A DNA stretch of 64,000 nucleotides from Luteimonas sp. 9C (lineage in GTDB: Bacteria > Pseudomonadota > Gammaproteobacteria > Xanthomonadales > Xanthomonadaceae): NCBI RefSeq assembly GCF_902506295.1, contig NZ_LR733312.1:62001-126000 (forward strand). Direction: 5' to 3'. How positions within the stretch are numbered: the first letter of the stretch is position 1; every line of letters starts with the position of its first letter. Position numbers and translations under genes: made by a program. The notes under the pieces were generated by a model. The model was not told the DNA's origin. It made no database searches and saw nothing but the letters and a program-made list of their open reading frames with translations. Positions 1 through 64,000 of the stretch are shown one piece after another.

Positions 1-1
1 G

Positions 2-625
2 ATCGTGCCGTTGATCTTCATCCTGTTCGTCGTGCCGGGCATCGTCTACGGCTACGCGTCCGGCGTGGTCAAGAGCCACCGCGACATCATCGCCGGCATG
101 AGCAAGGCGATGAGCGGCATGGGCTACTACATCGTCATGGCGTTCTTCGCCGCGCAGTTCATCTATGCCTTCGGCCAGAGCAACCTCGGCGCGCTGCTCG
201 CAATCAAGGGCGCGAACGGCCTGCAGGCGCTGGGCCTGCCAACCGGCGTCACCCTGGTCGGCATCGTGTTCCTGTCGGGTTTCGTGAATCTACTGGTCGG
301 CTCGGCGTCGGCGAAGTGGGCGCTGATCGGCGCGATCATGGTGCCGATGCTGATGCAGCTGGGCATCTCGCCCGATCTCACCCAGGCGGCGTACCGCGTC
401 GGAGATTCCAGCACCAACATCATCACGCCGCTGCTGCCGTACTTCCCGCTGATCGTGGTGTTCTGCCAGCGCTACGTGAAGTCGAGCGGCATCGGCACGC
501 TGCTGGCGCTGATGCTGCCGTTCTCGATCACGCTGCTGATTGTGTGGTCGGCCTTCCTGCTCGGCTTCTGGGCGCTGGGCCTGCCGCTGGGCGTGGGTGC
601 GAGCTACACCTACCCGGTCGGCTGA
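2..625 (+). CDS. AbgT family transporter, C-terminal part (5' truncated by window)
   Basis: The reading frame is open from the first bases of the window, so this is the last ~207 residues of a longer inner-membrane protein. It has five or so hydrophobic segments and the block NLLVGSASAKWALIGAIMVP followed by a conserved region with DLTQAAYRVGDSSTN, which matches the C-terminal half of AbgT-type transporters (E. coli AbgT imports p-aminobenzoyl-glutamate; relatives such as MtrF export sulfonamides). The substrate here cannot be told. The next gene starts 155 bp downstream on the same strand; no clear terminator with a T-run is seen between them. Family is fairly certain; function beyond AbgT-type transport is not. 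Confidence 0.88.
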   Translation: MVPLIFILFVVPGIVYGYASGVVKSHRDIIAGMSKAMSGMGYYIVMAFFAAQFIYAFGQSNLGALLAIKGANGLQALGLPTGVTLVGIVFLSGFVNLLVGSASAKWALIGAIMVPMLMQLGISPDLTQAAYRVGDSSTNIITPLLPYFPLIVVFCQRYVKSSGIGTLLALMLPFSITLLIVWSAFLLGFWALGLPLGVGASYTYPVG

Positions 626-714
626 ATGCGCAGATGACATCGGCGGGCGGACGTGATGCGACGCGCGTCGGCCTGCGGGGGTGGCAATGGTCACTTTCCA
701 TGTGGTCCGGGCGC

Positions 715-727
715 CGCTAAGTTAGCG
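715..727. promoter_or_regulatory. 13-bp perfect palindrome upstream of peptide transporter gene
   Basis: CGCTAA-G-TTAGCG is a perfect inverted repeat about 54 bp before the GTG start of the POT transporter. It has no T-run after it, so an operator is more likely than a terminator. The cognate regulator is unknown. Confidence 0.3.
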
Positions 728-780
728 CGTCGCCCGGGCCCGGTCCCGGGGCACTCGATCAACGTCAGGAGTCGCCCTAC

Positions 781-2364
781 GTGTCAATGAATCCGTACGC
801 CGCCGAGGAACAGAAAACCATCCTCGGCCATCCGCGCGGCCTGTTCGTGCTGTTCTTCGCCGAAATGTGGGAGCGGTTCTCCTACTACGGCATGCGCGCG
901 CTGCTGATCTTCTATCTCGTGCAGCACTGGATGTTCTCGGATTCCGAGGCCTCGGTGATCTACGGCGCCTACACCGCGCTGGTGTACATCGCACCGGTGA
1001 TCGGCGGCTACCTGGCCGACCATTACCTGGGGCAACGCAAGGCCGTCGTGTTCGGCGCGGTACTGCTGACCTTCGGGCACTTCCTGATGGCGTTCGAAGG
1101 TGACGGCGGCCAGACCGCGGCCGAGATCAACATCTTCTGGTTGGCGCTCTCCTTCATCATCGTCGGCTCGGGATTCCTCAAGGCCAACATCTCGGTGATG
1201 GTCGGCCAGCTGTATCCGCGCACCGATATCCGCCGCGATCCGGCGTACACGATCTTCTACATCGGCATCAATCTGGGTGCGGCGCTCGGCGCGATCATCG
1301 CCGGCTGGCTCGGTCAGACCTATGGCTGGGCTTACGGCTTCGGCGCCGCGGGCATCGGCATGCTGCTGGGCCTGGTGGTGTTCGTGCTTGGCAAGCCGCT
1401 GCTGATGGGTCGCGGCGAATCGAAGGATCCCGCGCGGCTCGCCCGCCCGGTCTTCGGCATCAAATTCGAGTGGCTGCTGTATCTGGTCAGCTTCGTCGCC
1501 GTCGGCGTCGTCTGGCTGCTGATCCAGTACCAGGCGCTGGTCGGCTTCCTGCTGATGGGCACCGGCGCGGCGCTTGTGGTCTACGTGTTGTACCAGTCGG
1601 TGTTCAAGCTCGAGCGCGAGGAGCGGCACCGCATCTATGCCGCGCTGTACCTGATCTTCGGATCGATCCTGTTCTGGTCGCTGTTCGAGCAGGCGGGTTC
1701 GTCTTTGAATCTGTTCACCGACCGCTCGGTCGACCGCAACATCTTCGGCTTCGAAGTCCAGGCCTCGGTGTTCCAGTCGATCAACTCGATCTACATCGTG
1801 ACCCTGGGCCCGCTGTTCGCGATCCTGTGGATGTGGCTCGCCAAGCGCGGCTGGGAGCCGTCGACGCCGACCAAGTTCGGCCTCGGCGTGGTGCAGGTCG
1901 GCCTCGGCTTTCTGGTGCTGGTGGCCGGCACCGCCGCCGCCGGCCCGGGCGCGCTGACGCCGGTGCTCTTCATCTTCCTGATCTACCTGCTGCATACAAC
2001 GGGCGAACTGTGCCTGTCGCCCGTGGGTCTCTCGGCGATGAATCGTCTGACCCCGGCGCACATGGCCAGCCTGATCATGGGCACCTGGTTCTTCGCCTCG
2101 GCGACCGGCAACTTCGCGGCCGGCCTGATCTCGGCCGCCACCGGCGGTGAAGGCGGCGGCGTGGAGCGGGTGATGGAGGTCTACTCCAACGTCGGCTGGC
2201 TCGCGGTCGGCGTCGGCGTGCTGATGGTGCTGATCGCGCCGCTGATCCGCCGCCTGATGCACCTGGACACACTCAAGGACGACGACGCGTCGCTCGCGGG
2301 CCAGGACGGCATCGGTGAGCCGATTGCGACCGGTCCGAAGCTCGACGAGGAACGCCGTCCGTAA
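781..2364 (+). CDS. POT/PTR family peptide:H+ symporter
   Basis: Inner-membrane proton-coupled di/tripeptide transporter of the major facilitator superfamily, 527 aa, near the usual 490-530 aa. The hallmark ExxERF proton-coupling motif is present on helix 1 (E28-M-W-E31-R32-F33, followed by SYYGMRA), and a large number of hydrophobic segments follow to the end. The GTG at 781 is chosen because AGGAG (767-771) sits 9 nt before it; the ATG two codons later at 787 would be 15 nt away. A strong bidirectional terminator follows at 2383. The C-terminal ~30 residues are hydrophilic. Assignment to the family is secure; the exact peptide preference is not readable. Confidence 0.95.
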   Translation: MSMNPYAAEEQKTILGHPRGLFVLFFAEMWERFSYYGMRALLIFYLVQHWMFSDSEASVIYGAYTALVYIAPVIGGYLADHYLGQRKAVVFGAVLLTFGHFLMAFEGDGGQTAAEINIFWLALSFIIVGSGFLKANISVMVGQLYPRTDIRRDPAYTIFYIGINLGAALGAIIAGWLGQTYGWAYGFGAAGIGMLLGLVVFVLGKPLLMGRGESKDPARLARPVFGIKFEWLLYLVSFVAVGVVWLLIQYQALVGFLLMGTGAALVVYVLYQSVFKLEREERHRIYAALYLIFGSILFWSLFEQAGSSLNLFTDRSVDRNIFGFEVQASVFQSINSIYIVTLGPLFAILWMWLAKRGWEPSTPTKFGLGVVQVGLGFLVLVAGTAAAGPGALTPVLFIFLIYLLHTTGELCLSPVGLSAMNRLTPAHMASLIMGTWFFASATGNFAAGLISAATGGEGGGVERVMEVYSNVGWLAVGVGVLMVLIAPLIRRLMHLDTLKDDDASLAGQDGIGEPIATGPKLDEERRP

Positions 2365-2382
2365 CCGGACGCGTTCAGCTAC

Positions 2383-2414
2383 ACGAAAACAGCGCCCCCG
2401 GGCGCTGTTTTCGT
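2383..2414. terminator. Bidirectional Rho-independent terminator
   Basis: Perfect 14-bp stem (ACGAAAACAGCGCC with its complement) and a 4-nt loop, with A-run on one side and TTTTCGTTT on the other. It lies between the convergent POT transporter (+) and MarR regulator (-) genes and can serve both. Confidence 0.92.
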
Positions 2415-2452
2415 TTGCGGCATGCGTGGGCGGACACGCGTTGCGCGTCGAC

Positions 2453-2953
2453 TCAGTCCTTCAGCGGCGCCTCGAGCTTGGTCATCATGGCCGCGAACGC
2501 CGCACGCTCGGCCTCGTCCAGTGGCGCCAGCACGCTGCGCTGGTACTCCAGCGCCAGCGGCACGATGACGTCGTAGACCGCGTGGCCGGCCTCGCTGAGT
2601 TCGAGCACCGAGCGGCGACGGTCGCTGTCGTGCATCTCGCGTTCGATCAGGGCACGTTCGAGCAGGCGCGCGACCGCGCGGCTCACCGCCACCTTGTCCA
2701 TGGCCGTGCGCTCGGCCACGCCATTGGCCGACAGGCCCGGATAGCGGCCCAGCACCGCGATCACCCGCCACTCGGTCACGCTGATGCCGAAGCGCTCGCT
2801 GTAGATGTCGGCCAGGCCCCGGCTGATGCGGTTGGTCAGCACGCTCAGCCGATACGGCAGGAACTGCTCGAGATCGAGGCTCAGATGACCGTGGCCTGCG
2901 TGGGCGTCGTCGGAAGCGTTCGGAGCAGCAGGAGAGGCCGCGGCGTGGGTCAT
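2453..2953 (-). CDS. MarR family transcriptional regulator, divergent from hppD
   Basis: A 166-aa winged-helix regulator with the classic MarR core: ISVTEWRVIAVLGRYPGLS, then the recognition helix region around AMDKVAVSRAVARLLERAL, then the wing with DSDRRRSVLELSEAG. Cytoplasmic DNA-binding dimer by family. It is transcribed away from hppD (start-to-start 97 bp), so the likely target is the hppD-hmgA tyrosine-degradation genes, with 4-hydroxyphenylpyruvate or a related aromatic acid as plausible effector (inference). The ATG at 2953 is preferred over the one at 2983: the upstream one would place the start codon inside the likely operator and has no Shine-Dalgarno sequence. Confidence 0.9.
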   Translation of the reverse strand: MTHAAASPAAPNASDDAHAGHGHLSLDLEQFLPYRLSVLTNRISRGLADIYSERFGISVTEWRVIAVLGRYPGLSANGVAERTAMDKVAVSRAVARLLERALIEREMHDSDRRRSVLELSEAGHAVYDVIVPLALEYQRSVLAPLDEAERAAFAAMMTKLEAPLKD

Positions 2954-2967
2954 GGTGCGATGCGCCT

Positions 2968-2992
2968 TGCAATTAGGTTGCATTCGTAACTA
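2968..2992. promoter_or_regulatory. Likely MarR operator between marR and hppD
   Basis: TGCAA-TTAGG-TTGCA (2968-2982) is a perfect inverted repeat, and it overlaps a second imperfect dyad, GTTGCATTCGTAAC (2977-2990), flanked by TA. Two overlapping dyads in the 97-bp divergent spacer are what MarR-type autoregulated operators look like. Binding itself is inferred. Confidence 0.5.
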
Positions 2993-3050
2993 TAAAGGAG
3001 GGTCTGACGCCGCACCCGTCCGGGCCGGCCCCATCGCGATGGAGTATCCC

Positions 3051-4157
3051 ATGAGCGCTCACGCACACACCGCACCCAATCTCGGCATGGAAGTGACCAC
3101 GTTCGAGAACCCCATGGGCATCGACGGCTTCGAGTTCGTCGAGTTCGCCGCGCCTGCGGGCCAGGCGGATTTCATGCACACCTATTTCCGCAACATGGGT
3201 TTCACCGCGGTGCTCAAGCACAAGTCGCGGGCGATCACCGTGTACCGGCAGGGTGGGGTGAACTTCCTGCTCAACGAAGACCCCGATTCCTTCGCCGCGG
3301 ACTTCGCCAAGGCGCACGGTCCGTCTGCCTGCGGCTTCGCGATCCGCTTCCAGCAGCCGGCCGACACGGTCTACGGCAAGGTGCTGGAGAACGGCGGTGA
3401 AGCGATCGGCCCGCGCGAATCGACCAAGGCCGTCGACGCGCCGGTGGTCAAGGGCATCGGCGACTGCATGCTGTACCTGGTCGACCGCTACGGTGGCGCG
3501 GGTTCGATCTATGGCGACGACTACGTCGCGATCGACGGCGCGGACCAGAACCCGACCGGGTTCGGCCTGACCTTCATCGACCATCTCACGCACAACCTCT
3601 ACTTCGGCAACATGCAGAAGTGGTCGGACTACTACGAGAAGCTGTTCAACTTCCGCGAGATCCGCTACTTCGACATCAAGGGCGCGAAGACCGGGCTGAA
3701 GTCTAAGGCGATGACCGCGCCGGATGGCGTGGTGCGCATTCCGCTCAACGAGTCGAACGATCCGAAGTCGCAGATCAACGAATACCTCGATGCCTACAAG
3801 GGCGAGGGCATCCAGCACATCGCGTGCTTCACCGACGACATCTACGCGTCGATCGAGCGCATGCGCGAGCAGGGCATTGCGTTCCTCGACACGCCGGAGA
3901 CCTATTTCGACGTCATCGACCAGCGTATTCCCGCACACGGCGAGGACGTCGAGCGTCTGCGCCGGAACAAGATCCTGATCGACGCCGATCCCGAGACCAA
4001 GCAGCGCAAGCTGCTGCAGATCTTCACCCAGAACGCGTTCGGCCCGATCTTCTTCGAGATCATCCAGCGCAAGGGCAACGAAGGCTTCGGCGAAGGCAAC
4101 TTCCAGGCGCTGTTCGAGAGCATCGAACGCGACCAGATGAAGCGCGGCGTGCTCTGA
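3051..4157 (+). CDS. hppD: 4-hydroxyphenylpyruvate dioxygenase
   Basis: Converts 4-hydroxyphenylpyruvate to homogentisate, the second step of tyrosine breakdown; cytoplasmic, non-heme Fe(II), member of the vicinal oxygen chelate fold. 368 aa, typical for bacteria. The metal-binding facial triad can be placed at H178 (in FIDHLTHNL), H256 (in GIQHIACF) and E336 (in GPIFFEIIQ). The C-terminal block FGEGNFQALFESIERDQ is characteristic. The ATG at 3051 has GGAG at 3041-3044, 6 nt upstream; an earlier in-frame ATG at 3039 lacks one. hmgA follows after 120 bp on the same strand, so the two probably share control by the divergent MarR protein. Confidence 0.97.
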   Translation: MSAHAHTAPNLGMEVTTFENPMGIDGFEFVEFAAPAGQADFMHTYFRNMGFTAVLKHKSRAITVYRQGGVNFLLNEDPDSFAADFAKAHGPSACGFAIRFQQPADTVYGKVLENGGEAIGPRESTKAVDAPVVKGIGDCMLYLVDRYGGAGSIYGDDYVAIDGADQNPTGFGLTFIDHLTHNLYFGNMQKWSDYYEKLFNFREIRYFDIKGAKTGLKSKAMTAPDGVVRIPLNESNDPKSQINEYLDAYKGEGIQHIACFTDDIYASIERMREQGIAFLDTPETYFDVIDQRIPAHGEDVERLRRNKILIDADPETKQRKLLQIFTQNAFGPIFFEIIQRKGNEGFGEGNFQALFESIERDQMKRGVL

Positions 4158-4173
4158 CGCAGCCGTTGAAACG

Positions 4174-4200
4174 CGTCCCGCGCCGGTGCGGCGCGGGACG
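4174..4200 (+). other. GC-rich hairpin after hppD
   Basis: Perfect 11-bp stem CGTCCCGCGCC/GGCGCGGGACG with a 5-nt loop, 17 nt past the hppD stop. No T-run follows, so it is more likely an mRNA-stabilising or partial-termination element inside the hppD-hmgA unit than a full terminator. Confidence 0.5.
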
Positions 4201-4232
4201 GCGCGGGCGACAGGTCTGCTCCAGCCGCGCGC

Positions 4233-4244
4233 CTGCACGTGCAG
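4233..4244. promoter_or_regulatory. 12-bp perfect palindrome upstream of hmgA
   Basis: CTGCACGTGCAG lies 33 bp before the hmgA start codon and is flanked by GCGC on both sides. It may be an operator for hmgA control separate from the MarR site. No cognate regulator is evident. Confidence 0.3.
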
Positions 4245-4277
4245 GCTGCGCGGCGACACATTCTTTCGGGTGAAGCG

Positions 4278-5633
4278 ATGAACGCATCGACGGACGACAC
4301 GGTGACTGCACTTCCGCTGGGCGACACGCATCAGCGGAGCCCGCGCGGCTACATGTCGGGTTTCGGCAACGAATTCGCGACCGAAGCCGAGCCGGGCACG
4401 CTGCCGGTGGGCCGCAACTCGCCGCAGCGCGTGGCACACGGCCTGTATGCCGAGCAGCTTTCGGGCACGGCGTTCACCGCGCCGCGCGGCGAGAACCGGC
4501 GCAGCTGGCTGTACCGCATCCGCCCGGCGGCGATGCACGGCACGTTCGCGCCGTACCAGCAGCCACGCTTCCACGACGGCTTCGATCGCGGCCCGGTCCC
4601 GCCCGACCAGATGCGCTGGAGTCCGTTGTCGATTCCGGACACGCCGGTCGATTTCGTCGACGGCCTGTTCTCGATGGCCGGTACCGGCGGTCCGGGCGCG
4701 CACGAGGGCGTGGGCATCCACGTCTATGCCGCGAACACGTCGATGACGGACCGTTTTTTCTACAGCGCCGACGGCGAGCTGCTGCTCGTGCCGCAGCAGG
4801 GACGGCTGACTCTGGCGACCGAGTTCGGTGTGCTCGAGGTCGAGCCACAGGAAGTAGCGGTGATCCCGCGCGGCGTGCGCTTCCGCGTCGAACTGCCGGA
4901 CGGCGCGAGCCGCGGCTATGTCTGCGAGAACCAGGGCCATGCGCTGCGCCTGCCGGATCTCGGCCCGATCGGCGCGAACGGCCTGGCCAATCCGCGCGAC
5001 TTTCTCGCGCCGGTCGCGGCCTATGAAGATGTCGAAGGCGACTTCACCCTGATCGCCAAGTTCCAGGGGCATCTGTGGCAGGCGCCGATCGACCATTCGC
5101 CGCTGGATGTCGTCGGCTGGCACGGCAACTACGCGCCGTACAAGTACGACCTGCGCCGCTTCAACGCCATCGGCTCGATCAGCTTCGACCATCCCGACCC
5201 GAGCATCTTCACCGTGCTCACTTCGCCGAGCGACACACCCGGCACGGCGAACATGGATTTCGCGATCTTCCCGCCGCGCTGGCTGGTGGCGCAGGACACG
5301 TTCCGCCCACCGTGGTTCCACCGCAACGTGGCCAGCGAGTTCATGGGGCTGGTACACGGCCAGTACGACGCCAAGGCCGACGGGTTCTCGCCCGGCGCGT
5401 GCTCGCTGCACAACTGCATGAGCGGGCACGGGCCGGACGCGGCGACGTTCGAGAAGGCCAGCGCGGCCGATCTGTCGAAGCCGGACGTCATCAGCGGCAC
5501 GATGGCGTTCATGTTCGAAACGCGTGCGGTGATCCGGCCGACGCGACAGGCACTCGACGCCGTGCACCGCCAGGGCGACTACCAGGCGTGCTGGGCGGGT
5601 CTGCAGCGCAACTTCACGCCGCCGCGCACCTGA
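4278..5633 (+). CDS. hmgA: Homogentisate 1,2-dioxygenase
   Basis: Opens the ring of homogentisate to maleylacetoacetate; cytoplasmic Fe(II) dioxygenase, 451 aa. It begins with the family-typical [13 protein letters not shown]. The iron ligands known from the human enzyme (His-Glu-His with spacings of 6 and 30) map to H348 (in PPWFHRN), E354 (in ASEFMG) and H384 (in MSGHGPD). The start at 4278 was chosen because homologues begin a short way before the SGFGNE block; the upstream in-frame start at 4239 would fall inside a palindrome. The product is used by MaiA and the fumarylacetoacetase-type enzyme encoded at 31.6-33.2 kb of this window. Confidence 0.97.
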
Positions 5634-5733
5634 CCGGCGGGGACGGCCACACCGTTCGCGCGCGCACCGCAAGCCACATCCTGTTCACGCGCGCGCGCTA
5701 GTCTCGCGGCCGTCACCTTCCAGGAGCTGTCGC

Positions 5734-6390
5734 ATGCATGTCTACCGCGTCCTGCCGGCTATCGCCGTGCTGTCCCTCGCCCTCGCCGCCTGCCAGCGCG
5801 AGGCGCCACCCGCCGAAGCAGGGCCCGTCGTCTCCGCACCGGCCGTCTCCGGGGCGCCTGCGCCCGCCGGTGACCAGCCCGACGCGCACGTGCCGCCGGC
5901 CAACGCGATGGGTACGAACGTGCCCGCCGTCGTCGATGGCGTCGTGACGTTCCAGGGCTTCGGACCGGCCGCGTTTGGCAGCGATGCCGAGCAGGTCCGC
6001 ATGGCCTGGGGCAACGATCTCGGCGATGCCAGTCCGTCCGAGCCGGGCGGCTGCTACTACCTGACGCCGCCGCAGATGGGCACGACAGATTACGCCATCG
6101 GCTTCATGATCGAAGGCGACAAGTTCTCGCGCATCGACGTCGGCAACGAGGGTTACACGGCGCCCGGTGGCGGCAAGGTCGGCATGGAACGCGCGGAGAT
6201 CGAGCGCCTGTATGCAGGTCGCGTCGAAGCGTCGCCGCACAAGTACGTCGAAGGCGCGCAGACGCTGCGCGTGACCGACACCGCCGGTGGCACGTCCGCG
6301 CTGGTATTCGAGACCGATGCAGCCGGCAAGGTCACCGGCTGGCGGATCGGCGTGCCACCGCAGGTCGACTACGTCGAACGCTGCGGTTGA
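5734..6390 (+). CDS. Putative lipoprotein of unknown function
   Basis: 218 aa with a type II signal peptide: a short positive N-terminus, hydrophobic stretch, and lipobox LAAC with the lipidated cysteine at residue 20. A Pro/Ala-rich low-complexity linker (about 25-60) follows, then a ~150-residue globular part containing a conserved-looking GCYYLTP and a C-terminal ERCG, so two cysteines could form a disulfide in the periplasm. Good CAGGAG ribosome site 8-10 nt before the ATG. It stands alone between hmgA and the convergent mrp operon. I do not recognise the globular domain. Confidence 0.8.
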   Translation: MHVYRVLPAIAVLSLALAACQREAPPAEAGPVVSAPAVSGAPAPAGDQPDAHVPPANAMGTNVPAVVDGVVTFQGFGPAAFGSDAEQVRMAWGNDLGDASPSEPGGCYYLTPPQMGTTDYAIGFMIEGDKFSRIDVGNEGYTAPGGGKVGMERAEIERLYAGRVEASPHKYVEGAQTLRVTDTAGGTSALVFETDAAGKVTGWRIGVPPQVDYVERCG

Positions 6391-6428
6391 CGTCGGGCTG
6401 TCCGGGTCGCGGTTGCCCGCGGCCCGGA

Positions 6429-6806
6429 TCAGTCGCGATCGCGTGGCGCCGGATCTTCGCGATCGACCACGCGCTCGTCGGCGTCGGGCGTGCGATCCGG
6501 GTGCGGCGGCCGGTCGTCCATCAGCGACAGCGCGGCGCGCGACATCACGTGGGCACTGATCGGGGCGGTCAGGAACAGGAACACCGTGATCAGGATCTCG
6601 CGCGGATGCACCCCGCTGCCGTTGACCCAGTGGTAGACGATCGACGCGAACAGGATGCAGCCCACGCCGAGCGTGCTGGCCTTTGCCGGGCCGTGCAGGC
6701 GACGGAAGAAGTCGGACAGCTTCACCATCGCCACGCCACCGAGCAGGGTGAAGAAGCAGCCGATGGCCAGCAGACCGATGACGACGATCTCGAAGACGCC
6801 GCTCAT
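6429..6806 (-). CDS. mrpG: Mrp/Pha cation:H+ antiporter subunit G
   Basis: 125-aa inner-membrane protein with three hydrophobic helices; the middle region VAMVKLSDFFRRLHGPAKASTLG is the MnhG/PhaG signature (the xRLHxPxKAxTLG block). The C-terminal ~35 residues are charged and disordered. It is the last gene of a six-gene antiporter operon and overlaps mrpF by 4 bp (ATGA). Subunit G is one of the small subunits needed for assembly of the multi-subunit Mrp complex that exchanges Na+ or K+ for protons. The gene is convergent with the lipoprotein gene ending at 6390. Confidence 0.95.
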   Translation of the reverse strand: MSGVFEIVVIGLLAIGCFFTLLGGVAMVKLSDFFRRLHGPAKASTLGVGCILFASIVYHWVNGSGVHPREILITVFLFLTAPISAHVMSRAALSLMDDRPPHPDRTPDADERVVDREDPAPRDRD

Positions 6807-7078
6807 TCGACGATGTCCCGGCGGATGACGTACTTGCTCAGCACAACCGTGCCCACGAACCCGAGCATCGCGATGATCAGCGCGGCCTCGAAATAGATTT
6901 CGGTGTCGAGCAGCATGCCGAACATGATCAACTGCGCGATCGCCGTGATGTAGAGCGTGTCGAGCGCCAGGATGCGGTCAGGCGCGGTCGGGCCGCGCAG
7001 CAGCCGCCACAACGACAGCAGCATGGCGATGCCGACGACGTGCATGCCGGCGATGATGGCGATGTCGATGATCGTCAT
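6803..7078 (-). CDS. mrpF: Mrp/Pha cation:H+ antiporter subunit F
   Basis: 91 aa, three membrane helices, typical MrpF length. The block RLLRGPTAPDRILALDTLYI is the family signature (GPTxxDRxxALD). It overlaps mrpE and mrpG by 4 bp each, so it is translationally coupled on both sides. The ATG at 7078 is chosen because it gives this overlap and the standard MrpF length; the frame stays open upstream only because of high GC. Confidence 0.95.
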   Translation of the reverse strand: MTIIDIAIIAGMHVVGIAMLLSLWRLLRGPTAPDRILALDTLYITAIAQLIMFGMLLDTEIYFEAALIIAMLGFVGTVVLSKYVIRRDIVE

Positions 7079-7563
7079 GGAAAGATCTCCCTCAGCGGCG
7101 CCTCGTAACGCGACTTGACCTCTGCGATCAGGGCCTGCGGATCGTCCGTGCTCAGGCAATGCACCAGCAGGTGCTTGCGGTCGTCCGACAGTTCGGCCGA
7201 CACGGTGCCCGGGGTCAGGGTGATCACGCTGGCCAGCGCGGAAATGCCGTGGATGTTGGTCAGATCCAGTGGAATCCAGATGAACTGCGAACGCAGCTTC
7301 GACTCCGGCCCCAGGACCTGCCGGGCGACGGTGACGTTGGCGATGACGATGTCGACCAGCAGGCGGCCGATCAGGCGGAAGCCGCCACGCAGGCGCCCCA
7401 GCTGCGCGAACTCGCGTTCCAGCCGGCTGGCCAGCAGCGGCATCAGCCATGCCAGCAGCAATGCCATGACGATGTTGCCCGGACTCACGTCCTGGGCCAT
7501 CAACAGCCAGAACGCGAAGACCGTCAGGCTCTGCGGGATCGAAGGCAGCATGCGGCGCTTCAT
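7075..7563 (-). CDS. mrpE: Mrp/Pha cation:H+ antiporter subunit E
   Basis: 162-aa membrane subunit. N-terminal hydrophobic part contains PQSLTVFAFWLLMAQDVSPG; the C-terminal cytoplasmic part carries the MnhE signature around SVITLTPGTVSAEL (residues ~113-126) and LLVHCL. It overlaps mrpD upstream and mrpF downstream by 4 bp. MrpE is a small structural subunit of the antiporter complex. Confidence 0.95.
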   Translation of the reverse strand: MKRRMLPSIPQSLTVFAFWLLMAQDVSPGNIVMALLLAWLMPLLASRLEREFAQLGRLRGGFRLIGRLLVDIVIANVTVARQVLGPESKLRSQFIWIPLDLTNIHGISALASVITLTPGTVSAELSDDRKHLLVHCLSTDDPQALIAEVKSRYEAPLREIFP

Positions 7564-9095
7564 GGCGACGGCTCCCGGATCTGCGGTGCGGTCTCGCGCA
7601 GGGTCTGGATGTAGGTGTCCACGTCCAGCAACTGCGCGGCGGTGGCATCGGTGTAACGCAGCACCGGGGACGCGAACACGGTCATCGCCACGCCATAACC
7701 CAGCAGCAGCACGGTGGCGCCGATTTCCGAGCGCCGCAACGCCGGCGCCTGTGCAGCCGCACCGGACGGCGCGGGGTCGATGCGCCAGAACAGGCGCGTG
7801 CCGCTGCGCGACAGGCCGATGATCGTCATCAGGCTGCTGCCCAGGATGACCGCCCAGATCCAGGCGGTCTGCGATTCTGGCACCGAATTGAGCAGCTGCA
7901 GCTTGCCGATGAAGCCCGACAGCGGCGGCAGTCCGGCGATCGACACCGCGGCGACCAGGAACAGCGCCGCCGGCAGCGTCTTGTTGGGCATCGCGGCGAT
8001 CGGCATCAGATAGTCGCCGTTGTTGCCACGATGACGCTGGATGATGTCGGCCAGCAGGAACAGCGCCGCGCTGACGAACACGCTGTGGGCGAGGTAGTAG
8101 AGGCCCGCCGAGATCGCACCGGCATTGGCCAGCGAGAACGCCACGAACAGCGTGCCCGCCGACAGCAGCACCAGGTAGGCCACGCCGATGCGCAGGCGCG
8201 GCGCGCCGATCACGCCCAGCGCGGCGAGCACGATCGTCACCGCGCCGGTGGGCAGCAGCCAGTCCCAGGCGAAGTTCGCCATCGGGCCGGCGGTGTCGCC
8301 GAACATCAGCGTGTACACGCGCAGGATCGCGTACAGCCCGACCTTGGTCATCACCGCGAACAGCGCGGCCACCGCCGCCGGGGCACGCGCATAGGCCTCG
8401 GGCAACCACAGGTACAGCGGCAGCAGCGCGGCCTTGGCGCAGAACACCAGCAACAGCAGGCCGGCGCCGGCGTGGATCAGCATCGTCCGCTCGGGCGGCG
8501 CGACCGCGATGCGCGCCGCCATCTCGGTCATGTTCAGCGTGCCGAGCATGCCGTAGAGCAGACCGAGCGCCATCAGGAATGCGACGGACGCGGCGATGTT
8601 GAACACCACGTAATGCATGCCGGCCTTGATGCGCGCGCCGCGCGCGCCGCTCAGCAGCAGACCGTAGGACGCGATCAGCATCACCTCGAAGAACACGAAG
8701 AGGTTGAACAGGTCGCCGGTCAGGAACGCACCGTTGAGACCGGCCAGCTGCATCTGGAAGAGGGCGTGGAAATGCAGCGCACGCTTGTCCCAGCCTGCGC
8801 AGGCATAGAGCAGGCAGGGGATCGCGAGCAGCGTCGTGGTCAGCACCATCAGCGCCGACAGCCGGTCGACCATCAGCGTGATGCCGAGCTTCGCCGGCCA
8901 GTCGCCGAGCAGATAGACCAGCATGTCCTCGCGCTGCACCTGCATGAAGAGCATCAGGCTGACGACGAGCAGGGCGGCCATGCCGATCCAGGCCCAGAAG
9001 CGCTGGATCGAGATGCGATGGCGGCGCTCGAGCAACAGCAGCACGGCGCCGGTCACCAGTGGCACCAGGACCGGCAGAACGGGCAGGTGGTTCAT
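7560..9095 (-). CDS. mrpD: Mrp/Pha cation:H+ antiporter subunit D
   Basis: 511-aa polytopic membrane protein related to NuoM/NuoN of complex I; with MrpA it forms the proton-pumping core of the complex. Typical features include the block NLFVFFEVMLIASYGLL with the key glutamate of TM5 and the lysine-containing AKAALLPLYLWLPEAYARAP of TM7. Overlaps mrpC and mrpE by 4 bp each. The hydrophilic tail of ~25 residues is longer than the minimal family core. No frameshift. Confidence 0.95.
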   Translation of the reverse strand: MNHLPVLPVLVPLVTGAVLLLLERRHRISIQRFWAWIGMAALLVVSLMLFMQVQREDMLVYLLGDWPAKLGITLMVDRLSALMVLTTTLLAIPCLLYACAGWDKRALHFHALFQMQLAGLNGAFLTGDLFNLFVFFEVMLIASYGLLLSGARGARIKAGMHYVVFNIAASVAFLMALGLLYGMLGTLNMTEMAARIAVAPPERTMLIHAGAGLLLLVFCAKAALLPLYLWLPEAYARAPAAVAALFAVMTKVGLYAILRVYTLMFGDTAGPMANFAWDWLLPTGAVTIVLAALGVIGAPRLRIGVAYLVLLSAGTLFVAFSLANAGAISAGLYYLAHSVFVSAALFLLADIIQRHRGNNGDYLMPIAAMPNKTLPAALFLVAAVSIAGLPPLSGFIGKLQLLNSVPESQTAWIWAVILGSSLMTIIGLSRSGTRLFWRIDPAPSGAAAQAPALRRSEIGATVLLLGYGVAMTVFASPVLRYTDATAAQLLDVDTYIQTLRETAPQIREPSP

Positions 9096-9460
9096 CGGCC
9101 ACCTCCACTGCGGCGCTCGTCATCGGGCTCTTCGCCGTCGACGTGGTCGGTGTGCAGGTCGGCGTGCTCACGCATCGCGATCACCACGGTGACCGCGGTC
9201 ATCGCGAACGCGATGACGATGGCGGTCAGCACCAGCGCCTGCGGCAGGGGGTCGGAGTACTGGGCCAGGGTCTCCGCCACGCCGTCGCGCAGCACCGGCG
9301 GCTTGCCGACGACCGGGCGGCCGGCGGAGAAGATCAGCAGGTTCGTGGCATACGACAGCAGGGTGAGTCCGAGGATCACATCGAAGGTGCGCGCGCGCAG
9401 CAGCAGATAGATGCCGGAAGCGGCGAGCACGCCGATGGCGGAGGCGATTGCGAATTCCAT
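9092..9460 (-). CDS. mrpC: Mrp/Pha cation:H+ antiporter subunit C
   Basis: 122 aa, NuoK-like, three helices. The segment TFDVILGLTLLSYATNLLIFSAG and later DPLPQALVLTAIVIAFAM are the family signatures. The last ~25 residues are charged (many D, E, R, H). The start codon overlaps the mrpA stop by one base (TGATG) and the stop overlaps mrpD by 4 bp. Confidence 0.95.
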   Translation of the reverse strand: MEFAIASAIGVLAASGIYLLLRARTFDVILGLTLLSYATNLLIFSAGRPVVGKPPVLRDGVAETLAQYSDPLPQALVLTAIVIAFAMTAVTVVIAMREHADLHTDHVDGEEPDDERRSGGGR

Positions 9461-12237
9461 CAGGGCGTCTCCTCCTGGGCCTGGCGGTGCTTGACGGTGC
9501 CCATCGTGGAGAGCATCAGCAGGGTGCCGGCGAAGACCACCACGTAGACACCGCTATCAAATACGAGCGCGCTGGCCAGCGGCAGCAGACCGATCACCGG
9601 CAGCTCCAGGTCGACGTGGCCGCTGGTCATGAACGGCACGCCGAACCACCAGGAGCCCACACCGCCGAGCACGGCCAGCAGCAGACCGATCGCGATGCCG
9701 CGGATGTAGTCGAAGCCGAAGGTCGCTTCCACCGCGCGTGCGCCCTGCAGCACGTACTTCATGAGCACCGGCACGGCGAACACCAGCCCGGCGATGAAGC
9801 CACCACCCGGCGCGTTGTGGCCGCGCAGGAACAGATAGATCGACACCGTCAGCGCCAGCGGGAACAGCAGCTGGGTCAGGTCCGCGGCGATGGGCAGCTG
9901 CACCGGCGGACCGGGCATGATCTCGTCGGGTTTCAGGCGCGCCCAGCGGAGAAGGGCGTGGACCACCAGCGCCGCGATGCCGAACACCGCGATCTCGCCG
10001 AAGGTGTCGAACCCGCGGAAGTCGACCAGGATCACGTTGACGACGTTGCGGCCGTAGGCTTCGGGCAACGAGCGCAGCAGCAGTTCGCTGGAGATGCTGT
10101 CGGCCGGCGACATCATCATCGCGTAGGCCAGCACCGCCAGGCCGCCGCCGGCGACGACCGAGATCCCGACATCCCGCAGCTTGCGCAGCGGACGTCGCGA
10201 GACCTTGGACTGCTTGGGCAGGTAGTTGAGCGCCATCATCATCAGCGCGATCGTCACCATCTCGACCAGCAGCTGGGTCAGTGCGAGATCGGGCGCCGAC
10301 AGGTAGACGAACACCAGGCTCACCGCCAGGCCGACCGCGCCGATGACGATCAGGGCCGTCAGGCGCTTGCCGTGCACGAGCACGGTGCCGATCGTGGCGG
10401 CGACCAGCAGGCCCCACAGGATCCAGCCGATCACCGGCAGGGGCTGCGGCGTGCCGAGTCCGGCCAGCAGCGGCAGCGTCCGCCCCAGCATCGGCACGCC
10501 GACCAGCAGCAGACCCACGCAGATCATCAGGAACAGGCTGCGCTGCAGACTGCCGTTGGCGACCCGCTCGGTGAACCGGCGCGCCAGCGCGAACAGCGCC
10601 TCGACGTTGACGTGGAACGCGTTGCGGCCGATCGAGCGGGTGACCACCGCATGGAAATCCAGCAGCCGGCGCAGGCCGAAGTACAGCGCCACGCCCAGCA
10701 CCAGGCTGGCGATGCTCATCATCAGCGGCAGGTTGAAGCCGTGCCAGACCGACAGGCTGAACGCCGGCGCGGCGTCGCCGAGCGTGCCGCGCACCATGGT
10801 GTGCAGCAGCGGACCGACCGTCAGCGCGGGGATCATGCCGACGATCACGCACAGGATCGCCAGCACGCCGACCGGAATGCGCATCCAGCGCGGCGGCTCG
10901 TGCGGCACTACGTCCAGCGCGCGCGGGCCCTTGCCGAAGAAGGTGTCGTGCACGAAGCGCAGGCTGTAGGCGATGCCGAAGATGCCGGCCAGCAGCGCCG
11001 CGATGCTCAGGACCAGCCGCATCGTGCCGTGCCCGCCGATCTCCAGTGCCTCTGCGAAGAACATCTCCTTCGACAGGAATCCGTTGAGCAGCGGAATGCC
11101 GGCCATCGCCAGCGACGCGACGATCGCCAGCGCGCTGGTCATCGGCATGCAGCGTCTGAGATTGCCGAGCCGGCGCATGTCGCGCGTGCCGCATTCGTGG
11201 TCGATGATGCCCGCGGCCATGAACAGCGAGGCCTTGAACGTCGCGTGGTTGAGGATGTGGAACAGGCCCGCGACCACCGCCATCTCGGTGGAGATCCCGA
11301 ACAGCAGGGTGATCAGGCCGAGATGGGAGATCGTCGAATAGGCGAGCAGGCCCTTGAGGTCGTGCTGGAAGATCGCGAACCAGGCGCCGACCAGCAGCGT
11401 CGTCGCGCCGACGCTCGTCACGACGTAGAAGAACAGGTCCGTGCCCGCGAGCGCCGGGTGCAGGCGGGCGAGCAGGAACACGCCGGCCTTGACCATCGTC
11501 GCCGAGTGCAGATATGCCGAGACCGGCGTCGGCGCGGCCATCGCATGCGGCAGCCAGAAGTGGAACGGGAACTGCGCGCTCTTGGTGAAGATGCCCAGCA
11601 GCACCAGCGCCAGCGCCCACGGGTACAGATGGCTGCCGCGGATCAGGTCACCGGAGGCCAGCACGACGTCGAGGTCGTAACTGCCGACGATGCGGCCGAT
11701 CAGCAGCACGCCGCCGAGCAGCGCCAGGCCGCCCAGCCCGGTGATCGTCAGCGCCATGCGCGCGCCCTGGCGGGCATCCTGGCGGTGCGACCAGAAGCCA
11801 ATCAGCAGGAACGAACTGATCGACGTCAGTTCCCAGAACACCGCGAGCAGCAGCAGATTGCCGGCGATGACCATGCCGAGCATCGCGCCCATGAAGAGCA
11901 GCAGATAGGTGAAGAACCGACGCGGGCTGTCCTTGGCCGACAGGTAGTAGTGGCCATACAGGACCACCAGTCCACCGATGCCCAGCACCAGCAACGCGAA
12001 CGTCCAGGCCAAGCCGTCCAGGCGCAGGCTGAAGTCCAGCCCGGCCTCGGGAATCCATGCGTACTGGGTCTTGAGGATGGTGCCGTCGAAGACATCGCCG
12101 GCGAGCAGGGCGAGTACACCCAGTCCCAGCAGCGGCGCGAGTCCGGCCAGCGATGCAATGGTCCGGCGTGACGCACTCGCCGACAGCGCGACGACAAGCG
12201 CCAGCACGAAGGGCAGGGCCAAGAGAAGTTCGAGCAT
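9460..12237 (-). CDS. mrpA: Mrp/Pha antiporter subunit A fused to subunit B
   Basis: 925-aa inner-membrane protein, first gene of the operon. The NuoL-like MrpA part carries AVFWELTSISSFLLIGFW and AQFPFHFWLPHAMAAPTPVSAYLHSATMVKAG-type blocks (helices around TM5-TM8). After ~780 residues the MnhB module follows (QLLFPLALTVSIYLFLRGHN, then PGGGFIAGLV). This fused AB form is typical of six-gene PhaA-type (group 2) operons. The ATG at 12237 has AAGGAG about 5 nt upstream and a family-typical hydrophobic N-terminus; the open frame extends further only by GC bias. The promoter should lie in the 113-bp divergent spacer shared with the SDR-like gene. Confidence 0.95.
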   Translation of the reverse strand: MLELLLALPFVLALVVALSASASRRTIASLAGLAPLLGLGVLALLAGDVFDGTILKTQYAWIPEAGLDFSLRLDGLAWTFALLVLGIGGLVVLYGHYYLSAKDSPRRFFTYLLLFMGAMLGMVIAGNLLLLAVFWELTSISSFLLIGFWSHRQDARQGARMALTITGLGGLALLGGVLLIGRIVGSYDLDVVLASGDLIRGSHLYPWALALVLLGIFTKSAQFPFHFWLPHAMAAPTPVSAYLHSATMVKAGVFLLARLHPALAGTDLFFYVVTSVGATTLLVGAWFAIFQHDLKGLLAYSTISHLGLITLLFGISTEMAVVAGLFHILNHATFKASLFMAAGIIDHECGTRDMRRLGNLRRCMPMTSALAIVASLAMAGIPLLNGFLSKEMFFAEALEIGGHGTMRLVLSIAALLAGIFGIAYSLRFVHDTFFGKGPRALDVVPHEPPRWMRIPVGVLAILCVIVGMIPALTVGPLLHTMVRGTLGDAAPAFSLSVWHGFNLPLMMSIASLVLGVALYFGLRRLLDFHAVVTRSIGRNAFHVNVEALFALARRFTERVANGSLQRSLFLMICVGLLLVGVPMLGRTLPLLAGLGTPQPLPVIGWILWGLLVAATIGTVLVHGKRLTALIVIGAVGLAVSLVFVYLSAPDLALTQLLVEMVTIALMMMALNYLPKQSKVSRRPLRKLRDVGISVVAGGGLAVLAYAMMMSPADSISSELLLRSLPEAYGRNVVNVILVDFRGFDTFGEIAVFGIAALVVHALLRWARLKPDEIMPGPPVQLPIAADLTQLLFPLALTVSIYLFLRGHNAPGGGFIAGLVFAVPVLMKYVLQGARAVEATFGFDYIRGIAIGLLLAVLGGVGSWWFGVPFMTSGHVDLELPVIGLLPLASALVFDSGVYVVVFAGTLLMLSTMGTVKHRQAQEETP

Positions 12238-12350
12238 CGGGCTCCTTGTGGAGGCAGGTCGGCCAGTCGGCCGGCGGGTCACGCAAGGGCCGGGCAGTCT
12301 AACCGAAGGCCGTCGACGGCGCGTGGTCGCGGCCCGATATGCTATGTCCC

Positions 12351-13247
12351 ATGACGTCGAATCCTGCCACTCCGCCCGGCCCCGCGCGCCACGCGCTGGT
12401 CTTCGGTGCCAGCGGCGCCATCGGTGCGGCGCTGGTGGCCCGGCTGCTCGACGCGGGCTGGTCGGTCGACGCGGTCTCGCGCGCACCGCGCGCCGATGCG
12501 GCGCGATTGCGCTGGCATGCAGGGGCCTTCGACGCGATGCCCGCCTCGCTGCCGGACCGGGCCGATGCGATCTTCAGCTGCGGGCCGCTGGACCGGTTCT
12601 CGCTGTGGTACGCCGGGGCCGCGATCGACTGTCCGCGCATCGTCGCCTTCGGTTCCACCAGCGATGCGACCAAGCAGGCGGCCCGCGATCCGGGCGAACG
12701 CGAGCTGGCGATGCGCCTGCGCGCTTCGGGCGAGCGCGTATTCGCGGCCGCCAACGCGCGCGGGGCGACCGCGACGCTGCTCCGGCCCACGCTGGTCTAC
12801 GGCAGCGGACGCGACCGCAATCTGAGCTTGATCGTCGCGCTGGCCCGTCGCAGCGGCGTGTTCGTGCTGCCCAGGGATGCGCGCGGTCTGCGCCAGCCGG
12901 TGCATGTCGACGATCTCGCCGCCGCGGCCGAGGCGGCGTTCGATGCGCCCGGCGCGCAGGGCCAGGCCTTCGCGTTGCCGGGTGGGGACACCATCGACTA
13001 CCGGACGATGGTGGCGCGTACGCTGGCCTGCCTGCATCCCGCGCCGCGACTGCTGGCGGTGCCGGGCGTGCTGTTCGACGCAGCGCTGTGGACGGCGCAC
13101 CGTGCCGGCCGGCTGCAGGGTCTGCCGCCGGGCGCGGTGGCGCGCATGCGCGAGGATCTGGTGTTCGACGCCGCGCCGGCGCGCGAGGCGTTCGGCTACG
13201 CGCCGCGGGCATTCCGCCCCGAGCCCGCGATGTTCGCCGTCGACTGA
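12351..13247 (+). CDS. NAD(P)-binding Rossmann (atypical extended SDR) protein
   Basis: 298 aa. The N-terminal HALVFGASGAIGAALVARL carries the GxxGxxG nucleotide-binding loop (residues ~13-20), and RPTLVYGSGRDRN plus QPVHVDDLAAA are blocks found in NAD-dependent epimerase/dehydratase-type proteins. The catalytic YxxxK motif expected after the GSTSDATKQA strand is absent, so it is an atypical member and may be a binding or regulatory protein rather than an active epimerase. The ATG at 12351 is 7 nt after a TATGCT (-10-like) hexamer at 12338-12343, which suggests a leaderless transcript. Substrate unknown. Confidence 0.82.
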   Translation: MTSNPATPPGPARHALVFGASGAIGAALVARLLDAGWSVDAVSRAPRADAARLRWHAGAFDAMPASLPDRADAIFSCGPLDRFSLWYAGAAIDCPRIVAFGSTSDATKQAARDPGERELAMRLRASGERVFAAANARGATATLLRPTLVYGSGRDRNLSLIVALARRSGVFVLPRDARGLRQPVHVDDLAAAAEAAFDAPGAQGQAFALPGGDTIDYRTMVARTLACLHPAPRLLAVPGVLFDAALWTAHRAGRLQGLPPGAVARMREDLVFDAAPAREAFGYAPRAFRPEPAMFAVD

Positions 13248-13272
13248 TCCGTGCGTTCGCGCGCGGACCGGA

Positions 13273-14196
13273 TCACGGCCCGGCCATCGGCTTCTCGACC
13301 AGTCTGCGTGCCTTCTGCAGCGCGCGCAGCGCGATCACCAGCACACCGCCGAGCACCATCGCGCCACCGATCCACAGCCGCGGTCCCGGCCGGTCGCCCC
13401 AGAACGCGACCCCCAGGCCGATCGCCAGAACCGGCACCAGCAGCAGCCACGGCGTGACCATCGCGACCGGATACCGTTGCATCAGCACGTAGTACAGGCC
13501 GTGGCCCAGCAGCGACGACACGAACGCCGCGTAGACCGCGCCGCCCCAGCCCGCCCAGCCGGCAGTGCCCAGTTGCGCGAGCCCATCCGGTTCGACCAGC
13601 AGACTGATGCCCAGCAGCGGCAGCACGCTGACGACCGCGGTCCAGCCCTGCATGTTCCACATGTCGACATTGCGCAGCGGCTTCATCAGCACGGTGCCGA
13701 TCGCCAGCATCGCGGCCGAGGCGAGCATCGTCAGCAGCGCGGCGGGGTTGGCCAGCACCACCGGATCGAAGCCCAGCACCAGCACGCCGCAGAAGCTCAC
13801 GCCGATCGCCAGGCCCGTGCGCCAGGCGAAACGCTCGCCCAGCACCGCCCAGGCCAGCAGGGCGGTCATCGGGATGTAGCTCTGCATGACGATCGCCGGT
13901 GACGACAGGTCGGTCGAGAGCCGCAGCGCGAGAAAACTCAGGCCGAAGTGCAGCACGCCGATGCACAGGCACACCGCGATCAGGCGTGGCCACTGGCCGG
14001 GGCCGGGCGGCCGCAACAGCCACACCAAGGGCAGCGCCAGCATCGCGAAGCGCACGGCGGTGAACAGGAATGGCGGAATCTCGCGCAGCGCGTTGGCGGA
14101 GACGAGAAAGTTCAACGCCCACGCAATGCAGACGACGAGCACGAGAACGAGATCGCGGGGCGACACGGCGGACACCGGGTGCGGGCGCGCAAGCAT
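13273..14196 (-). CDS. EamA/DMT family transporter
   Basis: 307 aa with ten hydrophobic segments in two homologous halves (EamA repeats, roughly residues 14-145 and 158-293), ending in a basic tail KARRLVEKP. Drug/metabolite transporter superfamily members of this kind export amino acids or other small metabolites across the inner membrane. WNFLV-type signature appears as AWALNFLVSANALREIPP near the N-terminus. It is convergent with the SDR-like gene (25 bp gap). The start at 14196 is the first in-frame start upstream of helix 1. Substrate not predictable. Confidence 0.9.
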   Translation of the reverse strand: MLARPHPVSAVSPRDLVLVLVVCIAWALNFLVSANALREIPPFLFTAVRFAMLALPLVWLLRPPGPGQWPRLIAVCLCIGVLHFGLSFLALRLSTDLSSPAIVMQSYIPMTALLAWAVLGERFAWRTGLAIGVSFCGVLVLGFDPVVLANPAALLTMLASAAMLAIGTVLMKPLRNVDMWNMQGWTAVVSVLPLLGISLLVEPDGLAQLGTAGWAGWGGAVYAAFVSSLLGHGLYYVLMQRYPVAMVTPWLLLVPVLAIGLGVAFWGDRPGPRLWIGGAMVLGGVLVIALRALQKARRLVEKPMAGP

Positions 14197-14244
14197 CGCA
14201 CGTCGACCGCACGCGCTGCGGGTGCGCCTGCCGGCGCGCCCCGG

Positions 14245-14733
14245 TCAGTAGCGCCAGCCGAGCCTGCGGTAGAGCTTGGCCAGCACCCAGGCCGGACCGA
14301 TCAGCAGATAGGTCAGGTCGGTCAGGAAGCTCGGTTTCTGGCCTTCGATCTTGTGGCCGACGAACTGCGCGATCCACGCCACGACGAACACCGCGACGGC
14401 CGCGGTCAGCAGGCCGCGCGTGCCCAGTGCCTGGTGCAGCGCCCAGGTCAGGCCCGCCAGCACTGCGAACACCGCGAACATGCCGAAGCCCAGGCGTGGC
14501 GACGCGCGCTGGTAGAACCGCCAGGCCGCGAACATCGCCAGCGCGGCCCAGATGCCGGGCTTGAAGATCGTGCCGCCGGGAATGCACCACAACAACGCGA
14601 TCACGCTCCACAGGATCGCCGGCACGGCGACCACGTGGATCCACTGGTTGGTGTCGTTGCGGTGGTCGGCCGAGTAGCTCGCGAACCAGCGGTCGATCGA
14701 ACGCGACGATGCGTCGTCGTGTATGGCGTCCAT
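14245..14733 (-). CDS. Mpo1-like (DUF962) membrane protein
   Basis: 162 aa with four or so hydrophobic helices. The N-terminal ASYSADHRNDTNQWIHVVAVP is the DUF962/Mpo1 signature, with two histidines (H24 and H33 here) in a motif that in yeast Mpo1 helps bind Fe2+ for alpha-oxidation of 2-hydroxy fatty acids; FVGHKIEGQKPSF gives further His and Lys in the second half. In bacteria the role is not established. Start at 14733 (ATG) gives the family-typical length. It follows purC on the same strand with a 65-bp gap. Confidence 0.88.
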   Translation of the reverse strand: MDAIHDDASSRSIDRWFASYSADHRNDTNQWIHVVAVPAILWSVIALLWCIPGGTIFKPGIWAALAMFAAWRFYQRASPRLGFGMFAVFAVLAGLTWALHQALGTRGLLTAAVAVFVVAWIAQFVGHKIEGQKPSFLTDLTYLLIGPAWVLAKLYRRLGWRY

Positions 14734-14798
14734 CCGCCCTCCCCGGGGTCGAGTCGTGTCGACGTTCGAGAATACCGGCAATCCGGCGCGCGCGGCCT

Positions 14799-15704
14799 TC
14801 AGTCGATCGAGATGTCGGCCAGCTTCTGCAGCGCCTCGGCATAGCGCGCGCGGGTGCGTTCGATGACTTCGGCCGGCAACTTCGGCCCGGGCGCGGTCTT
14901 GTCCCAGTCCGTGGTTTCCAGATAGTCGCGGACGATCTGCTTGTCGTAGCTCGGCGGACTGGTGCCCACCTCGTAGGCATCGGCCGGCCAGTAGCGCGAG
15001 GAGTCCGGGGTCAGCACTTCGTCCATGACGTACAGGCGTCCGTCGGCATCGGTGCCAAACTCGAACTTGGTGTCGGCCAGGATGATCCCGCGCTCGGCCG
15101 CGTAGGTGGCTGCGAACGTGTACAGGCGCAGCGTGGCTTCGCGCACCTGCTCGGCGAGGTCGGCGCCGATGAGGCGGACCATCGTGTCGAAATCGATGTT
15201 CTCGTCGTGGTCGCCGACGGCGGCCTTGGTCGACGGGGTGAAGATCGGCTGGGGCAGGCGCTGCGCCTGGCGCAGGCCGTCGGGCAGGGCGATGCCGCTG
15301 ACGCGGCCGGTGCGCTGGTAGTCCTTCCAGCCGCTGCCGATCAGGTAACCGCGCGCGATCGCTTCCACCGGCACCGGCTTGAGCTTCTTCGTCACCACCG
15401 CGCGCCTGGCGTAGAGCGCCGGGTCGACGCCCTCGGGCAGCACGCTGGCGACATCGATGCCGGTCAGGTGGTTGGGCATCAGCGCGGCGGTCTGCTCGAA
15501 CCAGAAGTTGCTGATCTGGCACAGCATCTCGCCCTTGCCGGGAATCGGATCGGGCAGCACCACGTCGAACGCGCTCAGGCGGTCGGTCGCGACGATCAGC
15601 AGGCGCTCGTCGCCGAGGTCGAACACATCGCGGACCTTGCCGCGGTGACGCAGATGGAGGCCGGGGAGGTTCGCTTCGAGCAGGGTCGTCGACACGGTTG
15701 ACAT
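14799..15704 (-). CDS. purC: Phosphoribosylaminoimidazole-succinocarboxamide synthase (SAICAR synthetase)
   Basis: 301-aa cytoplasmic purine-biosynthesis enzyme that ligates aspartate to CAIR with ATP. Signatures: [13 protein letters not shown] near the start, [19 protein letters not shown] (residues ~41-59), [11 protein letters not shown], and the C-terminal [15 protein letters not shown]. This is the longer PurC form (about 300 aa) found in Xanthomonads, yeast and others, rather than the ~240-aa E. coli form. The ATG at 15704 is chosen by homology; the frame upstream has no good ribosome site. It is divergent from the J-protein gene. Confidence 0.97.
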
Positions 15705-15791
15705 TCCGGGTGGATCGCGAGCGGCCGGCAAGTGTAGTGCGAACGGCAGCGCGTTGCAGTGAGCCGCAACCGCCGGCATGGGGCGGCGGGC

Positions 15792-15797
15792 TACACT
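15792..15797 (+). promoter_or_regulatory. -10-like hexamer TACACT placed for a leaderless start
   Basis: TACACT ends 7 nt before the ATG at 15805, so transcription would begin at or next to the start codon. No convincing -35 box is seen. Confidence 0.45.
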
Positions 15798-15804
15798 GTC
15801 GGCC

Positions 15805-16146
15805 ATGCAACGCTGGTACGGAAAACTGCTGGGCTTCATCGCCGGATGGCTGCTGCTGCGCCACCCGGCCGGCGGCGTGATCGGCGCCGTGATCGGCCAT
15901 GCCTTCGATGCCGGCTGGCTCGCGCCGCGCCGCTACAAGGACCACCAGGTGTTCGGCCTGGGCCCGGATGCGTCCCGCGAAGAGATCGACCAGGCCTATC
16001 GCAAGCTGATTTCGCAGTACCACCCGGACCGCGTCGCCGGCGCCGCGCCGGAACTGCGTGCCCAGGCCGAGGCCCGCGCCGCCGAGCTCAATGCCGCCTA
16101 CGACCGGCTGCGGCGTGGCCGGGACGGACGCAAGACCCGCCGCTGA
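15805..16146 (+). CDS. Short membrane-anchored J-domain protein (DjlA-like, no TerB domain)
   Basis: 113 aa. Residues ~8-33 form a hydrophobic, glycine-rich membrane segment, and residues ~47-110 are a J-domain with the HPD triad at H73-P74-D75 (in [10 protein letters not shown]), which in this family stimulates DnaK ATPase. E. coli DjlA has the same ends but a TerB-like domain between them; here that middle is missing, giving about 40% of the usual length. The ATG at 15805 directly follows a probable promoter; an in-frame ATG nine codons earlier (15778) would lie upstream of that -10. Probably a membrane-tethered DnaK co-chaperone. Confidence 0.88.
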
Positions 16147-16371
16147 CGCGCCGCGCGTCGCGGCCGGGCGCGGGTGCGCGCGTCGCGCGATCGAGGAACC
16201 GGCGGAGCGCAACGAACCCCGTCATCAAGATCCTCCGGCGCGCAATTGCGGCTCGCGTAGCGACGCGATGCGTATCGGATGGCCATGCCCGGTGTCTCTC
16301 CTCGAATCACGCACGAAATGCCCGGCATGCGACGACGGCGGTGTCGCTGCGCGCAGACCATCCTGCGAGCA
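16147..16371. other. Intergenic region, no gene seen
   Basis: The 225 bp after the J-protein gene has no open frame with coding character and no repeat I recognise. The terminator of the minus-strand outer-membrane protein gene lies just to its right. Confidence 0.5.
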
Positions 16372-16372
16372 C

Positions 16373-16401
16373 AAAAAAAGAAGCCGGCTTGCGCCGGCTT
16401 C
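16373..16401 (-). terminator. Rho-independent terminator of the outer-membrane protein gene
   Basis: On the minus strand GAAGCCGGC-GCAA-GCCGGCTTC is followed directly by a run of seven T. The stem begins 31 bp after the gene's stop codon. A strong, textbook intrinsic terminator. Confidence 0.95.
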
Positions 16402-16431
16402 TTCATGTCGCAATCGATCAGGCGCGATGGA

Positions 16432-17277
16432 TCAGAAGCGCCAGTTGACCGTGGCGCGCGCGGCGCCGTAGTCGAAGTCCTTGTCGCTGCGGCGCATGTC
16501 GGTACCGGCCGGGTTGACGATCAGGAAGGGGTTGGTCGCCGGCGCGGTGCCCGGACCCGTGCGCACGCGCTGGTCATCGGCTTCCAGGCTCGTGAACAGG
16601 TATTCCAGGCCGACCGAGACGTTCTCGCCCAGCTTGCGCTCGTAGCCCACGCCGGCCTGCCAGCCGAAGCCGGAGGTGTCGCCGTTGGTGGTAAACGAAT
16701 TGGCGCCGTTGCTGGTCGTGAACTCGTTGTCGATCTTGGCGTGCGCCATGCCGCCGGTGAGGTAGACCAGGTTCGCCGAATCGGCGCCGAAGGCATAACC
16801 CGAACGCAGACGCAGGGCCGCCACACGATCGACCTTGCGGAACATCGTGTAGTAGGCCGGCGTGGTGCTGAAGGCGGTCACGGCGTCACGCACGTCGTTC
16901 GCGCCGTACTCGCCGACCACACCGAACACCCAGCTGCCCATCTGCCAGTCGTAACCACCGCGCACGCCGTAGTCGGCGCCGCCGTCATTCTCGGTGCAGC
17001 CCAACGCCGGAGTCGCGCCGCGCGCAGCGCCATTGCAGAAGCCGGGCGAGAACGCATCGGCGCCGGCGCCGGTGCGGACCGTGTCGCCGTAGACGCGATC
17101 GAGATTGGTGTCGAAGACGAAGCGGTCGTCGCTGTTGTCCTCGGGGCTGTCGGTCACGCCGCCATAGAGGCCAACGTAGCCGCCGGTCCAGGTGTCGTCG
17201 GTGGACTGGGCGAGTGCGGCGCCGGTGCTGGCGGCGAGCAGCGCGATGCTGGCGGATGCGGCGTGGATCATCTTCAT
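16432..17277 (-). CDS. Outer-membrane beta-barrel protein
   Basis: 281 aa with a Sec signal peptide (MKMIHAASASIALLAAS..., cleavage probably after ALAQ, residue ~24). The mature protein begins WTGGYVGLYGG, the typical first strand of Omp25/OmpW-like porin-fold proteins, continues as alternating strands rich in Gly and aromatics (GGYDWQMGSWVFGVVGEYG, GFGWQAGVGYERKLG, SVGLEYLFT) and ends in VNWRF with the C-terminal Phe recognised by the Bam machinery. One loop holds two Cys (CNGAARGATPALGC) that may form a disulfide. GGAGAG lies about 8 nt before the ATG at 17277. Ligand or role unknown. Confidence 0.92.
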   Translation of the reverse strand: MKMIHAASASIALLAASTGAALAQSTDDTWTGGYVGLYGGVTDSPEDNSDDRFVFDTNLDRVYGDTVRTGAGADAFSPGFCNGAARGATPALGCTENDGGADYGVRGGYDWQMGSWVFGVVGEYGANDVRDAVTAFSTTPAYYTMFRKVDRVAALRLRSGYAFGADSANLVYLTGGMAHAKIDNEFTTSNGANSFTTNGDTSGFGWQAGVGYERKLGENVSVGLEYLFTSLEADDQRVRTGPGTAPATNPFLIVNPAGTDMRRSDKDFDYGAARATVNWRF

Positions 17278-17491
17278 GGGGTGGCTCTCCATTTTTGTTT
17301 TTGCCGGCCGGATTCTGTCGGCACGGTGCGGGGCACGGACGCCGGGGGACGGCCGCGCGAGAGTGATACGCAGGCAAGCGTGAATCGGGATGCATGCGCG
17401 GACCGGCGAAATGAATGAATGGGCGAACATGGTTCAGCGGAACAGGCCTGCGCACCGCCGGACGCCACGGACCGTCTCCGCCCCGGCCCAT

Positions 17492-17497
17492 TAGAAT
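17492..17497 (+). promoter_or_regulatory. -10-like hexamer upstream of rpe
   Basis: TAGAAT, 51 bp before the rpe start, is a good match to the sigma-70 -10 box; the -35 region is not recognisable. Confidence 0.35.
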
Positions 17498-17548
17498 GGC
17501 GCGCAGTGGCCGGCCGGCCGCGTCCCATTTCATGACCTGGAATCGCCC

Positions 17549-18232
17549 ATGCAGCCCGCCGTCATCGCACCCTCGATCCTGTCCGCGAACTTCGCCCGCC
17601 TCGGCGAAGAGGTCGACAACGTGCTCGCCGCGGGCACGGACTGGGTGCACTTCGACGTGATGGACAACCACTACGTGCCCAACCTCACGATCGGCCCGAT
17701 GATCTGCGAGGCGCTGCGCAAGCACGGCGTGACCGCGCCGATCGACGTCCACCTGATGGTCGAGCCGGTCGACCGGATCGTGCCCGACTTCGCGAAAGCC
17801 GGCGCATCGCTGATCAGTTTCCATCCCGAAGCCAGCCGCCACGTGCACCGCACGATCCAGCTGATCAAGGCCGAGGGCTGCCAGGCGGGCCTGGTGCTCA
17901 ATCCGGCGACACCGATCGAAGTGCTGGACTACGTGCTCGAGGAGCTCGACATGGTGTTGCTGATGTCGGTCAATCCCGGCTTCGGCGGCCAGGCCTTCAT
18001 TCCTTCGACGCTCGACAAGCTGCGCCAGGTGCGCGCGCGCATCGACGCGTGCGGCAAGCCGATCCGGCTCGAGATCGATGGCGGGGTCAAGCCCGACAAC
18101 ATCGGCGAGATCGCCGCGGCGGGCGCCGACACCTTCGTCGCCGGCTCGGCGATCTTCGGCAAGCCGGACTACCGCGCGGTGGTCGAGGCGATGCGCGCCG
18201 AGATCGCACGCGCGACTTCGCTGCGCGCGTGA
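17549..18232 (+). CDS. rpe: Ribulose-phosphate 3-epimerase
   Basis: 227-aa cytoplasmic TIM-barrel enzyme interconverting D-ribulose 5-phosphate and D-xylulose 5-phosphate in the pentose-phosphate pathway. Signatures in order: [16 protein letters not shown] at the N-terminus, [42 protein letters not shown] and [11 protein letters not shown]; the metal-binding His and Asp residues of the family (in HFDVMD, DVHLM and EIDGGV) are all present. It ends in a GTGA overlap with the rraA-like gene, so the two are translationally coupled. Confidence 0.97.
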
Positions 18233-18714
18233 GCGCGGACGTCGCCACCTGCGACCTGTGCGATGCGCACCCGGATGCGGTGCGCGTGCTCGATCTCCCG
18301 CTGCGCGATTTCGGCGGGCGCCGCGCCTTCTCCGGCGTCATCAGCACCGTGCACGCGCTGGAAGACAATTCGCGCGTCCGTGAGGCAGTGGCGGAAGCCG
18401 GCGCGGGCCGCGTGCTGGTGATCGACGGTGGCGGCTCGATGCGCCGCTCGATGCTCGGCGACCTGCTGGCGGCACAGGCGGCCGCCAACGGCTGGGCCGG
18501 CGTGCTGGTGCATGGCGCCATCCGCGACAGCGTCGCGATCGGCCAGCTCGAACTGGGCGTCAAGGCGCTGGGCACCGTGCCGCTGAAGACCGAGAAGCGG
18601 AGGCAGGGCGTACGCGATGTGCCGGTGACCTTCGGCGGCGTGCTGTTCCGGCCCGGCGACTGGCTGGCCGCGGATGCGGATGGCGTGCTGGTCGCGGATC
18701 GGTCACTGGTCTGA
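18229..18714 (+). CDS. RraA family protein (ribonuclease E activity regulator / HMG aldolase type)
   Basis: 161 aa, starting with GTG inside the rpe stop (GTGA). Recognisable RraA blocks: [10 protein letters not shown] at the start, [34 protein letters not shown] and [33 protein letters not shown]. coli RraA binds RNase E and the degradosome; closely similar proteins act as 4-hydroxy-4-methyl-2-oxoglutarate/oxaloacetate aldolases using the same D/R pocket. Sequence alone does not separate the two roles. The coupling to rpe does not by itself suggest a shared pathway. Confidence 0.9.
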
Positions 18715-18763
18715 GCGTTGCGGCGCTCGAGAAGAGCATCCCGAAAGCGTCTGCCCTCACCCC

Positions 18764-18845
18764 ACCGTCCGCCCTGCGGACGGTTCCCCCCTCTCCCGCG
18801 GATGCGGGAGAGGGGCCTCGGCATCCTCCGCTGCGCGGAAGATGC
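18764..18845. repeat. Cluster of three hairpins, REP-like intergenic repeat
   Basis: Three consecutive inverted repeats: ACCGTCCGC/GCGGACGGT (18764-18784), a perfect 12-bp stem CCCCTCTCCCGC/GCGGGAGAGGGG with loop GGAT (18788-18815), and GCATC-TCCGC/GCGGA-GATGC (18821-18845) followed by ATTTTGTTTT. The middle unit resembles the dispersed CCCTCTCCCGC...GCGGGAGAGGG elements common between genes in Xanthomonadaceae. The last hairpin with its T-rich tail may also terminate the rpe-rraA transcript. Confidence 0.7.
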
Positions 18846-19013
18846 ATTTTGTTTTGGAGGCTGATCCTGCCTCCGCCCGTCGTCCCTGCGATGGCCTTCC
18901 ATGCTCCGGCGTGTCGATGACCAGCCGATGACAGGCGTGAGGGCCGGTTAACGGCGATGCCCCGGGCATCCGCTACGCTCCGCGCCACCTCCACCACCCG
19001 CACGACCGCCCGC

Positions 19014-19961
19014 ATGCCCGCACCGCTTTGGCGCCTGATCCTCAATGGCAAATCCGCGGACGACGAGGCCGTGCGCACGGCAGTCGCCGCACTCCGCGCG
19101 CGCGGGGTGCGCATCGACGTCCGGGTGACCTGGGAGGGCGGCGACGCCGAGCGTTACACCGCCGAGGCGCTGGCGGAGTCGGTGGACACCATCGTCGCCG
19201 CCGGTGGCGACGGCACCCTCAATGCCGTGGTGTCGGTGCTGGCCGCGCAGTCCGCCGATGCCGACGCGCTGCCGTCGCTGGCGTTGCTGCCCCTCGGCAC
19301 GGCCAACGATTTCGCAACCGCTGCCCAACTGCCCGAACCGACCGAAGACGCGTTGGCGCTGGCGCTCGACAGGCCGGCCGTGCCGGTCGACGTGTTGCGC
19401 ATCGAGACCGAAGACGGCGTGCACTGGTGCGCAAATCTCGGCTCCGGTGGCTTCGGCACCCAGGTGACGGTCGAGACGCATGCGGGCCTGAAGAAGGTGC
19501 TGGGCGGGCTGGCCTATTTCATCACCGGCCTGTCGCGTCTCGGGCGCATCGAGCCGCTGCAGGCGCGCATCACCGGCCCGGATTTCGCCTGGGCTGGAGG
19601 ATTCATCGCACTGGGCATTGGCAACGGCCGCCAGGCCGGCGGCGGGCAGGCGCTGTGTCCGGATGCGTGCATCGATGACGGCCTGATCGACGTCACCATC
19701 GTTCCGGAACTCGAAGGCGAACTGGTCAACACGCTGCGGACCGCGCTGACCGAGGGCAAGGTCGCCGCGCTCGACCAGGTCGCCGTGCGCACGCAGCTGA
19801 CCGAACTCGTCGTCGAGTCCGAAACGCCACTGGTCCTCAATCTCGATGGCGAGCCGGCGCGCGCCAGGCGGTTCGCGATCACCTGCAAGCCCGGGCGTCT
19901 GCGGCTGCACCTGCCGCAGGACTGCCCGCTGCTCGTCGCGTCCCCGCACGCCCCGGTCTGA
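19014..19961 (+). CDS. Diacylglycerol/lipid kinase, YegS-like
   Basis: 315 aa from the ATG at 19014. It carries the DAGK catalytic-domain motif [11 protein letters not shown] (residues ~61-71) and [11 protein letters not shown], both part of the ATP-binding site of the YegS/DgkB fold, and the C-terminal beta-domain with [12 protein letters not shown]. Homologues phosphorylate phosphatidylglycerol or diacylglycerol. The start is uncertain: an earlier in-frame ATG (18957) would add 19 residues of low-complexity Thr/Arg/Ala sequence that does not look like the protein. It precedes the trp genes on the same strand but is separated by a probable promoter. Confidence 0.92.
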
Positions 19962-19987
19962 CGGTCGCGCGTTTCCGGTCGAGCCGC

Positions 19988-19993
19988 TACAGT
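19988..19993 (+). promoter_or_regulatory. Probable -10 box of the trpE transcript
   Basis: TACAGT lies 7 nt before the ATG of the Trp-rich leader ORF, placing the transcription start at about 20000. No clear -35 is visible. Confidence 0.5.
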
Positions 19994-20000
19994 AGCCGCC

Positions 20001-20144
20001 ATGCACGCGTCCGCACTCCCGCATTTCCGTTTGCCCGACGCCGGCTGGCGATGGTGGCGTACCGCCTCCGTTGCCCCCGTTCGTCCGACCGACCAGGAAA
20101 TGCCGCGTGATCACGCACACCGAGTTCCAGCACTACGCCGCTGA
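20001..20144 (+). CDS. trpL: Putative trp leader peptide ORF overlapping trpE
   Basis: 47-codon ORF between the trpE promoter and trpE. It encodes MHASALPHFRLPDAGWRWWR followed by TASVAPVRPT and more, with three Trp codons clustered at 20046-20057. Trp is the rarest residue, so three in four codons just before trpE is the hallmark of an attenuation leader. The ORF runs through the trpE ribosome site (20095-20098) and start codon (20107) in another frame and stops at 20142-20144, so leader translation could occlude trpE initiation. No intrinsic terminator with a T-run was found. The ORF would be leaderless. It could be chance; conservation would decide. Confidence 0.55.
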   Translation: MHASALPHFRLPDAGWRWWRTASVAPVRPTDQEMPRDHAHRVPALRR

Positions 20145-21591
20145 CGGCCACACCCACGTTCCCGTGGTCCGCGAGGTCCTGAGCGATCTCGACACACCGC
20201 TCTCGGTCTATCTCAAACTCGCCGACGGCCCGCATACCTACCTGTTCGAATCGGTGGAAGGCGGCGAACGCTTCGGTCGCTACTCGATCATCGGTCTGCC
20301 GGCCGAACGCGTCTACGCCTTCCACGGCCATACGCTCAGCGTGCGCGAGCACGGCGAAGTCATCGAGACGCGCGAGGTCGACGATCCCTTCGCCGAAGTC
20401 GAGCGTCTGCGCACCGCGCATTCGGTCCCGCAGATCGACGGCCTGCCGGACTTCACCGGCGGTCTGGTCGGCTGGTTCGGCTTCGAATGCATCGAGTACA
20501 TCGAGCCTCGCCTGCGCGAGGGCCGGCGCGTCGACGTGCGCGACGAACTCGGGACGCCCGACATCCTGCTGATGCTGAGCACCGAGGTCGCGGTCTTCGA
20601 CAACCTCAAAGGCCGGCTGTATCTCGTGGTCCACGCCGACACCCGCGAATCGCAGGCCTGGCTGCGCGCGAACCGTCGCCTCGACGCACTGACGCACCGA
20701 CTGCGCCAGGGCGGCGCCGGCTATCCGGAAACGCTGCAGCCTGCCGCGCTCGACGAATCGGATTTCGTGTCGGGTTTCACCCGCGAGGGCTTCCTCGACG
20801 CGGTCGCGAAGACGAAGGCATTCATCGCCGCCGGCGATGCCTTCCAGGTCGTGCTGTCGCAGCGCATGTCGGTGCCGTTCAATGCGCGGCCGGTCGACGT
20901 CTATCGCGCATTGCGCGCGTTGAACCCGTCGCCGTACATGTATTTCCTCGATGTCGGCGGCACCCAGGTCGTCGGCTCATCGCCGGAAATCCTGGTGCGC
21001 CTCAAAGGCGGGGAAGTCACCGTGCGCCCGATCGCCGGCACGCGGCCGCGCGGCGCGACGCCGGCGCAGGACCAGGCGCTGGAAGCCGAACTGCTCGCCG
21101 ATCCCAAGGAGCGTGCCGAGCATCTGATGCTGATCGATCTCGGCCGCAACGACGTCGGTCACGTGTCGGCGCCGGGCACGGTCGAACTGGGCGAGCGCTT
21201 CGTCATCGAGCGCTACAGCCACGTCATGCACATCGTCAGCGAGGTCACCGGCCGTCTGAAGGACGGATTGAGTTACGCCGACGTGCTGCGCGCGACGTTC
21301 CCGGCCGGCACCGTCAGCGGCGCGCCGAAGGTGCGCGCGCTGGAGATCATCCGCAGCCTCGAACCGGTCAAGCGCAACGTCTATTCGGGCGCGGTCGGCT
21401 ACATCGGCTGGCACGGTGACGCCGACACCGCGATCGCCATCCGCACCGCGGTGATCCAGGACGGCCGCCTCTACGTGCAGGCCGGCGCCGGCATCGTCTA
21501 CGACTCGGATCCGGAAATGGAATGGGCCGAGACCATGAACAAGGGCCGCGCGCTGTTCCGCGCGGTCGCCCAGGCGGCGAAGGGACTGTGA
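20107..21591 (+). CDS. trpE: Anthranilate synthase component I
   Basis: 494-aa chorismate-utilising enzyme; with TrpG glutamine amidotransferase it makes anthranilate, the first step of tryptophan synthesis. Signatures: [19 protein letters not shown] block [19 protein letters not shown] for Trp feedback binding near the N-terminus, and the C-terminal catalytic region with [44 protein letters not shown] and [17 protein letters not shown]. The GTG at 20107 is preferred: AGGA (20095-20098) lies 8 nt upstream and the protein then starts [20 protein letters not shown]. Likely controlled by the overlapping Trp-rich leader. trpG begins 50 bp downstream. Confidence 0.97.
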
Positions 21592-21640
21592 TGCGACGCG
21601 CCGATGCCTCCTTCCATGCTCGACACGCCGGAACCGCCCC

Positions 21641-22219
21641 ATGCTGTTGATGATCGACAACTACGACAGCTTCACCTGGAACCTCGTGCAGTATCTGCAG
21701 GCGCTGGGCGCCGAGGTGCGGGTGGAGCGCAACGATGCGCTGACGGTCGACGCGATCCAGAAGCTCGCACCCGAGCGCATCGTGATCTCGCCCGGCCCGT
21801 GTACGCCGAACGAGGCGGGCGTGTCGCTGGAACTGATCGAACGCCTCGGCGCGACGACGCCGATCCTCGGCGTGTGCCTCGGCCATCAGGGCATCGGTCA
21901 GGCCTATGGCGGCAAGGTCATCCGCGCGCAGCGGATCATGCACGGCAAGACCTCGGCGATCCGTCACGAAGGCCGCGGCGTGTTCGCCGGTCTGCCGGAT
22001 GGGTACGAGGCCACGCGCTACCACTCGCTGGTGGTCGAGCAGTCATCGCTGCCGGCGTGCCTCGAAGTCACCGCGTGGACCGAGCACGACGACGGCAGCC
22101 GCGAGGAGATCATGGGGCTGCGGCATCGCAGCCATCCGGTCGAAGGCGTGCAGTTCCATCCCGAGTCGATCCTGACCGAGCACGGACATGCGCTGCTGAA
22201 GAATTTTCTGGAGAGGTGA
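21641..22219 (+). CDS. trpG: Anthranilate synthase component II (glutamine amidotransferase)
   Basis: 192-aa class I glutamine amidotransferase that supplies ammonia to TrpE. Starts [19 protein letters not shown], the usual N-terminus; the nucleophilic Cys sits in [11 protein letters not shown] and the His-Glu pair in [12 protein letters not shown], so the triad is complete. It is followed by 132 bp of repeat-bearing spacer before trpD. Confidence 0.97.
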
Positions 22220-22232
22220 GGCGTCCCGCGTA

Positions 22233-22345
22233 GGAGTCCGCGGCATTGCTGCGTTCGCGGGAATGACAGGACGAAAGCGACGCTTTTCACGAATCACGAA
22301 TCACGGCTTTCAACGGGCGAACGTCCGTTCATCACGAATCACGAG
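22233..22345. repeat. Intergenic repeat between trpG and trpD
   Basis: The spacer holds the heptamer TCACGAA twice in tandem at 22287-22300, a short hairpin AACGG/CCGTT around 22311-22329, and the heptamer again at 22332-22338 and (as TCACGAG) 22339-22345. The preceding stretch GCGTTCGCGGGAATGACAG looks like the dispersed intergenic repeats of this family of bacteria. Its effect on trpD expression is unknown. Confidence 0.5.
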
Positions 22346-22351
22346 TCCCCC

Positions 22352-23389
22352 ATGCCCATTACCCCCCACGAAGCCCTGCAACGCACCATTGAGCACCGCG
22401 AGATCTTCCGCGATGAGATGGTCGAGCTGATGCGCCAGATCATGCGCGGCGAGGTGTCGCCGCTGATGACCGCGGCCATCCTGTCCGGCCTGCGGGTCAA
22501 GAAGGAAACCGTCGACGAGATCGCCGGCGCGGCGCAGGTGATGCGCGAGTTCGCGTTGCCTGTGCCGGTCGCCGATGCGGATCGCGCGCATCTGGTCGAT
22601 ATCGTCGGCACCGGCGGCGACGGTGCGCATACGTTCAACATCTCGACGGCGAGCATGTTCGTCGTCGCGGCGGCGGGTGCGAAGGTGGCCAAGCACGGCA
22701 ACCGCAGTGTGTCGTCGAAGTCGGGCAGTGCCGACGTGCTCGAAGCGCTGGGTGCGCGCATCGATCTGCAGCCGGCCGATGTCGCGCGTTGCATCGCGGC
22801 GACCGGCATCGGCTTCATGTTCGCGCCGGTGCATCACCCCGCGATGCAGGCGGTCGCGCCGGTGCGCCGCGAGATGGGTGTGCGCACGATCTTCAACATC
22901 CTCGGCCCGCTGACCAATCCGGCCGGTGCGCCGAACATCCTGATGGGCGTGTTCCATCCCGATCTCGTCGGCATCCAGGTGCGCGTGCTGCGCGAACTCG
23001 GCGCGCAGCGCGCGCTGGTGGTCTGGGGCCGCGACGGTATGGACGAGATCTCGCTGGGTGCCGGCACGTTGGTCGGCGAGTTGCGTGACGGCGAGGTGCG
23101 CGAATACGAGATCCACCCGGAGGATTTCGGCATCGCGATGGCCGCCAGCCGCAATCTGCGTGTCGAGAACGCCGACGAGTCGAAGGCGCTGGTGCGCCAG
23201 GCGCTCGACGGCACGCCGGGCCTGGCCCAAGACATCGTGCGTCTCAACGCGGGTGCGGCGCTGTACGTCGCGGGCGTGGCGAGCTCGATCGCGGACGGTG
23301 TCGCGCGCGCAGGCGCGGTGATCGCCTCGGGCGACGCGCTGCGCCGATTGGAGACGTTCGTCGCGGAAACGCGCAACACAGGCCTCTGA
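22352..23389 (+). CDS. trpD: Anthranilate phosphoribosyltransferase
   Basis: 345-aa cytoplasmic enzyme transferring phosphoribose from PRPP to anthranilate. Signature blocks: [19 protein letters not shown] (PRPP pyrophosphate loop, around residues 84-102), [21 protein letters not shown], and [22 protein letters not shown]. The length matches the family. It begins [18 protein letters not shown]. There is no strong ribosome site in the repeat-bearing spacer just upstream. Confidence 0.97.
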
Positions 23390-23482
23390 GACGGCGATTC
23401 CGGGCCCGTGGAGCAGGCGGGGCGGTTATGCTGAATGCGCCGCAAGGATGCGGATCCTCCGCGATTCCAGAAGCGATGTTGC

Positions 23483-23848
23483 ATGCCTTGTTCCGTGTTG
23501 CCCCGTCCGCCGTACCACGTCGTGATCTTCCGCTACCGCCGCAACGGCGAAGACGCGGCCGGCTACGAGGCCGCCCATCGCAACATGCTCGACACCGCGC
23601 AAAGGCAGGCCGGTTGCCTGGGCGTGGAGACGATCGAGGGGGCGGGGGGCGACGGCGTGACCCTGAGCTACTGGAGCGACGAGGCGTCGATACGGGCCTG
23701 GCGAGCGCAGGACGCCCGGTGCCTGAGCCGCGAGAAGGACCGGCGCGGCTGGTACGCGCAGTACGCCCTGCAGGTCGCGCAGGTGGAGCGCGCCTACGAC
23801 TGGTCGCACAACGAGGCGAACGATTCCGCCCCCGCACCCGTGGTCTGA
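23483..23848 (+). CDS. Antibiotic biosynthesis monooxygenase (ABM) fold protein
   Basis: 121 aa, a single dimeric alpha-beta barrel domain. Segments typical of ABM proteins: [36 protein letters not shown]-type start (strand, helix), then [18 protein letters not shown] and [22 protein letters not shown]. Small members may be heme-degrading, quinone-modifying or simply ligand-binding; no catalytic residue can be named here. It sits between trpD and trpC, a position where Xanthomonads often carry it, but a role in Trp synthesis is not established. The start at 23483 avoids a Cys/Arg-rich upstream extension. Confidence 0.85.
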
Positions 23849-23915
23849 GGGTCCGGCGCACCGCCGCCTGCGTTATCGTGGGCGGCCTTTCCAGACCGGC
23901 GCGTTGCGTCGGCCC

Positions 23916-25577
23916 ATGGTGCAGATCTTGAACGACGTCCTGCAGCGCATCCTGGCGCGCAAACACGAAGAAGTCGCTGCGCGCCGCGCGGCCATGCCGC
24001 TGGCCGAGGTCGCCGCACGCGCCGCTGCCGCGCCGCCTGTGCGCGGCTTCGCGGCCGCCATTGAAGCGAAGATCGCCGCCGGTCAGACCGCGGTCATTGC
24101 CGAGGTCAAGAAAGCGAGTCCGTCGAAGGGCGTGATCCGCCCGGATTTCCGGCCTGCCGACATCGCGCGCAGCTACGCCGCCGGGGGAGCGGCCTGTCTG
24201 TCGGTGCTGACCGACATCGATTTCTTCCAGGGCGCGGACGACTACCTGGTGCAGGCGCGTGCAGCCTGCGCGCTGCCGGTGCTGCGCAAGGATTTCATCG
24301 TCGATCCCTGGCAGGTCTACGAGGCGCGCGCGCTCGGCGCGGACTGCGTGCTGCTGATCGTCGCGGCCCTCGACGACCGCCAGCTGGTCGAGATCGCCGA
24401 ACTGGCGATGTCCATCGATCTCGACGTGCTGGTGGAAGTGCACGACATCGACGAGCTCGAACGTGCGCTGCAGGTGCCGGCACCGCTGCTGGGCATCAAC
24501 AACCGCAGCCTGCGTTCGTTCGAGGTGTCCCTCGACACCACGCTCGCCCTGCAGGACGCGGTCCCGCGCGACCGCCGCCTGGTCACCGAGAGTGGCATCC
24601 ACACGGCTGCCGACGTCGCGCGCATGCGCGACGCGGGCGTCGACGCCTTCCTGGTCGGCGAAGCCTTCATGCGCGAGCCCGATCCGGGCGCCGCGCTGCG
24701 CACGCTGTTCGCGATGCCTTCCCCGCAGTCGACCGACAGCCGCCCCGTCGCCGACATCTCGGCGATCGCGATCGCGGCTGCGACCACGCCGGCGGCAGTC
24801 GACACCACCGGCGCGGGCGCCGACCCGGATGCGCCGGTGGTCGCGCACCTGCTCAAGGACGCCACTGCGCACGGCACCGCGCGGACCGTGGTCTTCGATT
24901 TCGACCACACCCTCTACGACGGTGACTCGGGTACCGATCTGTTCCGCTGGCTGATCACGCGCAGCGTCTGGCGCACTGCGCTCGCCTGCCTCGCCGCGCC
25001 GGTGCTCGGGCCGATGATCGCGTGCCTGCCGACGCGTCGTTACGGCATTTCCGGCTTCGTCTGGATCGGCACCGTCGGGCTGCACAGCCGCGGGGTGCTG
25101 GACCGGTTGATCGACCGTTACGTCGCCGACAACGCCGCCAGCATCCGCCCCAAGCTGCTGCCGATCGCGCTGCAGGTCCTGCATGCGCATCGCGTCGCCG
25201 GCGACAACGTGGTTATCGCGACCGGCGCGCCGCCCGAGCTGGCGCGCGCGATCCTCGCCTTCGTCGCGCACGAAGCCGTGCCGGTGATCGGCACTGCGGT
25301 CGGGCCGAAGTTCGGCGCCGTCGTCGCCACCCGTCACTGCCATGCCGAAGAGAAGATGCGGATGCTGCGCGAGCGCGGCTACGGCGCGATCGACATCGCG
25401 TACTCGGACTCCTCGGCCGACATGCCGTTGCTCAAGGCGGCCAGGGCGCCGGTCGTGGTGAATCCGAAGGCGGACAACGTCGACATGTTCCGGCGCGCGC
25501 TGCCGACGGGGACACCGGTGCTCAACTGGGGCTGCGCCGACCGCGGCGGCGATCCGGTCGCATCCCCCGCGGCCTGA
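23916..25577 (+). CDS. trpC: Indole-3-glycerol-phosphate synthase fused to HAD-IB phosphatase
   Basis: A continuous 553-aa frame with two enzymes. Residues 1-265 are IGPS, closing the indole ring in Trp synthesis: catalytic Glu/Lys in [11 protein letters not shown] (62-72), LRKDF (123-127), [13 protein letters not shown] and VTESGIHT. A Pro/Ala/Asp-rich linker (about 268-322) leads to a HAD-IB phosphatase-like domain with motif I VVFDFDHT (nucleophile D328, general acid D330), a hydrophobic cap, [12 protein letters not shown] as motif II and [10 protein letters not shown] as motif III. The usual IGPS is ~265 aa; relatives have a separate HAD gene downstream. No stop or frameshift is seen. The start lacks a clear ribosome site. 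HAD substrate unknown (SerB-like phosphatases are the nearest class). Confidence 0.93.
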
Positions 25578-25580
25578 GAC

Positions 25581-26330
25581 TCAGGCCAGCAGGGTGCGGC
25601 CGATCTGGTAGAGGCTGATCGCCATCACCAGCACGCCCACCGCGAGCAGGACCCATCGTTCGCGCACGTGCCTGACGAACAGCGCCGCCAGCGGCGCGGC
25701 GATCATGCCGCCGACCAGCAGGCCCAGGATCACGTCCAGGTGCTGCAGGCCCATCGTGAGGAAGAACGTCACCGAGATCGACACGGTCACCAGGAACTCG
25801 GCCGCGTTGACGGTGCCGATCGTGGTGCGCGCCGTGCCGCCGCGCGCCAGCAGTGTGGACGTGGCGACCGGGCCCCATCCGCCGCCGCCGCTGGCATCGA
25901 GCAGGCCGGCGAAGAAGCCGAGCAGTGACACCCGGCGCACTTCCGTCTTCGGCGTCAGCCGGCCGGCTGCACGCAGCAGGATCACCAACGACAGGATCAG
26001 CAGGTAGGCGTAGATGAAAGGCCGGATCACGTCGCCCGGCAGCTGGGTCAGGACATACGCACCCATCGCGCCGCCGACCATGCCGGGCAGTGCCAGACGC
26101 AGGAACAGGCGCCTGTCGACGTTGCGCATCGCCAGATGCGAGGCGCCCGAGGCGCCGGTGGTGAAGACCTCGGCGGTGTGCACGCTGGCGCTGACCGCCG
26201 CCGGCGGCACGCCCATGCTCAGCAGGACCGACGACGACACCAGGCCGAAGGCCATGCCGAGCGCGCCGTCGACCAGCTGCGCGGCCAGCCCGACCAGCAC
26301 GAACAGAAGGAATTGATCGCCGAGTTCCAT
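25581..26330 (-). CDS. TSUP (TauE/SafE) family membrane transporter
   Basis: 249 aa, about eight hydrophobic segments. Near the N-terminus it has LVGLAAQLVDGALGMAFGLVSSSVLLSMGVPPAAVSASVHTAEV-type sequence typical of sulfite/organosulfonate exporters of the TSUP family, and GFFAGLLDASGGGGWGPVATSTLL in the second half repeat. It ends 3 bp from trpC-HAD, convergent. Substrate is likely a small anion (sulfite, sulfoacetate or similar), inferred from family only. Confidence 0.9.
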   Translation of the reverse strand: MELGDQFLLFVLVGLAAQLVDGALGMAFGLVSSSVLLSMGVPPAAVSASVHTAEVFTTGASGASHLAMRNVDRRLFLRLALPGMVGGAMGAYVLTQLPGDVIRPFIYAYLLILSLVILLRAAGRLTPKTEVRRVSLLGFFAGLLDASGGGGWGPVATSTLLARGGTARTTIGTVNAAEFLVTVSISVTFFLTMGLQHLDVILGLLVGGMIAAPLAALFVRHVRERWVLLAVGVLVMAISLYQIGRTLLA

Positions 26331-26405
26331 GCTGCAGGCTCCGGAGGCCAGCGCAGTGTGCAGGGAGTGCGTGACCAGGGCGTGTGGCCGCCTCCGGCGC
26401 GGGGG

Positions 26406-26879
26406 TCAGGCGTCGCCGAGCCGCTTGATGAAGCGCAGGGTGCCGTCCGAAAAACCGCAGGCCTTGTAGAACGCGTGTGCGTCGGCGCGCTGCGAACCGC
26501 TGACCAGCTCCAGCCGCGCCGCGCCGGCGAAACGCGCCCGGCGGTCGGCTTCCTTGAGCAACTGGCGACCCAGTCCCTTGCCTTGCGCATCGCTGGTGAC
26601 GATCAGCGCGGTGATGCGGCAGGTCGTGGAGCCCAGCGGCAGGTAATACATGAAGTCGAGCGCGATCAGGCCGCAGACCCGACCGCCACTGCGGGCGACG
26701 ACGAGCGCCTGGCGATCGTTGGCGGTGATCTGGCGGATGCGCTCGCGGGCCTCGGCTTCGGTACAGGGATAGCCCATCTCCGAGAGCAGCGCGGCGACGT
26801 CGTCGGCGTCGATGGCCGACGCGCTGCGCAGGTCGGCATCGGGCAGGTCGCCACGCGGGCCGAAGTGACCGAGGCTCAT
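26406..26879 (-). CDS. GNAT family N-acetyltransferase
   Basis: 157 aa. The acetyl-CoA loop lies in ITALIVTSDAQGKGLGRQLLKEADRRA (Q/R-x-x-G-x-G/A motif as QGKGLG, residues ~97-102), followed by LELVSGSQRADAHAFYKACGF, the standard end of the fold. It is next to clp on the same strand, 11 bp downstream, so probably co-transcribed. Acceptor substrate unknown. Confidence 0.92.
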   Translation of the reverse strand: MSLGHFGPRGDLPDADLRSASAIDADDVAALLSEMGYPCTEAEARERIRQITANDRQALVVARSGGRVCGLIALDFMYYLPLGSTTCRITALIVTSDAQGKGLGRQLLKEADRRARFAGAARLELVSGSQRADAHAFYKACGFSDGTLRFIKRLGDA

Positions 26880-26890
26880 GACGCCGGCGC

Positions 26891-27580
26891 CTAGCGCGTG
26901 CCGAACAGCACGATGGTCTTGCCGCGTGCGGTCAGCTTGCCGTCGAGCTGCAGCTTCTTCAGCACACGTCCCGCCATCTCCCGCGAGCAGCCGACCAGGC
27001 GCGCCAGTTCCTGCCGTGAGATCCGCAACTGCGTGCCCTGCGGATGACTCATGGCCTCCGGCTCGCGGGTGAGGTCATGCAGGGTGCGGATGATGCGGTC
27101 GGTGACGTCGAGGAACGCCAGGCGACCCGCCTTGCGGCTGGTGTCGAGCAGGCGCCGCGAGAGCTGCGCGCCGATGGCGTACATGATCGAGGTCGCGTCG
27201 TTGGCGAGCACGCCGTCGAACAACTGGTACAGGCGCTCGTAGCTGATCTCCGCGAGTTCGCACTGCGTGCGCGTGCGCAGGATGACCTCGCGCACGTCGG
27301 ATTCGATGAACAAGCCCATCTCGCCGACCAGTTCGCCGTTGCCGAAATAGCCGAGGATCAGCTCGCGACCGTCGTCTTCCTCGGTGATGATGCTGACCGA
27401 ACCGCTGACGACGAAGTACAGCGTGCCGGCCGGATCCCCCGGACGGAACACGTCGCTGCGCGGCGGATACCGGCGTCGATGGCAATGGGCGAGAAAGCGC
27501 TCGATCGCCGCCGGCGTGGGTGCCATCGGGTGCGGTGGGCGGGCATGGGGATTGATCAGGGCCACAGGGGTCGGGGTCAT
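26891..27580 (-). CDS. clp: CRP/FNR-type regulator Clp
   Basis: 229-aa cyclic-nucleotide-type DNA-binding regulator, matching the ~230 aa Clp of Xanthomonas. N-terminal cNMP-binding fold (GTLYFVVSGSVSIITEEDDGRELILGYFGNGELVGEMGLF region, ~45-90), a long dimerisation helix, and a C-terminal HTH with LRISRQELARLVGCSREMAGRVLKKLQLDGKL. In Xanthomonas Clp activates exopolysaccharide and extracellular enzyme genes and is inhibited by c-di-GMP rather than activated by cAMP. The ATG at 27580 gives the known N-terminus style (MTPTPVALINP...). Divergent from speD with a 137-bp shared control region. Confidence 0.93.
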   Translation of the reverse strand: MTPTPVALINPHARPPHPMAPTPAAIERFLAHCHRRRYPPRSDVFRPGDPAGTLYFVVSGSVSIITEEDDGRELILGYFGNGELVGEMGLFIESDVREVILRTRTQCELAEISYERLYQLFDGVLANDATSIMYAIGAQLSRRLLDTSRKAGRLAFLDVTDRIIRTLHDLTREPEAMSHPQGTQLRISRQELARLVGCSREMAGRVLKKLQLDGKLTARGKTIVLFGTR

Positions 27581-27717
27581 GGGCTTCGGATCGGGAGAAT
27601 GTCGCAGAGTAGGCGCTCCCGCCGCCAGGGGCAAACCGCGCGTGACCCCGAGGTCGCGAGGCGAGGGTGCTTTGCCGCATAATCTCCGTTTCGCCCAACC
27701 CCCGAGGGTCGACCGCC

Positions 27718-28509
27718 GTGGTCAAACCGCTCCCGCGTCTGAAGCTCCAGGGCTTCAACAACCTGACCAAGGCGCTGTCGTTCAACATCTACGACGTGTG
27801 TTATGCCGCGTCCGAGGACGAGCGCCAGCGCTACATCGCGTACATCGACGAGGTCTACAACGCCGACAGGCTGACCCAGATCCTGACCGATGTGGCGGAG
27901 ATCATCGGCGCGAACATCCTCAACGTCGCCCGCCAGGATTACGAGCCGCAGGGCGCGTCGGTGACCATCCTCATTTCCGAGGAGCCGGTGATCGACAAGT
28001 CGCAGGCGAAGGGCGTGATTTCCGACGCCGTCGTCGCGCATCTCGACAAGTCGCACATCACGGTGCACACGTATCCGGAAACCCATCCGGACAACGGCAT
28101 CGCGACCTTCCGCGCCGACATCGACGTGGCCACCTGCGGCGTGATCTCGCCGCTGAAGGCGTTGAACTACCTGATCGAGAGCCTCGAGTCCGACATCGTG
28201 GTGATGGATTACCGCGTGCGCGGTTTCACCCGCGACGTGAAGGGCAAGAAGCACTACATCGACCACAAGATCAATTCGATCCAGGACTACCTGGCGAAGA
28301 ACATCAAGTCGCGTTACGACGCGCTCGACGTGAACGTCTACCAGGAAAACATCTTCCACACGAAGATGCATCTGAAGGAGTTCGATCTCGACCAGTACCT
28401 GTTCGAAGAGAAGGCGCGCAATCTCTCGTTCAAGGAGCGGATGAAGATCGAGGCGCGCCTGCGCCGCGAGATCGAAGAGCTCTACCACGGCCGCAATCTG
28501 GTCGACTGA
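27718..28509 (+). CDS. speD: S-adenosylmethionine decarboxylase proenzyme
   Basis: 263-aa pyruvoyl enzyme that makes decarboxylated AdoMet, the aminopropyl donor for spermidine. The self-cleavage site is visible as [13 protein letters not shown] with K111-S112, the same position as in E. coli SpeD; Ser112 becomes the pyruvoyl group. A GTG start at 27718 gives [20 protein letters not shown], the N-terminus usual for Xanthomonads; the in-frame upstream codons are not conserved-looking. A CATAAT hexamer at 27678-27683 could be its -10 box. Followed by a strong terminator. Confidence 0.96.
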
Positions 28510-28560
28510 CGGCCTGCGGTGATGCGTGACGGGTGACTCGAACCGGTCACGCACGAAAAA

Positions 28561-28588
28561 AAAGGCCCCGCGTGATGCGGGGCCTTTT
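28561..28588. terminator. Rho-independent terminator between speD and coq7
   Basis: AAGGCCCCGC/GCGGGGCCTT stem with a 5-nt GTGAT loop, flanked by an A-run on the left and TTTT on the right; works for speD (+) and, read on the other strand, for coq7 (-). Confidence 0.92.
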
Positions 28589-28670
28589 CCGTTGTCGAGC
28601 GGGTACCGGTCAGGCGTCCGTCGACCGGGATGCTCCCGGTCGGATCACCCCTCACGCGTCCGGCATCGAC

Positions 28671-29318
28671 TCACAACCGGTACGCAACCGCCTTCATCAG
28701 GCTCGACGCGGTCGCCATCAGCGAGGGCACCGGCCACGGCAGCACGCGCGCGCCCGCCTGTTCGGCGTGCTCGGCATGGCGCGCCTCATCCTCCTTCATT
28801 TGCTTGAGGATGCCGCGGCTGCGCTGGTCGGCTTCCGGCAGCGTCTGCAGATGTTCGTCGAGATGCGCTTCCACCTGGCGTTCGGTCTCGACCACGAAGC
28901 CGAGGTTCCAGCCGTCACCGCGCAGGCCGGCGACGACGCCCAGGGCGTAGCTGCCGCCGTACCACAGCGGGTTGAACACGCTGGGCCGGCTGTCGAGTTC
29001 GCGCAATCGCTGGGCGCACCAGGCCAGGTGATCGGTTTCCTCCTGCGCGGCATCGAGCAGGTGCGCCCGGGTATCGGCCTCGCGGGCGACCGCGGCCTGG
29101 CCGAAGTACAGCCCTTGCGCGCAGACCTCGCCGACGTGGTTGATGCGCATCAGCCCCGCCGCATGACGGCGCTCGGCATCATTGAGGACCACATCGGGTG
29201 TGTCGACGGCCGGATTGGGCCGCGTCGCAGGCGGATTGCCGAATACGGTGTCCAGCGCGCGCTGGGTTTCCACCAGCAACTGGTCGACGGGATTGAAGCG
29301 GGGCCGGGGCAAAGCCAT
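28671..29318 (-). CDS. coq7: Demethoxyubiquinone hydroxylase
   Basis: 215-aa membrane-associated di-iron monooxygenase for the last hydroxylation of ubiquinone synthesis. The carboxylate-bridged di-iron ligands appear in order: E in NHVGEVCAQ, ExxH in [10 protein letters not shown], then E in [12 protein letters not shown] and ExxH in [10 protein letters not shown]. The ATG at 29318 is preceded by AGGA about 9 nt upstream and gives the family length; the long open frame upstream is spurious. Divergent from rplM. Confidence 0.95.
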
Positions 29319-29418
29319 CGGGATACATCCTGCGGCGCGGCGGCTGGCCGCGTGGCGTATCATTCTCGGCCCTCGTTCCCGGCCGCGCCAGCGTCCGGCG
29401 GCACGTGGACCGGCCCGG

Positions 29419-29447
29419 TTGCGTGAACACGGGGCGGCGGCTATCAT
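29419..29447 (+). promoter_or_regulatory. Promoter of rplM-rpsI
   Basis: TTGCGT (29419-29424), a 17-bp spacer and TATCAT (29442-29447) form a good sigma-70 promoter, giving a 5' leader of about 86 nt before rplM. Confidence 0.6.
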
Positions 29448-29539
29448 TCCGCTTCTGTGTTGCACGCTCTACAACGCGAGGCGACGTTCCGCCGGCCACC
29501 GGCGCAACCAGCCCGACCAGTCACCCATCGAGTATTCCC

Positions 29540-29968
29540 ATGAAGACCTTTATTGCCAAGAACGAGACCGTCCAGCGCGACTGGTATCTCGTCGACGCTT
29601 CCGGCAAGACCCTGGGCCGCCTGAGCGCGGAAATCGCCCACCGTCTGCGCGGCAAGCACAAGCCCGTCTACACCCCGCACGTCGATACCGGCGACTACAT
29701 CATCGTGGTCAACGCCGAGAAGATCGCCGTCACCGGCAAGAAGATGACGGACAAGCTCTACCACCGTTTCACGGGCTACATCGGCAACCTGAAGACCGAG
29801 ACCCTGGGCCAGGCGCTTGAGCGCCACCCGGAGCGCGTGATCGAGATCGCCGTCAAGGGCATGCTGCCGAAGAACACCCTCGGCCGCGCCATGTACCGCA
29901 AGCTCAAGGTCTACAAGGGTGCCGAGCACCCGCACGCCGCCCAGCAGCCGCAGCCCCTGGAACTCTAA
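29540..29968 (+). CDS. rplM: 50S ribosomal protein L13
   Basis: 142-aa ribosomal protein of the large subunit; starts [20 protein letters not shown] and contains [17 protein letters not shown] and the signature [22 protein letters not shown]. Length equals the E. coli protein. It is followed 3 bp later by rpsI, the universal pairing. In E. coli L13 represses its own operon by binding the leader; the ~86-nt leader here could serve the same purpose (inference). Confidence 0.99.
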
Positions 29969-29971
29969 GTC

Positions 29972-30364
29972 ATGGCAATTACCCAGAATTACGGCACCGG
30001 CCGTCGCAAGTCCTCCGTCGCCCGCGTGTTCCTGCGCAAGGGCAGCGGCAAGATCACCGTCAACGACCGTCCGCTCGACGAGTTCTTCGGCCGTGAGACC
30101 GCGCGCATGATCGTGCGCCAGCCGCTCGAACTGACCCAGAACACCGAGACGTTCGACATCCTGGTGACGACCACCGGTGGTGGCACGACCGGCCAGGCCG
30201 GTGCGATCCGTCTCGGCATCTCGCGCGCGCTGGTCGAATACGACGAGACGCTGAAGATCGAGCTGCGCAAGGCGGGCTTCATGACCCGTGACGCACGCGA
30301 AGTCGAGCGCAAGAAGGTCGGCCTGCACAAGGCACGTCGCGCCACGCAGTTCTCGAAGCGCTGA
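29972..30364 (+). CDS. rpsI: 30S ribosomal protein S9
   Basis: 130-aa small-subunit protein beginning with the typical [20 protein letters not shown] and ending in the conserved [12 protein letters not shown]-type tail ([11 protein letters not shown]), whose last residues reach the P-site tRNA. Three bp after rplM. A very stable hairpin follows the stop codon. Confidence 0.99.
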
Positions 30365-30374
30365 TCGCGCTTTG

Positions 30375-30402
30375 CCGGATCCGCGCGGATGCGTGGATCC
30401 GG
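30375..30402 (+). terminator. Stable hairpin after rpsI, T-run lacking
   Basis: CCGGATCC and GGATCCGG form a perfect 8-bp outer stem, with an inner CGC-GGAT-GCG stem-loop. It starts 10 bp after the rpsI stop. No T-tract follows, so it is either a weak terminator or an mRNA 3'-end stabiliser. Confidence 0.5.
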
Positions 30403-30440
30403 TGTTCGCCGAAGCTTGCGGAGCACTGCGGTTTCGGCGT

Positions 30441-30446
30441 TACAAT
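30441..30446 (+). promoter_or_regulatory. Promoter of tRNA-Gln (-10 box)
   Basis: TACAAT lies 8 nt before the tRNA 5' end, with a weak TTGCGG 19 bp further upstream at 30416-30421. Confidence 0.6.
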
Positions 30447-30454
30447 ATGTTCAT

Positions 30455-30529
30455 AGCCCCGTCGCCAAGCGGTAAGGCACCTGACTCTGACTCAGGCATT
30501 CGGAGGTTCGAATCCTTCCGGGGCTGCCA
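30455..30529 (+). tRNA. tRNA-Gln, anticodon CTG
   Basis: 75-nt cloverleaf with encoded CCA. Acceptor arms AGCCCCG/CGGGGCT; D-arm GCCAAGCGGTAAGGC; anticodon stem CCTGA/TCAGG around the loop CTCTGAC with anticodon CTG (reads CAG); T-arm GGAGG-TTCGAAT-CCTTC. Standard bacterial tRNA-Gln layout. It has its own promoter and terminator. Confidence 0.97.
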
Positions 30530-30540
30530 CATCGAAAACG

Positions 30541-30569
30541 AAAAAGCCCGCCGAAAGGTGGGCTTTTTT
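30541..30569 (+). terminator. Rho-independent terminator of tRNA-Gln
   Basis: AAAGCCCGCC/GGTGGGCTTT stem (one G-T wobble) with a GAAA tetraloop followed by six T in total; 12 bp after the tRNA 3' end. Confidence 0.95.
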
Positions 30570-30760
30570 GTGGCCACGGGTTAGCTGCCAGCCATGCTGC
30601 GGTCCGTGATCCGGGCTGCGGCGGCAGACAGCGCACTGGGCGTTCCGTTCGGCGGGATGCCGGGTGTGGGGTCCTGCCGTGCCGCTCGCGGACGACAGCA
30701 TTCCACGCCGCTGTGCGGCGACACGATGCGCGCGCGTCGATGCCGCTCTAGAATCCCGCG

Positions 30761-31495
30761 ATGAACGCATTCCCGCCTCCCTACACCGCGCCCGATGCCG
30801 TGGTCGACGTCCTGCGCACGCGCGGCTGCGCGGTGCTCGCGCCGTCGACGCTCGCCACGCTGTGTGGCGTGCGGCCCGATGCGTTGCAGGCATGGCGTGC
30901 CTATTGGGACGAGCTGCCACCCGATGCGTATCTCAAGGATGGTGGCCGCTACCGCCGGCGTCGCCACGCCTGCTTCGTGCAGCAAGGCGACGCGCTCGAG
31001 CAGGTTGCACCTCGCGCGCACTGGCAATCCGAGGACTACAACGCCCTGCACGGTGGCATGCATCGGTGGTTCGAACCCCTCGCGCCGACGCTCGTCGCCG
31101 ATCCAGCGTGGACGCGACTCGTCGCCGGATTGGGGCAGGTGTTCGCGCAGGTGCGCGATGACGGCGACTGGCACATCGAAGCCCACCAGTTCCGCATCGA
31201 CACCACCGATGGCATCGGCCGTCCGACGCCCGAAGGCGCGCACCGCGACGGCGTGGATTTCGTCGCGGTCCTGCTGGTGGGACGGACCGGCATCAAGGGG
31301 GGCGAAACGCGGGTGTTCGAGGCGGACGGGCCTGCCGGGCAGCGCTTCACCCTGACCGAGCCCTGGGCGGTGCTGCTGCTCGACGACCATCGCGTCATCC
31401 ACGAATCGACGCCCATCCAGCCCGCCGGTGATGCGGGCCATCGCGACACACTCGTGTTGACGTACCGCGGCCGCGCCTTCCAGGGCGAAGACTGA
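30761..31495 (+). CDS. 2-oxoglutarate/Fe(II) dioxygenase family protein (2OG-Fe_Oxy_2 type)
   Basis: 244 aa. The Fe-binding triad is visible as H-x-D in GAHRDGVDFVAVLLV and the distal His in LLLDDHRVIHESTPI, with an Arg in HRDTLVLTYRGR for 2-oxoglutarate. Relatives include the BsmA-like proteins and L-isoleucine 4-hydroxylase (IDO), which hydroxylate free amino acids, so a free amino acid substrate is possible but not shown. The ATG at 30761 is only 6 nt after a TAGAAT (-10-like) hexamer at 30749-30754, which suggests a leaderless mRNA. Confidence 0.88.
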   Translation: MNAFPPPYTAPDAVVDVLRTRGCAVLAPSTLATLCGVRPDALQAWRAYWDELPPDAYLKDGGRYRRRRHACFVQQGDALEQVAPRAHWQSEDYNALHGGMHRWFEPLAPTLVADPAWTRLVAGLGQVFAQVRDDGDWHIEAHQFRIDTTDGIGRPTPEGAHRDGVDFVAVLLVGRTGIKGGETRVFEADGPAGQRFTLTEPWAVLLLDDHRVIHESTPIQPAGDAGHRDTLVLTYRGRAFQGED

Positions 31496-31518
31496 CGCGT
31501 TCGACCGGCCGGGTTCGT

Positions 31519-31524
31519 TACAAT
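31519..31524 (+). promoter_or_regulatory. -10 box of the fumarylacetoacetase-maiA operon
   Basis: TACAAT, 33 bp before the ATG at 31558; a GGAG ribosome site lies between. Confidence 0.5.
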
Positions 31525-31557
31525 CGCAACAATTAGTCGACGTCAACCGGAGTTGCC

Positions 31558-32550
31558 ATGAAGCTGGGTTCTTTGAAGGAGGGCGGCCGTGACGGCACCC
31601 TGATCGTCGTCTCGCGCGACCTGGGCAGCGCCGTGCGGGCGACCGGCGTCGCCGCGACGCTGCAGCAGGCGCTCGACGACTGGTCGAACACCGCGCCGCG
31701 CCTCAACGCACTGTACGAATCGCTCAATGCGGGCGACGCCGACGGCGTCTTCGATCTCGATGTCGCCCGCCTGGCTGCGCCGCTGCCGCGCGCCTACGAA
31801 TTCGTCGACGGCAGCGCGTACCTGCCGCACGTCGAGCGCGTTCGTCGCGCGCGGGGCGCCGAGGTGCCGGAGAGCTTCTACACCGATCCGCTGATGTACC
31901 AGGCGACCAGCGCCGGTTTCTACGGGCCGCGCGATACCGTCAAGGTCACCAGCGAAGAGCACGGCATCGATCTCGAGGCGGAGATCGTCGTGATCACCGA
32001 CGACGTGCCGATGGCGGTGACGCCCGAGCAGGCCGCCGGGCACATCCAGCTGGTCGGTCTGGTCAACGACGTCTCCCTGCGCAATCTGATTCCAGGCGAA
32101 CTCGCGAAAGGCTTCGGCTTCCTGCAGGCCAAGCCGCGCTCGGCGCTGAGTCCGGTGTTCGTGACGCCGGACGAGCTGGGCGATGCCTGGCAGGGCAACA
32201 AGCTCCATCTGCCGCTGCTCACGCACATCAACGGCGAATGGTTCGGCGCGCCGGAAGCGGGTGTCGATATGCAGTTCGATTTCTCGCAGCTGGTCGCGCA
32301 TGCGGCGAAGACGCGGTCGCTGGTGGCCGGCACGATCGTCGGCTCCGGCACGATCGCCAACGAGGACACCGCGAAAGGCGCGTCATGCTTCGCCGAGAAG
32401 CGCACCGTCGAAACCCTGGAGCAGGGCGCGGCCAAGACGCCGTTCATGGCGTTCGGCGACACCGTGCGCATCGAGATGCTCGACGCGAGCGGTGCGAGCA
32501 TCTTCGGTGCGATCGAGCAGGTGATCGAACGCCAGGCGCTGCCGGAGTAA
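31558..32550 (+). CDS. Fumarylacetoacetate hydrolase family protein
   Basis: 330 aa. The C-terminal FAH fold shows the metal-binding and catalytic blocks LEAEIVVITDDVP, LVNDVSLRNLIPGELAKGFGFLQAKPRSALSP and GSGTIANEDTAKGASCFAEKRTVE. Together with maiA 4 bp downstream and hppD-hmgA at 3-5.6 kb, the most likely job is cleavage of fumarylacetoacetate into fumarate and acetoacetate, the last step of tyrosine breakdown. This ~330-aa form differs from the longer eukaryotic-type fumarylacetoacetase but is usual beside maiA in Xanthomonads. GGAG at 31549-31552 is 5 nt before the start. Confidence 0.92.
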   Translation: MKLGSLKEGGRDGTLIVVSRDLGSAVRATGVAATLQQALDDWSNTAPRLNALYESLNAGDADGVFDLDVARLAAPLPRAYEFVDGSAYLPHVERVRRARGAEVPESFYTDPLMYQATSAGFYGPRDTVKVTSEEHGIDLEAEIVVITDDVPMAVTPEQAAGHIQLVGLVNDVSLRNLIPGELAKGFGFLQAKPRSALSPVFVTPDELGDAWQGNKLHLPLLTHINGEWFGAPEAGVDMQFDFSQLVAHAAKTRSLVAGTIVGSGTIANEDTAKGASCFAEKRTVETLEQGAAKTPFMAFGDTVRIEMLDASGASIFGAIEQVIERQALPE

Positions 32551-32554
32551 ACCG

Positions 32555-33214
32555 ATGACCGCTGCGCTGACGCTGCATACCTACTGGCGCTCCAGCGCGG
32601 CGTATCGCGTGCGCATCGCGCTGCATCTCAAGGGTCTGCCCTTCGTCAGCGTGCCCGTGCACCTGGTCAAGGATGGCGGCGAACAGCGACTGCCGGCGTT
32701 CGCGGCGCGCAATCCGCAACGGCTGGTACCGACGCTGCAGCATGGCGACGCGGTGCTGACCCAGTCGCTGTCGATCATCGAATACCTGGACGAGACGTTT
32801 CCGGACGTGCCGTTGCTGCCCGGCGATGCGTGGTCGCGGCAGCGTGCGCGCGCGCTCGCCCAACTGGTCGCCTGCGACATCCACCCGCTCGGCAACCTGC
32901 GCGTGCTGCAGTATCTGGAGCACGAACTGCAGCTGCCGTCCGAAGCACGCACGCAGTGGGTCGCGCGCTGGGTGCGTGACGGTCTGGCCGCATTCGAAGC
33001 GCTGCTGTTGCAGCAGGGCGCGGGTGAGTTCTGCGTCGGCGATGCACCGACGCTCGCCGACTGTGCCCTGGTGCCGCAGCTCTACAACGCGCGCCGATTC
33101 GGTATCGATCTGGCGCCGTATCCGACGGTCCGCCGGATCGACGCGGCGTGTGCCGCCCTGCCTGCATTCGAGGCGGCGGTGCCGGAACGGCAGGCGGACG
33201 CGCCGCCCGCCTGA
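32555..33214 (+). CDS. maiA: Maleylacetoacetate isomerase (zeta-class GST)
   Basis: 219-aa cytoplasmic enzyme turning maleylacetoacetate into fumarylacetoacetate with glutathione. The zeta-class active-site block reads YWRSSAAYRVRIALHLKGL (residues ~9-27), where the canonical form is SSCSxRVRIAL; the second catalytic-area residue is therefore Ala/Ala rather than Cys/Ser, while the first Ser and the Arg are kept. ALAQLVACDIHPLGNLRVLQYL and DAPTLADCALVPQLYNARRF complete the GST fold. It lies 4 bp after the FAH gene and ends 6 bp from convergent pilU. Confidence 0.95.
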   Translation: MTAALTLHTYWRSSAAYRVRIALHLKGLPFVSVPVHLVKDGGEQRLPAFAARNPQRLVPTLQHGDAVLTQSLSIIEYLDETFPDVPLLPGDAWSRQRARALAQLVACDIHPLGNLRVLQYLEHELQLPSEARTQWVARWVRDGLAAFEALLLQQGAGEFCVGDAPTLADCALVPQLYNARRFGIDLAPYPTVRRIDAACAALPAFEAAVPERQADAPPA

Positions 33215-33220
33215 GCGGAC

Positions 33221-34330
33221 CTACGGGTCGGTCCCGAACACGTCCGCATAGGGGTCGTGACTGCCGGACCCGCCTTCCGAGAGCCGGAACTTCAGGTCCA
33301 GGCCGTCGCGTGAGTCCGCTGCACGCAGCGCGGTCTCACGTTCGATTCGGCCTTCCTTGTACAGGCGGAACAGGCACTGGTCGAAGGTTTCGACGCCGTC
33401 CTCCAGCGAATCCTCCATCGCCTGCTTGATCTCGTGCACCTGGCCGCGGCGCAGCAGGTCGCGGATCATCGGCGTGTTGAGCAGGACCTCGGTCGCCGGC
33501 AGGCGGCGACCGTCCTTGCCGGCCACCAGGCGCTGCGACACCACCGCGCGCAGGTTCAGCGCGAGGTTCATCAGCACGTTCTTGTGCGCGGCTTCGGGGA
33601 AGAAGTTGAGGATGCGCTCGATCGTCTGGTCGGCGTTGTTGGAGTGCAGCGTCGCCAGGCAGATGTGGCCGGTCTCGGCGAAGGAGATCGCCGCTTCCAT
33701 CGTCGTCGCGTCGAGAATTTCGCCGATCAGGATGACGTCGGGCGCCTCGCGCATCGCGTTCTTGAGCGCGTTGTGGAAGGTCAGCGTGTCCAGCCCCACC
33801 TCGCGCTGGTTGACCAGCGACTTCTTGTGCCGGTGCAGGTACTCGATGGGATCCTCGATGGTGAGGATGTGCCCCGAGCTGCTCGCATTGCGGTGGTCGA
33901 TCATCGAGGCCAGCGTGGTCGACTTGCCCGAGCCGGTGGAACCGACGATCAGCACCAGCCCGCGCGGGGCCATGATGATGTCCTTGAGCACCTGCGGCAG
34001 CTGCAGCTCCTCGATGCTCGGGATGTTGCTGCGGATCGCACGGATGACCATGCCCGCTTCGCCGCGCTGCTTGAACACGTTGACGCGGAAGCGCCCGGCG
34101 TCCTGCAGCGAATAGGCCATGTTGAGCTCGAAATCGCGCTCGAACTGCTGGATCTGGCTCTCGTCCATCAGCGAATAGGCGATCTTGCGGACCATGCCGG
34201 GCGGCAGGCCCGTACTGCCCAGCGGGTAGAGCTTGCCTTCGACCTTGATGTACACCGGCGCGCCCGTACTCAGGAACATGTCGGACGCATTCTTCTCGGT
34301 CATCAGCTTCAGGAAGTAGCCGATATCCAT
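33221..34330 (-). CDS. PilT/PilU family type IVa pilus retraction ATPase, PilU-like
   Basis: 369 aa hexameric ATPase of the secretion-ATPase superfamily. Walker A GSTGSGKST at 130-138, Asp box region with ILTIEDPIEYLH, Walker B DVILIGE at 198-204 and the His box with ETGHICLATLHSNNADQ. The sequence runs closer to PilU (accessory retraction motor) than PilT, including the C-terminal extension past ~340. In Xanthomonas pilT and pilU normally sit together at another locus, so this looks like an extra, orphan copy. GGGGAG is 8 nt before the ATG at 34330. Divergent from the DUF4398 lipoprotein. Confidence 0.92.
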   Translation of the reverse strand: MDIGYFLKLMTEKNASDMFLSTGAPVYIKVEGKLYPLGSTGLPPGMVRKIAYSLMDESQIQQFERDFELNMAYSLQDAGRFRVNVFKQRGEAGMVIRAIRSNIPSIEELQLPQVLKDIIMAPRGLVLIVGSTGSGKSTTLASMIDHRNASSSGHILTIEDPIEYLHRHKKSLVNQREVGLDTLTFHNALKNAMREAPDVILIGEILDATTMEAAISFAETGHICLATLHSNNADQTIERILNFFPEAAHKNVLMNLALNLRAVVSQRLVAGKDGRRLPATEVLLNTPMIRDLLRRGQVHEIKQAMEDSLEDGVETFDQCLFRLYKEGRIERETALRAADSRDGLDLKFRLSEGGSGSHDPYADVFGTDP

Positions 34331-34420
34331 GTACGAACTCCCCAGGTGCGACCGGCCTGCGTTGCGCATCCGGTGGCGGCTGACCACAATGACCCGATCA
34401 CGCGTCCGGGCACGATTTTG

Positions 34421-34801
34421 ATGAACACAAGCTTCGCATACATCCGTCCAATGCTGCAGGGCCTCGCGCTCGCAGGTGTGCTGGGGCTCGCCGGTTGTGC
34501 GAGCACGCCGCCGCCGACCGAGGAGCTCGCCGCAGCGCAGTTGTCGGTCACTCGCGCCGGCGACGCCGACGCCGACCAGTACGCACCGGCCGACATCCAG
34601 CAGGCGCGCCGTGCGCTGTCGCAGGCCCAGGCCGCGATGGGCATGGACCGCGCCGACGAGGCGAGGACGCTTGCGCTCTCCGCCAGTGCATTGGCCGATC
34701 TGGCCCATGCCCGCGCGCGCCAGGCGGAAGCCGAGTCCGAACTGTCCGCGCGGCGGGCCGAGATCACCAATCTGCGCCAGCGGCTGCAGGTGGAGGAATG
34801 A
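34421..34801 (+). CDS. DUF4398 domain lipoprotein
   Basis: 126 aa; signal peptide II with lipobox LAGC (lipidated Cys at residue 26, in LGLAGCASTPPPTEE). The rest is helical: QLSVTRAGDADADQYAPADIQQARRALSQAQAAM is the DUF4398 signature, followed by coiled coil. Such lipoproteins are often encoded just before an OmpA-family protein and are thought to act at the outer membrane. It overlaps or nearly abuts the next gene, sharing the ribosome site GGAGG. Confidence 0.88.
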   Translation: MNTSFAYIRPMLQGLALAGVLGLAGCASTPPPTEELAAAQLSVTRAGDADADQYAPADIQQARRALSQAQAAMGMDRADEARTLALSASALADLAHARARQAEAESELSARRAEITNLRQRLQVEE

Positions 34802-34806
34802 GCACG

Positions 34807-35391
34807 ATGGAATCCAAGATCCGCTACGCGCTGGTGCTGTCGCTGCTCGTTCCATTTGCCGCGGTGGCGCAGTCCGCGCAGGAAGGCGAGGCGGACCGGC
34901 TGCAGGCGCGACTGCAGGCGATCGACACCAATCCGGACACCGCCGGCACGGCTGCGTATGAACGGCTGCAGGCGCGCCAGTCGCTGGCCGCGCTGACCGC
35001 CGCCCGCAGCAACCAGCGGGCAGCCGCACTGCAGATCGCGCAGTGGCGGGTGGAAACCGCCGAACTCGCGGCCCGCACCGAAGCTACGCGCCGCGAGCTG
35101 ACCCAGCTCGAGCGCGAGCGCAGCGCCCTGATCGTCGAAGCCAGCCGTGCGGACGCCGTGCGCGCCCGCCAGGAGGCCGAGCGTCTGCGCATCCAGGCCC
35201 AGATCCAGGCCGAGGAAGCCGCGCGCCTGCGGCTTGCCGCTGAGGAAGAAGTCACCGCACGCCAGCAGGCCGAGACGGTGCTCCAGGGCGTGGCCAGCGG
35301 CGAGGCGGCCAAGCTGCGCGCCGCCCGCCAGCGCGACGCCGAATTGCGTCGCCGTGAGGCCGAGCTGCTCAAGAGCCTCGAGCAGCCCTGA
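34807..35391 (+). CDS. Secreted coiled-coil protein, OmpA-partner-like but lacking an OmpA domain
   Basis: 194 aa: Sec signal peptide (MESKIRYALVLSLLVPFAAVAQ), then an almost unbroken Ala/Arg/Glu/Gln-rich coiled coil (roughly residues 27-190). In many relatives the gene after a DUF4398 lipoprotein encodes the same kind of coiled coil followed by a peptidoglycan-binding OmpA domain of ~110 aa; here the frame stops right after the coiled coil (LLKSLEQP). The ATG at 34807 is 10 nt after GGAGG; an ATG at 34798 overlaps the upstream stop (ATGA) but is too close to that ribosome site. Function unknown, probably periplasmic. Confidence 0.75.
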   Translation: MESKIRYALVLSLLVPFAAVAQSAQEGEADRLQARLQAIDTNPDTAGTAAYERLQARQSLAALTAARSNQRAAALQIAQWRVETAELAARTEATRRELTQLERERSALIVEASRADAVRARQEAERLRIQAQIQAEEAARLRLAAEEEVTARQQAETVLQGVASGEAAKLRAARQRDAELRRREAELLKSLEQP

Positions 35392-35843
35392 CCCTGGACC
35401 GCTGGCGTATGCAGTCCTGCCCGTGCGCCACGCATTGCAGGCTGTGCGCCAGCCCCGCACGTCCGGATGTTAGTTTTTCGTCAGACTGAATCCAATTGGA
35501 ATCAATGACTTACATCACATTTTCGAAGTGATTGGCGTCGTGATGCGGTTTGCGCGCATCGCGGATGTAAGCGTTTCCGAATGCGGAAGCGCATGACGAC
35601 TCAGATGGCGGATATCGCCCTTGTAGGGCCCCGGTCCGAGGAGTAGGGTCGGTTGTCCGGGAGGCACAGATTTCGTCCGCCGCCCGGTCACTGAGCCAGG
35701 CCGATGACCGAGATGATCCCCCACGAGGTCCCCGCATTCCGTCCGCAGGACGGCCGCGGCGACCTGATCGGATCAATCGCCCCACGTTCCTGGATGCAGC
35801 CCACCTAGCGCCCCGCCCGTCACCGGTCGGGGCGTTCGTATTT
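35392..35843 (+). ncRNA. Gene-free 452-bp stretch, possible small-RNA gene ending in a terminator
   Basis: No coding frame is supported here. The left part is AT-richer (around 35465-35530) and holds a palindrome TCCAATTGGA (35491-35500) within an imperfect GAATCC...GGAATC dyad, as expected of an operator or promoter. The right end is a strong hairpin with T-rich tail (35809-35843). Promoter-like sequence, 300 bp without an ORF and a terminator just before the next gene's ribosome site together suggest an independent non-coding transcript, or a long leader with a terminator controlling the downstream gene. No RNA family is recognised. Confidence 0.35.
35809..35843 (+). terminator. Terminator-like hairpin 18 bp before the DUF465 gene
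   Basis: CGCCCCG-C-CCG / CGG-T-CGGGGCG stem (10 pairs, one mismatch) with TCAC loop, followed by TTCGTATTT. It lies only a few bases before the AGGAGG ribosome site of the next gene, so it either ends an upstream small transcript or attenuates the downstream gene. Confidence 0.6.
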
Positions 35844-35860
35844 CCAGTCAGGAGGATTCC

Positions 35861-36082
35861 ATGTTCGAAGCGCAATCGCAGACCGAACTCGAAGAGATCA
35901 TGAAAGGAAACATCGAGTTCCGGCAGCTCTACTTCCGGCACAAGGAGCTGGACAAGAAGGTGCTGAACGCAGAGCTCGGCGTGTTCGCCGTCGATGAGGC
36001 CACGCTGTCGCAGATGAAGCGCGAAAAGCTCGCGGCAAAGGATCGCCTGACCCAGATGTACGACCAGATGCAGAAACACTAG
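35861..36082 (+). CDS. YdcH family (DUF465) small protein
   Basis: 73-aa helical hairpin protein. The pattern ...ELEEIMKGNIEFRQLYFRHKELDKKV followed by LKREKLAAKD-like MKREKLAAKDRLTQMYDQM matches DUF465/YdcH, small cytoplasmic proteins of unknown function with a helix-turn-helix antiparallel coiled coil. AGGAGG is placed about 6 nt upstream of the ATG. It is monocistronic as far as can be seen. Confidence 0.9.
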   Translation: MFEAQSQTELEEIMKGNIEFRQLYFRHKELDKKVLNAELGVFAVDEATLSQMKREKLAAKDRLTQMYDQMQKH

Positions 36083-36154
36083 GTTCCGGCTGTCGCGGGC
36101 GGTGGCGGCCATCCTCGTCGGTCGCCATCGCCCGCGGATGTTGTCCGCGGATGC

Positions 36155-36160
36155 GATAAT
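36155..36160 (+). promoter_or_regulatory. -10-like box upstream of the cystathionine beta-synthase gene
   Basis: GATAAT 33 bp before the ATG at 36193; no clear -35. Confidence 0.35.
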
Positions 36161-36192
36161 CGTCGCCTGTCTCGCTGCAACCCGGACCTGCA

Positions 36193-37569
36193 ATGCCGAT
36201 CGCCGATTCCGTTCTCGACCTGATTGCCGACACGCCCATCGTGCGTGCGCGCCGCCTCGACGCGGGTCCCTGCGAACTCTATTTCAAGCTCGAGAGCCAG
36301 AACCCGGGCGGCTCCATCAAGGACCGTATCGGTCTGCGCATGATCGAGGCCGCTGAGGCGCGCGGCGATATCGCGCCCGGTGCCACGCTGGTGGAAGGCA
36401 CTGCAGGCAATACGGGTATCGGCCTGGCGCTGGTGGCGCAGCAGAAGGGTTACAAGCTGGTGCTCGTGGTGCCGGACAAGATGAGCCGGGAGAAGATCTT
36501 CAACCTCAAGGCGATGGGCGCCGAGGTGGTGCTGACCCGCTCCGATGTCGCCAAGGGCCACCCGGAGTACTACCAAGACCTCGCCGAGCGCATCGCGCGC
36601 GAGACGCCGGGCGCGTATTTCATCAACCAGTTCGGCAATCCCGACAACCCGGCCGCGCACGAGCACGGCACCGGGCCGGAGATCCTGCGGCAGATGAGTG
36701 AGGTGGGCGGGCTGGACGCGATCGTGTTCGGTTGCGGCAGCTCGGGCACGATGACCGGCCTCTCGCGCTGCTTCGCCAAGGACGCGCCGGATGTCGAACT
36801 CGTGCTGGCCGACCCGGTCGGCTCGATCCTCGCCGAGTACATCAACGACGGCGTGCTCAACGACAAGTCGGGCAGCTGGATGGTCGAGGGCATCGGCGAG
36901 GATTTCCTGCCGGGCATCTCCGACTTCTCGCGGGTGAAGCAGGCCTATGCGATCAGCGACCAGGAGAGTTTCCTCGCCGCGCGCGAGCTGCTGCGGACCG
37001 AAGGCATTCTCGGCGGTTCGTCGACCGGCACGCTGCTCGCGGCCGCGCTCAAGTACTGCCGCGAACAGACCACGCCGAAGAAGGTGCTGGTATTCGTCTG
37101 CGACACCGGCAACAAGTACCTCAGCAAGCTCTACAACGACTACTGGATGCTCGACAACGGCTTCCTGGAGCGCGAACAGCACGGCGATCTGCGCGACCTG
37201 ATCCTGCGTCCCTACTCGCGTCGCGACACCGTGGTGCTGCAGCCGACCGACCTGCTGGTGACGGCCTACCAGCGCATGAAGCTCTACGAGATCTCCCAGC
37301 TGCCGGTCATGGATGGCGACCGCATCGTCGGCATCCTCGACGAGAGCGACGTGCTGCTGCACGTCTACGGCGACGAGGCCCGGTTCCGCGAGCCGGTGTC
37401 GTCGGCGATGGTCAGCAAGCTCGATTTCCTCGACGTCAAGGCGCCGGTCGAGGCCCTGCTGCCGGTGTTCGACCGCGGCCAGGTCGCGATCGTGACCGAT
37501 GGCGACCAGTTCCTCGGCCTGATCACCCGGATCGACCTGCTGAATTACCTGCGCCGGCGGGTGCAGTAA
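36193..37569 (+). CDS. Cystathionine beta-synthase (PLP domain plus CBS pair)
   Basis: 458 aa. PLP fold-type II domain with Schiff-base Lys at K43 in NPGGSIKDRIGLRMIE and the substrate/PLP loop VEGTAGNTGIGLAL; then two CBS motifs in the last ~120 residues (LVTAYQRMKLYEISQLPVMDGDRIVGILDESDVL-type and RGQVAIVTDGDQFLGLITRIDLLNYL). It condenses homocysteine with serine to cystathionine (reverse transsulfuration) or acts as an O-acetylserine-type enzyme; the C-terminal CBS pair favours the former. No N-terminal heme domain as in the human enzyme. It is 82 bp upstream of metB, consistent with a two-gene sulfur amino acid unit. Confidence 0.93.
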   Translation: MPIADSVLDLIADTPIVRARRLDAGPCELYFKLESQNPGGSIKDRIGLRMIEAAEARGDIAPGATLVEGTAGNTGIGLALVAQQKGYKLVLVVPDKMSREKIFNLKAMGAEVVLTRSDVAKGHPEYYQDLAERIARETPGAYFINQFGNPDNPAAHEHGTGPEILRQMSEVGGLDAIVFGCGSSGTMTGLSRCFAKDAPDVELVLADPVGSILAEYINDGVLNDKSGSWMVEGIGEDFLPGISDFSRVKQAYAISDQESFLAARELLRTEGILGGSSTGTLLAAALKYCREQTTPKKVLVFVCDTGNKYLSKLYNDYWMLDNGFLEREQHGDLRDLILRPYSRRDTVVLQPTDLLVTAYQRMKLYEISQLPVMDGDRIVGILDESDVLLHVYGDEARFREPVSSAMVSKLDFLDVKAPVEALLPVFDRGQVAIVTDGDQFLGLITRIDLLNYLRRRVQ

Positions 37570-37621
37570 CCCATACATGTGGAGCGCCGCGGCTCTGAAC
37601 CTGTCGTTCAGGGCTGCTGGC

Positions 37622-37627
37622 TAGAAT
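37622..37627 (+). promoter_or_regulatory. -10-like box upstream of metB
   Basis: TAGAAT 24 bp before the metB ATG, with AGGAAG as ribosome site between. Confidence 0.35.
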
Positions 37628-37651
37628 CTCCCGTCCTTTCAGGAAGCTGTC

Positions 37652-38827
37652 ATGTCCGAATCCAGTTCCCGGCAACGCGATTACGCGCTGGCCACGTTGG
37701 CCATCCACGCCGGCCAGTCGCCCGATCCCTCCACGGGCGCGGTGATGCCGCCGATCTACGCGACGTCGACCTATGCGCAGTCCAGCCCGGGTGAGCACCA
37801 GGGCTTCGAGTACTCGCGCACCCACAATCCGACGCGCTTCGCCTACGAGCGCTGCGTGGCGGGCCTGGAAGGCGGCACCCGCGGGTTCGCGTTCGCATCC
37901 GGCATGGCCGCGACCGCGACCCTGCTCGAACTGCTCGACAGTGGCGACCACGTCATCGCGATGGATGACCTCTACGGCGGCAGCTACCGCCTGTTCGAGC
38001 GCGTGCGCACGCGCAGCGCCGGCCTGTCGTTCAGCTACGTCGACATGACCGACCCGTCGATGTTCGAGGCCGCGATCACGGAGAAGACGAAGCTCGTCTG
38101 GATCGAAACCCCGACCAACCCGATGCTGAAGATCGTCGACATCCGGGCGATCGCGGACATCGCGCACAAGCGCGGCCTGATCGTCGTCGTCGACAACACC
38201 TTCGCCTCGCCGATCCTGCAGCGCCCGATCGAACACGGCGCAGACATCGTCATGCACTCGGCCACCAAGTACCTCAACGGCCACTCCGACATGGTGGGTG
38301 GCATGCTGGTGGTCGGCGACAACGCCGAACTCGCCGAGCAGCTGGCGTTCCTGCAGAACTCCGCGGGCGCCGTGCAGGGTCCGTTCGACAGCTTCCTCGC
38401 GTTGCGCGGTCTCAAGACCCTGCATCTGCGCATGAAGGCCCACTGCGAGAACGCGCAAGCACTGGCGGAGTTCCTCGACGCACATCCCGCCGTCGAGCAG
38501 GTGATCTACCCCGGTCTCGCCTCACACCCGCAGCACGCGCTCGCCAAGCGCCAGATGGACGGCTTCGGCGGCATCATCTCGGTCCGCATCAAGGGGGGCT
38601 TCGAGGCAGCAAAGCGCTTCTGCGAACGCACTGAACTGTTCACGCTCGCCGAGTCGCTGGGCGGCGTGGAAAGCCTGGTCAATCATCCCGCGGTGATGAC
38701 GCATGCGTCGGTTCCGGTGGAGCGGCGCTCCGAACTGGGTATGCATGACGATCTGGTGCGGCTGAGTGTCGGCGTGGAAGCGCTTGATGATCTGCGCTTG
38801 GAGCTTTCCGATGCGCTCCGGGCCTGA
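37652..38827 (+). CDS. metB: Cystathionine gamma-synthase/lyase, PLP-dependent
   Basis: 391-aa Cys/Met-metabolism PLP enzyme (fold type I). Starts YALATLAIHAGQSPDPSTGAV; the PLP Lys is K206 in VMHSATKYLNGHSDMVGG, and YSRTHNPTRFAYERCVAGLEGG binds substrate. Gamma-synthase and gamma-lyase cannot be separated from sequence by eye; its pairing with cystathionine beta-synthase would fit the lyase (cysteine synthesis) direction. This gene marks the left border of the LPS locus in Xanthomonads. The wzm start overlaps its last 17 bp. Confidence 0.93.
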   Translation: MSESSSRQRDYALATLAIHAGQSPDPSTGAVMPPIYATSTYAQSSPGEHQGFEYSRTHNPTRFAYERCVAGLEGGTRGFAFASGMAATATLLELLDSGDHVIAMDDLYGGSYRLFERVRTRSAGLSFSYVDMTDPSMFEAAITEKTKLVWIETPTNPMLKIVDIRAIADIAHKRGLIVVVDNTFASPILQRPIEHGADIVMHSATKYLNGHSDMVGGMLVVGDNAELAEQLAFLQNSAGAVQGPFDSFLALRGLKTLHLRMKAHCENAQALAEFLDAHPAVEQVIYPGLASHPQHALAKRQMDGFGGIISVRIKGGFEAAKRFCERTELFTLAESLGGVESLVNHPAVMTHASVPVERRSELGMHDDLVRLSVGVEALDDLRLELSDALRA

Positions 38828-39677
38828 ATCCGTGACGAATTCAACAGCAAGACCCGGCCGTCAGCAAACGAACGGCAAGCCACTTGGCGGACTACGGTTG
38901 TGGTCAGACGTCATCGGGAGTCTGCGGCGTCCGGAATACTGGACCTTCTCGGCGTGGCTGGACATTATCAGCCGTTATCGCAGGTCCAGGCTCGGTGTGC
39001 TGTGGCTTTTCGTCCCTCCAGCGGCGACGGTATTGGTAATTGGCAATTTCTACGCAGGGTTTTCCGGGCGTGACCCTCGCTCATTCATGCCATACATGGG
39101 GATGGGATATCTGATCTGGCGTTTCATTACTCAGGTTATTGGTGAGTCGTCGGCGGTGATGCTGTCGCATCGCCCGTTCATTATGGATGGAAGAACCCGC
39201 TACACGGATTATGTCTTCCGTGCTCTGTCCAAAGCGTCAATCAGCGCGCTTGCGGCATTTACGATCGTGGCGATCGCGTTCCTGTTCTCTCCAATGGCGA
39301 ATATCGAAGGTTTCGCCAGCTTGGTTGTCACCGTGCCGGTTTTCCTCGTTAATGTGTTCGCGCTGGGTGTCATTGCCGCGCTTTTGGGCGCGCGCTATCC
39401 TGACATCCATGAACTAACGACTACGATATTTCTGTTCGGGTTTCTTTTAACGCCTATTCTATGGGATGCGGCAAATGTGCCGACCGATAGTGTCCGGGCA
39501 AAGCTCATGTACGTGAATCCGGCTTACCATCTTGTGCAGATGATCCGATCCCCGTTCCTCGGGGGGCATGTCGAATCGATCACCTGGATGTACGTGGGCA
39601 TTATGACAAGCGTGATGCTGGTGCTGGCGACCGTTCTCTACCGGCGCTACGCGCGCTTTATCCCTCTCTGGATCTGA
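38811..39677 (+). CDS. wzm: O-antigen ABC exporter permease (Wzm-like)
   Basis: 288 aa, ABC-2 type permease with six membrane helices. After an N-terminal amphipathic region come [28 protein letters not shown] and, near the end, [40 protein letters not shown], which is the KpsM/Wzm/TagG signature (NPxxHxVxxxRxxxLG). With the ATPase at 39677 it would move undecaprenyl-linked polysaccharide across the inner membrane. The ATG at 38811 has GGAG 7 nt upstream, inside metB; GTG 38832 lacks a ribosome site. Stop overlaps the next start (TGATG). Confidence 0.93.
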
Positions 39678-40483
39678 TGATGGCCAGGCTTACCCTCGAA
39701 AATGTCGGCCTTGATGTGCCTATGTATCTCCACGGCGAGCGCCGTATGAACGGCTGGCTCGGAACACTGGGCGGCGCTGCCTTCTCTGCGCCAAAGCGCG
39801 AGTTTGTGACCTTGATCGATTCGGTTTCTTTTGAGATCGCCGACGGTGATCGGCTCGCGGTCATTGGGCGGAATGGCGCCGGCAAGTCCACACTACTGCA
39901 GCTGCTGACCGGCGCCTATCAGCCGACGCGCGGAACGATCACGGTAGATGGCACAAGTCATGCGTTGATGAATCTCTCTCTGGGTTTCAATCCTGATGCG
40001 ACGGTCGTCGAGAACATACTGCTCCGGGCGTCCGCGATGGGAAGCTCGCTCAGCGAAGCCCGCTCGATGATACCGTCGGTCCTGTCGTTCGCAGAACTCG
40101 AGACTAAGTCGACGCACCGCCTGAAGACGCTTTCCACGGGTCAAAAAATGCGCCTCGGGTTCGCGATCTCCACCTCCACGCAGAATGACATCATGATCCT
40201 CGACGAGTGGATCGGCACTGGCGACGCGGCTTTTGTCGAGCGCGCCAAGGCGCGGATGCTGGATCGAGTCGGCGGCAGCAAGATCGTTGTGCTTGCCACG
40301 CATAGTCTTTCGTTGATTAGGCAGGTCTGCAACCGGGCGATTCTTGTCGACAATGGACGAATCAAAAGCGTTGGGTCGGTGAGCAAGGTCGTGGGTGTCT
40401 ACAAAGAACTTTTGCGACGTTATGCGTATCAGGAATCGCTCAAGCAGACGCCTGCGGATGGCTCGAGTCAACGGGTCCAGTAG
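39677..40483 (+). CDS. wzt: O-antigen ABC exporter ATPase (Wzt-like, short form)
   Basis: 268 aa. Walker [10 protein letters not shown] (64-72), ABC signature LSTGQ (152-156), Walker [12 protein letters not shown] (173-183), then the H-loop region [14 protein letters not shown]. The protein ends ~30 residues after the ABC domain, so it lacks the C-terminal carbohydrate-binding domain that Wzt of E. coli O8/O9a (over 400 aa) uses to recognise the capped chain end. It is therefore closer to KpsT or TagH/short Wzt types that do not read a terminal cap. Starts within the wzm stop. Confidence 0.93.
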
Positions 40484-40573
40484 CCGGTGGCGGTCCACGG
40501 TTTCAGGGGTATCCGGACCCGCGCGATGCCGGGATGGATCTTGCGTGGATGGTCTCGGTAGCCAGAACACGAT

Positions 40574-42619
40574 ATGAAACCGGATGAAGAACTGCCGCTG
40601 GCTGGCCTTTCGCTGCACCTGATGCAGGCGCGTCGTGAAGTGGCGCGGCTCCGGGCCGAGGTGGACGGTTTGCGTGCCAGCACATCTTGGAGGTTGACGT
40701 CTCCGTTGCGTTTCATAGCGGAGAAACTTCGCGACCGTCCGAAGATGGATCAGGCGAAGCGGGCTGAAGTGGGCGCAGATCCTCGGATTCCAGTTGAGCT
40801 GCTGCGTATCGGCACGCTTACAGAATCCAGTGGCGGCAGCTTTCGAATAATTGATGCGGCCTGCCAGCTGTCTGGGCTTGTGCCCGATGCAGTGATCGAA
40901 ATCCTAAGCCGCCACGCAGACTTTGGGTCTTGCGAATGGAATTTCAGCGGTCGAAAGGAGCGCCCTGTTGCTTTGATCTCCGGGCCGGCCTTGGCAACTG
41001 AACTCGCTTTCGATGTGCCAGTGCTGAGGCTCTTCCCAACGGACGCGGTGGAAGTTCTACGCGAAAGTGCGCCAGAGTTTCTGATTCTCGATATGGATTT
41101 CCACGACTTCGAACCAGCATGGCGTCAAGCATTGTTTGACCCCTATGGGCCGATCCAGAAAGTGCTGGACCAATGCGCCTTGCTCAAGGTCCCGGTCCTC
41201 ACTTGGTTTCGCTGTGATCCAGGTCAATACGCGAATCTGAGGCATTGGGCCTGCGAGGCGGATCGCGTCTACGCGATAGACGATGCCATACATGCGCTCC
41301 TGGAAAAGGACGTGGGTGCCTCCAAGGTGCGGCTGTTGGAGCCTGTCGTTCAACCCAGGCTCCACAACCCGCTGGTGACCGACGCATTGGCCGCGTTGAA
41401 ACCTCATGGCAAGTTCCTCATGCTTCACGACGCACTGGGCGACGTTTGTGAATCGGCAGGAAAATCGACCCATGGGGCGTGCGTGATGACGTGGCTGATC
41501 GACAGCTACTGGGAGTTACCTGAATCGTGTGTGCAGACCAGTACGTCGAATGCACACGTAGCGATGGGTGGGGTCAGTTCTGGCGACAAGTTGGTTCTCT
41601 CGAAAATCACTGACGCTGAGCTTTTCAACGCCGTTGCCAACAGACCACGATGGAAGGTCCAGCAGGACATGTTGAAAGCCGCCGCGTGCGGTTCGCTTGT
41701 CGTGGCTGAGCCTGATATCGCCGAAGTGTGGCCGTTGCGCGATTCGCAAGCTTTCGCAACTTCTTTGGAAGAGTGCGTCACGCTTGCGGCGGATGTGCTT
41801 GGAGCGGCAGCGTGGCGCAGAAAGGTTATCGACGAGGTGTCTGGCGTGCGCACGATGCGCAATGCATTGATGACTATGCGCAGTGATATCGACCGGCTTC
41901 ATTATCAGCGCTCCGCGCCACTAATTTCCTGTCTGCTGATCACCCGTCGACCCGAGCGGCTGCGGGGCGCGCTCGAGAATTTCCGGCGCCAGTTGTATCC
42001 GAACTGCGAATTGATCATGGTGCTGCATGGTCATCATGTGCCGGATATCGATCTTTCGGCCAAGGGTCGGCGCGTCATGGCGCTGGAAGCGCCGACATCG
42101 GTCGGATTGGGTGACTGCCTGAATCTCGCGGCAGCCCGAGCGTCGGGTGACTTCTGGGCAAAGCTGGACGATGACGACTACTACGCGCCAGAGTATCTCA
42201 CGCGCATGCACGCGTTGATCGAGATGGCACCGGCTGAAGTTGTCGGTATGCCTCTGCTTTTCACGCATTTCGAGTCAGACGACACCGTCTACTGCGACGT
42301 GCCCAAACTTGACGGCGCGTTCCGCTTCGAGAAAGGCTGGCGCTCCGGGGGGATCTGTGGCGCGACCCTGGCAGGCAGAACGGAGATCCTGCGCCGTATT
42401 CCGTTTCGGAGCGATCGCCGGCGAGGCGTCGATTCACGATTTCTGGACGACTGCAGCTCGGAAGGCGTCAGAATTGCCGTCGGCGATGGATTCGGATTCG
42501 TATGCCACCGAAGTGCCGATATTTCGCAGCACACTTGGGAAGGTGATGAGAAGGGTGTGCGCGCCCGAGGTTTTCTTTTGCCCCCAAGCCAGCGCGCTCT
42601 GGCTGGAGTAAGCCCTTGA
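40574..42619 (+). CDS. Large glycosyltransferase with C-terminal GT2 domain
   Basis: 681 aa. Residues ~10-60 form a short coiled coil ending SWRLTSPLRF, a motif seen at the front of many surface-polysaccharide glycosyltransferases. The middle (about 70-445) resembles a GT-B/GT4-like module without a motif I can name with confidence. From ~450 a GT2 domain starts (LISCLLITRRPERLRGALENF), with the metal/nucleotide-sugar acidic cluster DDDDYY at 532-535. The DxD-type cluster is intact. Ribosome site weak. Follows wzt by 90 bp; the stop overlaps the next start. Sugar specificity unknown. Confidence 0.85.
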   Translation: MKPDEELPLAGLSLHLMQARREVARLRAEVDGLRASTSWRLTSPLRFIAEKLRDRPKMDQAKRAEVGADPRIPVELLRIGTLTESSGGSFRIIDAACQLSGLVPDAVIEILSRHADFGSCEWNFSGRKERPVALISGPALATELAFDVPVLRLFPTDAVEVLRESAPEFLILDMDFHDFEPAWRQALFDPYGPIQKVLDQCALLKVPVLTWFRCDPGQYANLRHWACEADRVYAIDDAIHALLEKDVGASKVRLLEPVVQPRLHNPLVTDALAALKPHGKFLMLHDALGDVCESAGKSTHGACVMTWLIDSYWELPESCVQTSTSNAHVAMGGVSSGDKLVLSKITDAELFNAVANRPRWKVQQDMLKAAACGSLVVAEPDIAEVWPLRDSQAFATSLEECVTLAADVLGAAAWRRKVIDEVSGVRTMRNALMTMRSDIDRLHYQRSAPLISCLLITRRPERLRGALENFRRQLYPNCELIMVLHGHHVPDIDLSAKGRRVMALEAPTSVGLGDCLNLAAARASGDFWAKLDDDDYYAPEYLTRMHALIEMAPAEVVGMPLLFTHFESDDTVYCDVPKLDGAFRFEKGWRSGGICGATLAGRTEILRRIPFRSDRRRGVDSRFLDDCSSEGVRIAVGDGFGFVCHRSADISQHTWEGDEKGVRARGFLLPPSQRALAGVSP

Positions 42620-43404
42620 TGCCCTCGCCTCCCCGGATTTTCATATTGGGAAGCTGCGTATCCCGCGATGCGTTCGAGCTCACGGAGCACGGCATGCAAC
42701 TGGCTGGCTACATTGCGCGCACTTCGCTAGCCAGTGCATTCCTGACACGGCCCGCTCCGAAGGAGATTTGCATGAAGACGCCAGAGATTGCGAGTCGGTT
42801 CCAGCGGCGCATGGTCGAGATCGATTTGCGCAGGCGCGCGCCAACGATGATCGCAGCAGCGCACTTTGACGTGCTCCTAGTCGACCTTATCGACGAGCGA
42901 TTCAACTTGGCGAGGTTTGGCGGCTCAAATACGCTCCCCGAGCTTTTCACGCTTTCGCGGGAGCTTGCAGGCGTATGCGGCTGGGCAGGGCCGATCGTAA
43001 CGCCAGGCACCAATCAGCACCTTGGCGCGTGGAAGCGGGGCGTAGGTCGTCTCCTGAAGCTGGTTGATCCGGGGCGAATCGTCGTGAACCGCGCTTTCTG
43101 GGCTGCGACGCTCGAAGACGGAACACCGTTGGAAAATCAGGCAATGATTGCCGAAAGCAATCGCGTGCTCGAAGTCATGTACGGATACCTGGAGAGGAAC
43201 GGCGTCGGTGCGGTGATCGATTATCCAGACGGGGTGGTCGCAGACCCGAACCACAAGTGGGGCATTGCCCCGTTCCACTATGCGGCCGGCATGTACGAAA
43301 TCATGGTCCACAAGCTCCAGGTCATCTGCGACAGAGCAGACTTGACGCAGCGCGACAAAGCCGCAGCGGGCCCTGGCGAGACGTTTTCGGGAGGTGGAGA
43401 GTGA
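42619..43404 (+). CDS. DUF6270 domain SGNH-like protein
   Basis: 261 aa. The start reads IFILGSCVSRDAFELTEHG, in which GSC..S (G11-S12) takes the place of the SGNH block I GDS motif, and near the end VADPNHKWGIAPFHYAAGMYEIM has DxxH (D209, H212), the block V Asp-His pair. This is the DUF6270 layout found in capsule/LPS loci. An SGNH-type acyltransferase or esterase acting on the polysaccharide is a reasonable inference. Cytoplasmic (no signal peptide). Overlaps the previous gene by 1 bp (TGATG) and the following start by 11 bp. Confidence 0.82.
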   Translation: MPSPPRIFILGSCVSRDAFELTEHGMQLAGYIARTSLASAFLTRPAPKEICMKTPEIASRFQRRMVEIDLRRRAPTMIAAAHFDVLLVDLIDERFNLARFGGSNTLPELFTLSRELAGVCGWAGPIVTPGTNQHLGAWKRGVGRLLKLVDPGRIVVNRAFWAATLEDGTPLENQAMIAESNRVLEVMYGYLERNGVGAVIDYPDGVVADPNHKWGIAPFHYAAGMYEIMVHKLQVICDRADLTQRDKAAAGPGETFSGGGE

Positions 43405-46210
43405 TTCTGCGCGTCAATTTTTTTCGCGGACCACGTCCGTTGCAAGTTGGAGTCGACTGTTGAGCACACTTCAGAAATCTCAGGCAGGCGCCATCGCTGC
43501 GCTCGTGCCCGCCGGGGACATCGTGCTGCAGGTCGAGTCTGCACCCGCTGCCGAAGCTGCTTCCGTGCGGGAGAGTTCGGTGTTGCTTCGGCGTATGCCA
43601 AAGGATGGCGAAGCTCTGGACGCGCCTGTGGTCGAGACCGTTGGACTCGCGGTGCTCCAGAATTGCCGCTCGGGACAGATCGGGAGCCAGACCGGACGCG
43701 TTGGATTGGTGGTGCTGTCCGGCGCGCCTGTGCCGGAGTGGGCGGATATGCTCATCCAGATCGCCTTGGATCAGCGTGCAGTTGTCGAAGTCGGTTCCTG
43801 TCCTTCCGAAGCACTGAAGCAAATTGGTGAAATCTTCGGCAAGCACGGTTACACCAGCATGGCGGGCTACCGGGGCGGCTCGGTCGTCCTGCTGGTTCCC
43901 GCGCGTACGCGCGTCGAGATGGTGCGGCTCCATCTGTTTGCTGGCGCCGGCGGTCAGCCCAAGACTCTGGGCGACAGGGCATTGCTGGTGACGCCCCCTG
44001 TGATTACGCCGGTCGAGGACATGCGCGGACCATCCGCAGCCTCCGGCGCCGGAGACATGATGACTGCGAAGCCAGATGTAGCGGCTCGTGTGCGCGACAG
44101 CGCGGATGACGTCGCATCGCTGCATTCGGAACTGGCTGAACTGCGTCAGCATCTCGCAAGAGTCGAGCACCGCGCTGCCGGACAGATCGAGCTCCAGTCG
44201 CTTGAACTGTCCCGCCTGAAGGCGGAAATGCGCGCTCGAACGGACATGCTGCTTTCACGTCACGAGGCGTTGCTAAACGGACGGATCTTCAGCCTGCTTC
44301 GCCGCTTGTCGCGCATGCTTCAGTGGCAGGGCCTCGCGAGGGGAGGCGTCCCGTCGTTGCAGAAGGTCAATGCAAGCCTTGATGCGGGCTCCGAAATTCC
44401 TCGGGGCCGTCCGCGGCTGGAGCGCGATACCGGCGACGACCATCTCCCGCACGCGACGATTTCCCTTCAACCCGCTCGTGCTGCAGCGGATTCTGCGCAG
44501 CTACTGTCGCCCCAGGAAATTCCCCGTCCGCAGAGTGTACGGATTGCCGGCGTGTCTTATATGTCCCGAAAAAAAGGCGGCGTAGTGGGCGCGGAGGCAA
44601 CCTATCCGGGGGAGCCGCTTATCTCCGTCATCATGACGACGTATAACACCGAGCGTTATGTCGAAGCCGCGATTCGCTCGATACTCGAGCAGAGCTGGCG
44701 CAACTTGGAGCTTGTCGTCGTGGACGATTGCAGTTCCGACATGACGCGGACACGTGTAGAGGCGATGCAGAGGGTAGACAGCAGGATCAAGCTTTACTGT
44801 TTCGGCGAGAATAACGGCACGTATTTCTGCAAGAATTTTGGTATCACCAGGTCGACCGGCTCGATCGTAACCTTCATGGATAGTGATGATGTGTCGCTAC
44901 CAGCTCGTATCGAGAAGCAGTTTCACGCGCTCAATCGTAGCGGCGTCGCCGTCAGCACCTGCAACCATGTCCGGCAGAATGAAGAGGACGGAAGCACGAT
45001 TCTGATCAACGGCGTTGCCGAGCGTGTCGCTTACATCAGTCAAATGGTGAAAAAAAGTGTTATCGAAGAGATCGGATACTTTGACACCGTCAGGACTTCC
45101 GCCGACGATGAATTCCTGCGTCGCGTTCGCATGACGTATGGGCTTGACGCCCAAGTTAATGTAAAAGACGTGTTGTATATAGCGTTACTGCGAGATGGGT
45201 CGTTGACGCGAGACCCGGCGAATGCGATCAATTTCGTTCAGGACCGAAACGCCGCGCAGAGTTTTCTGTCACCACAGCGACGGCACTATGCGGCAATGTG
45301 CGACAAATGGCACAAGCATCTTGATGGCATGGGTTTGCGTCCCTACATGCCGTTCCCTGTGGTGCGGCGCCCGTATCCCGTTTTCGGGCGGCTGCTTGTG
45401 GGAGAAGGTCGTTACGACGGCAACGCGATCACCGCGTGCATGGCCACATATCCTCCGCGGGAAGAAAAGTTGCGCGTCGTCGTGGCTGCGCTGCTGCCGC
45501 AGGTGGATTCCATCAATATCTATCTCAACGGATACGACGAAGTACCAGCTTTTCTCAAGCATTCCCGCATTAATGCCGTGATCAATGGCCCTGATCTGAG
45601 GGACAATGGAAAGTTTCATTTTACCAAGGATGTGCCGGATGGCTTCTGCTTTACCGTTGACGACGACATCGCCTATCCCCCCGACTATGTGCAGAGCCTG
45701 ATACGGAAAGTCGAGTTCTACGAACGCAAGGCGATCGTCGGTTTGCACGGAACGGTCTATGCAAAGCCGATCAGGAGCTTCTTTCGTGGACGGACATTGC
45801 TTCATTTCGAGGAAAGCCTCGCCACGGATACGGTTGTGAATCAGTTGGGCACTGGCACCGTCGCCTTTCATACGGATCTTTTGCGCCCCGAGCTCAAATG
45901 GTTCGAAACCACCGGGATGGCCGACGTATGGCTGGCGCTGGAAGCCCGGCGACGTCGCATTCCACTGGTAGCGATCGCACGAGAGGCGCATTGGTTGCTG
46001 CCGATCGGATCGGAGGAAACCACGCTCTTCAGAGAGTTTCGGAAAAACGACGATATGCAGACCGAAGTCGTGCGTCAGCTGGCGCCTTGGAGGGAAGAGC
46101 TCAGCCGAGAGCTCGCGGTCTCGGTCGCGGAAAAGAAGCAGGTTCTGGGCGAGAGTTATGCTCGGCTACTGCCTAATCTCGGTGTCGGCGATGCGGCCCG
46201 AAGGGCATAA
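43394..46210 (+). CDS. Bifunctional glycosyltransferase with two GT-A modules
   Basis: 938 aa. N-terminal ~390 residues hold an unrecognised region plus a coiled coil (about 230-300). A GT2 domain starts at ~409 (LISVIMTTYNTERYVEAAIRSIL) with catalytic DSDD at 496-499. A second, different glycosyltransferase-like module follows (about 650-860) with ITACMATYPPREEKL and FTVDDDIAYP (acidic cluster D756-D758). Two separate catalytic centres in one polypeptide suggest a polymerase-like role adding two linkages. The GTG at 43394 is directly next to its GGGAGG; a TTG at 43460 with GGAG 7 nt upstream may be the real start (916 aa). Confidence 0.85.
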   Translation: MESDSARQFFSRTTSVASWSRLLSTLQKSQAGAIAALVPAGDIVLQVESAPAAEAASVRESSVLLRRMPKDGEALDAPVVETVGLAVLQNCRSGQIGSQTGRVGLVVLSGAPVPEWADMLIQIALDQRAVVEVGSCPSEALKQIGEIFGKHGYTSMAGYRGGSVVLLVPARTRVEMVRLHLFAGAGGQPKTLGDRALLVTPPVITPVEDMRGPSAASGAGDMMTAKPDVAARVRDSADDVASLHSELAELRQHLARVEHRAAGQIELQSLELSRLKAEMRARTDMLLSRHEALLNGRIFSLLRRLSRMLQWQGLARGGVPSLQKVNASLDAGSEIPRGRPRLERDTGDDHLPHATISLQPARAAADSAQLLSPQEIPRPQSVRIAGVSYMSRKKGGVVGAEATYPGEPLISVIMTTYNTERYVEAAIRSILEQSWRNLELVVVDDCSSDMTRTRVEAMQRVDSRIKLYCFGENNGTYFCKNFGITRSTGSIVTFMDSDDVSLPARIEKQFHALNRSGVAVSTCNHVRQNEEDGSTILINGVAERVAYISQMVKKSVIEEIGYFDTVRTSADDEFLRRVRMTYGLDAQVNVKDVLYIALLRDGSLTRDPANAINFVQDRNAAQSFLSPQRRHYAAMCDKWHKHLDGMGLRPYMPFPVVRRPYPVFGRLLVGEGRYDGNAITACMATYPPREEKLRVVVAALLPQVDSINIYLNGYDEVPAFLKHSRINAVINGPDLRDNGKFHFTKDVPDGFCFTVDDDIAYPPDYVQSLIRKVEFYERKAIVGLHGTVYAKPIRSFFRGRTLLHFEESLATDTVVNQLGTGTVAFHTDLLRPELKWFETTGMADVWLALEARRRRIPLVAIAREAHWLLPIGSEETTLFREFRKNDDMQTEVVRQLAPWREELSRELAVSVAEKKQVLGESYARLLPNLGVGDAARRA

Positions 46211-46240
46211 ATTCATATGGGCAGCGCATTGGAGCGAAAT

Positions 46241-47737
46241 ATGTCTGGATTCATGACGGTACGCAGACTGGGAGGGGGCATTCTCGCAATTGCCGGGGTG
46301 GCCGGAATTGCAGTGGGCATTCTATCCAGCACCACCTCCTACCTTGTTCTGGGCGCCTTGGCACTGTGGCTCCTTGTGTTCGGTGGAATCGCCTCCCTGC
46401 TCCAACGCGCAGGCTTGCTGATCAGGATGATCGCTGCTACGCGCGCTGACCTCGAGGGCCTCGCTCTTGGACAGCAGCGCCTGTCCGGCGAACTGCGTGA
46501 AAGGATGACGGTGGTGGAGCAGGCGCATCGTCGAGCCATCGGCCTCGCCCAAGACGAGACAGTTCGCCTCCGGAAGGACATGAAGCGGAGTCTCGCTGGA
46601 ATTGAGGGTTACTTTGCAACGCTCGCGGACGACCAAGCCGGAGCTGCGACCATCCAGACCGCCAATCAGCTCTCGATCATCTCGATGCTCGTAGATGCGA
46701 CAAGCAACCAGCGCAGGATGGAGGACGAGACGCGCCGCGGCCTGATGGAGCACTCCGGGCTGGCGATGCGCGTCTTCAGGGATATACACAGTGAGCTCGA
46801 GACTCGCCAAGGGTCCATGGACGATGCTGTGAAACATCTCGGACGCCAGTCCAGCGAGATCGGCGAATTGAAGTCAGTCATCGAATCCATCGACCGTAAG
46901 TTGAGCGATGCCGGCAACAGCCTGCGGCATATCGAAGCGACGCACTACGGCGTTGATACGGCCAACAAGAGTCTGGCCGAATTGCAGGCGGCATACGAAG
47001 CGGACAAGAAAAAGCTCTTGGCGCTAACTCGCGATGAAAAAATGTTGCGCAGCATTTCTAGGCGGGGGATGCAGTGGCTCAAATACGAAACCGTCCGCGA
47101 GGTCGAAGCGGTATTGCAGCTTCGCCAGATGCTTCAGGTTGAATCTCAGACGCCGCTCCTGGGTGGGTGGGCAATGGATCCCGAATCTGTCTACGGTCTA
47201 GTGCAGTTGCTCACAGAACGACGGCCGCAACGTGTTGTCGAGCTGGGGAGTGGCGCGTCCACCGTCTGGGTCGCGATGGCGCTGCGCCGTTGCGGCACCG
47301 GCAAAATCATTTCCTACGACCACTTGCCCGAGTACGCTGAGCAGACCCGCCAGGCTTTGCGCAGGGCGGGGCTGGAAGATTGGGCAGAAGTAAGGCACGC
47401 GCCGCTGGCGGAGGTGGCTGTCGGCACCGAAACCTATATCTGGTATTCGATAGAGGACGTGGCCGGGGACGCACCTATCGAAGTTCTGATGGTGGATGGC
47501 CCACCTGCATCGACGGGTGCGCTGGCGCGATATCCAGCCGTCCCCCGATTTTTCGAAGCATTGGGCGACCAATCCCTTGTGATCGTCGACGACGCGACCA
47601 GGTCCGACGAGAAACAAATGCTTGAACGCTGGGGCAATGAGTTTCCGCGTCTCAGGCCTGTAGACAATCTCGGTACCAGAACGGTGGTGTTGGCCCTTGA
47701 GTCGAAGCCAGCGGCAGCCGTACTGGCCGACTCGTGA
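46241..47737 (+). CDS. Membrane-anchored coiled-coil SAM methyltransferase
   Basis: 498 aa from the ATG at 46241 (GGAG 6 nt upstream; ATG 46217 has none at proper spacing). Residues ~8-60 contain two membrane segments, ~60-300 a long coiled coil, and ~320-490 a class I methyltransferase with motif I VVELGSGASTVW (332-343) and VLMVDGPP. The layout (membrane tether, coiled coil, methyltransferase) recalls the WbdD chain-terminating methyltransferase/coiled-coil ruler of E. coli O8/O9a, though the order and fold differ and no kinase is present. Probably methylates the O-chain at the inner membrane. Confidence 0.82.
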   Translation: MSGFMTVRRLGGGILAIAGVAGIAVGILSSTTSYLVLGALALWLLVFGGIASLLQRAGLLIRMIAATRADLEGLALGQQRLSGELRERMTVVEQAHRRAIGLAQDETVRLRKDMKRSLAGIEGYFATLADDQAGAATIQTANQLSIISMLVDATSNQRRMEDETRRGLMEHSGLAMRVFRDIHSELETRQGSMDDAVKHLGRQSSEIGELKSVIESIDRKLSDAGNSLRHIEATHYGVDTANKSLAELQAAYEADKKKLLALTRDEKMLRSISRRGMQWLKYETVREVEAVLQLRQMLQVESQTPLLGGWAMDPESVYGLVQLLTERRPQRVVELGSGASTVWVAMALRRCGTGKIISYDHLPEYAEQTRQALRRAGLEDWAEVRHAPLAEVAVGTETYIWYSIEDVAGDAPIEVLMVDGPPASTGALARYPAVPRFFEALGDQSLVIVDDATRSDEKQMLERWGNEFPRLRPVDNLGTRTVVLALESKPAAAVLADS

Positions 47738-50157
47738 AACAAGATATTGCCGGCAGTCTCGCCCCCAGATTGATTCGGCACATGCTCGGTACCCTCACCG
47801 GTCCCAAAGAGCACGCCGCTTTCGACGCAACGGCGCTACGCATGCGTTCTGCACCGGCGCGTGACGTGCTTGCGTGGCTCGCATCGGGTGGTGCCGCAGG
47901 GCTGGACGCTGTCCTTTCGATCGCGCATCTCGCCGTGCACGATCTAGCGTCGCCTGAAGCCGGCAGGTGGCGCACCTTCGATCCGACCGCCGCATCCAGG
48001 CTGGCCAGGCTGTTCGCCGTGCAGGACATCTTTGCCGGCGACCGTCGCGATGCCCATGCCATCTACCAGGCCATCGTCAATGTGCACGGCCCGCGCGCCT
48101 TGCCGCGGCGCCACGTCAATACAGCTTTGCAGGTCGCGCTGTCTGTAGCGGATTACAAGGCCGCGGTCGCTTTGCTGGCTCTCCTGCCGCAGGAGAGTTA
48201 CGACCACCGCTTCGCCCTGTGCGACCTCGCCAACCCCTTTTCCGGCAGTCCGCATGCGTCGATGGAGCGTTGGTCGGCACGGCTGAACGCGATTCTGTGG
48301 GAAAAACGGGTCGCGCCCGTCCATGTCGTGCCTGGCGCGCCTTCCCCGTTCGATGGACTTGCCTGCGATCTCGCAGCGGGGGCCAGAGACGGTCCTCGGG
48401 TGACCGTTGCGGTCAGCAGCTGGCATCCCGACGCGAGCCTGTTGTCCGCCGTCGGTTCGATCGTCAGGCAGACCTGGCGGAACCTTGAAATCCTGCTGGT
48501 GGACGATGGTTCGCCTGCAGAGTATGACGCCACTCTTGCTGCTGCGGTCGCGCTGGATCCCGCTCGCATCCGGCTCATCAAGCAGGAGGTCAACGGCGGT
48601 ACATATGCAGCGCGCAACCGTGCGCTGGCGGAGGCATCGGGAATTTACTTCACCGTGCACGATTCCGACGACTGGGCACATCCCGGTCGCATCGAACGAC
48701 AGGTGTCCGCGTTGCTTTCGGACGCGTCCCTTGTTGCGACGTACTGCACTGGTCTGCGTACCGACGATGACCTGTTGGTCAGCCTGCCTGGCGTGCCGGC
48801 GTTCCGAACGAATGAATCCTCGCTGTTGTACCGGCGTGAGCCGGTCATGGAAGCCATTGGCTATTACGACCCCTCCCGCAAGGGCGCCGATACTGAATTC
48901 TCAACGCGCCTTCGACTGCATTTCGGCGAGCAGCGCGTCGCGACGCTTCCAGATATCCTGACATTCATCCGTCTCAGCAAAGGGTCGCTGTCTAGGGCGG
49001 AATTCAGGCCCGGCTGGCGGCATCCCGCGCGTGCCACGTATCGCCGCAGTTTCGAGGCTTGGCATGATCGCAATTCCAACCTCGCCATTCGCAGCCTGGA
49101 TCCCGCCGGCCAAAAGTTCGCCCGGCCAGCGCGTTTTGATCCTGAACCCCGACCAAGCACCGCTTTCGACTTCGCGTATCTGTCCGATCATCGGCTGTCG
49201 GCACCGGGAGTAGGCCGGGTGGCGGAAGAGCTCGCGGTATTGGCCGAAGGTCAGATCCGGGTCGCCATCGTTCAGCAGGATCTGTTCACGCACCTTTCTC
49301 CAATTGCAGTTGAGCCGTACGCGGTATACCTGCAGGACATGCTCCAACGCCAAGAGGTCGAGGAGATCGACCTAGGGGGCAGTGCTCACGTGGAGACACT
49401 CGTGGTCACCTCCCCTGCGTTGCTGACCTACATGACGCAGCTGCGCACGCCCATGACCATAGGCAAGGTCATCCTGATCGACGACCCCGATGAGGCTATC
49501 AACGCCCATGTCGGTTACGACAGAAGCCTCTGTGAACGGGCCTGCAGGATCATCTTCGGCTGTGATCCCTGCTGGATACAGCGCGAACGCGACAGCGAAC
49601 CGGCGGCTGCCGTGTCATGGCCTCGCGCGGTGGCGTACCGGCACTGGCGATCGCCCCTGCGTGAGACATTGGATTCGCGTGACCCCGTCCTTGGCCTCGC
49701 GTTGCCGGTGGCGGGTGACATGCGGCTCTGGCTTGACCGCCTGGCCGAACTGCACGCGTTTCCGGTACTCGTCTGGGATATGACAGATGGTACGAAGACC
49801 GAGTGCCTGCCTGCGGCATGGACCGTCTACCGCGCCGGTTCGACTGCATGGCCCACCTTTCTCGCTCTCGTCGACTTCTGGATCGACATGAACCTACCCC
49901 GACAGGGCTCGCCGCCTGCACTCGCTGTCCTGCAGGCGCTCATGGCCGGTTGCATTCCCGTGCTGGAGCTAGGCTGGCAGGTACAATACGGCGATGCCGC
50001 GGTGTACGCGGCCCCTTCCGCCCTGGCCTGCGTCGTCCAGACGCTCGGCTCCAGTCCGCAGCTTCGCCGCAGTGCGCTGGAGCAGGGGCCCGCATTCGTC
50101 GACCGCACCGCAGGTCCTGCTGCGTTCGGCAGCAGGGTGCGCGCGTTAACAACATGA
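47734..50157 (+). CDS. Large GT2-family glycosyltransferase
   Basis: 807 aa. Residues 1-215 are a helical, tetratricopeptide-like N-terminus (LFAVQDIFAGDRRDAHAIYQ, ALPRRHVNTALQVALSVADYKAAVALLAL). A GT2 domain covers ~222-430 with RVTVAVSSWHPDASLLSAVGSI and the acidic DSDD at 310-313. The last ~330 residues are unrecognised but resemble a GT-B-like half with ALQALMAGCIPVLELG, a phrase typical of the nucleotide-binding end of GT-B proteins. Starts with GTG in a GTGA overlap with the methyltransferase gene. Confidence 0.82.
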   Translation: MKQDIAGSLAPRLIRHMLGTLTGPKEHAAFDATALRMRSAPARDVLAWLASGGAAGLDAVLSIAHLAVHDLASPEAGRWRTFDPTAASRLARLFAVQDIFAGDRRDAHAIYQAIVNVHGPRALPRRHVNTALQVALSVADYKAAVALLALLPQESYDHRFALCDLANPFSGSPHASMERWSARLNAILWEKRVAPVHVVPGAPSPFDGLACDLAAGARDGPRVTVAVSSWHPDASLLSAVGSIVRQTWRNLEILLVDDGSPAEYDATLAAAVALDPARIRLIKQEVNGGTYAARNRALAEASGIYFTVHDSDDWAHPGRIERQVSALLSDASLVATYCTGLRTDDDLLVSLPGVPAFRTNESSLLYRREPVMEAIGYYDPSRKGADTEFSTRLRLHFGEQRVATLPDILTFIRLSKGSLSRAEFRPGWRHPARATYRRSFEAWHDRNSNLAIRSLDPAGQKFARPARFDPEPRPSTAFDFAYLSDHRLSAPGVGRVAEELAVLAEGQIRVAIVQQDLFTHLSPIAVEPYAVYLQDMLQRQEVEEIDLGGSAHVETLVVTSPALLTYMTQLRTPMTIGKVILIDDPDEAINAHVGYDRSLCERACRIIFGCDPCWIQRERDSEPAAAVSWPRAVAYRHWRSPLRETLDSRDPVLGLALPVAGDMRLWLDRLAELHAFPVLVWDMTDGTKTECLPAAWTVYRAGSTAWPTFLALVDFWIDMNLPRQGSPPALAVLQALMAGCIPVLELGWQVQYGDAAVYAAPSALACVVQTLGSSPQLRRSALEQGPAFVDRTAGPAAFGSRVRALTT

Positions 50158-50172
50158 CAGGAACTTGACCAC

Positions 50173-51459
50173 ATGATCGTAAATTCCAGCGCCGAGAAGC
50201 GCCTGGCCATCGTCGGGCTCGGCTACGTGGGCTTGCCGCTTGCGGTGGCATTCGGGCGCAAGCGGGACGTAGTCGGCTACGACATCAGTGGCGATCGCGT
50301 CGAAGAGTTGGGTAAGGGGCACGATCGCACCCTCGAAGTCGATGCCGATGAACTGGCAGCCGCATCCAGGCTCACCTTCACCTGCCACCTCGACAAGATC
50401 CGCGACTGCAGCGTCTTCATCATTACGGTGCCGACGCCCATCGATACGGCGCGCCGTCCCGATTTCGATCCGCTGTTGAAGTCCAGCGCGGCGATCGGTT
50501 CGATCCTCAAGCGCGGCGACATCGTGATCTACGAGTCCACGGTCTACCCGGGCGTGACCGAAGAGGTGTGCGTGCCGGTGCTGGAGGAGGTATCGGGCCT
50601 CAAGTTCAACGAGGACTTCTATTGCGGGTATAGCCCGGAGCGGATCAATCCGGGCGACAAGGAGCGCACTGTCACCAAGATCACCAAGGTAACGGCGGGT
50701 TCCACGCCCGAGATCGCGGATTATGTCGACGAGCTGTACGCCTCGATCATCGAAGCTGGTACGCACAAGGCCAGTTCGATTCGTGTTGCCGAGGCAGCGA
50801 AGGTCATCGAGAACACCCAGCGCGACGTCAACATCGCGCTGATGAACGAGCTCGCACGCATCTTCAATCGCATCGGCATCGACACGCACGAAGTGCTGGC
50901 GGCGGCCGGCACGAAGTGGAATTTCATGCCGTTCTCGCCGGGACTGGTTGGAGGCCATTGCATCGGGGTGGATCCTTATTACCTCGCCCACAAGGCGGCA
51001 ATGCTCGGCTACAACCCAGAACTGATTCTTGCTGCACGTCGAATCAATGACGAAATGGGCCCATACGTGGCGAGCCAAGTCATGAAGCTGATGGCGCAAT
51101 CCCGCATCAACATTGTGGATTCGCGGATTCTGGTGCTGGGGCTCGCATTCAAGGAGAACTGTCCGGACGTTCGCAATACCAAGGTCGTGGACGTGATCGA
51201 AGAACTGCGGACCACCAATGCGACCGTGGACATCCATGACCCATGGGTGGACGCTGCCGAGGCAATGCATGAATACGGGATTGGGCTGCTGCGCCATCCC
51301 GGAGCAGGTCAGTACGACGCCGTCGTGCTGGCGGTCGGGCACAAGGAATTCGTTCCTGATGGTTCTAGCGGCACGGTTGAATCGTTCCTCAAGCCCGGCG
51401 GAATCATCTTCGACGTCAAGGGCGTGCTGCCTCGTTCTGAGAACGTCTTCAGGCTGTAA
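50173..51459 (+). CDS. tviB: UDP-N-acetyl-hexosamine dehydrogenase, TviB/WbpO-like
   Basis: 428 aa nucleotide-sugar 6-dehydrogenase: NAD Rossmann motif AIVGLGYVGLPLAVAFG, substrate region FYCGYSPERINPGDKE, catalytic Cys C263 in LVGGHCIGVDPYYLAHK, and a C-terminal UDP-binding domain with LGLAFKENCPDVRNTK. The closest relatives by sequence pattern are TviB and WbpO, which oxidise UDP-GlcNAc or UDP-GalNAc to the uronic acids, rather than WecC. The presence of wecB in the same island leaves UDP-ManNAc possible. Indicates an N-acetyl-hexosaminuronic acid in the O-chain. Confidence 0.93.
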   Translation: MIVNSSAEKRLAIVGLGYVGLPLAVAFGRKRDVVGYDISGDRVEELGKGHDRTLEVDADELAAASRLTFTCHLDKIRDCSVFIITVPTPIDTARRPDFDPLLKSSAAIGSILKRGDIVIYESTVYPGVTEEVCVPVLEEVSGLKFNEDFYCGYSPERINPGDKERTVTKITKVTAGSTPEIADYVDELYASIIEAGTHKASSIRVAEAAKVIENTQRDVNIALMNELARIFNRIGIDTHEVLAAAGTKWNFMPFSPGLVGGHCIGVDPYYLAHKAAMLGYNPELILAARRINDEMGPYVASQVMKLMAQSRINIVDSRILVLGLAFKENCPDVRNTKVVDVIEELRTTNATVDIHDPWVDAAEAMHEYGIGLLRHPGAGQYDAVVLAVGHKEFVPDGSSGTVESFLKPGGIIFDVKGVLPRSENVFRL

Positions 51460-51483
51460 CCACCGACCATTCAAGGAAAGGAC

Positions 51484-51978
51484 ATGTCCAGTTTTGCGTC
51501 GAAAGCTTTTATCGTAGTTGCCGCGCTCGCCGCCGCAGCTTGCGCCCCGGATCGGAGTGACGTCGAGGAGAGCGCTGCAGCACCTGCCGCCGAGGCCGCT
51601 GCGGCACCGCAAGCCGCCACTCCGCCCGCTGTCGTGGAAGAGGCGCAGGCCATCCCCGGTCGACAGGTCGCGTTGCTGGGCGCGGTGGTCGATATCCCGT
51701 TCGAGCACCGGCAGGTCTACGATCGCGTCCGGCCGGGGCCGAACGATGTGCCCGAACGGCAGATTGGGCTTGCCTCGGCGAGCACCGACCATAAAGCGCT
51801 CGCCGCAGAGCTTGAGAGCGCTCTCAAACTGGCAGGCTTCGAAACGCGTACGAACGAAAGTAAGGACGAGTGGGTCTGGATCACTGTTTCCAGCGGTGCG
51901 GGCCAAGCTAAGGTGGCAGTCCGCCCAGATAGCAAAAAACCAGAAAGCGTTATTGTCTTCAAAATTCCTCAATCCTAA
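51484..51978 (+). CDS. Small lipoprotein, unknown family
   Basis: 164 aa; type II signal peptide with lipobox AAAC (Cys20, in ALAAAACAPDRS), an Ala/Pro-rich linker (about 25-60) and a ~100-aa globular domain with LAAELESALKLAGFETRTNE and GAGQAKVAVRPD. The same overall plan, and a short similar stretch, occurs in the lipoprotein at 58474. 24 bp after tviB, so co-transcribed; an accessory role in polysaccharide export or assembly is possible but not shown. Confidence 0.75.
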   Translation: MSSFASKAFIVVAALAAAACAPDRSDVEESAAAPAAEAAAAPQAATPPAVVEEAQAIPGRQVALLGAVVDIPFEHRQVYDRVRPGPNDVPERQIGLASASTDHKALAAELESALKLAGFETRTNESKDEWVWITVSSGAGQAKVAVRPDSKKPESVIVFKIPQS

Positions 51979-52492
51979 CGATGCAGCTGGCGCCGCAAGT
52001 GCACAACTTGCGGGATCGTAATCTGCTACTTGGAGTGGCATCGTTAGAATATAAAGAGCGTAATTGCCGCTAGTGGCGCGCGTTATCCGTGGCGGGCGGA
52101 GGCGCCGGCCAAATGTATCGGGGCCGGGTTGACCTGGCGACGCAAAGAGCGGTTCTCAGTCTATGTCCGCGACATCTGATCCTTCTTATTCTCGCTGGGC
52201 ATCATCCAATGAACGGGTGTATAGCTGAAGTTTGCTTCGCGCGTCCAAGAGCTCGCAGGCTAGGACTAAATCTTAAGCCGCTGGTTCGCGAGGGTAGCGG
52301 TTGGCCTCGCGGCAAGAGATTAAGTCGTTGCATGCGCTCCGAATTTTCCGCAATTGATTGCTGCGGGCCAAGGGACATCAGGCATTTCGACGCATGAGGT
52401 ATGCGGCTCGTCACGCAGGACCAAGCGCAGACTAGGCCTTTGTCAAGCGATCTGCTTAGTGATTTCGTATAAAAAATTAATGAGAGGTCGCA
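51979..52492. other. 514-bp AT-richer spacer, no gene recognised
   Basis: This spacer is clearly richer in A+T than the genes to its left. It holds one short open frame (52089-52397) without family resemblance or a ribosome site, a stem-loop CGCGAGG/CCTCGCG at 52287-52311, and a TATAAAAAATT stretch at about 52468-52478 that may be a promoter for the next gene. It could be the scar of gene loss or of an insertion. Confidence 0.5.
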
Positions 52493-54025
52493 GTGAAGAT
52501 TAAGGTGCTTGTTGTTTTCCACGAAGTTATGATGCGGAAAATCCTGCGTCTGAATGCTCGCTTTGATCGGGACTTCTTTGCGTCGGATCTATGGGTGCGG
52601 GGGCCTAACTCCACCAGTAGGTTGAATCTCGCAAATTATCTGGCGTTTCTTCATCTGAAGAAGGCGTTTGATATCGAGTTCATCTGGGCGGAGTCCTTCT
52701 CGACGGAACTTGAGGAGAAGCTCAGGTGGGCGGACCTCGTCGTAATCAACCAGGTCCCACGTAAATCCAGCATTGCCTTTTTGAACGAGTTCGCTCGTTG
52801 GGCTCGTGAGAATGAGTTACTGGCAAAGGTTATTTTCGGAACGGAGTTGACGTGGTTTAAAGAGCTCAAAGTCGAGGCCATCGATCGCGAGACGCTGGAC
52901 TTTGCCTACTTCGAGAACGTGCTCTTGAGGCATACAGCGAGAACTGACCGTGAGTTGTATGCCGACGATGCGGGTCATCGTGCGCGTTTGCAAGAATTCG
53001 AGCTCGGGATCGATACGGAGGTTGTGAAATGTGAGACACCCGCGACGGAGCGAAAATACATCACCTTTGTGCGTGCTCCGGATGGGCGTGTCACCAAGAA
53101 CAACGACGCAATCGATAGGATCCGCGCGCTCGTGCAGGCGTCCGATGCTCTTAAGTCGTATGAGATCGTCGAGATGGCGCCCCCGTACTCGACTGTTGAG
53201 TACTGGGATGTAATGTCGAATAGCGCATTTTTTGTGTTCACTTCTAACGGCGAGACATTTAGCTACTGCTTAAATGATGCCAAGGCCCTCGGTGTGATTT
53301 CATTTTATCCCGAGCATATGTATTACTCGGCTGTCGGTAACGGTTACGCGGTGGAAAGTTATCCTTGGTCGGGCATCAAGTTCAAGAATGATGAGCAGCT
53401 CCTCGCGATGATGGAGCGCCTGGCGTTGGACCCGGACGCAATGATGGTTGAGTCAGCGCGATCCCGGCAGGTCGTAATTGAGAACTTCTCGGTAGCTAGG
53501 TTGGTCGAGAAGTGGAGAGCACTTCTCACTGGGAAAGCTCTTTGCACTGAGACGCTCTATTTGTTCGATGGCACGAAGCATGTGGATGTCGAAGAGCTGT
53601 CGAAAGCGTGTCGTGCGCATGGGGCGCAGTACGCGATGCCGTATCGGAATGTCGGCCCGTTGAGCGCTGGTGTCGATCAGCTCACCAGGCACCTGCCGGA
53701 CCATGACTTGGTACTGCTTCGGTATTTCGTTGACCAAGTGAACGATGGGGGTCTACGTAGGAGCGTCGTCAAAGACGCCGTGGGAATGATTCCAGGCGCC
53801 GGAGTTGAGGTCCGCAGGGAGAGCAACGACGAATCAGCGAGGTTCATGCAACTTCTATGCAGAACCTACAGCATTGGCGAAGTGGTTCTCGACCCGTCTC
53901 TGGAAGGAAGCACGGTTCATCTCGCACTGGATGCGGTTCGAGTATTTGATTGCATCGGAGCTCCCCTTAGAGAGATCGATGTGCGTGTTTTGGCAGAATT
54001 GTCTGACAACGATCCTGTCTCCTGA
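52493..54025 (+). CDS. Probable GT-B-fold glycosyltransferase, AT-rich
   Basis: 510 aa. The first ~360 residues look like a GT-B protein: a Rossmann-like start (MKIKVLVVFHEVMMRK), and the C-terminal-half phrase FFVFTSNGETFSYCLNDAKALGVISFYPEH followed by FSVARLVEKWRALL, which matches the donor-site and closing helix of GT4-type enzymes. The last ~150 residues are unrecognised. Codon use is markedly richer in A/T than neighbours (for example about 40% GC over 53221-53280), suggesting transfer. The start is GTG (52493) with GAGAGG upstream. Confidence 0.78.
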   Translation: MKIKVLVVFHEVMMRKILRLNARFDRDFFASDLWVRGPNSTSRLNLANYLAFLHLKKAFDIEFIWAESFSTELEEKLRWADLVVINQVPRKSSIAFLNEFARWARENELLAKVIFGTELTWFKELKVEAIDRETLDFAYFENVLLRHTARTDRELYADDAGHRARLQEFELGIDTEVVKCETPATERKYITFVRAPDGRVTKNNDAIDRIRALVQASDALKSYEIVEMAPPYSTVEYWDVMSNSAFFVFTSNGETFSYCLNDAKALGVISFYPEHMYYSAVGNGYAVESYPWSGIKFKNDEQLLAMMERLALDPDAMMVESARSRQVVIENFSVARLVEKWRALLTGKALCTETLYLFDGTKHVDVEELSKACRAHGAQYAMPYRNVGPLSAGVDQLTRHLPDHDLVLLRYFVDQVNDGGLRRSVVKDAVGMIPGAGVEVRRESNDESARFMQLLCRTYSIGEVVLDPSLEGSTVHLALDAVRVFDCIGAPLREIDVRVLAELSDNDPVS

Positions 54026-54046
54026 TACCTGCCTGGGAATGGTTTA

Positions 54047-55504
54047 GTGGCCAAATTGTTGATATGGGATCTGGATGACACTTTGTGGCAGGGGACATTG
54101 GCCGAGGGCGATGTCCCTGCCATTTTCGACAGCCGGGTCGACGCTATCAAGCGCTTGAATGTTGCTGGGGTTGTCAACTCGATCTGTTCCAAGAACAATC
54201 TGCAGGCAGCTAGGTTTGAGCTCGAGCGATTCGGCCTCTGGAATGAGTTTGTGTTTCCAGAGATATCTTTCGAGCCTAAAGGAGAGCTCATCAAGCGCAT
54301 CATTAGCGATATGCAGCTCCGGGCGCCCGACGTGGTGTTCATCGACGATAACGAGATGAACTTGCGGGAAGTCGAGTTCGTCAATCCCGGGATTCGCACG
54401 ATCGATGCGCGGGGCAGCGACGTCGAAGTATTCCTTGCAGACCTGCTGGAGAAGACCAAAGGCATCAGCAAATCGCGCATTCCGGAATATCGGATTCTGG
54501 AGCAGAAGCGCGCCGATCGTGAAGCGGACCAGTCATCTAACGAGGAGTTCCTGCGTTCGTGCGACATCGCAGTGGCCATGGTGCGCAGGACCGACAATCT
54601 TCGTTACGCCGGTCGCATCGAAGAGCTGATCAACCGCACGAACCAGCTGAACTTCACCAAGTCGCGCGTCGCGCCCGGCTCGATGCCGGAATACATCATC
54701 GACGTCGCCCACAACGAAACCTATTCAGTGTTCGTCTGGGACCGGTATGGCTACTACGGCCTGGTGGGTTTTGCCGCGGTGGAGAACAAGACGGTCCTGC
54801 GTCATTTCCTGTTCTCGTGCAGGACCATGAACATGGGCGTCGAGACTGCAGTGGCTTCGGTGCTCAAGAAGACGTTCAAGTCGATCAAGCCGCCGGTCGA
54901 TACGACCAAGCCGGACTGGATCAGGCTGGTGCAAGCGGACTCGGAGGAGTTCGCGCAGCGGGTCGTGGCAGAGGCTGAGTCCTTTACGCCGACCATCCGG
55001 GTGATGGCCAACTGCCAGTCCGGGGCCATTGCGCACTATATGGGCGGACAGGACGTCGAGTTCGACAACTGGCCGCGTACTTTCAAGCTGGAGGACGCGC
55101 TGGGCTCCGGCCTGGGCGAGTCGCCACATCCGCTGCTGATCTACGGCGCCTTCTTCGACTACGACACGCGGTACTGGTCGACCCCGCCGAGCGATTCGGT
55201 GTATCGAAGCGCGGCGGAGCGGCTGATTGGCTCGACACGGGAAGCCGGGAGCCGGCTGATCGTGATCCTGCCTAAACCCGAGTTCAGCCAGGAGCGGGCT
55301 GTGGACGGCATTACCTCTGAGCGCTTCGCCCGGCTCAACGCGATCTGGAGCGAGCTCGCAGGCCAAGAGGAGCATATGGAGCTAGTCCAGCTGGGGGTGG
55401 ACGTGCCGCTGGGGGACGTGACCGATCCACGCCACTTCGACCGCACTACGCTCAAGCTGCTGGGTGAGCTGATGCGTAAGCGTGCCACCGTGGGCGTGCA
55501 TTGA
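54047..55504 (+). CDS. FkbH-like HAD-IIIC protein with C-terminal SGNH-like domain
   Basis: 485 aa, GTG start. N-terminal HAD-IIIC domain: LLIWDLDDTLWQGTL with D8 and D10 as catalytic aspartates, VNSICSKNN and DVVFIDDNEMNLREV. Then the FkbH acyltransferase-like region with EELINRTNQLNFT (~193-205). From ~315 a further domain begins RVMANCQSGAIAHYM, with Ser325, and ends DPRHFDRTTLKLLG with a DxxHF motif (D460, H463), an SGNH-like ending. In usual FkbH proteins an SGNH-like domain comes before the HAD domain; here the order is reversed. Members load or transfer glyceryl/acyl groups in polyketide and polysaccharide loci. The first ~350 bp share the AT-rich style of the gene before. Confidence 0.82.
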   Translation: MAKLLIWDLDDTLWQGTLAEGDVPAIFDSRVDAIKRLNVAGVVNSICSKNNLQAARFELERFGLWNEFVFPEISFEPKGELIKRIISDMQLRAPDVVFIDDNEMNLREVEFVNPGIRTIDARGSDVEVFLADLLEKTKGISKSRIPEYRILEQKRADREADQSSNEEFLRSCDIAVAMVRRTDNLRYAGRIEELINRTNQLNFTKSRVAPGSMPEYIIDVAHNETYSVFVWDRYGYYGLVGFAAVENKTVLRHFLFSCRTMNMGVETAVASVLKKTFKSIKPPVDTTKPDWIRLVQADSEEFAQRVVAEAESFTPTIRVMANCQSGAIAHYMGGQDVEFDNWPRTFKLEDALGSGLGESPHPLLIYGAFFDYDTRYWSTPPSDSVYRSAAERLIGSTREAGSRLIVILPKPEFSQERAVDGITSERFARLNAIWSELAGQEEHMELVQLGVDVPLGDVTDPRHFDRTTLKLLGELMRKRATVGVH

Positions 55505-58392
55505 GCGGGCTGGCGGCCGTGCCGGCCGGCACGGCGGGTGGCTCGAAGCATCATTTCAGGCCGGATATCCAGGGGCTGCGCGCGATCGCGGTCCTGCTGG
55601 TGCTGGTCTACCACGTCTGGCCCGACCTGCTGCCGGGCGGCTTCATCGGTGTGGACGTGTTTTTCGTCATTTCCGGATTCCTGATCACATCGCTACTGAA
55701 GCGGGAACTGGAACTGCACGGTCGTATCGGGTTTGCTGCTTTCTATGCGAGGCGGGTGAAGCGGTTGCTGCCCGCGGCGCTCGTGGTGCTGGCGGCGATC
55801 CTCATAGGTACCCTGCTGTTTCTGCCTGTCACCAACTGGCGCTCGGCGAGCCATGAGGTGGCCGCAGCCGCGCTCTACGTGGAAAATTGGTGGCTGGTGC
55901 ATCAGGCGGTCGACTACCTCGCGCTGGACGGCGCAGCGTCCCCTGTCCAGCACTTCTGGTCGCTTTCGGTCGAAGAGCAGTTCTATTTCTTCTGGCCCGT
56001 GCTGCTGGCGTCCGCCTGGTTCGTGGGTCGGCGGCGCGGTGGGTTGTCCACCACCATTGGGCTGCTCGGTCTGGTGTTGGCGGGCTCCCTTGTCTATTCG
56101 GTCTCGTCCGGGCTGGCCGGGGACTCTGCGGCCTATTTCTCGACGCTGACACGGATCTGGCAGCTGGCTGCGGGCGGCCTGCTTGTTTTCCTGCCTGTGG
56201 CACGCGCTGCAAGCGCGTTTGCTTGCCTGCTGGTGGGGCTGGTCGCGATCGCCCTCTCCGCGCTGCTGTTGTCCGGTGAGCTTCCTTATCCTGGATATCT
56301 GGCCTTGGGCCCCACGCTGGGAGCGGCGTTGGCCCTGTACGGCGGAAGCGCGTTTGGGCGCAGTTTCACGACGCGCTGGCTGGCTTCCACGCCGGCTGGA
56401 TTCGTGGGCGATATCTCGTATTCGCTCTATCTGTGGCATTGGCCACTGATCGTCTTTTACAAGGCATGGGCGGGCGCCGATCCGGGATTGCTGGACGGTC
56501 TCGCCTTGATCGCAGCTGCGCTGGGACTCGCGGCGTTGACCAAGCGTTACGTGGAAGATCCTTTCCGTGGGAACTCCGGTTCCGCAGCCCACTGGCGCAC
56601 GATTGCGTCCGGCTTGGCGGCCAGCCTGCTGATCGTACTGGCAGCGTTGTGGGTGGCATCCACCGTAGGCGGTGACAGCGGGCAGCCAGCGACTATCGAA
56701 GATTCCCGTTATCCGGGCGCGATGGTGATGCTGCGCCAGGAGCCGCTGCAGGATCCAGTACCCGATGAGTTCCTGCCGAGGCTGCCGCATGTCGAGCAGG
56801 ATGTTGCCGACGCCTATCAGCAGGACTGCATCCAGAGTATTGGCGGGACCGAAGTCAAGCCGTGTCGGTACGGTGATCCGGGGGCCCGGCTTCGCATTGC
56901 CGTCGTCGGTGACTCGCATGCCGTCCATTGGCTGCCTGCCTTCGAGCTGTTGGCCCGAGATCATGACGTTTATATCGAAGGACTGACCAAGACCAGCTGC
57001 ATCACCTCAGGGCTGCCTGTTTATCACCAGAAGCTGACGAAGCCCTACGTGCAGTGCAACGCCTGGACGCGCAATGTCATCGATTATCTCAATCAGCAGG
57101 CATTTGATCTGGTGGTCGTCAGCCAGTCGCCGAGGCATCGCATTGCAGGTCGGGAGGCGCGGAGCCCGCAGTCCCAGGCGGACGATATTGCACGTGGCAT
57201 GGCCGCCGTCTGGTCCGGCCTCGGCAAGGAGACGAAGCTTGCGGTGATCCGTCCGACGCCCTGGCAGACCACGCTGGTTCGTGACTGCGTGGCGAGCAAT
57301 GAACCGCCTTACGATGTCTGTGCGGGGGAGCAGGACAAGGTGCTGTTCCACAATGCGCTGTCCAGCTTCGCGGGTATGTCCGGTCTCCCGCTTCTGGATT
57401 TCACCGACCTGTTCTGTCGTGATGGCCGTTGCCCGCCCGTGATCGGCAACGTGTTCGTGTATCGCGACTCCCACCATGTCACGGCCAGCTACATGCGTAC
57501 GCTGTCACCGGCACTGGCGCAAAGGCTGGGAGTGACGTTGCCGCCTCGACTCGGGCCACGGGCCCCGACGGCCGAGCGTTCTGCCGTGGTGTCGACGCCA
57601 TCGCCGGAACTGGCAGCAGCGGACCGAGACGATGCCTTCGGCCATGGATGTGTGCAGCCGCTCAGGCATGCAACTCTCAAAGTATGCAGGTACGGGGCCA
57701 AGCTGGAGTCATCACGACTGCGCGTTGCAGTGGTAGGGGATGCGACGGGCGCTAATATCCTGCCAGCGCTGAAGGAAAATGCAGTCGAGCGCGGCTGGCG
57801 TATCGAGACCTACCTCAAGGAAAGCTGTTTCTGGTCCGATAGACCGGTCTGGAACAGGAAGCTGCGCCGGGCCTACACCGAGTGCACTGCCTGGAGCGAG
57901 CGCGTAACGCGGGCCGTGATTCAGTCCCGGCCGGATATTGTCTTGCTCGCACAGTCGCCGACCTACACCGACGATCGCTCGCGCACGATCGAGTATGCGA
58001 CGCCGCGATTGGCAGCCGGGTCCGCCTCCCTGGTGCGGGAGCTGCAGGAAGCGGGTCTCAACGTGGTTGCACTGCGATCGCTGCCACTGCTTTCCAAGAG
58101 CGTGCCGCAGTGTCTTTTGATGCGCGGGGATGTGTCTGCTTGCGGAGACGAGCGTGCGAGCAGTCTGAGAACAGGGCCGTTGGACGTGGTTGCCATGGAG
58201 ACGCCGGGGGTATCGCAGCTCGATCTGTCGAGTGCGTTCTGCGACGGTTCCAGATGCGAGCCGATTATCGATGGCGTGCTGGTCTATCGCGACAGCACCC
58301 AGCCGACCCGGACGTTCATGCAGGCACTGTCGCCCACGGTGCAGGCGCAATTGATCTCGGCGTCGCGCGCTGAACCGTCGACGCGCCCATGA
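55501..58392 (+). CDS. O-acyltransferase (AT3) with two tandem SGNH domains
   Basis: 963 aa. N-terminal acyltransferase-3 membrane domain (~18-385, ten helices) with RPDIQGLRAIAVLLVLVYHV and GGFIGVDVFFVISGFLIT, then two SGNH domains. SGNH-1 (~440-690) is complete: GDSH at 470-473 with Ser472, and DxxH at D656/H659 (VYRDSHHVT). SGNH-2 (~710-955) copies the plan but reads GDAT (Ser replaced by Ala748) and DSTQ (His replaced by Gln934), so it lacks catalysis. AT3-SGNH proteins O-acetylate surface polysaccharide in the periplasm. Starts with TTG overlapping the FkbH stop; a downstream GTG (55519) is possible. Confidence 0.92.
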   Translation: MSGLAAVPAGTAGGSKHHFRPDIQGLRAIAVLLVLVYHVWPDLLPGGFIGVDVFFVISGFLITSLLKRELELHGRIGFAAFYARRVKRLLPAALVVLAAILIGTLLFLPVTNWRSASHEVAAAALYVENWWLVHQAVDYLALDGAASPVQHFWSLSVEEQFYFFWPVLLASAWFVGRRRGGLSTTIGLLGLVLAGSLVYSVSSGLAGDSAAYFSTLTRIWQLAAGGLLVFLPVARAASAFACLLVGLVAIALSALLLSGELPYPGYLALGPTLGAALALYGGSAFGRSFTTRWLASTPAGFVGDISYSLYLWHWPLIVFYKAWAGADPGLLDGLALIAAALGLAALTKRYVEDPFRGNSGSAAHWRTIASGLAASLLIVLAALWVASTVGGDSGQPATIEDSRYPGAMVMLRQEPLQDPVPDEFLPRLPHVEQDVADAYQQDCIQSIGGTEVKPCRYGDPGARLRIAVVGDSHAVHWLPAFELLARDHDVYIEGLTKTSCITSGLPVYHQKLTKPYVQCNAWTRNVIDYLNQQAFDLVVVSQSPRHRIAGREARSPQSQADDIARGMAAVWSGLGKETKLAVIRPTPWQTTLVRDCVASNEPPYDVCAGEQDKVLFHNALSSFAGMSGLPLLDFTDLFCRDGRCPPVIGNVFVYRDSHHVTASYMRTLSPALAQRLGVTLPPRLGPRAPTAERSAVVSTPSPELAAADRDDAFGHGCVQPLRHATLKVCRYGAKLESSRLRVAVVGDATGANILPALKENAVERGWRIETYLKESCFWSDRPVWNRKLRRAYTECTAWSERVTRAVIQSRPDIVLLAQSPTYTDDRSRTIEYATPRLAAGSASLVRELQEAGLNVVALRSLPLLSKSVPQCLLMRGDVSACGDERASSLRTGPLDVVAMETPGVSQLDLSSAFCDGSRCEPIIDGVLVYRDSTQPTRTFMQALSPTVQAQLISASRAEPSTRP

Positions 58393-58473
58393 TGTGAGCT
58401 TGATTTCATTACGATTATTCTTTGCGCCCGGTCGGAAGACCCTTTACTCACCGAACACCCCCGGAGTGACTCC

Positions 58474-58977
58474 ATGAAATCGAAATTCCTGCTGGCAGCG
58501 CCATTGGCTCTGGCCTTTGCGCTGTCGGGCTGCAACCGGTCCGATACGCCCACGACAAGCACCGCTGACGATTCGCCAGCAGCCCCCGCTTCCCAGCCCG
58601 CGCCAGCCGCAACGACAGGCCGCGACAGCTTGGCGATTGGGAATGGATTCGCCCTTCCCCGAGGTTTCGCGATGCGCTCCAGGTCGACGAGTGGCGAGGG
58701 CGCCGATATCTCCCACGTTGCGCGAGCCGAATTCGAGGGTTCGACCGCGCAAGCGGCGAACGTGCTGCGCAGAGCGTTCGATGAGGCCGGTTTCCAGCAG
58801 GTCAGTACGAGCGAGGATGCCGAGGGCGTCGCCACCCGGATTTTCCGTTCCGCCGCCGGGCAGCGGGTCCGGGTCGTGTTCGTGCCGAAGGGTCCCGCTC
58901 TCAAGGTCGAGCTCCAGATGGCGGATGCCTCTGGCCTTGCGACGTTCTATTGGCAGGATGTCGTCGCTTCGAACTGA
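58474..58977 (+). CDS. Small lipoprotein, possibly related to the one at 51484
   Basis: 167 aa. Type II signal peptide with lipobox LSGC (Cys20), low-complexity Ser/Thr/Ala/Pro linker to about residue 50, then a globular domain containing NVLRRAFDEAGFQQVSTSED and SAAGQRVRVVFVPKG. These align with ALKLAGFETRTNES and SGAGQAKVAVRPD of the earlier lipoprotein, with equal spacing. GGAG 8 nt before the ATG. It closes the plus-strand run of the island. Confidence 0.75.
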   Translation: MKSKFLLAAPLALAFALSGCNRSDTPTTSTADDSPAAPASQPAPAATTGRDSLAIGNGFALPRGFAMRSRSTSGEGADISHVARAEFEGSTAQAANVLRRAFDEAGFQQVSTSEDAEGVATRIFRSAAGQRVRVVFVPKGPALKVELQMADASGLATFYWQDVVASN

Positions 58978-59073
58978 GTGATTCGATCCCGGTGCCTGTC
59001 TGGTTTCAGCAGGTGCCGGGCTGCGAGACCGCCAGCCAGACGCGGAACCGCGGTTCCGATGGATTGCTCGGCA

Positions 59074-60213
59074 TCAGGCGGGTGGGGTGAGGTGTCCGGT
59101 GATAATCGTCGCAATCCGTTCCGATGCCTTGCCATCGCCATAGGGATTTCTCGCTCCGGGCGTGGCCGGCGGGCTCGCCCGCTCGTCGAGCAGATGTTCC
59201 ACTGCGTTCCTGATGCGGGCGGGGTCAGTCCCGACCAGTCGGATTGCACCTGATGCGACGCCTTCGGGGCGTTCCGTTGCTTCCCTCATGAGCAGGACTG
59301 GCGTCCCCAGGGACGGCGCTTCTTCCTGGATTCCTCCGGAGTCGGTCAGGATCAGGTCTGCGCGTTGCATCAGCCTCACGAAGGGCAAGTATTCAAGCGG
59401 CTCGATCAGCGAGATGCCGGGGATATGCCCCAGCGCGCGCTGCGCTGGTCCACGGATGTTCGGATTGGGGTGAACCGGGTATATGACGTCCAGACCCAGC
59501 GCTGCGATCTCCTGCAGCGAACGGCAGATCCGTTCGAACCCTTCACCAAAATTCTCGCGTCTGTGACTGGTGACGAGCACGAGTCCACGCCGACCGGTGC
59601 TGGGGGGCAATGCAGCGTCAAGCCGCGCCTGCAGCATGGTGTCTGCGTCGATCCCTGCTGCCGCCTGCAGGATCGCATCCACGGCGGTATTGCCCGTCAC
59701 GTGGATTCGGTCAGCTGGAATGCCCTCTTGTAGAAGGTTGCGTGCCGAGAGATCAGTCGGTGCGAAGTGCAGACTGCCGAGGGGTGAGGTGAGCCTTCGG
59801 TTCATCTCCTCGGGGAAGGGTGCTGACATGTCGTGGGTGCGCAAACCAGCCTCGACATGCCCGACCGGGACCTGCCTGTAGAACGCCGCCATTGCGGCGG
59901 CAAGTGTGGTCGTGGTGTCACCATGGACCAGGACCAGATCGGGTCCGACTTCCCCGATCGCCCGGTGGATTCCATTGAGGGCGCGACCGAACAGGTCGGG
60001 CAGCGTCTGATCGGGACGCATCAGGTCGAGATCGATATCGGGATCGATCGAAAAGAAAGACAGCACCTGATCGAGCATCCCGCGGTGCTGCGCAGACACC
60101 ACGACGATCGCCGAGAGCCCCGCCGACTGGCGAACTGCCTTGATGACAGGGGCCATCTTGATCGCTTCGGGGCGGGTGCCGAAGACGAACATGACCTTCT
60201 TGACGTTGGACAT
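59074..60213 (-). CDS. wecB: UDP-N-acetylglucosamine 2-epimerase (non-hydrolysing)
   Basis: 379-aa GT-B-like epimerase making UDP-ManNAc from UDP-GlcNAc. Family blocks: [18 protein letters not shown] at the start, [51 protein letters not shown] and [20 protein letters not shown]. All catalytic acidic and His residues of the family are in place. ATG 60213 preferred to GTG 60216. Convergent with the lipoprotein and in line with etfA/etfB on the minus strand. Feeds ManNAc-type sugar into the O-chain. Confidence 0.95.
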
Positions 60214-60262
60214 CACGCTGCTGTCAGAGGAGGGCGCGGGTTTCTGCGGGGAATGGGCGCGC

Positions 60263-61204
60263 TCAGAGCGCGGCCTCCAGCTCTGGCAGCACCTTGAACA
60301 GATCGCCCACCAGGCCGATGTCCGCGATTTCGAAGATCGGCGCGTCGGCGTCCTTGTTGATGGCGACGATCGTGCCCGCGTCCTTGATGCCGGTCAGGTG
60401 CTGGATCGCACCGCTGATGCCGATGGCGACATACAGCTCCGGTGCGATGATCTTGCCTGTCTGGCCGACCTGTAGTTCGTTGGGTACATAACCGGCGTCG
60501 ACCGCAGCGCGCGAGGCGCCGACAGCCGCGCCGAGCTTGTCGGCGAAGTCGAAGACGATTTTGAAGTTCTCTTCCGAGCCGACACCGCGGCCGCCGGAGA
60601 CGACACGCCTGGCGCTCTGCAGGTCGGGGCGGTCGGTGCTGCCCGCGGCCAGGCCGATGAAGCGGGTGTGCGTGGGCAGTTCCGCGTCGACGCTGGTGGA
60701 CTCGATCGCGGCGCTGCCGCCGCGTGCAGCTTCCTGCCAGGACGCGGTGCGTACCGTGGCGACGACCGGCTGGTCGGCCGGGGCTTCGACGGTGACGATC
60801 GCATTGCCGGCATAGATCGGGCGCTTGAACACGTGGCTGCTCTCGACGGTCATCAGGTCGGAGATCTGGTTCACGCCCAGCAGTGCGGCAACCACCGGCA
60901 GCAGGTCCTTGCCGAACGTGGTCGATGGCGCAAACACGTGGCTGTATCCGGCAGCGAGCTTGGCGATCTGGGGGCCGAGGACCTGCGCGAGCGCCTGTGC
61001 GTTTGCCGGATTGGCGACAGCCAGCACTTTGGATACGCCGGCAATCGTGGCGGCCTCGGCGGCGGCGCCGGCCGGATCGGCGGCGAACACCGCGACGTCG
61101 ATGGACTCGGGCGACAGCGCCTGCGCCGCGGCGACGGTTTTGGCGGTCGCGCTGGCATTCAGGGTGCCGTCGAGGTGCTCGGCGATGACAAGGACTTTGG
61201 ACAT
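60263..61204 (-). CDS. etfA: Electron transfer flavoprotein, alpha subunit
   Basis: 313 aa. The N-terminal [21 protein letters not shown] and C-terminal FAD-binding segment [30 protein letters not shown] with [26 protein letters not shown] are diagnostic for EtfA/FixB. With EtfB it passes electrons from acyl-CoA and other dehydrogenases to the quinone pool. AGGAGA lies just before the twin ATG codons (61207, 61204). It marks the right border of the Xanthomonas-type LPS locus. Confidence 0.97.
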
Positions 61205-61273
61205 CATGTTCTCCTGCGATCCGGCCCCGGGCCGGACGTCACTGGGCGCCCGCGTGCGCGGGAGCAACGGAAT

Positions 61274-62020
61274 TCAGAGCAGGCCCTTGGCCTTGAGAGC
61301 GGCGACCAGCTCGACCGCGTCCTTGACCATGACACCCTTGCCGCGCTTGGTCGGCGCCTCGTAGTGCGTGGTCTTGAGCGTGTCGACCGATTCGACGCCG
61401 AGTTCGGCGAACGGGATCGATTCCATCGGCTTCGACTTCGCTTTCATGATGTCGGGCAACTTGATGAAGCGCGGCTCGTTGAGGCGCAGGTCGGTCGTGA
61501 CGACGGCCGGTAGGTCGACTTCCAGCGTCTCCAGGCCGGCGTCGACTTCGCGCGTCACCGTAGCCTTGCCGTCGGCGATCTCGACCTTCGAGGCGAAGGT
61601 CGCCTGTGGGCGGCTCCAGAGCGTCGCCAGCATCTGGCCGGTCTGGTTGGCGTCGTCGTCGATCGCCTGCTTGCCAAGAATCACCAGATCCGGCTGCTCC
61701 TTCTCGACGAGCTTGAGCAGGGTGCGAGCGGCCGTCAGCGGCTGAATCGCCTGGTCGCAGACCACGTGGATGGCGCGGTTCGCGCCCATGGCCAGGCCGT
61801 TGCGGAGATGCGCTTGGGCGTCGGCGGGCGCGATCGTCGCGACGATTACTTCGGTCGCCACGCCCTTGTCGCGCAGCCGCAGGGCTTCTTCCAGCGCGAT
61901 TTCATCGAAAGGATTGGCCGACAGCTTGACGCCATCGGTGACCACGCCGGACCCGTCCGGCTTGACCTGGATGCGGACGTTGTAGTCCACCACGCGCTTG
62001 TAGGCGACGAGGATCTTCAT
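61274..62020 (-). CDS. etfB: Electron transfer flavoprotein, beta subunit
   Basis: 248 aa, starting MKILVAYKRVVDYNVRIQVK; AMP-binding blocks NPFDEIALEEALRL and ILGKQAIDDDANQTGQMLA are typical. The ATG at 62020 fits the family; another ATG two codons upstream has AAGGA at close spacing. Upstream of etfA by 69 bp, same operon. Confidence 0.97.
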   Translation of the reverse strand: MKILVAYKRVVDYNVRIQVKPDGSGVVTDGVKLSANPFDEIALEEALRLRDKGVATEVIVATIAPADAQAHLRNGLAMGANRAIHVVCDQAIQPLTAARTLLKLVEKEQPDLVILGKQAIDDDANQTGQMLATLWSRPQATFASKVEIADGKATVTREVDAGLETLEVDLPAVVTTDLRLNEPRFIKLPDIMKAKSKPMESIPFAELGVESVDTLKTTHYEAPTKRGKGVMVKDAVELVAALKAKGLL

Positions 62021-62189
62021 TGGCATGGAGTCCTTGGGGGCAGGGCGGCGAGTCGCCGAACTTGCGAAGTTTAGCGGCCCCAAGCGGGTGATGCGAATCC
62101 GCGGCCATTGCATTCACTCACGGCGTCGAAGACTTGGTAGATGCGAGAGAATGCCCGCCGGTCACCGTTTGTTTTTCAGGGAGCATCCT

Positions 62190-63506
62190 TTGCGTGTCTT
62201 GTTGATCGCTTACGAGTTCCCCCCGGGACCATCTCCGCAGTCCCTTCGCTGGGCGCGGTTTGCACGTGAGCTTGTCGGGCATGGAGTTGAACTCCGCGTG
62301 CTGACTGTGCAGCGGGATGCGGAGCGTGTTCGCTTGCCCGCACCGTCAGGACTCGTCATCGACCGCACACCGCCTGGCGCCGTGTCGGGTCTCATCGCAC
62401 ACGTTCGCGCGCGCCACGTCGTCGAGCAGACGGGGCAGCCCTATGCGCCGGGGCGTGCGAACGATGAGAGTGCGGTTGCGTCCTCAGCGGATTTCAACGA
62501 GATGTCGCTGAATTGGAAGGGGCGCCTGGTGAGGCAGTTTGATAGGGCGTCGGGAGTCCTTGCGTTTCCGGATCATTTCGGTCAGTGGGCCCATGCCGCC
62601 CGGCTGCGCCTGAAGCAGCTTCTTGATGCGTTCGTACCTGACGTAGTGATCAGCTCTCATGAGCCTGCGACGACGCTCGAGTTGGGCCGGGTTGCGCGCG
62701 AGCGCGGCTTTGCCTGGCTGGTCGATCTGGGTGATCCGGTCCTGACGAGTTATACGCCGCATAGATGGCGTAGACGGGCTCACCAAGTGGAAGCGTGGAC
62801 CTGCAGAAACGCAAGTCAGATCATTGTCACCACACCTGCGACCAGGGATCTGCTCGTCGCGCGCCACGACGTGGCTTTCGAGCGTTTTAGCCTACTGCCG
62901 CAAGGCTATGACCGAAGCGACGGGCCGGCATATGCACCTGATAAGTCACTGCCTGTCGATCCTGAGACTCTCGAACTGGTCTATACGGGCAGCTTCTACG
63001 CTTTCAGACGCCCGCAGGCGCTGGTAGAGGCTGTGGTCGCATCGTCAGGCGTCAGATTGACCGTCGCCACCCGTACGCCGCCTCACTGGCTGATGGAAGT
63101 GGCAGAGGCGCATCCTGCGAAAGTGCGTTTAGCCGGTTTTCTCCCGCATGCGGAGTCTCTGGCGCTTCAGCAGAAGTCCGATGTGCTGGTGAACATCGCT
63201 AACGATGACCGAGTGCAGACGCCGGGGAAGGTTTTCGAATACTTGGGGGCGGCACGTCCGATTCTTCACATCGGAAGCAGCGAAGGCATTGCCGAATTGC
63301 TCCAGGAGCGCCGACGGGGCGTAGTGGCGCCAGAGCATCCTGATGCGGTAAGGAAGGTGCTGGGCCGGCTGGCTGAGATGAAAATTGCTGGAAGCCTGGC
63401 TGAGCACTTCGACCTGCGTCTTGACCTGTTTCCAGAGTTCGAGTGGAAAACTCTGGGAGACCGATTGTTTGGGATTGTTGGCGAGCTGTCCCGGGAACGT
63501 AGGTGA
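62190..63506 (+). CDS. GT4-type glycosyltransferase, probable TTG start
   Basis: 438 aa if translation begins at TTG 62190, giving LRVLLIAYEFPPGPSPQSLRWARFARELV, a typical GT4 N-terminus, with GGGAG 6 nt upstream. The earlier ATG (62151) would add ~13 residues of Arg/His-rich sequence and lacks a ribosome site. Later blocks LVYTGSFYAFRRPQALVEAV, FLPHAESLALQQKSDVLVNIAND and TPGKVFEYLGAARPILHIG form the GT-B donor-site domain. It lies between etfB and rfbB, where Xanthomonads usually have no glycosyltransferase, so it is probably an accessory part of the O-antigen locus. Confidence 0.87.
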   Translation: MRVLLIAYEFPPGPSPQSLRWARFARELVGHGVELRVLTVQRDAERVRLPAPSGLVIDRTPPGAVSGLIAHVRARHVVEQTGQPYAPGRANDESAVASSADFNEMSLNWKGRLVRQFDRASGVLAFPDHFGQWAHAARLRLKQLLDAFVPDVVISSHEPATTLELGRVARERGFAWLVDLGDPVLTSYTPHRWRRRAHQVEAWTCRNASQIIVTTPATRDLLVARHDVAFERFSLLPQGYDRSDGPAYAPDKSLPVDPETLELVYTGSFYAFRRPQALVEAVVASSGVRLTVATRTPPHWLMEVAEAHPAKVRLAGFLPHAESLALQQKSDVLVNIANDDRVQTPGKVFEYLGAARPILHIGSSEGIAELLQERRRGVVAPEHPDAVRKVLGRLAEMKIAGSLAEHFDLRLDLFPEFEWKTLGDRLFGIVGELSRERR

Positions 63507-63589
63507 TGCCTTGAAAACGTTCTGAAACTCGGTTCTGGGACGGCCACAGTTATGCTGTGCACTTCGGCGGTTTAGTTCAGGAGACGGAG

Positions 63590-64000
63590 ATGCTCACTTG
63601 GCTCGTGACGGGCGGAGCAGGCTTCATTGGAGGCAACTTTGTTCTCGATGCGGTCAGGCGTGGCGTGCACGTGGTCAATCTTGACCTGCTGACATATGCC
63701 GGAAATCTGGACACGTTGGCGACCGTGGCCGGCAATCCACGACACGTGTTCGTCCAGGGAAGCATAGGAGACCGCGCGATTGTTTCGCGCGTCTTGACGA
63801 AGCACCAGCCCGATGCGGTGCTGAACTTCGCCGCGGAAAGCCACGTCGACCGTTCGATCGACGGCCCGGCGGCGTTCATCGAAACCAATGTCGTCGGCAC
63901 GTTAGGCCTGCTCGAGTCGGTGCGCGACTACTGGAAGGCGCTGCCGGACGGACGCCGCGAGGCATTCCGATTCCTGCATGTGTCGACCGACGAGGTCTAC
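63590..64000 (+). CDS. rfbB: dTDP-glucose 4,6-dehydratase, 5' part (cut by window end)
   Basis: 137 codons are present and the frame is open to the last base. It begins [20 protein letters not shown] (NAD-binding GxxGxxG), followed by [13 protein letters not shown] and [25 protein letters not shown] and ends in [10 protein letters not shown], all hallmarks of RmlB/RfbB. First committed step towards dTDP-rhamnose. AGGAG sits 6-7 nt upstream of the ATG; a -10-like TATGCT at 63551-63556 may be its promoter. In Xanthomonas rmlBACD follow etfAB, and the same order is likely here. Confidence 0.96.

Follow-up and report, generated by a model that had tools for sequence, protein, structure and literature searches.

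The trpE leader locus

The window analysed here is a stretch of 64,000 nucleotides of Luteimonas sp. 9C DNA, and all of the features described below lie on its forward strand. An open reading frame at 20107–21591, with a GTG start codon at 20107, is taken to be trpE (anthranilate synthase component I) on the grounds of apparent homology and of its position ahead of a trpG-like ORF at 21641 and a trpD-like ORF at 22352. As a query against its own 3.35 Mb genome, this TrpE sequence gave one full-length match with 100% identity and two partial matches with 44% and 35% identity. The start of trpE is overlapped out of frame by a Trp-rich leader ORF of 47 codons (20001–20144), recognised from the sequence and its conservation, whose peptide begins MHASALPHFRLPDAGWRWWRTASV. 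The neighbouring upstream ORF (18957–19961) ends 39 nt ahead of the leader, and a -10-like box, TACAGT (19988–19993), is followed 7 nt downstream by the leader start codon. The regulatory codons TGG CGA TGG TGG (20046–20057, encoding WRWW) comprise TGG at 20046–20048, 20052–20054 and 20055–20057 and CGA at 20049–20051; they are marked by conservation as well as by sequence, and also form the 5' arm of the tip of the predicted hairpin described below. The Shine-Dalgarno (SD) region of trpE, AGGAAATGC, is placed at 20095–20103 by sequence and predicted pairing, with AGGA at 20095–20098. The leader stop codon, TGA at 20142–20144, is written across trpE codons 12 (GCT) and 13 (GAC). A re-reading of the sequence returned the leader ORF, Trp codons, TACAGT box, SD and GTG start at exactly the positions given by the first-pass annotation.

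No intrinsic terminator was found between 19700 and 20400 of the window (0, versus 0.3 in shuffled sequences), so that the earlier description of the locus as lacking one, unlike the E. coli model, stands. The same interval contains no sigma-70 consensus pair, and a search of 19000–21000 against Rfam gave no family at gathering score and two weak matches at chance level.

Distribution and conservation of the leader

A search at E <= 1e-60 located TrpE in 371 of the family's 395 genomes, and among the loci listed the closest named relatives are Lysobacteraceae. The sample for comparison consisted of 172 trpE upstream regions, made up of 24 of the 80 loci of a first listing, a further 30 loci, and two sets of 80 and 38 regions. 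These are the best-placed matches and are hence weighted to nearer relatives, and some genomes are included as two copies. From the first listing 25 loci were scripted and 24 counted; the 55 left out belong mostly to other orders or are unclassified, and include L066, which came without upstream DNA. Leaders were called where a TAnnnT box lay 5–9 nt before the start codon and where CGA followed by TGG or CTG occurred in frame. No match to TrpE came from two genera (g30 and g34), and a third (g54) lies outside the sample.

The comparison across relatives that the first-pass annotation had called for shows its Trp-rich leader to be conserved. Relatives of the leader were found in 131 of the 172 regions, representing 125 distinct sequences, and by a hand tally in 32 of the 51 sampled genera, the other 19 having none. 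Carriers include Xanthomonas sp. GPE 39, Stenotrophomonas tumulicola, S. koreensis, S. pennii, three Pseudoxanthomonas and Luteimonas weifangensis, and the leader is absent from the examined regions of Rhodanobacter, Dyella, Luteibacter and their relatives. When the CGA demand was dropped, no Trp-pair leaders turned up outside these 131 regions; one region (L141), in which the core is present and a box match is missing, is counted as having no leader. The start codon is ATG in 99 leaders and GTG in 32. The motif WRWW is present in 101 of the 131 and WRWR in 12, the remaining 18 having one or two Trp in that segment. The ORF has the general features of a Trp leader-peptide control element, being short, placed ahead of a trp gene and provided with a cluster of Trp codons that relatives keep, and judged from the compared sequences it is not a chance occurrence.

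The TAnnnT box lies 6 nt from the start codon in 73 leaders, 7 nt in 51, 8 nt in five and 9 nt in two, a distribution to be read with the knowledge that the caller required a box at 5–9 nt. Within this limit, the start is placed as for a leaderless mRNA, as the earlier annotation had supposed, and the box-to-start spacing suggests that the mRNA is probably leaderless.

Among 52 aligned sequences, which were picked for the core, GGCGA is invariant and GGCGATGG is among the best-conserved columns. The core is retained even where the flanking Trp codons are gone, as in GRWR and RRWR. Between the Trp codons, arginine is encoded by CGA in all of the leaders found, a condition set by the main caller but not by two other listings. 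The peptide does not force this choice, which could be explained by slow decoding or by base pairing of the codon to U within the hairpin. In 40 disjoint pairs, differences upstream of the core showed no third-position excess (59/69/58) and those downstream only a weak periodicity (38/60/64), and the peptide is therefore not visibly conserved outside WRWW.

Some regions depart from this pattern. In four members of the window's own genus (L130, L132, L133 and L134) the leader stops right after WRW (TGG CGA TGG TGA), and the stop at trpE codons 12/13 is absent. Six others (L005, L008, L140 and L142–L144), of which the unnamed members belong to a single genus, have single-Trp leaders with an early stop and, in most of those tested, weak SD pairing; these are possibly decaying copies of the switch. 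In leader-free regions of the family, GGCATACT occurs at most 80 nt before trpE in 15 of 21 (L218, L221, L222, L226, L227, L230, L233, L234, L238–L240 and L242–L245) and ATACT in 18 of 21. The closeness of GGCATACT to trpE suggests a different, short trpE 5' end in these genomes.

A pattern search beyond the family returned matches in other families of the order, of which 12 were inspected (L194–L204 and L208). Eleven of the 12 share one conserved stretch and none resembles a trpE upstream region, and these candidates were rejected as leaders. Within that stretch TGGCGATGGTGGC recurs (L194–L204), apparently unrelated to trpE; in L194 the stretch is antisense to a 228-codon ORF that seems to resemble TolQ/ExbB.

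Frame relation and position of the leader stop

Eleven different distances, ranging from 53 to 89, separate the core from the trpE start; nine of them are in one phase, and the frame relation of leader and trpE is held in 128 of 131 leaders. The exceptions are L216 and the pair L004 and L161, which are copies of one contig. A rough parsimony count gave 36 spacing changes versus 2 phase changes; the tree was built on 105 nt of trpE, is approximate and likely overcounts. Leader stops lie at +20 to +59 relative to the trpE start in 118 of the 131 and at -61 to -41 in the other 13, and none falls from -40 to +19.

The place of the stop within trpE is still more narrowly defined. Of the 114 distinct overlapping leaders, 101 terminate precisely at trpE codons 12/13, mostly by NCT-GA (GCT-GA); a stop triplet occurs there in 103, but two of these leaders (L120 and L224) end earlier and are not counted. 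The other 13 distinct overlapping leaders use a different stop, 20–53 nt past the trpE start. None of the 11 distinct early-stopping leaders has the codon 12/13 stop, and among the 41 regions in which no leader was called, only one (L017) has a stop triplet at this place. GCT accounts for only 26 of 1915 Ala codons (1.4%) in the body of trpE in 46 leader genomes. Where residue 13 has become Asn, in seven close relatives (L179–L185) and in L229, the stop is kept as TAA. By these comparisons the out-of-frame overlap is under selection. Since both frame and stop are conserved, the leader frame appears to be translated into trpE, and the position of its end appears to matter.

In the two alternative frames, the leader would be fused to TrpE or would terminate on the trpE start (NTGA). 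Either outcome would presumably be disfavoured because any translation of the leader would then bring about trpE expression. A further reading frame was noticed here: the AUG within CGA-TGG opens a mini-ORF in the third frame (20051–20110 of the window), which ends on a TGA overlapping the trpE start (GTGA). A third-frame mini-ORF ending on the trpE start (NUGA) is found in 95 of 114 genomes compared, and early stops were counted in 3 of 105 for the third frame, versus 10 for the leader frame and 25 for the trpE frame. Against selection for this mini-ORF, CGA-TGG yields an AUG automatically and NTGA at trpE starts is also seen in leader-free regions. Perhaps a stalled leader ribosome passes initiation to a mini-ORF coupled to trpE in a three-frame relay, a scheme that we regard as highly improbable.

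Predicted pairing between the leader and the trpE Shine-Dalgarno

A feature absent from the first-pass annotation is a predicted hairpin between the leader and the SD. In the predicted fold of the window, the anti-SD segment GCAUUUCC (20021–20028) pairs with the complementary SD segment GGAAAUGC (20096–20103), a pairing also obtained by duplex prediction, and closes a hairpin that has the Trp-codon segment as its tip. The tip (20047–20075) is predicted to consist of GGCGAUGG (20047–20054) paired with CCGUUGCC (20068–20075) and an inner stem of 20056–20059 with 20063–20066. Duplex prediction (row L084) additionally pairs ACGCG at 20005–20009 with CGCGU at 20104–20108, into the trpE start codon. 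Predictions for other genomes show a similar architecture in other letters, namely GCUUUCC/GGAAAGC in L010, CUUCCG/CGGAAG in L156 and CCUUC/GAAGG in L097. The single-fold z-scores are modest, at -1.44 (150 nt) and -2.25 (125 nt) for the window and from -1.40 to -2.93 for four other genomes.

RNAalifold applied to a MAFFT alignment of 52 sequences returned only three pairs and did not show the hairpin, which we attribute to the shifting of the anti-SD between clades and to the gappy alignment. For this reason the alignment-free swap and shuffle tests were used, and the structural support rests on them. The periodicity, alignment, fold, swap and site-opening sets omit L004 and L161 (other phase), L016 and L145–L148 (GCGATGG present by position with no leader ORF around it, in other phases), and L142 (no exact GCGATGG).

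When leader segments and SDs of 52 genomes were swapped, own pairs gave -18.6 kcal/mol versus -15.5 for swapped pairs (z -8), and none of 20000 permutations was as low as the own pairing; thinning to 31 genomes left z at -5.9. Six other segment pairs used as controls gave z from -2.0 to +1.7, including -0.7 for the segment ahead of the leader against the SD and -2.0 for the core arm against its downstream partner, where a weak signal is expected because the core hardly varies. Divided by part of the leader, the half farther from the core gave z -1.0 and the middle z -6.3. In the shuffle test on 68 genomes, 6.96 of 10 SD nucleotides were paired to the leader versus 3.93 with shuffled leaders (p = 6e-12). 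The leader–SD pairing is thus co-adapted across genomes, and the kind of SD-sequestering stem that characterises the ermC type is here predicted by the folds together with the two tests.

The SD pairing is on average weaker with a degenerate leader, the means being 4.68 versus 3.78 shuffled in early-stopping leaders (n=9) and 4.59 versus 3.58 in one-Trp leaders (n=8). It falls below the shuffled mean in six of the 68 genomes (L005, L008, L119, L134, L144 and L162). Exceptions to the trend are the strong pairing in L004 and L159 (early stop) and L216 (one Trp), and the weak pairing in the long leaders of L119 and L162.

Modelled opening of the trpE site by a stalled ribosome

The energy required to open the trpE site was modelled with an assumed ribosome footprint that reaches from 14 nt upstream to 16 nt downstream of the first base in the P-site codon; for three genomes in which the start was not found in this run (L005, L008 and L144), a fixed 5' end was used. 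The median over 52 genomes was 11.6 kcal/mol with no ribosome, 7.9, 8.0 and 8.6 kcal/mol with a ribosome at the first, second and third Trp codon, and 11.9 kcal/mol with a ribosome at the leader stop. Relief of at least 2 kcal/mol was obtained in 37, 36 and 34 of the 52 genomes at the three Trp codons in turn and in none at the leader stop; at the first Trp codon, 15 of the 52 remained below this value. A ribosome stalled at that codon would be expected to have its footprint begin just downstream of the anti-SD, which it therefore does not simply cover. For the window, the relief with pairing across the ribosome allowed was 1.1 (15.2 to 14.1), 4.7 and 3.9 kcal/mol at the first, second and third Trp codon, and with such pairing forbidden the energy fell to 7.7, a relief of about 7.5 kcal/mol. 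Predicted opening at the Trp codons and not at the leader stop gives the model a sensible direction, in which Trp shortage would open trpE.

Proposed mechanism and alternatives

We consider it likely that the leader and hairpin together form a ribosome-controlled translational attenuator of trpE. Comparison among the genomes supplies its sequence components, namely the leader, its Trp codons, the frame relation, the stop codon and the leader–SD co-adaptation. In the proposed scheme, transcription would begin at or beside the leader AUG or GUG, and a 70S ribosome would initiate the 47-codon leader at the mRNA 5' end. With Trp-tRNA plentiful, it would pass quickly through WRWW and across the trpE start in the other frame, to stop 36–38 nt inside trpE. 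Behind it the RNA would form the predicted long hairpin of GCAUUUCC with the SD GGAAAUGC, tipped by GGCGAUGG with CCGUUGCC, and trpE would be poorly initiated. With Trp-tRNA scarce, the ribosome would stall at WRWW and break the tip and middle of the hairpin, leaving the trpE site open. Because the overlap is out of frame, leader ribosomes would neither terminate at the trpE start nor read through it as a fusion, and the overlap may contribute some occlusion as well. A more ambitious reading, which we offer only tentatively, is that one device operates across the family and combines sensing, SD sequestration and an enforced overlap, with the leader stop written in trpE codons and a frame that avoids the trpE start.

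The first-pass annotation had proposed translational occlusion, and its overlap proves to be selected. Taken as the whole mechanism, with moving leader ribosomes covering the trpE site, stalled ones leaving it free and RNA structure irrelevant, occlusion accounts for the conserved frame (128 of 131) and the kept codon 12/13 stop (101 of 114). It does not account for the 13 of 131 leaders that end 41–61 nt ahead of trpE, it does not alone predict the co-adaptation of leader and SD, and its reach would depend on ribosome initiation rates; as a complete explanation it is unlikely.

The overlap could also serve the opposite purpose, if ribosomes finishing the leader inside trpE slid back to the trpE start and restarted, as in the case of the MS2 lysis gene, so that leader translation would activate trpE. 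The 118 of 131 stops that lie 20–59 nt past the trpE start would suit such coupling, but Trp shortage would then reduce trpE expression, which is the wrong direction, and early-stopping leaders could not act in this way at all. The mycobacterial coupled class ends on the start codon (RTGA), as described in PMC4633059, unlike the present leaders, where 0 of 131 stops lie between -40 and +19; stalling at regulatory codons is described as reducing reinitiation in PMC4833913. We give this activating role little credence, and the same holds for Rho-dependent transcription attenuation, by which ribosome position would expose a C-rich leader RNA to Rho. The stretch from core to SD does average 50% C and 24% G (68 genomes), in a locus with no intrinsic terminator found in 19700–20400 of the window. 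In long leaders, however, it is the stalled ribosomes that would leave the C-rich stretch exposed, whereas fast ones would shield it, so that this direction is wrong as well, and pairing with the G-rich codons also explains the C-richness. Polarity could follow as a secondary effect once trpE is untranslated. Classical transcription attenuation by terminator and antiterminator has the Trp codons ahead of trpE in its favour, but with no hairpin followed by a T-run in that interval of the window, and with a leader that runs into trpE and leaves no intergenic room for a terminator, it can practically be dismissed.

A translational attenuator of this kind provides a specific and testable account of possible trpE control in the family to which Xanthomonas, Stenotrophomonas, Luteimonas and Pseudoxanthomonas belong, and is a case in which a regulatory ORF dictates the choice among synonymous codons in the adjacent enzyme gene. 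Because overlapping and early-stopping forms both exist, it is also a natural system in which to separate occlusion from hairpin sequestration.

Comparison with known systems

The E. coli trpL attenuator likewise has Trp codons in a leader ahead of trpE, but here there is no terminator and the regulation is read as translational. Translational attenuators of the ermC type respond to a drug, upon which a stalled leader ribosome opens a hairpin sequestering the SD. The present element may share that opening, whereas its signal would be uncharged tRNA and its leader overlaps the target. In the B. subtilis rtpLP-rtpA (anti-TRAP) system, which Chen and Yanofsky reportedly described in 2003 and 2004, translation is said to be controlled by a Trp-codon leader. 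That leader ends just ahead of the rtpA SD, so that a ribosome that has finished it covers the SD. Both systems would sense Trp-tRNA through the Trp codons of a short leader and control translation of the next gene. In the present family, which is Gram-negative, the target is trpE itself, the leader crosses its start out of frame, an SD-sequestering hairpin is predicted, and the stops, at -61 to -41 or +20 to +59, do not fall shortly before the SD as in rtpLP.

Comparative studies of proteobacterial attenuators exist in subscription journals. Among the matches listed in the open-access literature, titles and opening lines of abstracts describe no trp leader in this family, and subscription papers may mention one. 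Three further systems are compared here. In mycobacteria, polycysteine leaderless short ORFs act on the translation of the downstream gene (Canestrari et al. 2020, via the review PMC9031893), and overlapping and coupled leaderless ORFs are also described (PMC4633059). These resemble the present leader in a leaderless start (probable here), a run of codons for the regulated amino acid and an effect on downstream translation (proposed here), and differ from it in that here the amino acid is Trp, the stop is fixed inside the target gene and an SD hairpin is predicted. The RNA of S. meliloti trpL begins at its ATG, before trpE(G) (PMC7298713), and is thus similar in being a Trp leader ahead of trpE on an RNA that starts, here putatively, at the start codon; that leader is short (14 aa), however, and acts by transcription attenuation with a terminator. 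The actinobacterial LEU element before leuA combines a leader ORF containing Leu codons with a predicted base stem that includes the SD of the biosynthetic gene (PMC1262725), an arrangement like the present one except that there the SD is paired by the Leu codons themselves, with a predicted pseudoknot, whereas here the predicted partner of the SD is a segment farther upstream and the tip is made up of the Trp codons. The combination of features found here is not described in the available text of the papers on the compared systems, and the element would be a newly found variant of the known leader-peptide attenuators.
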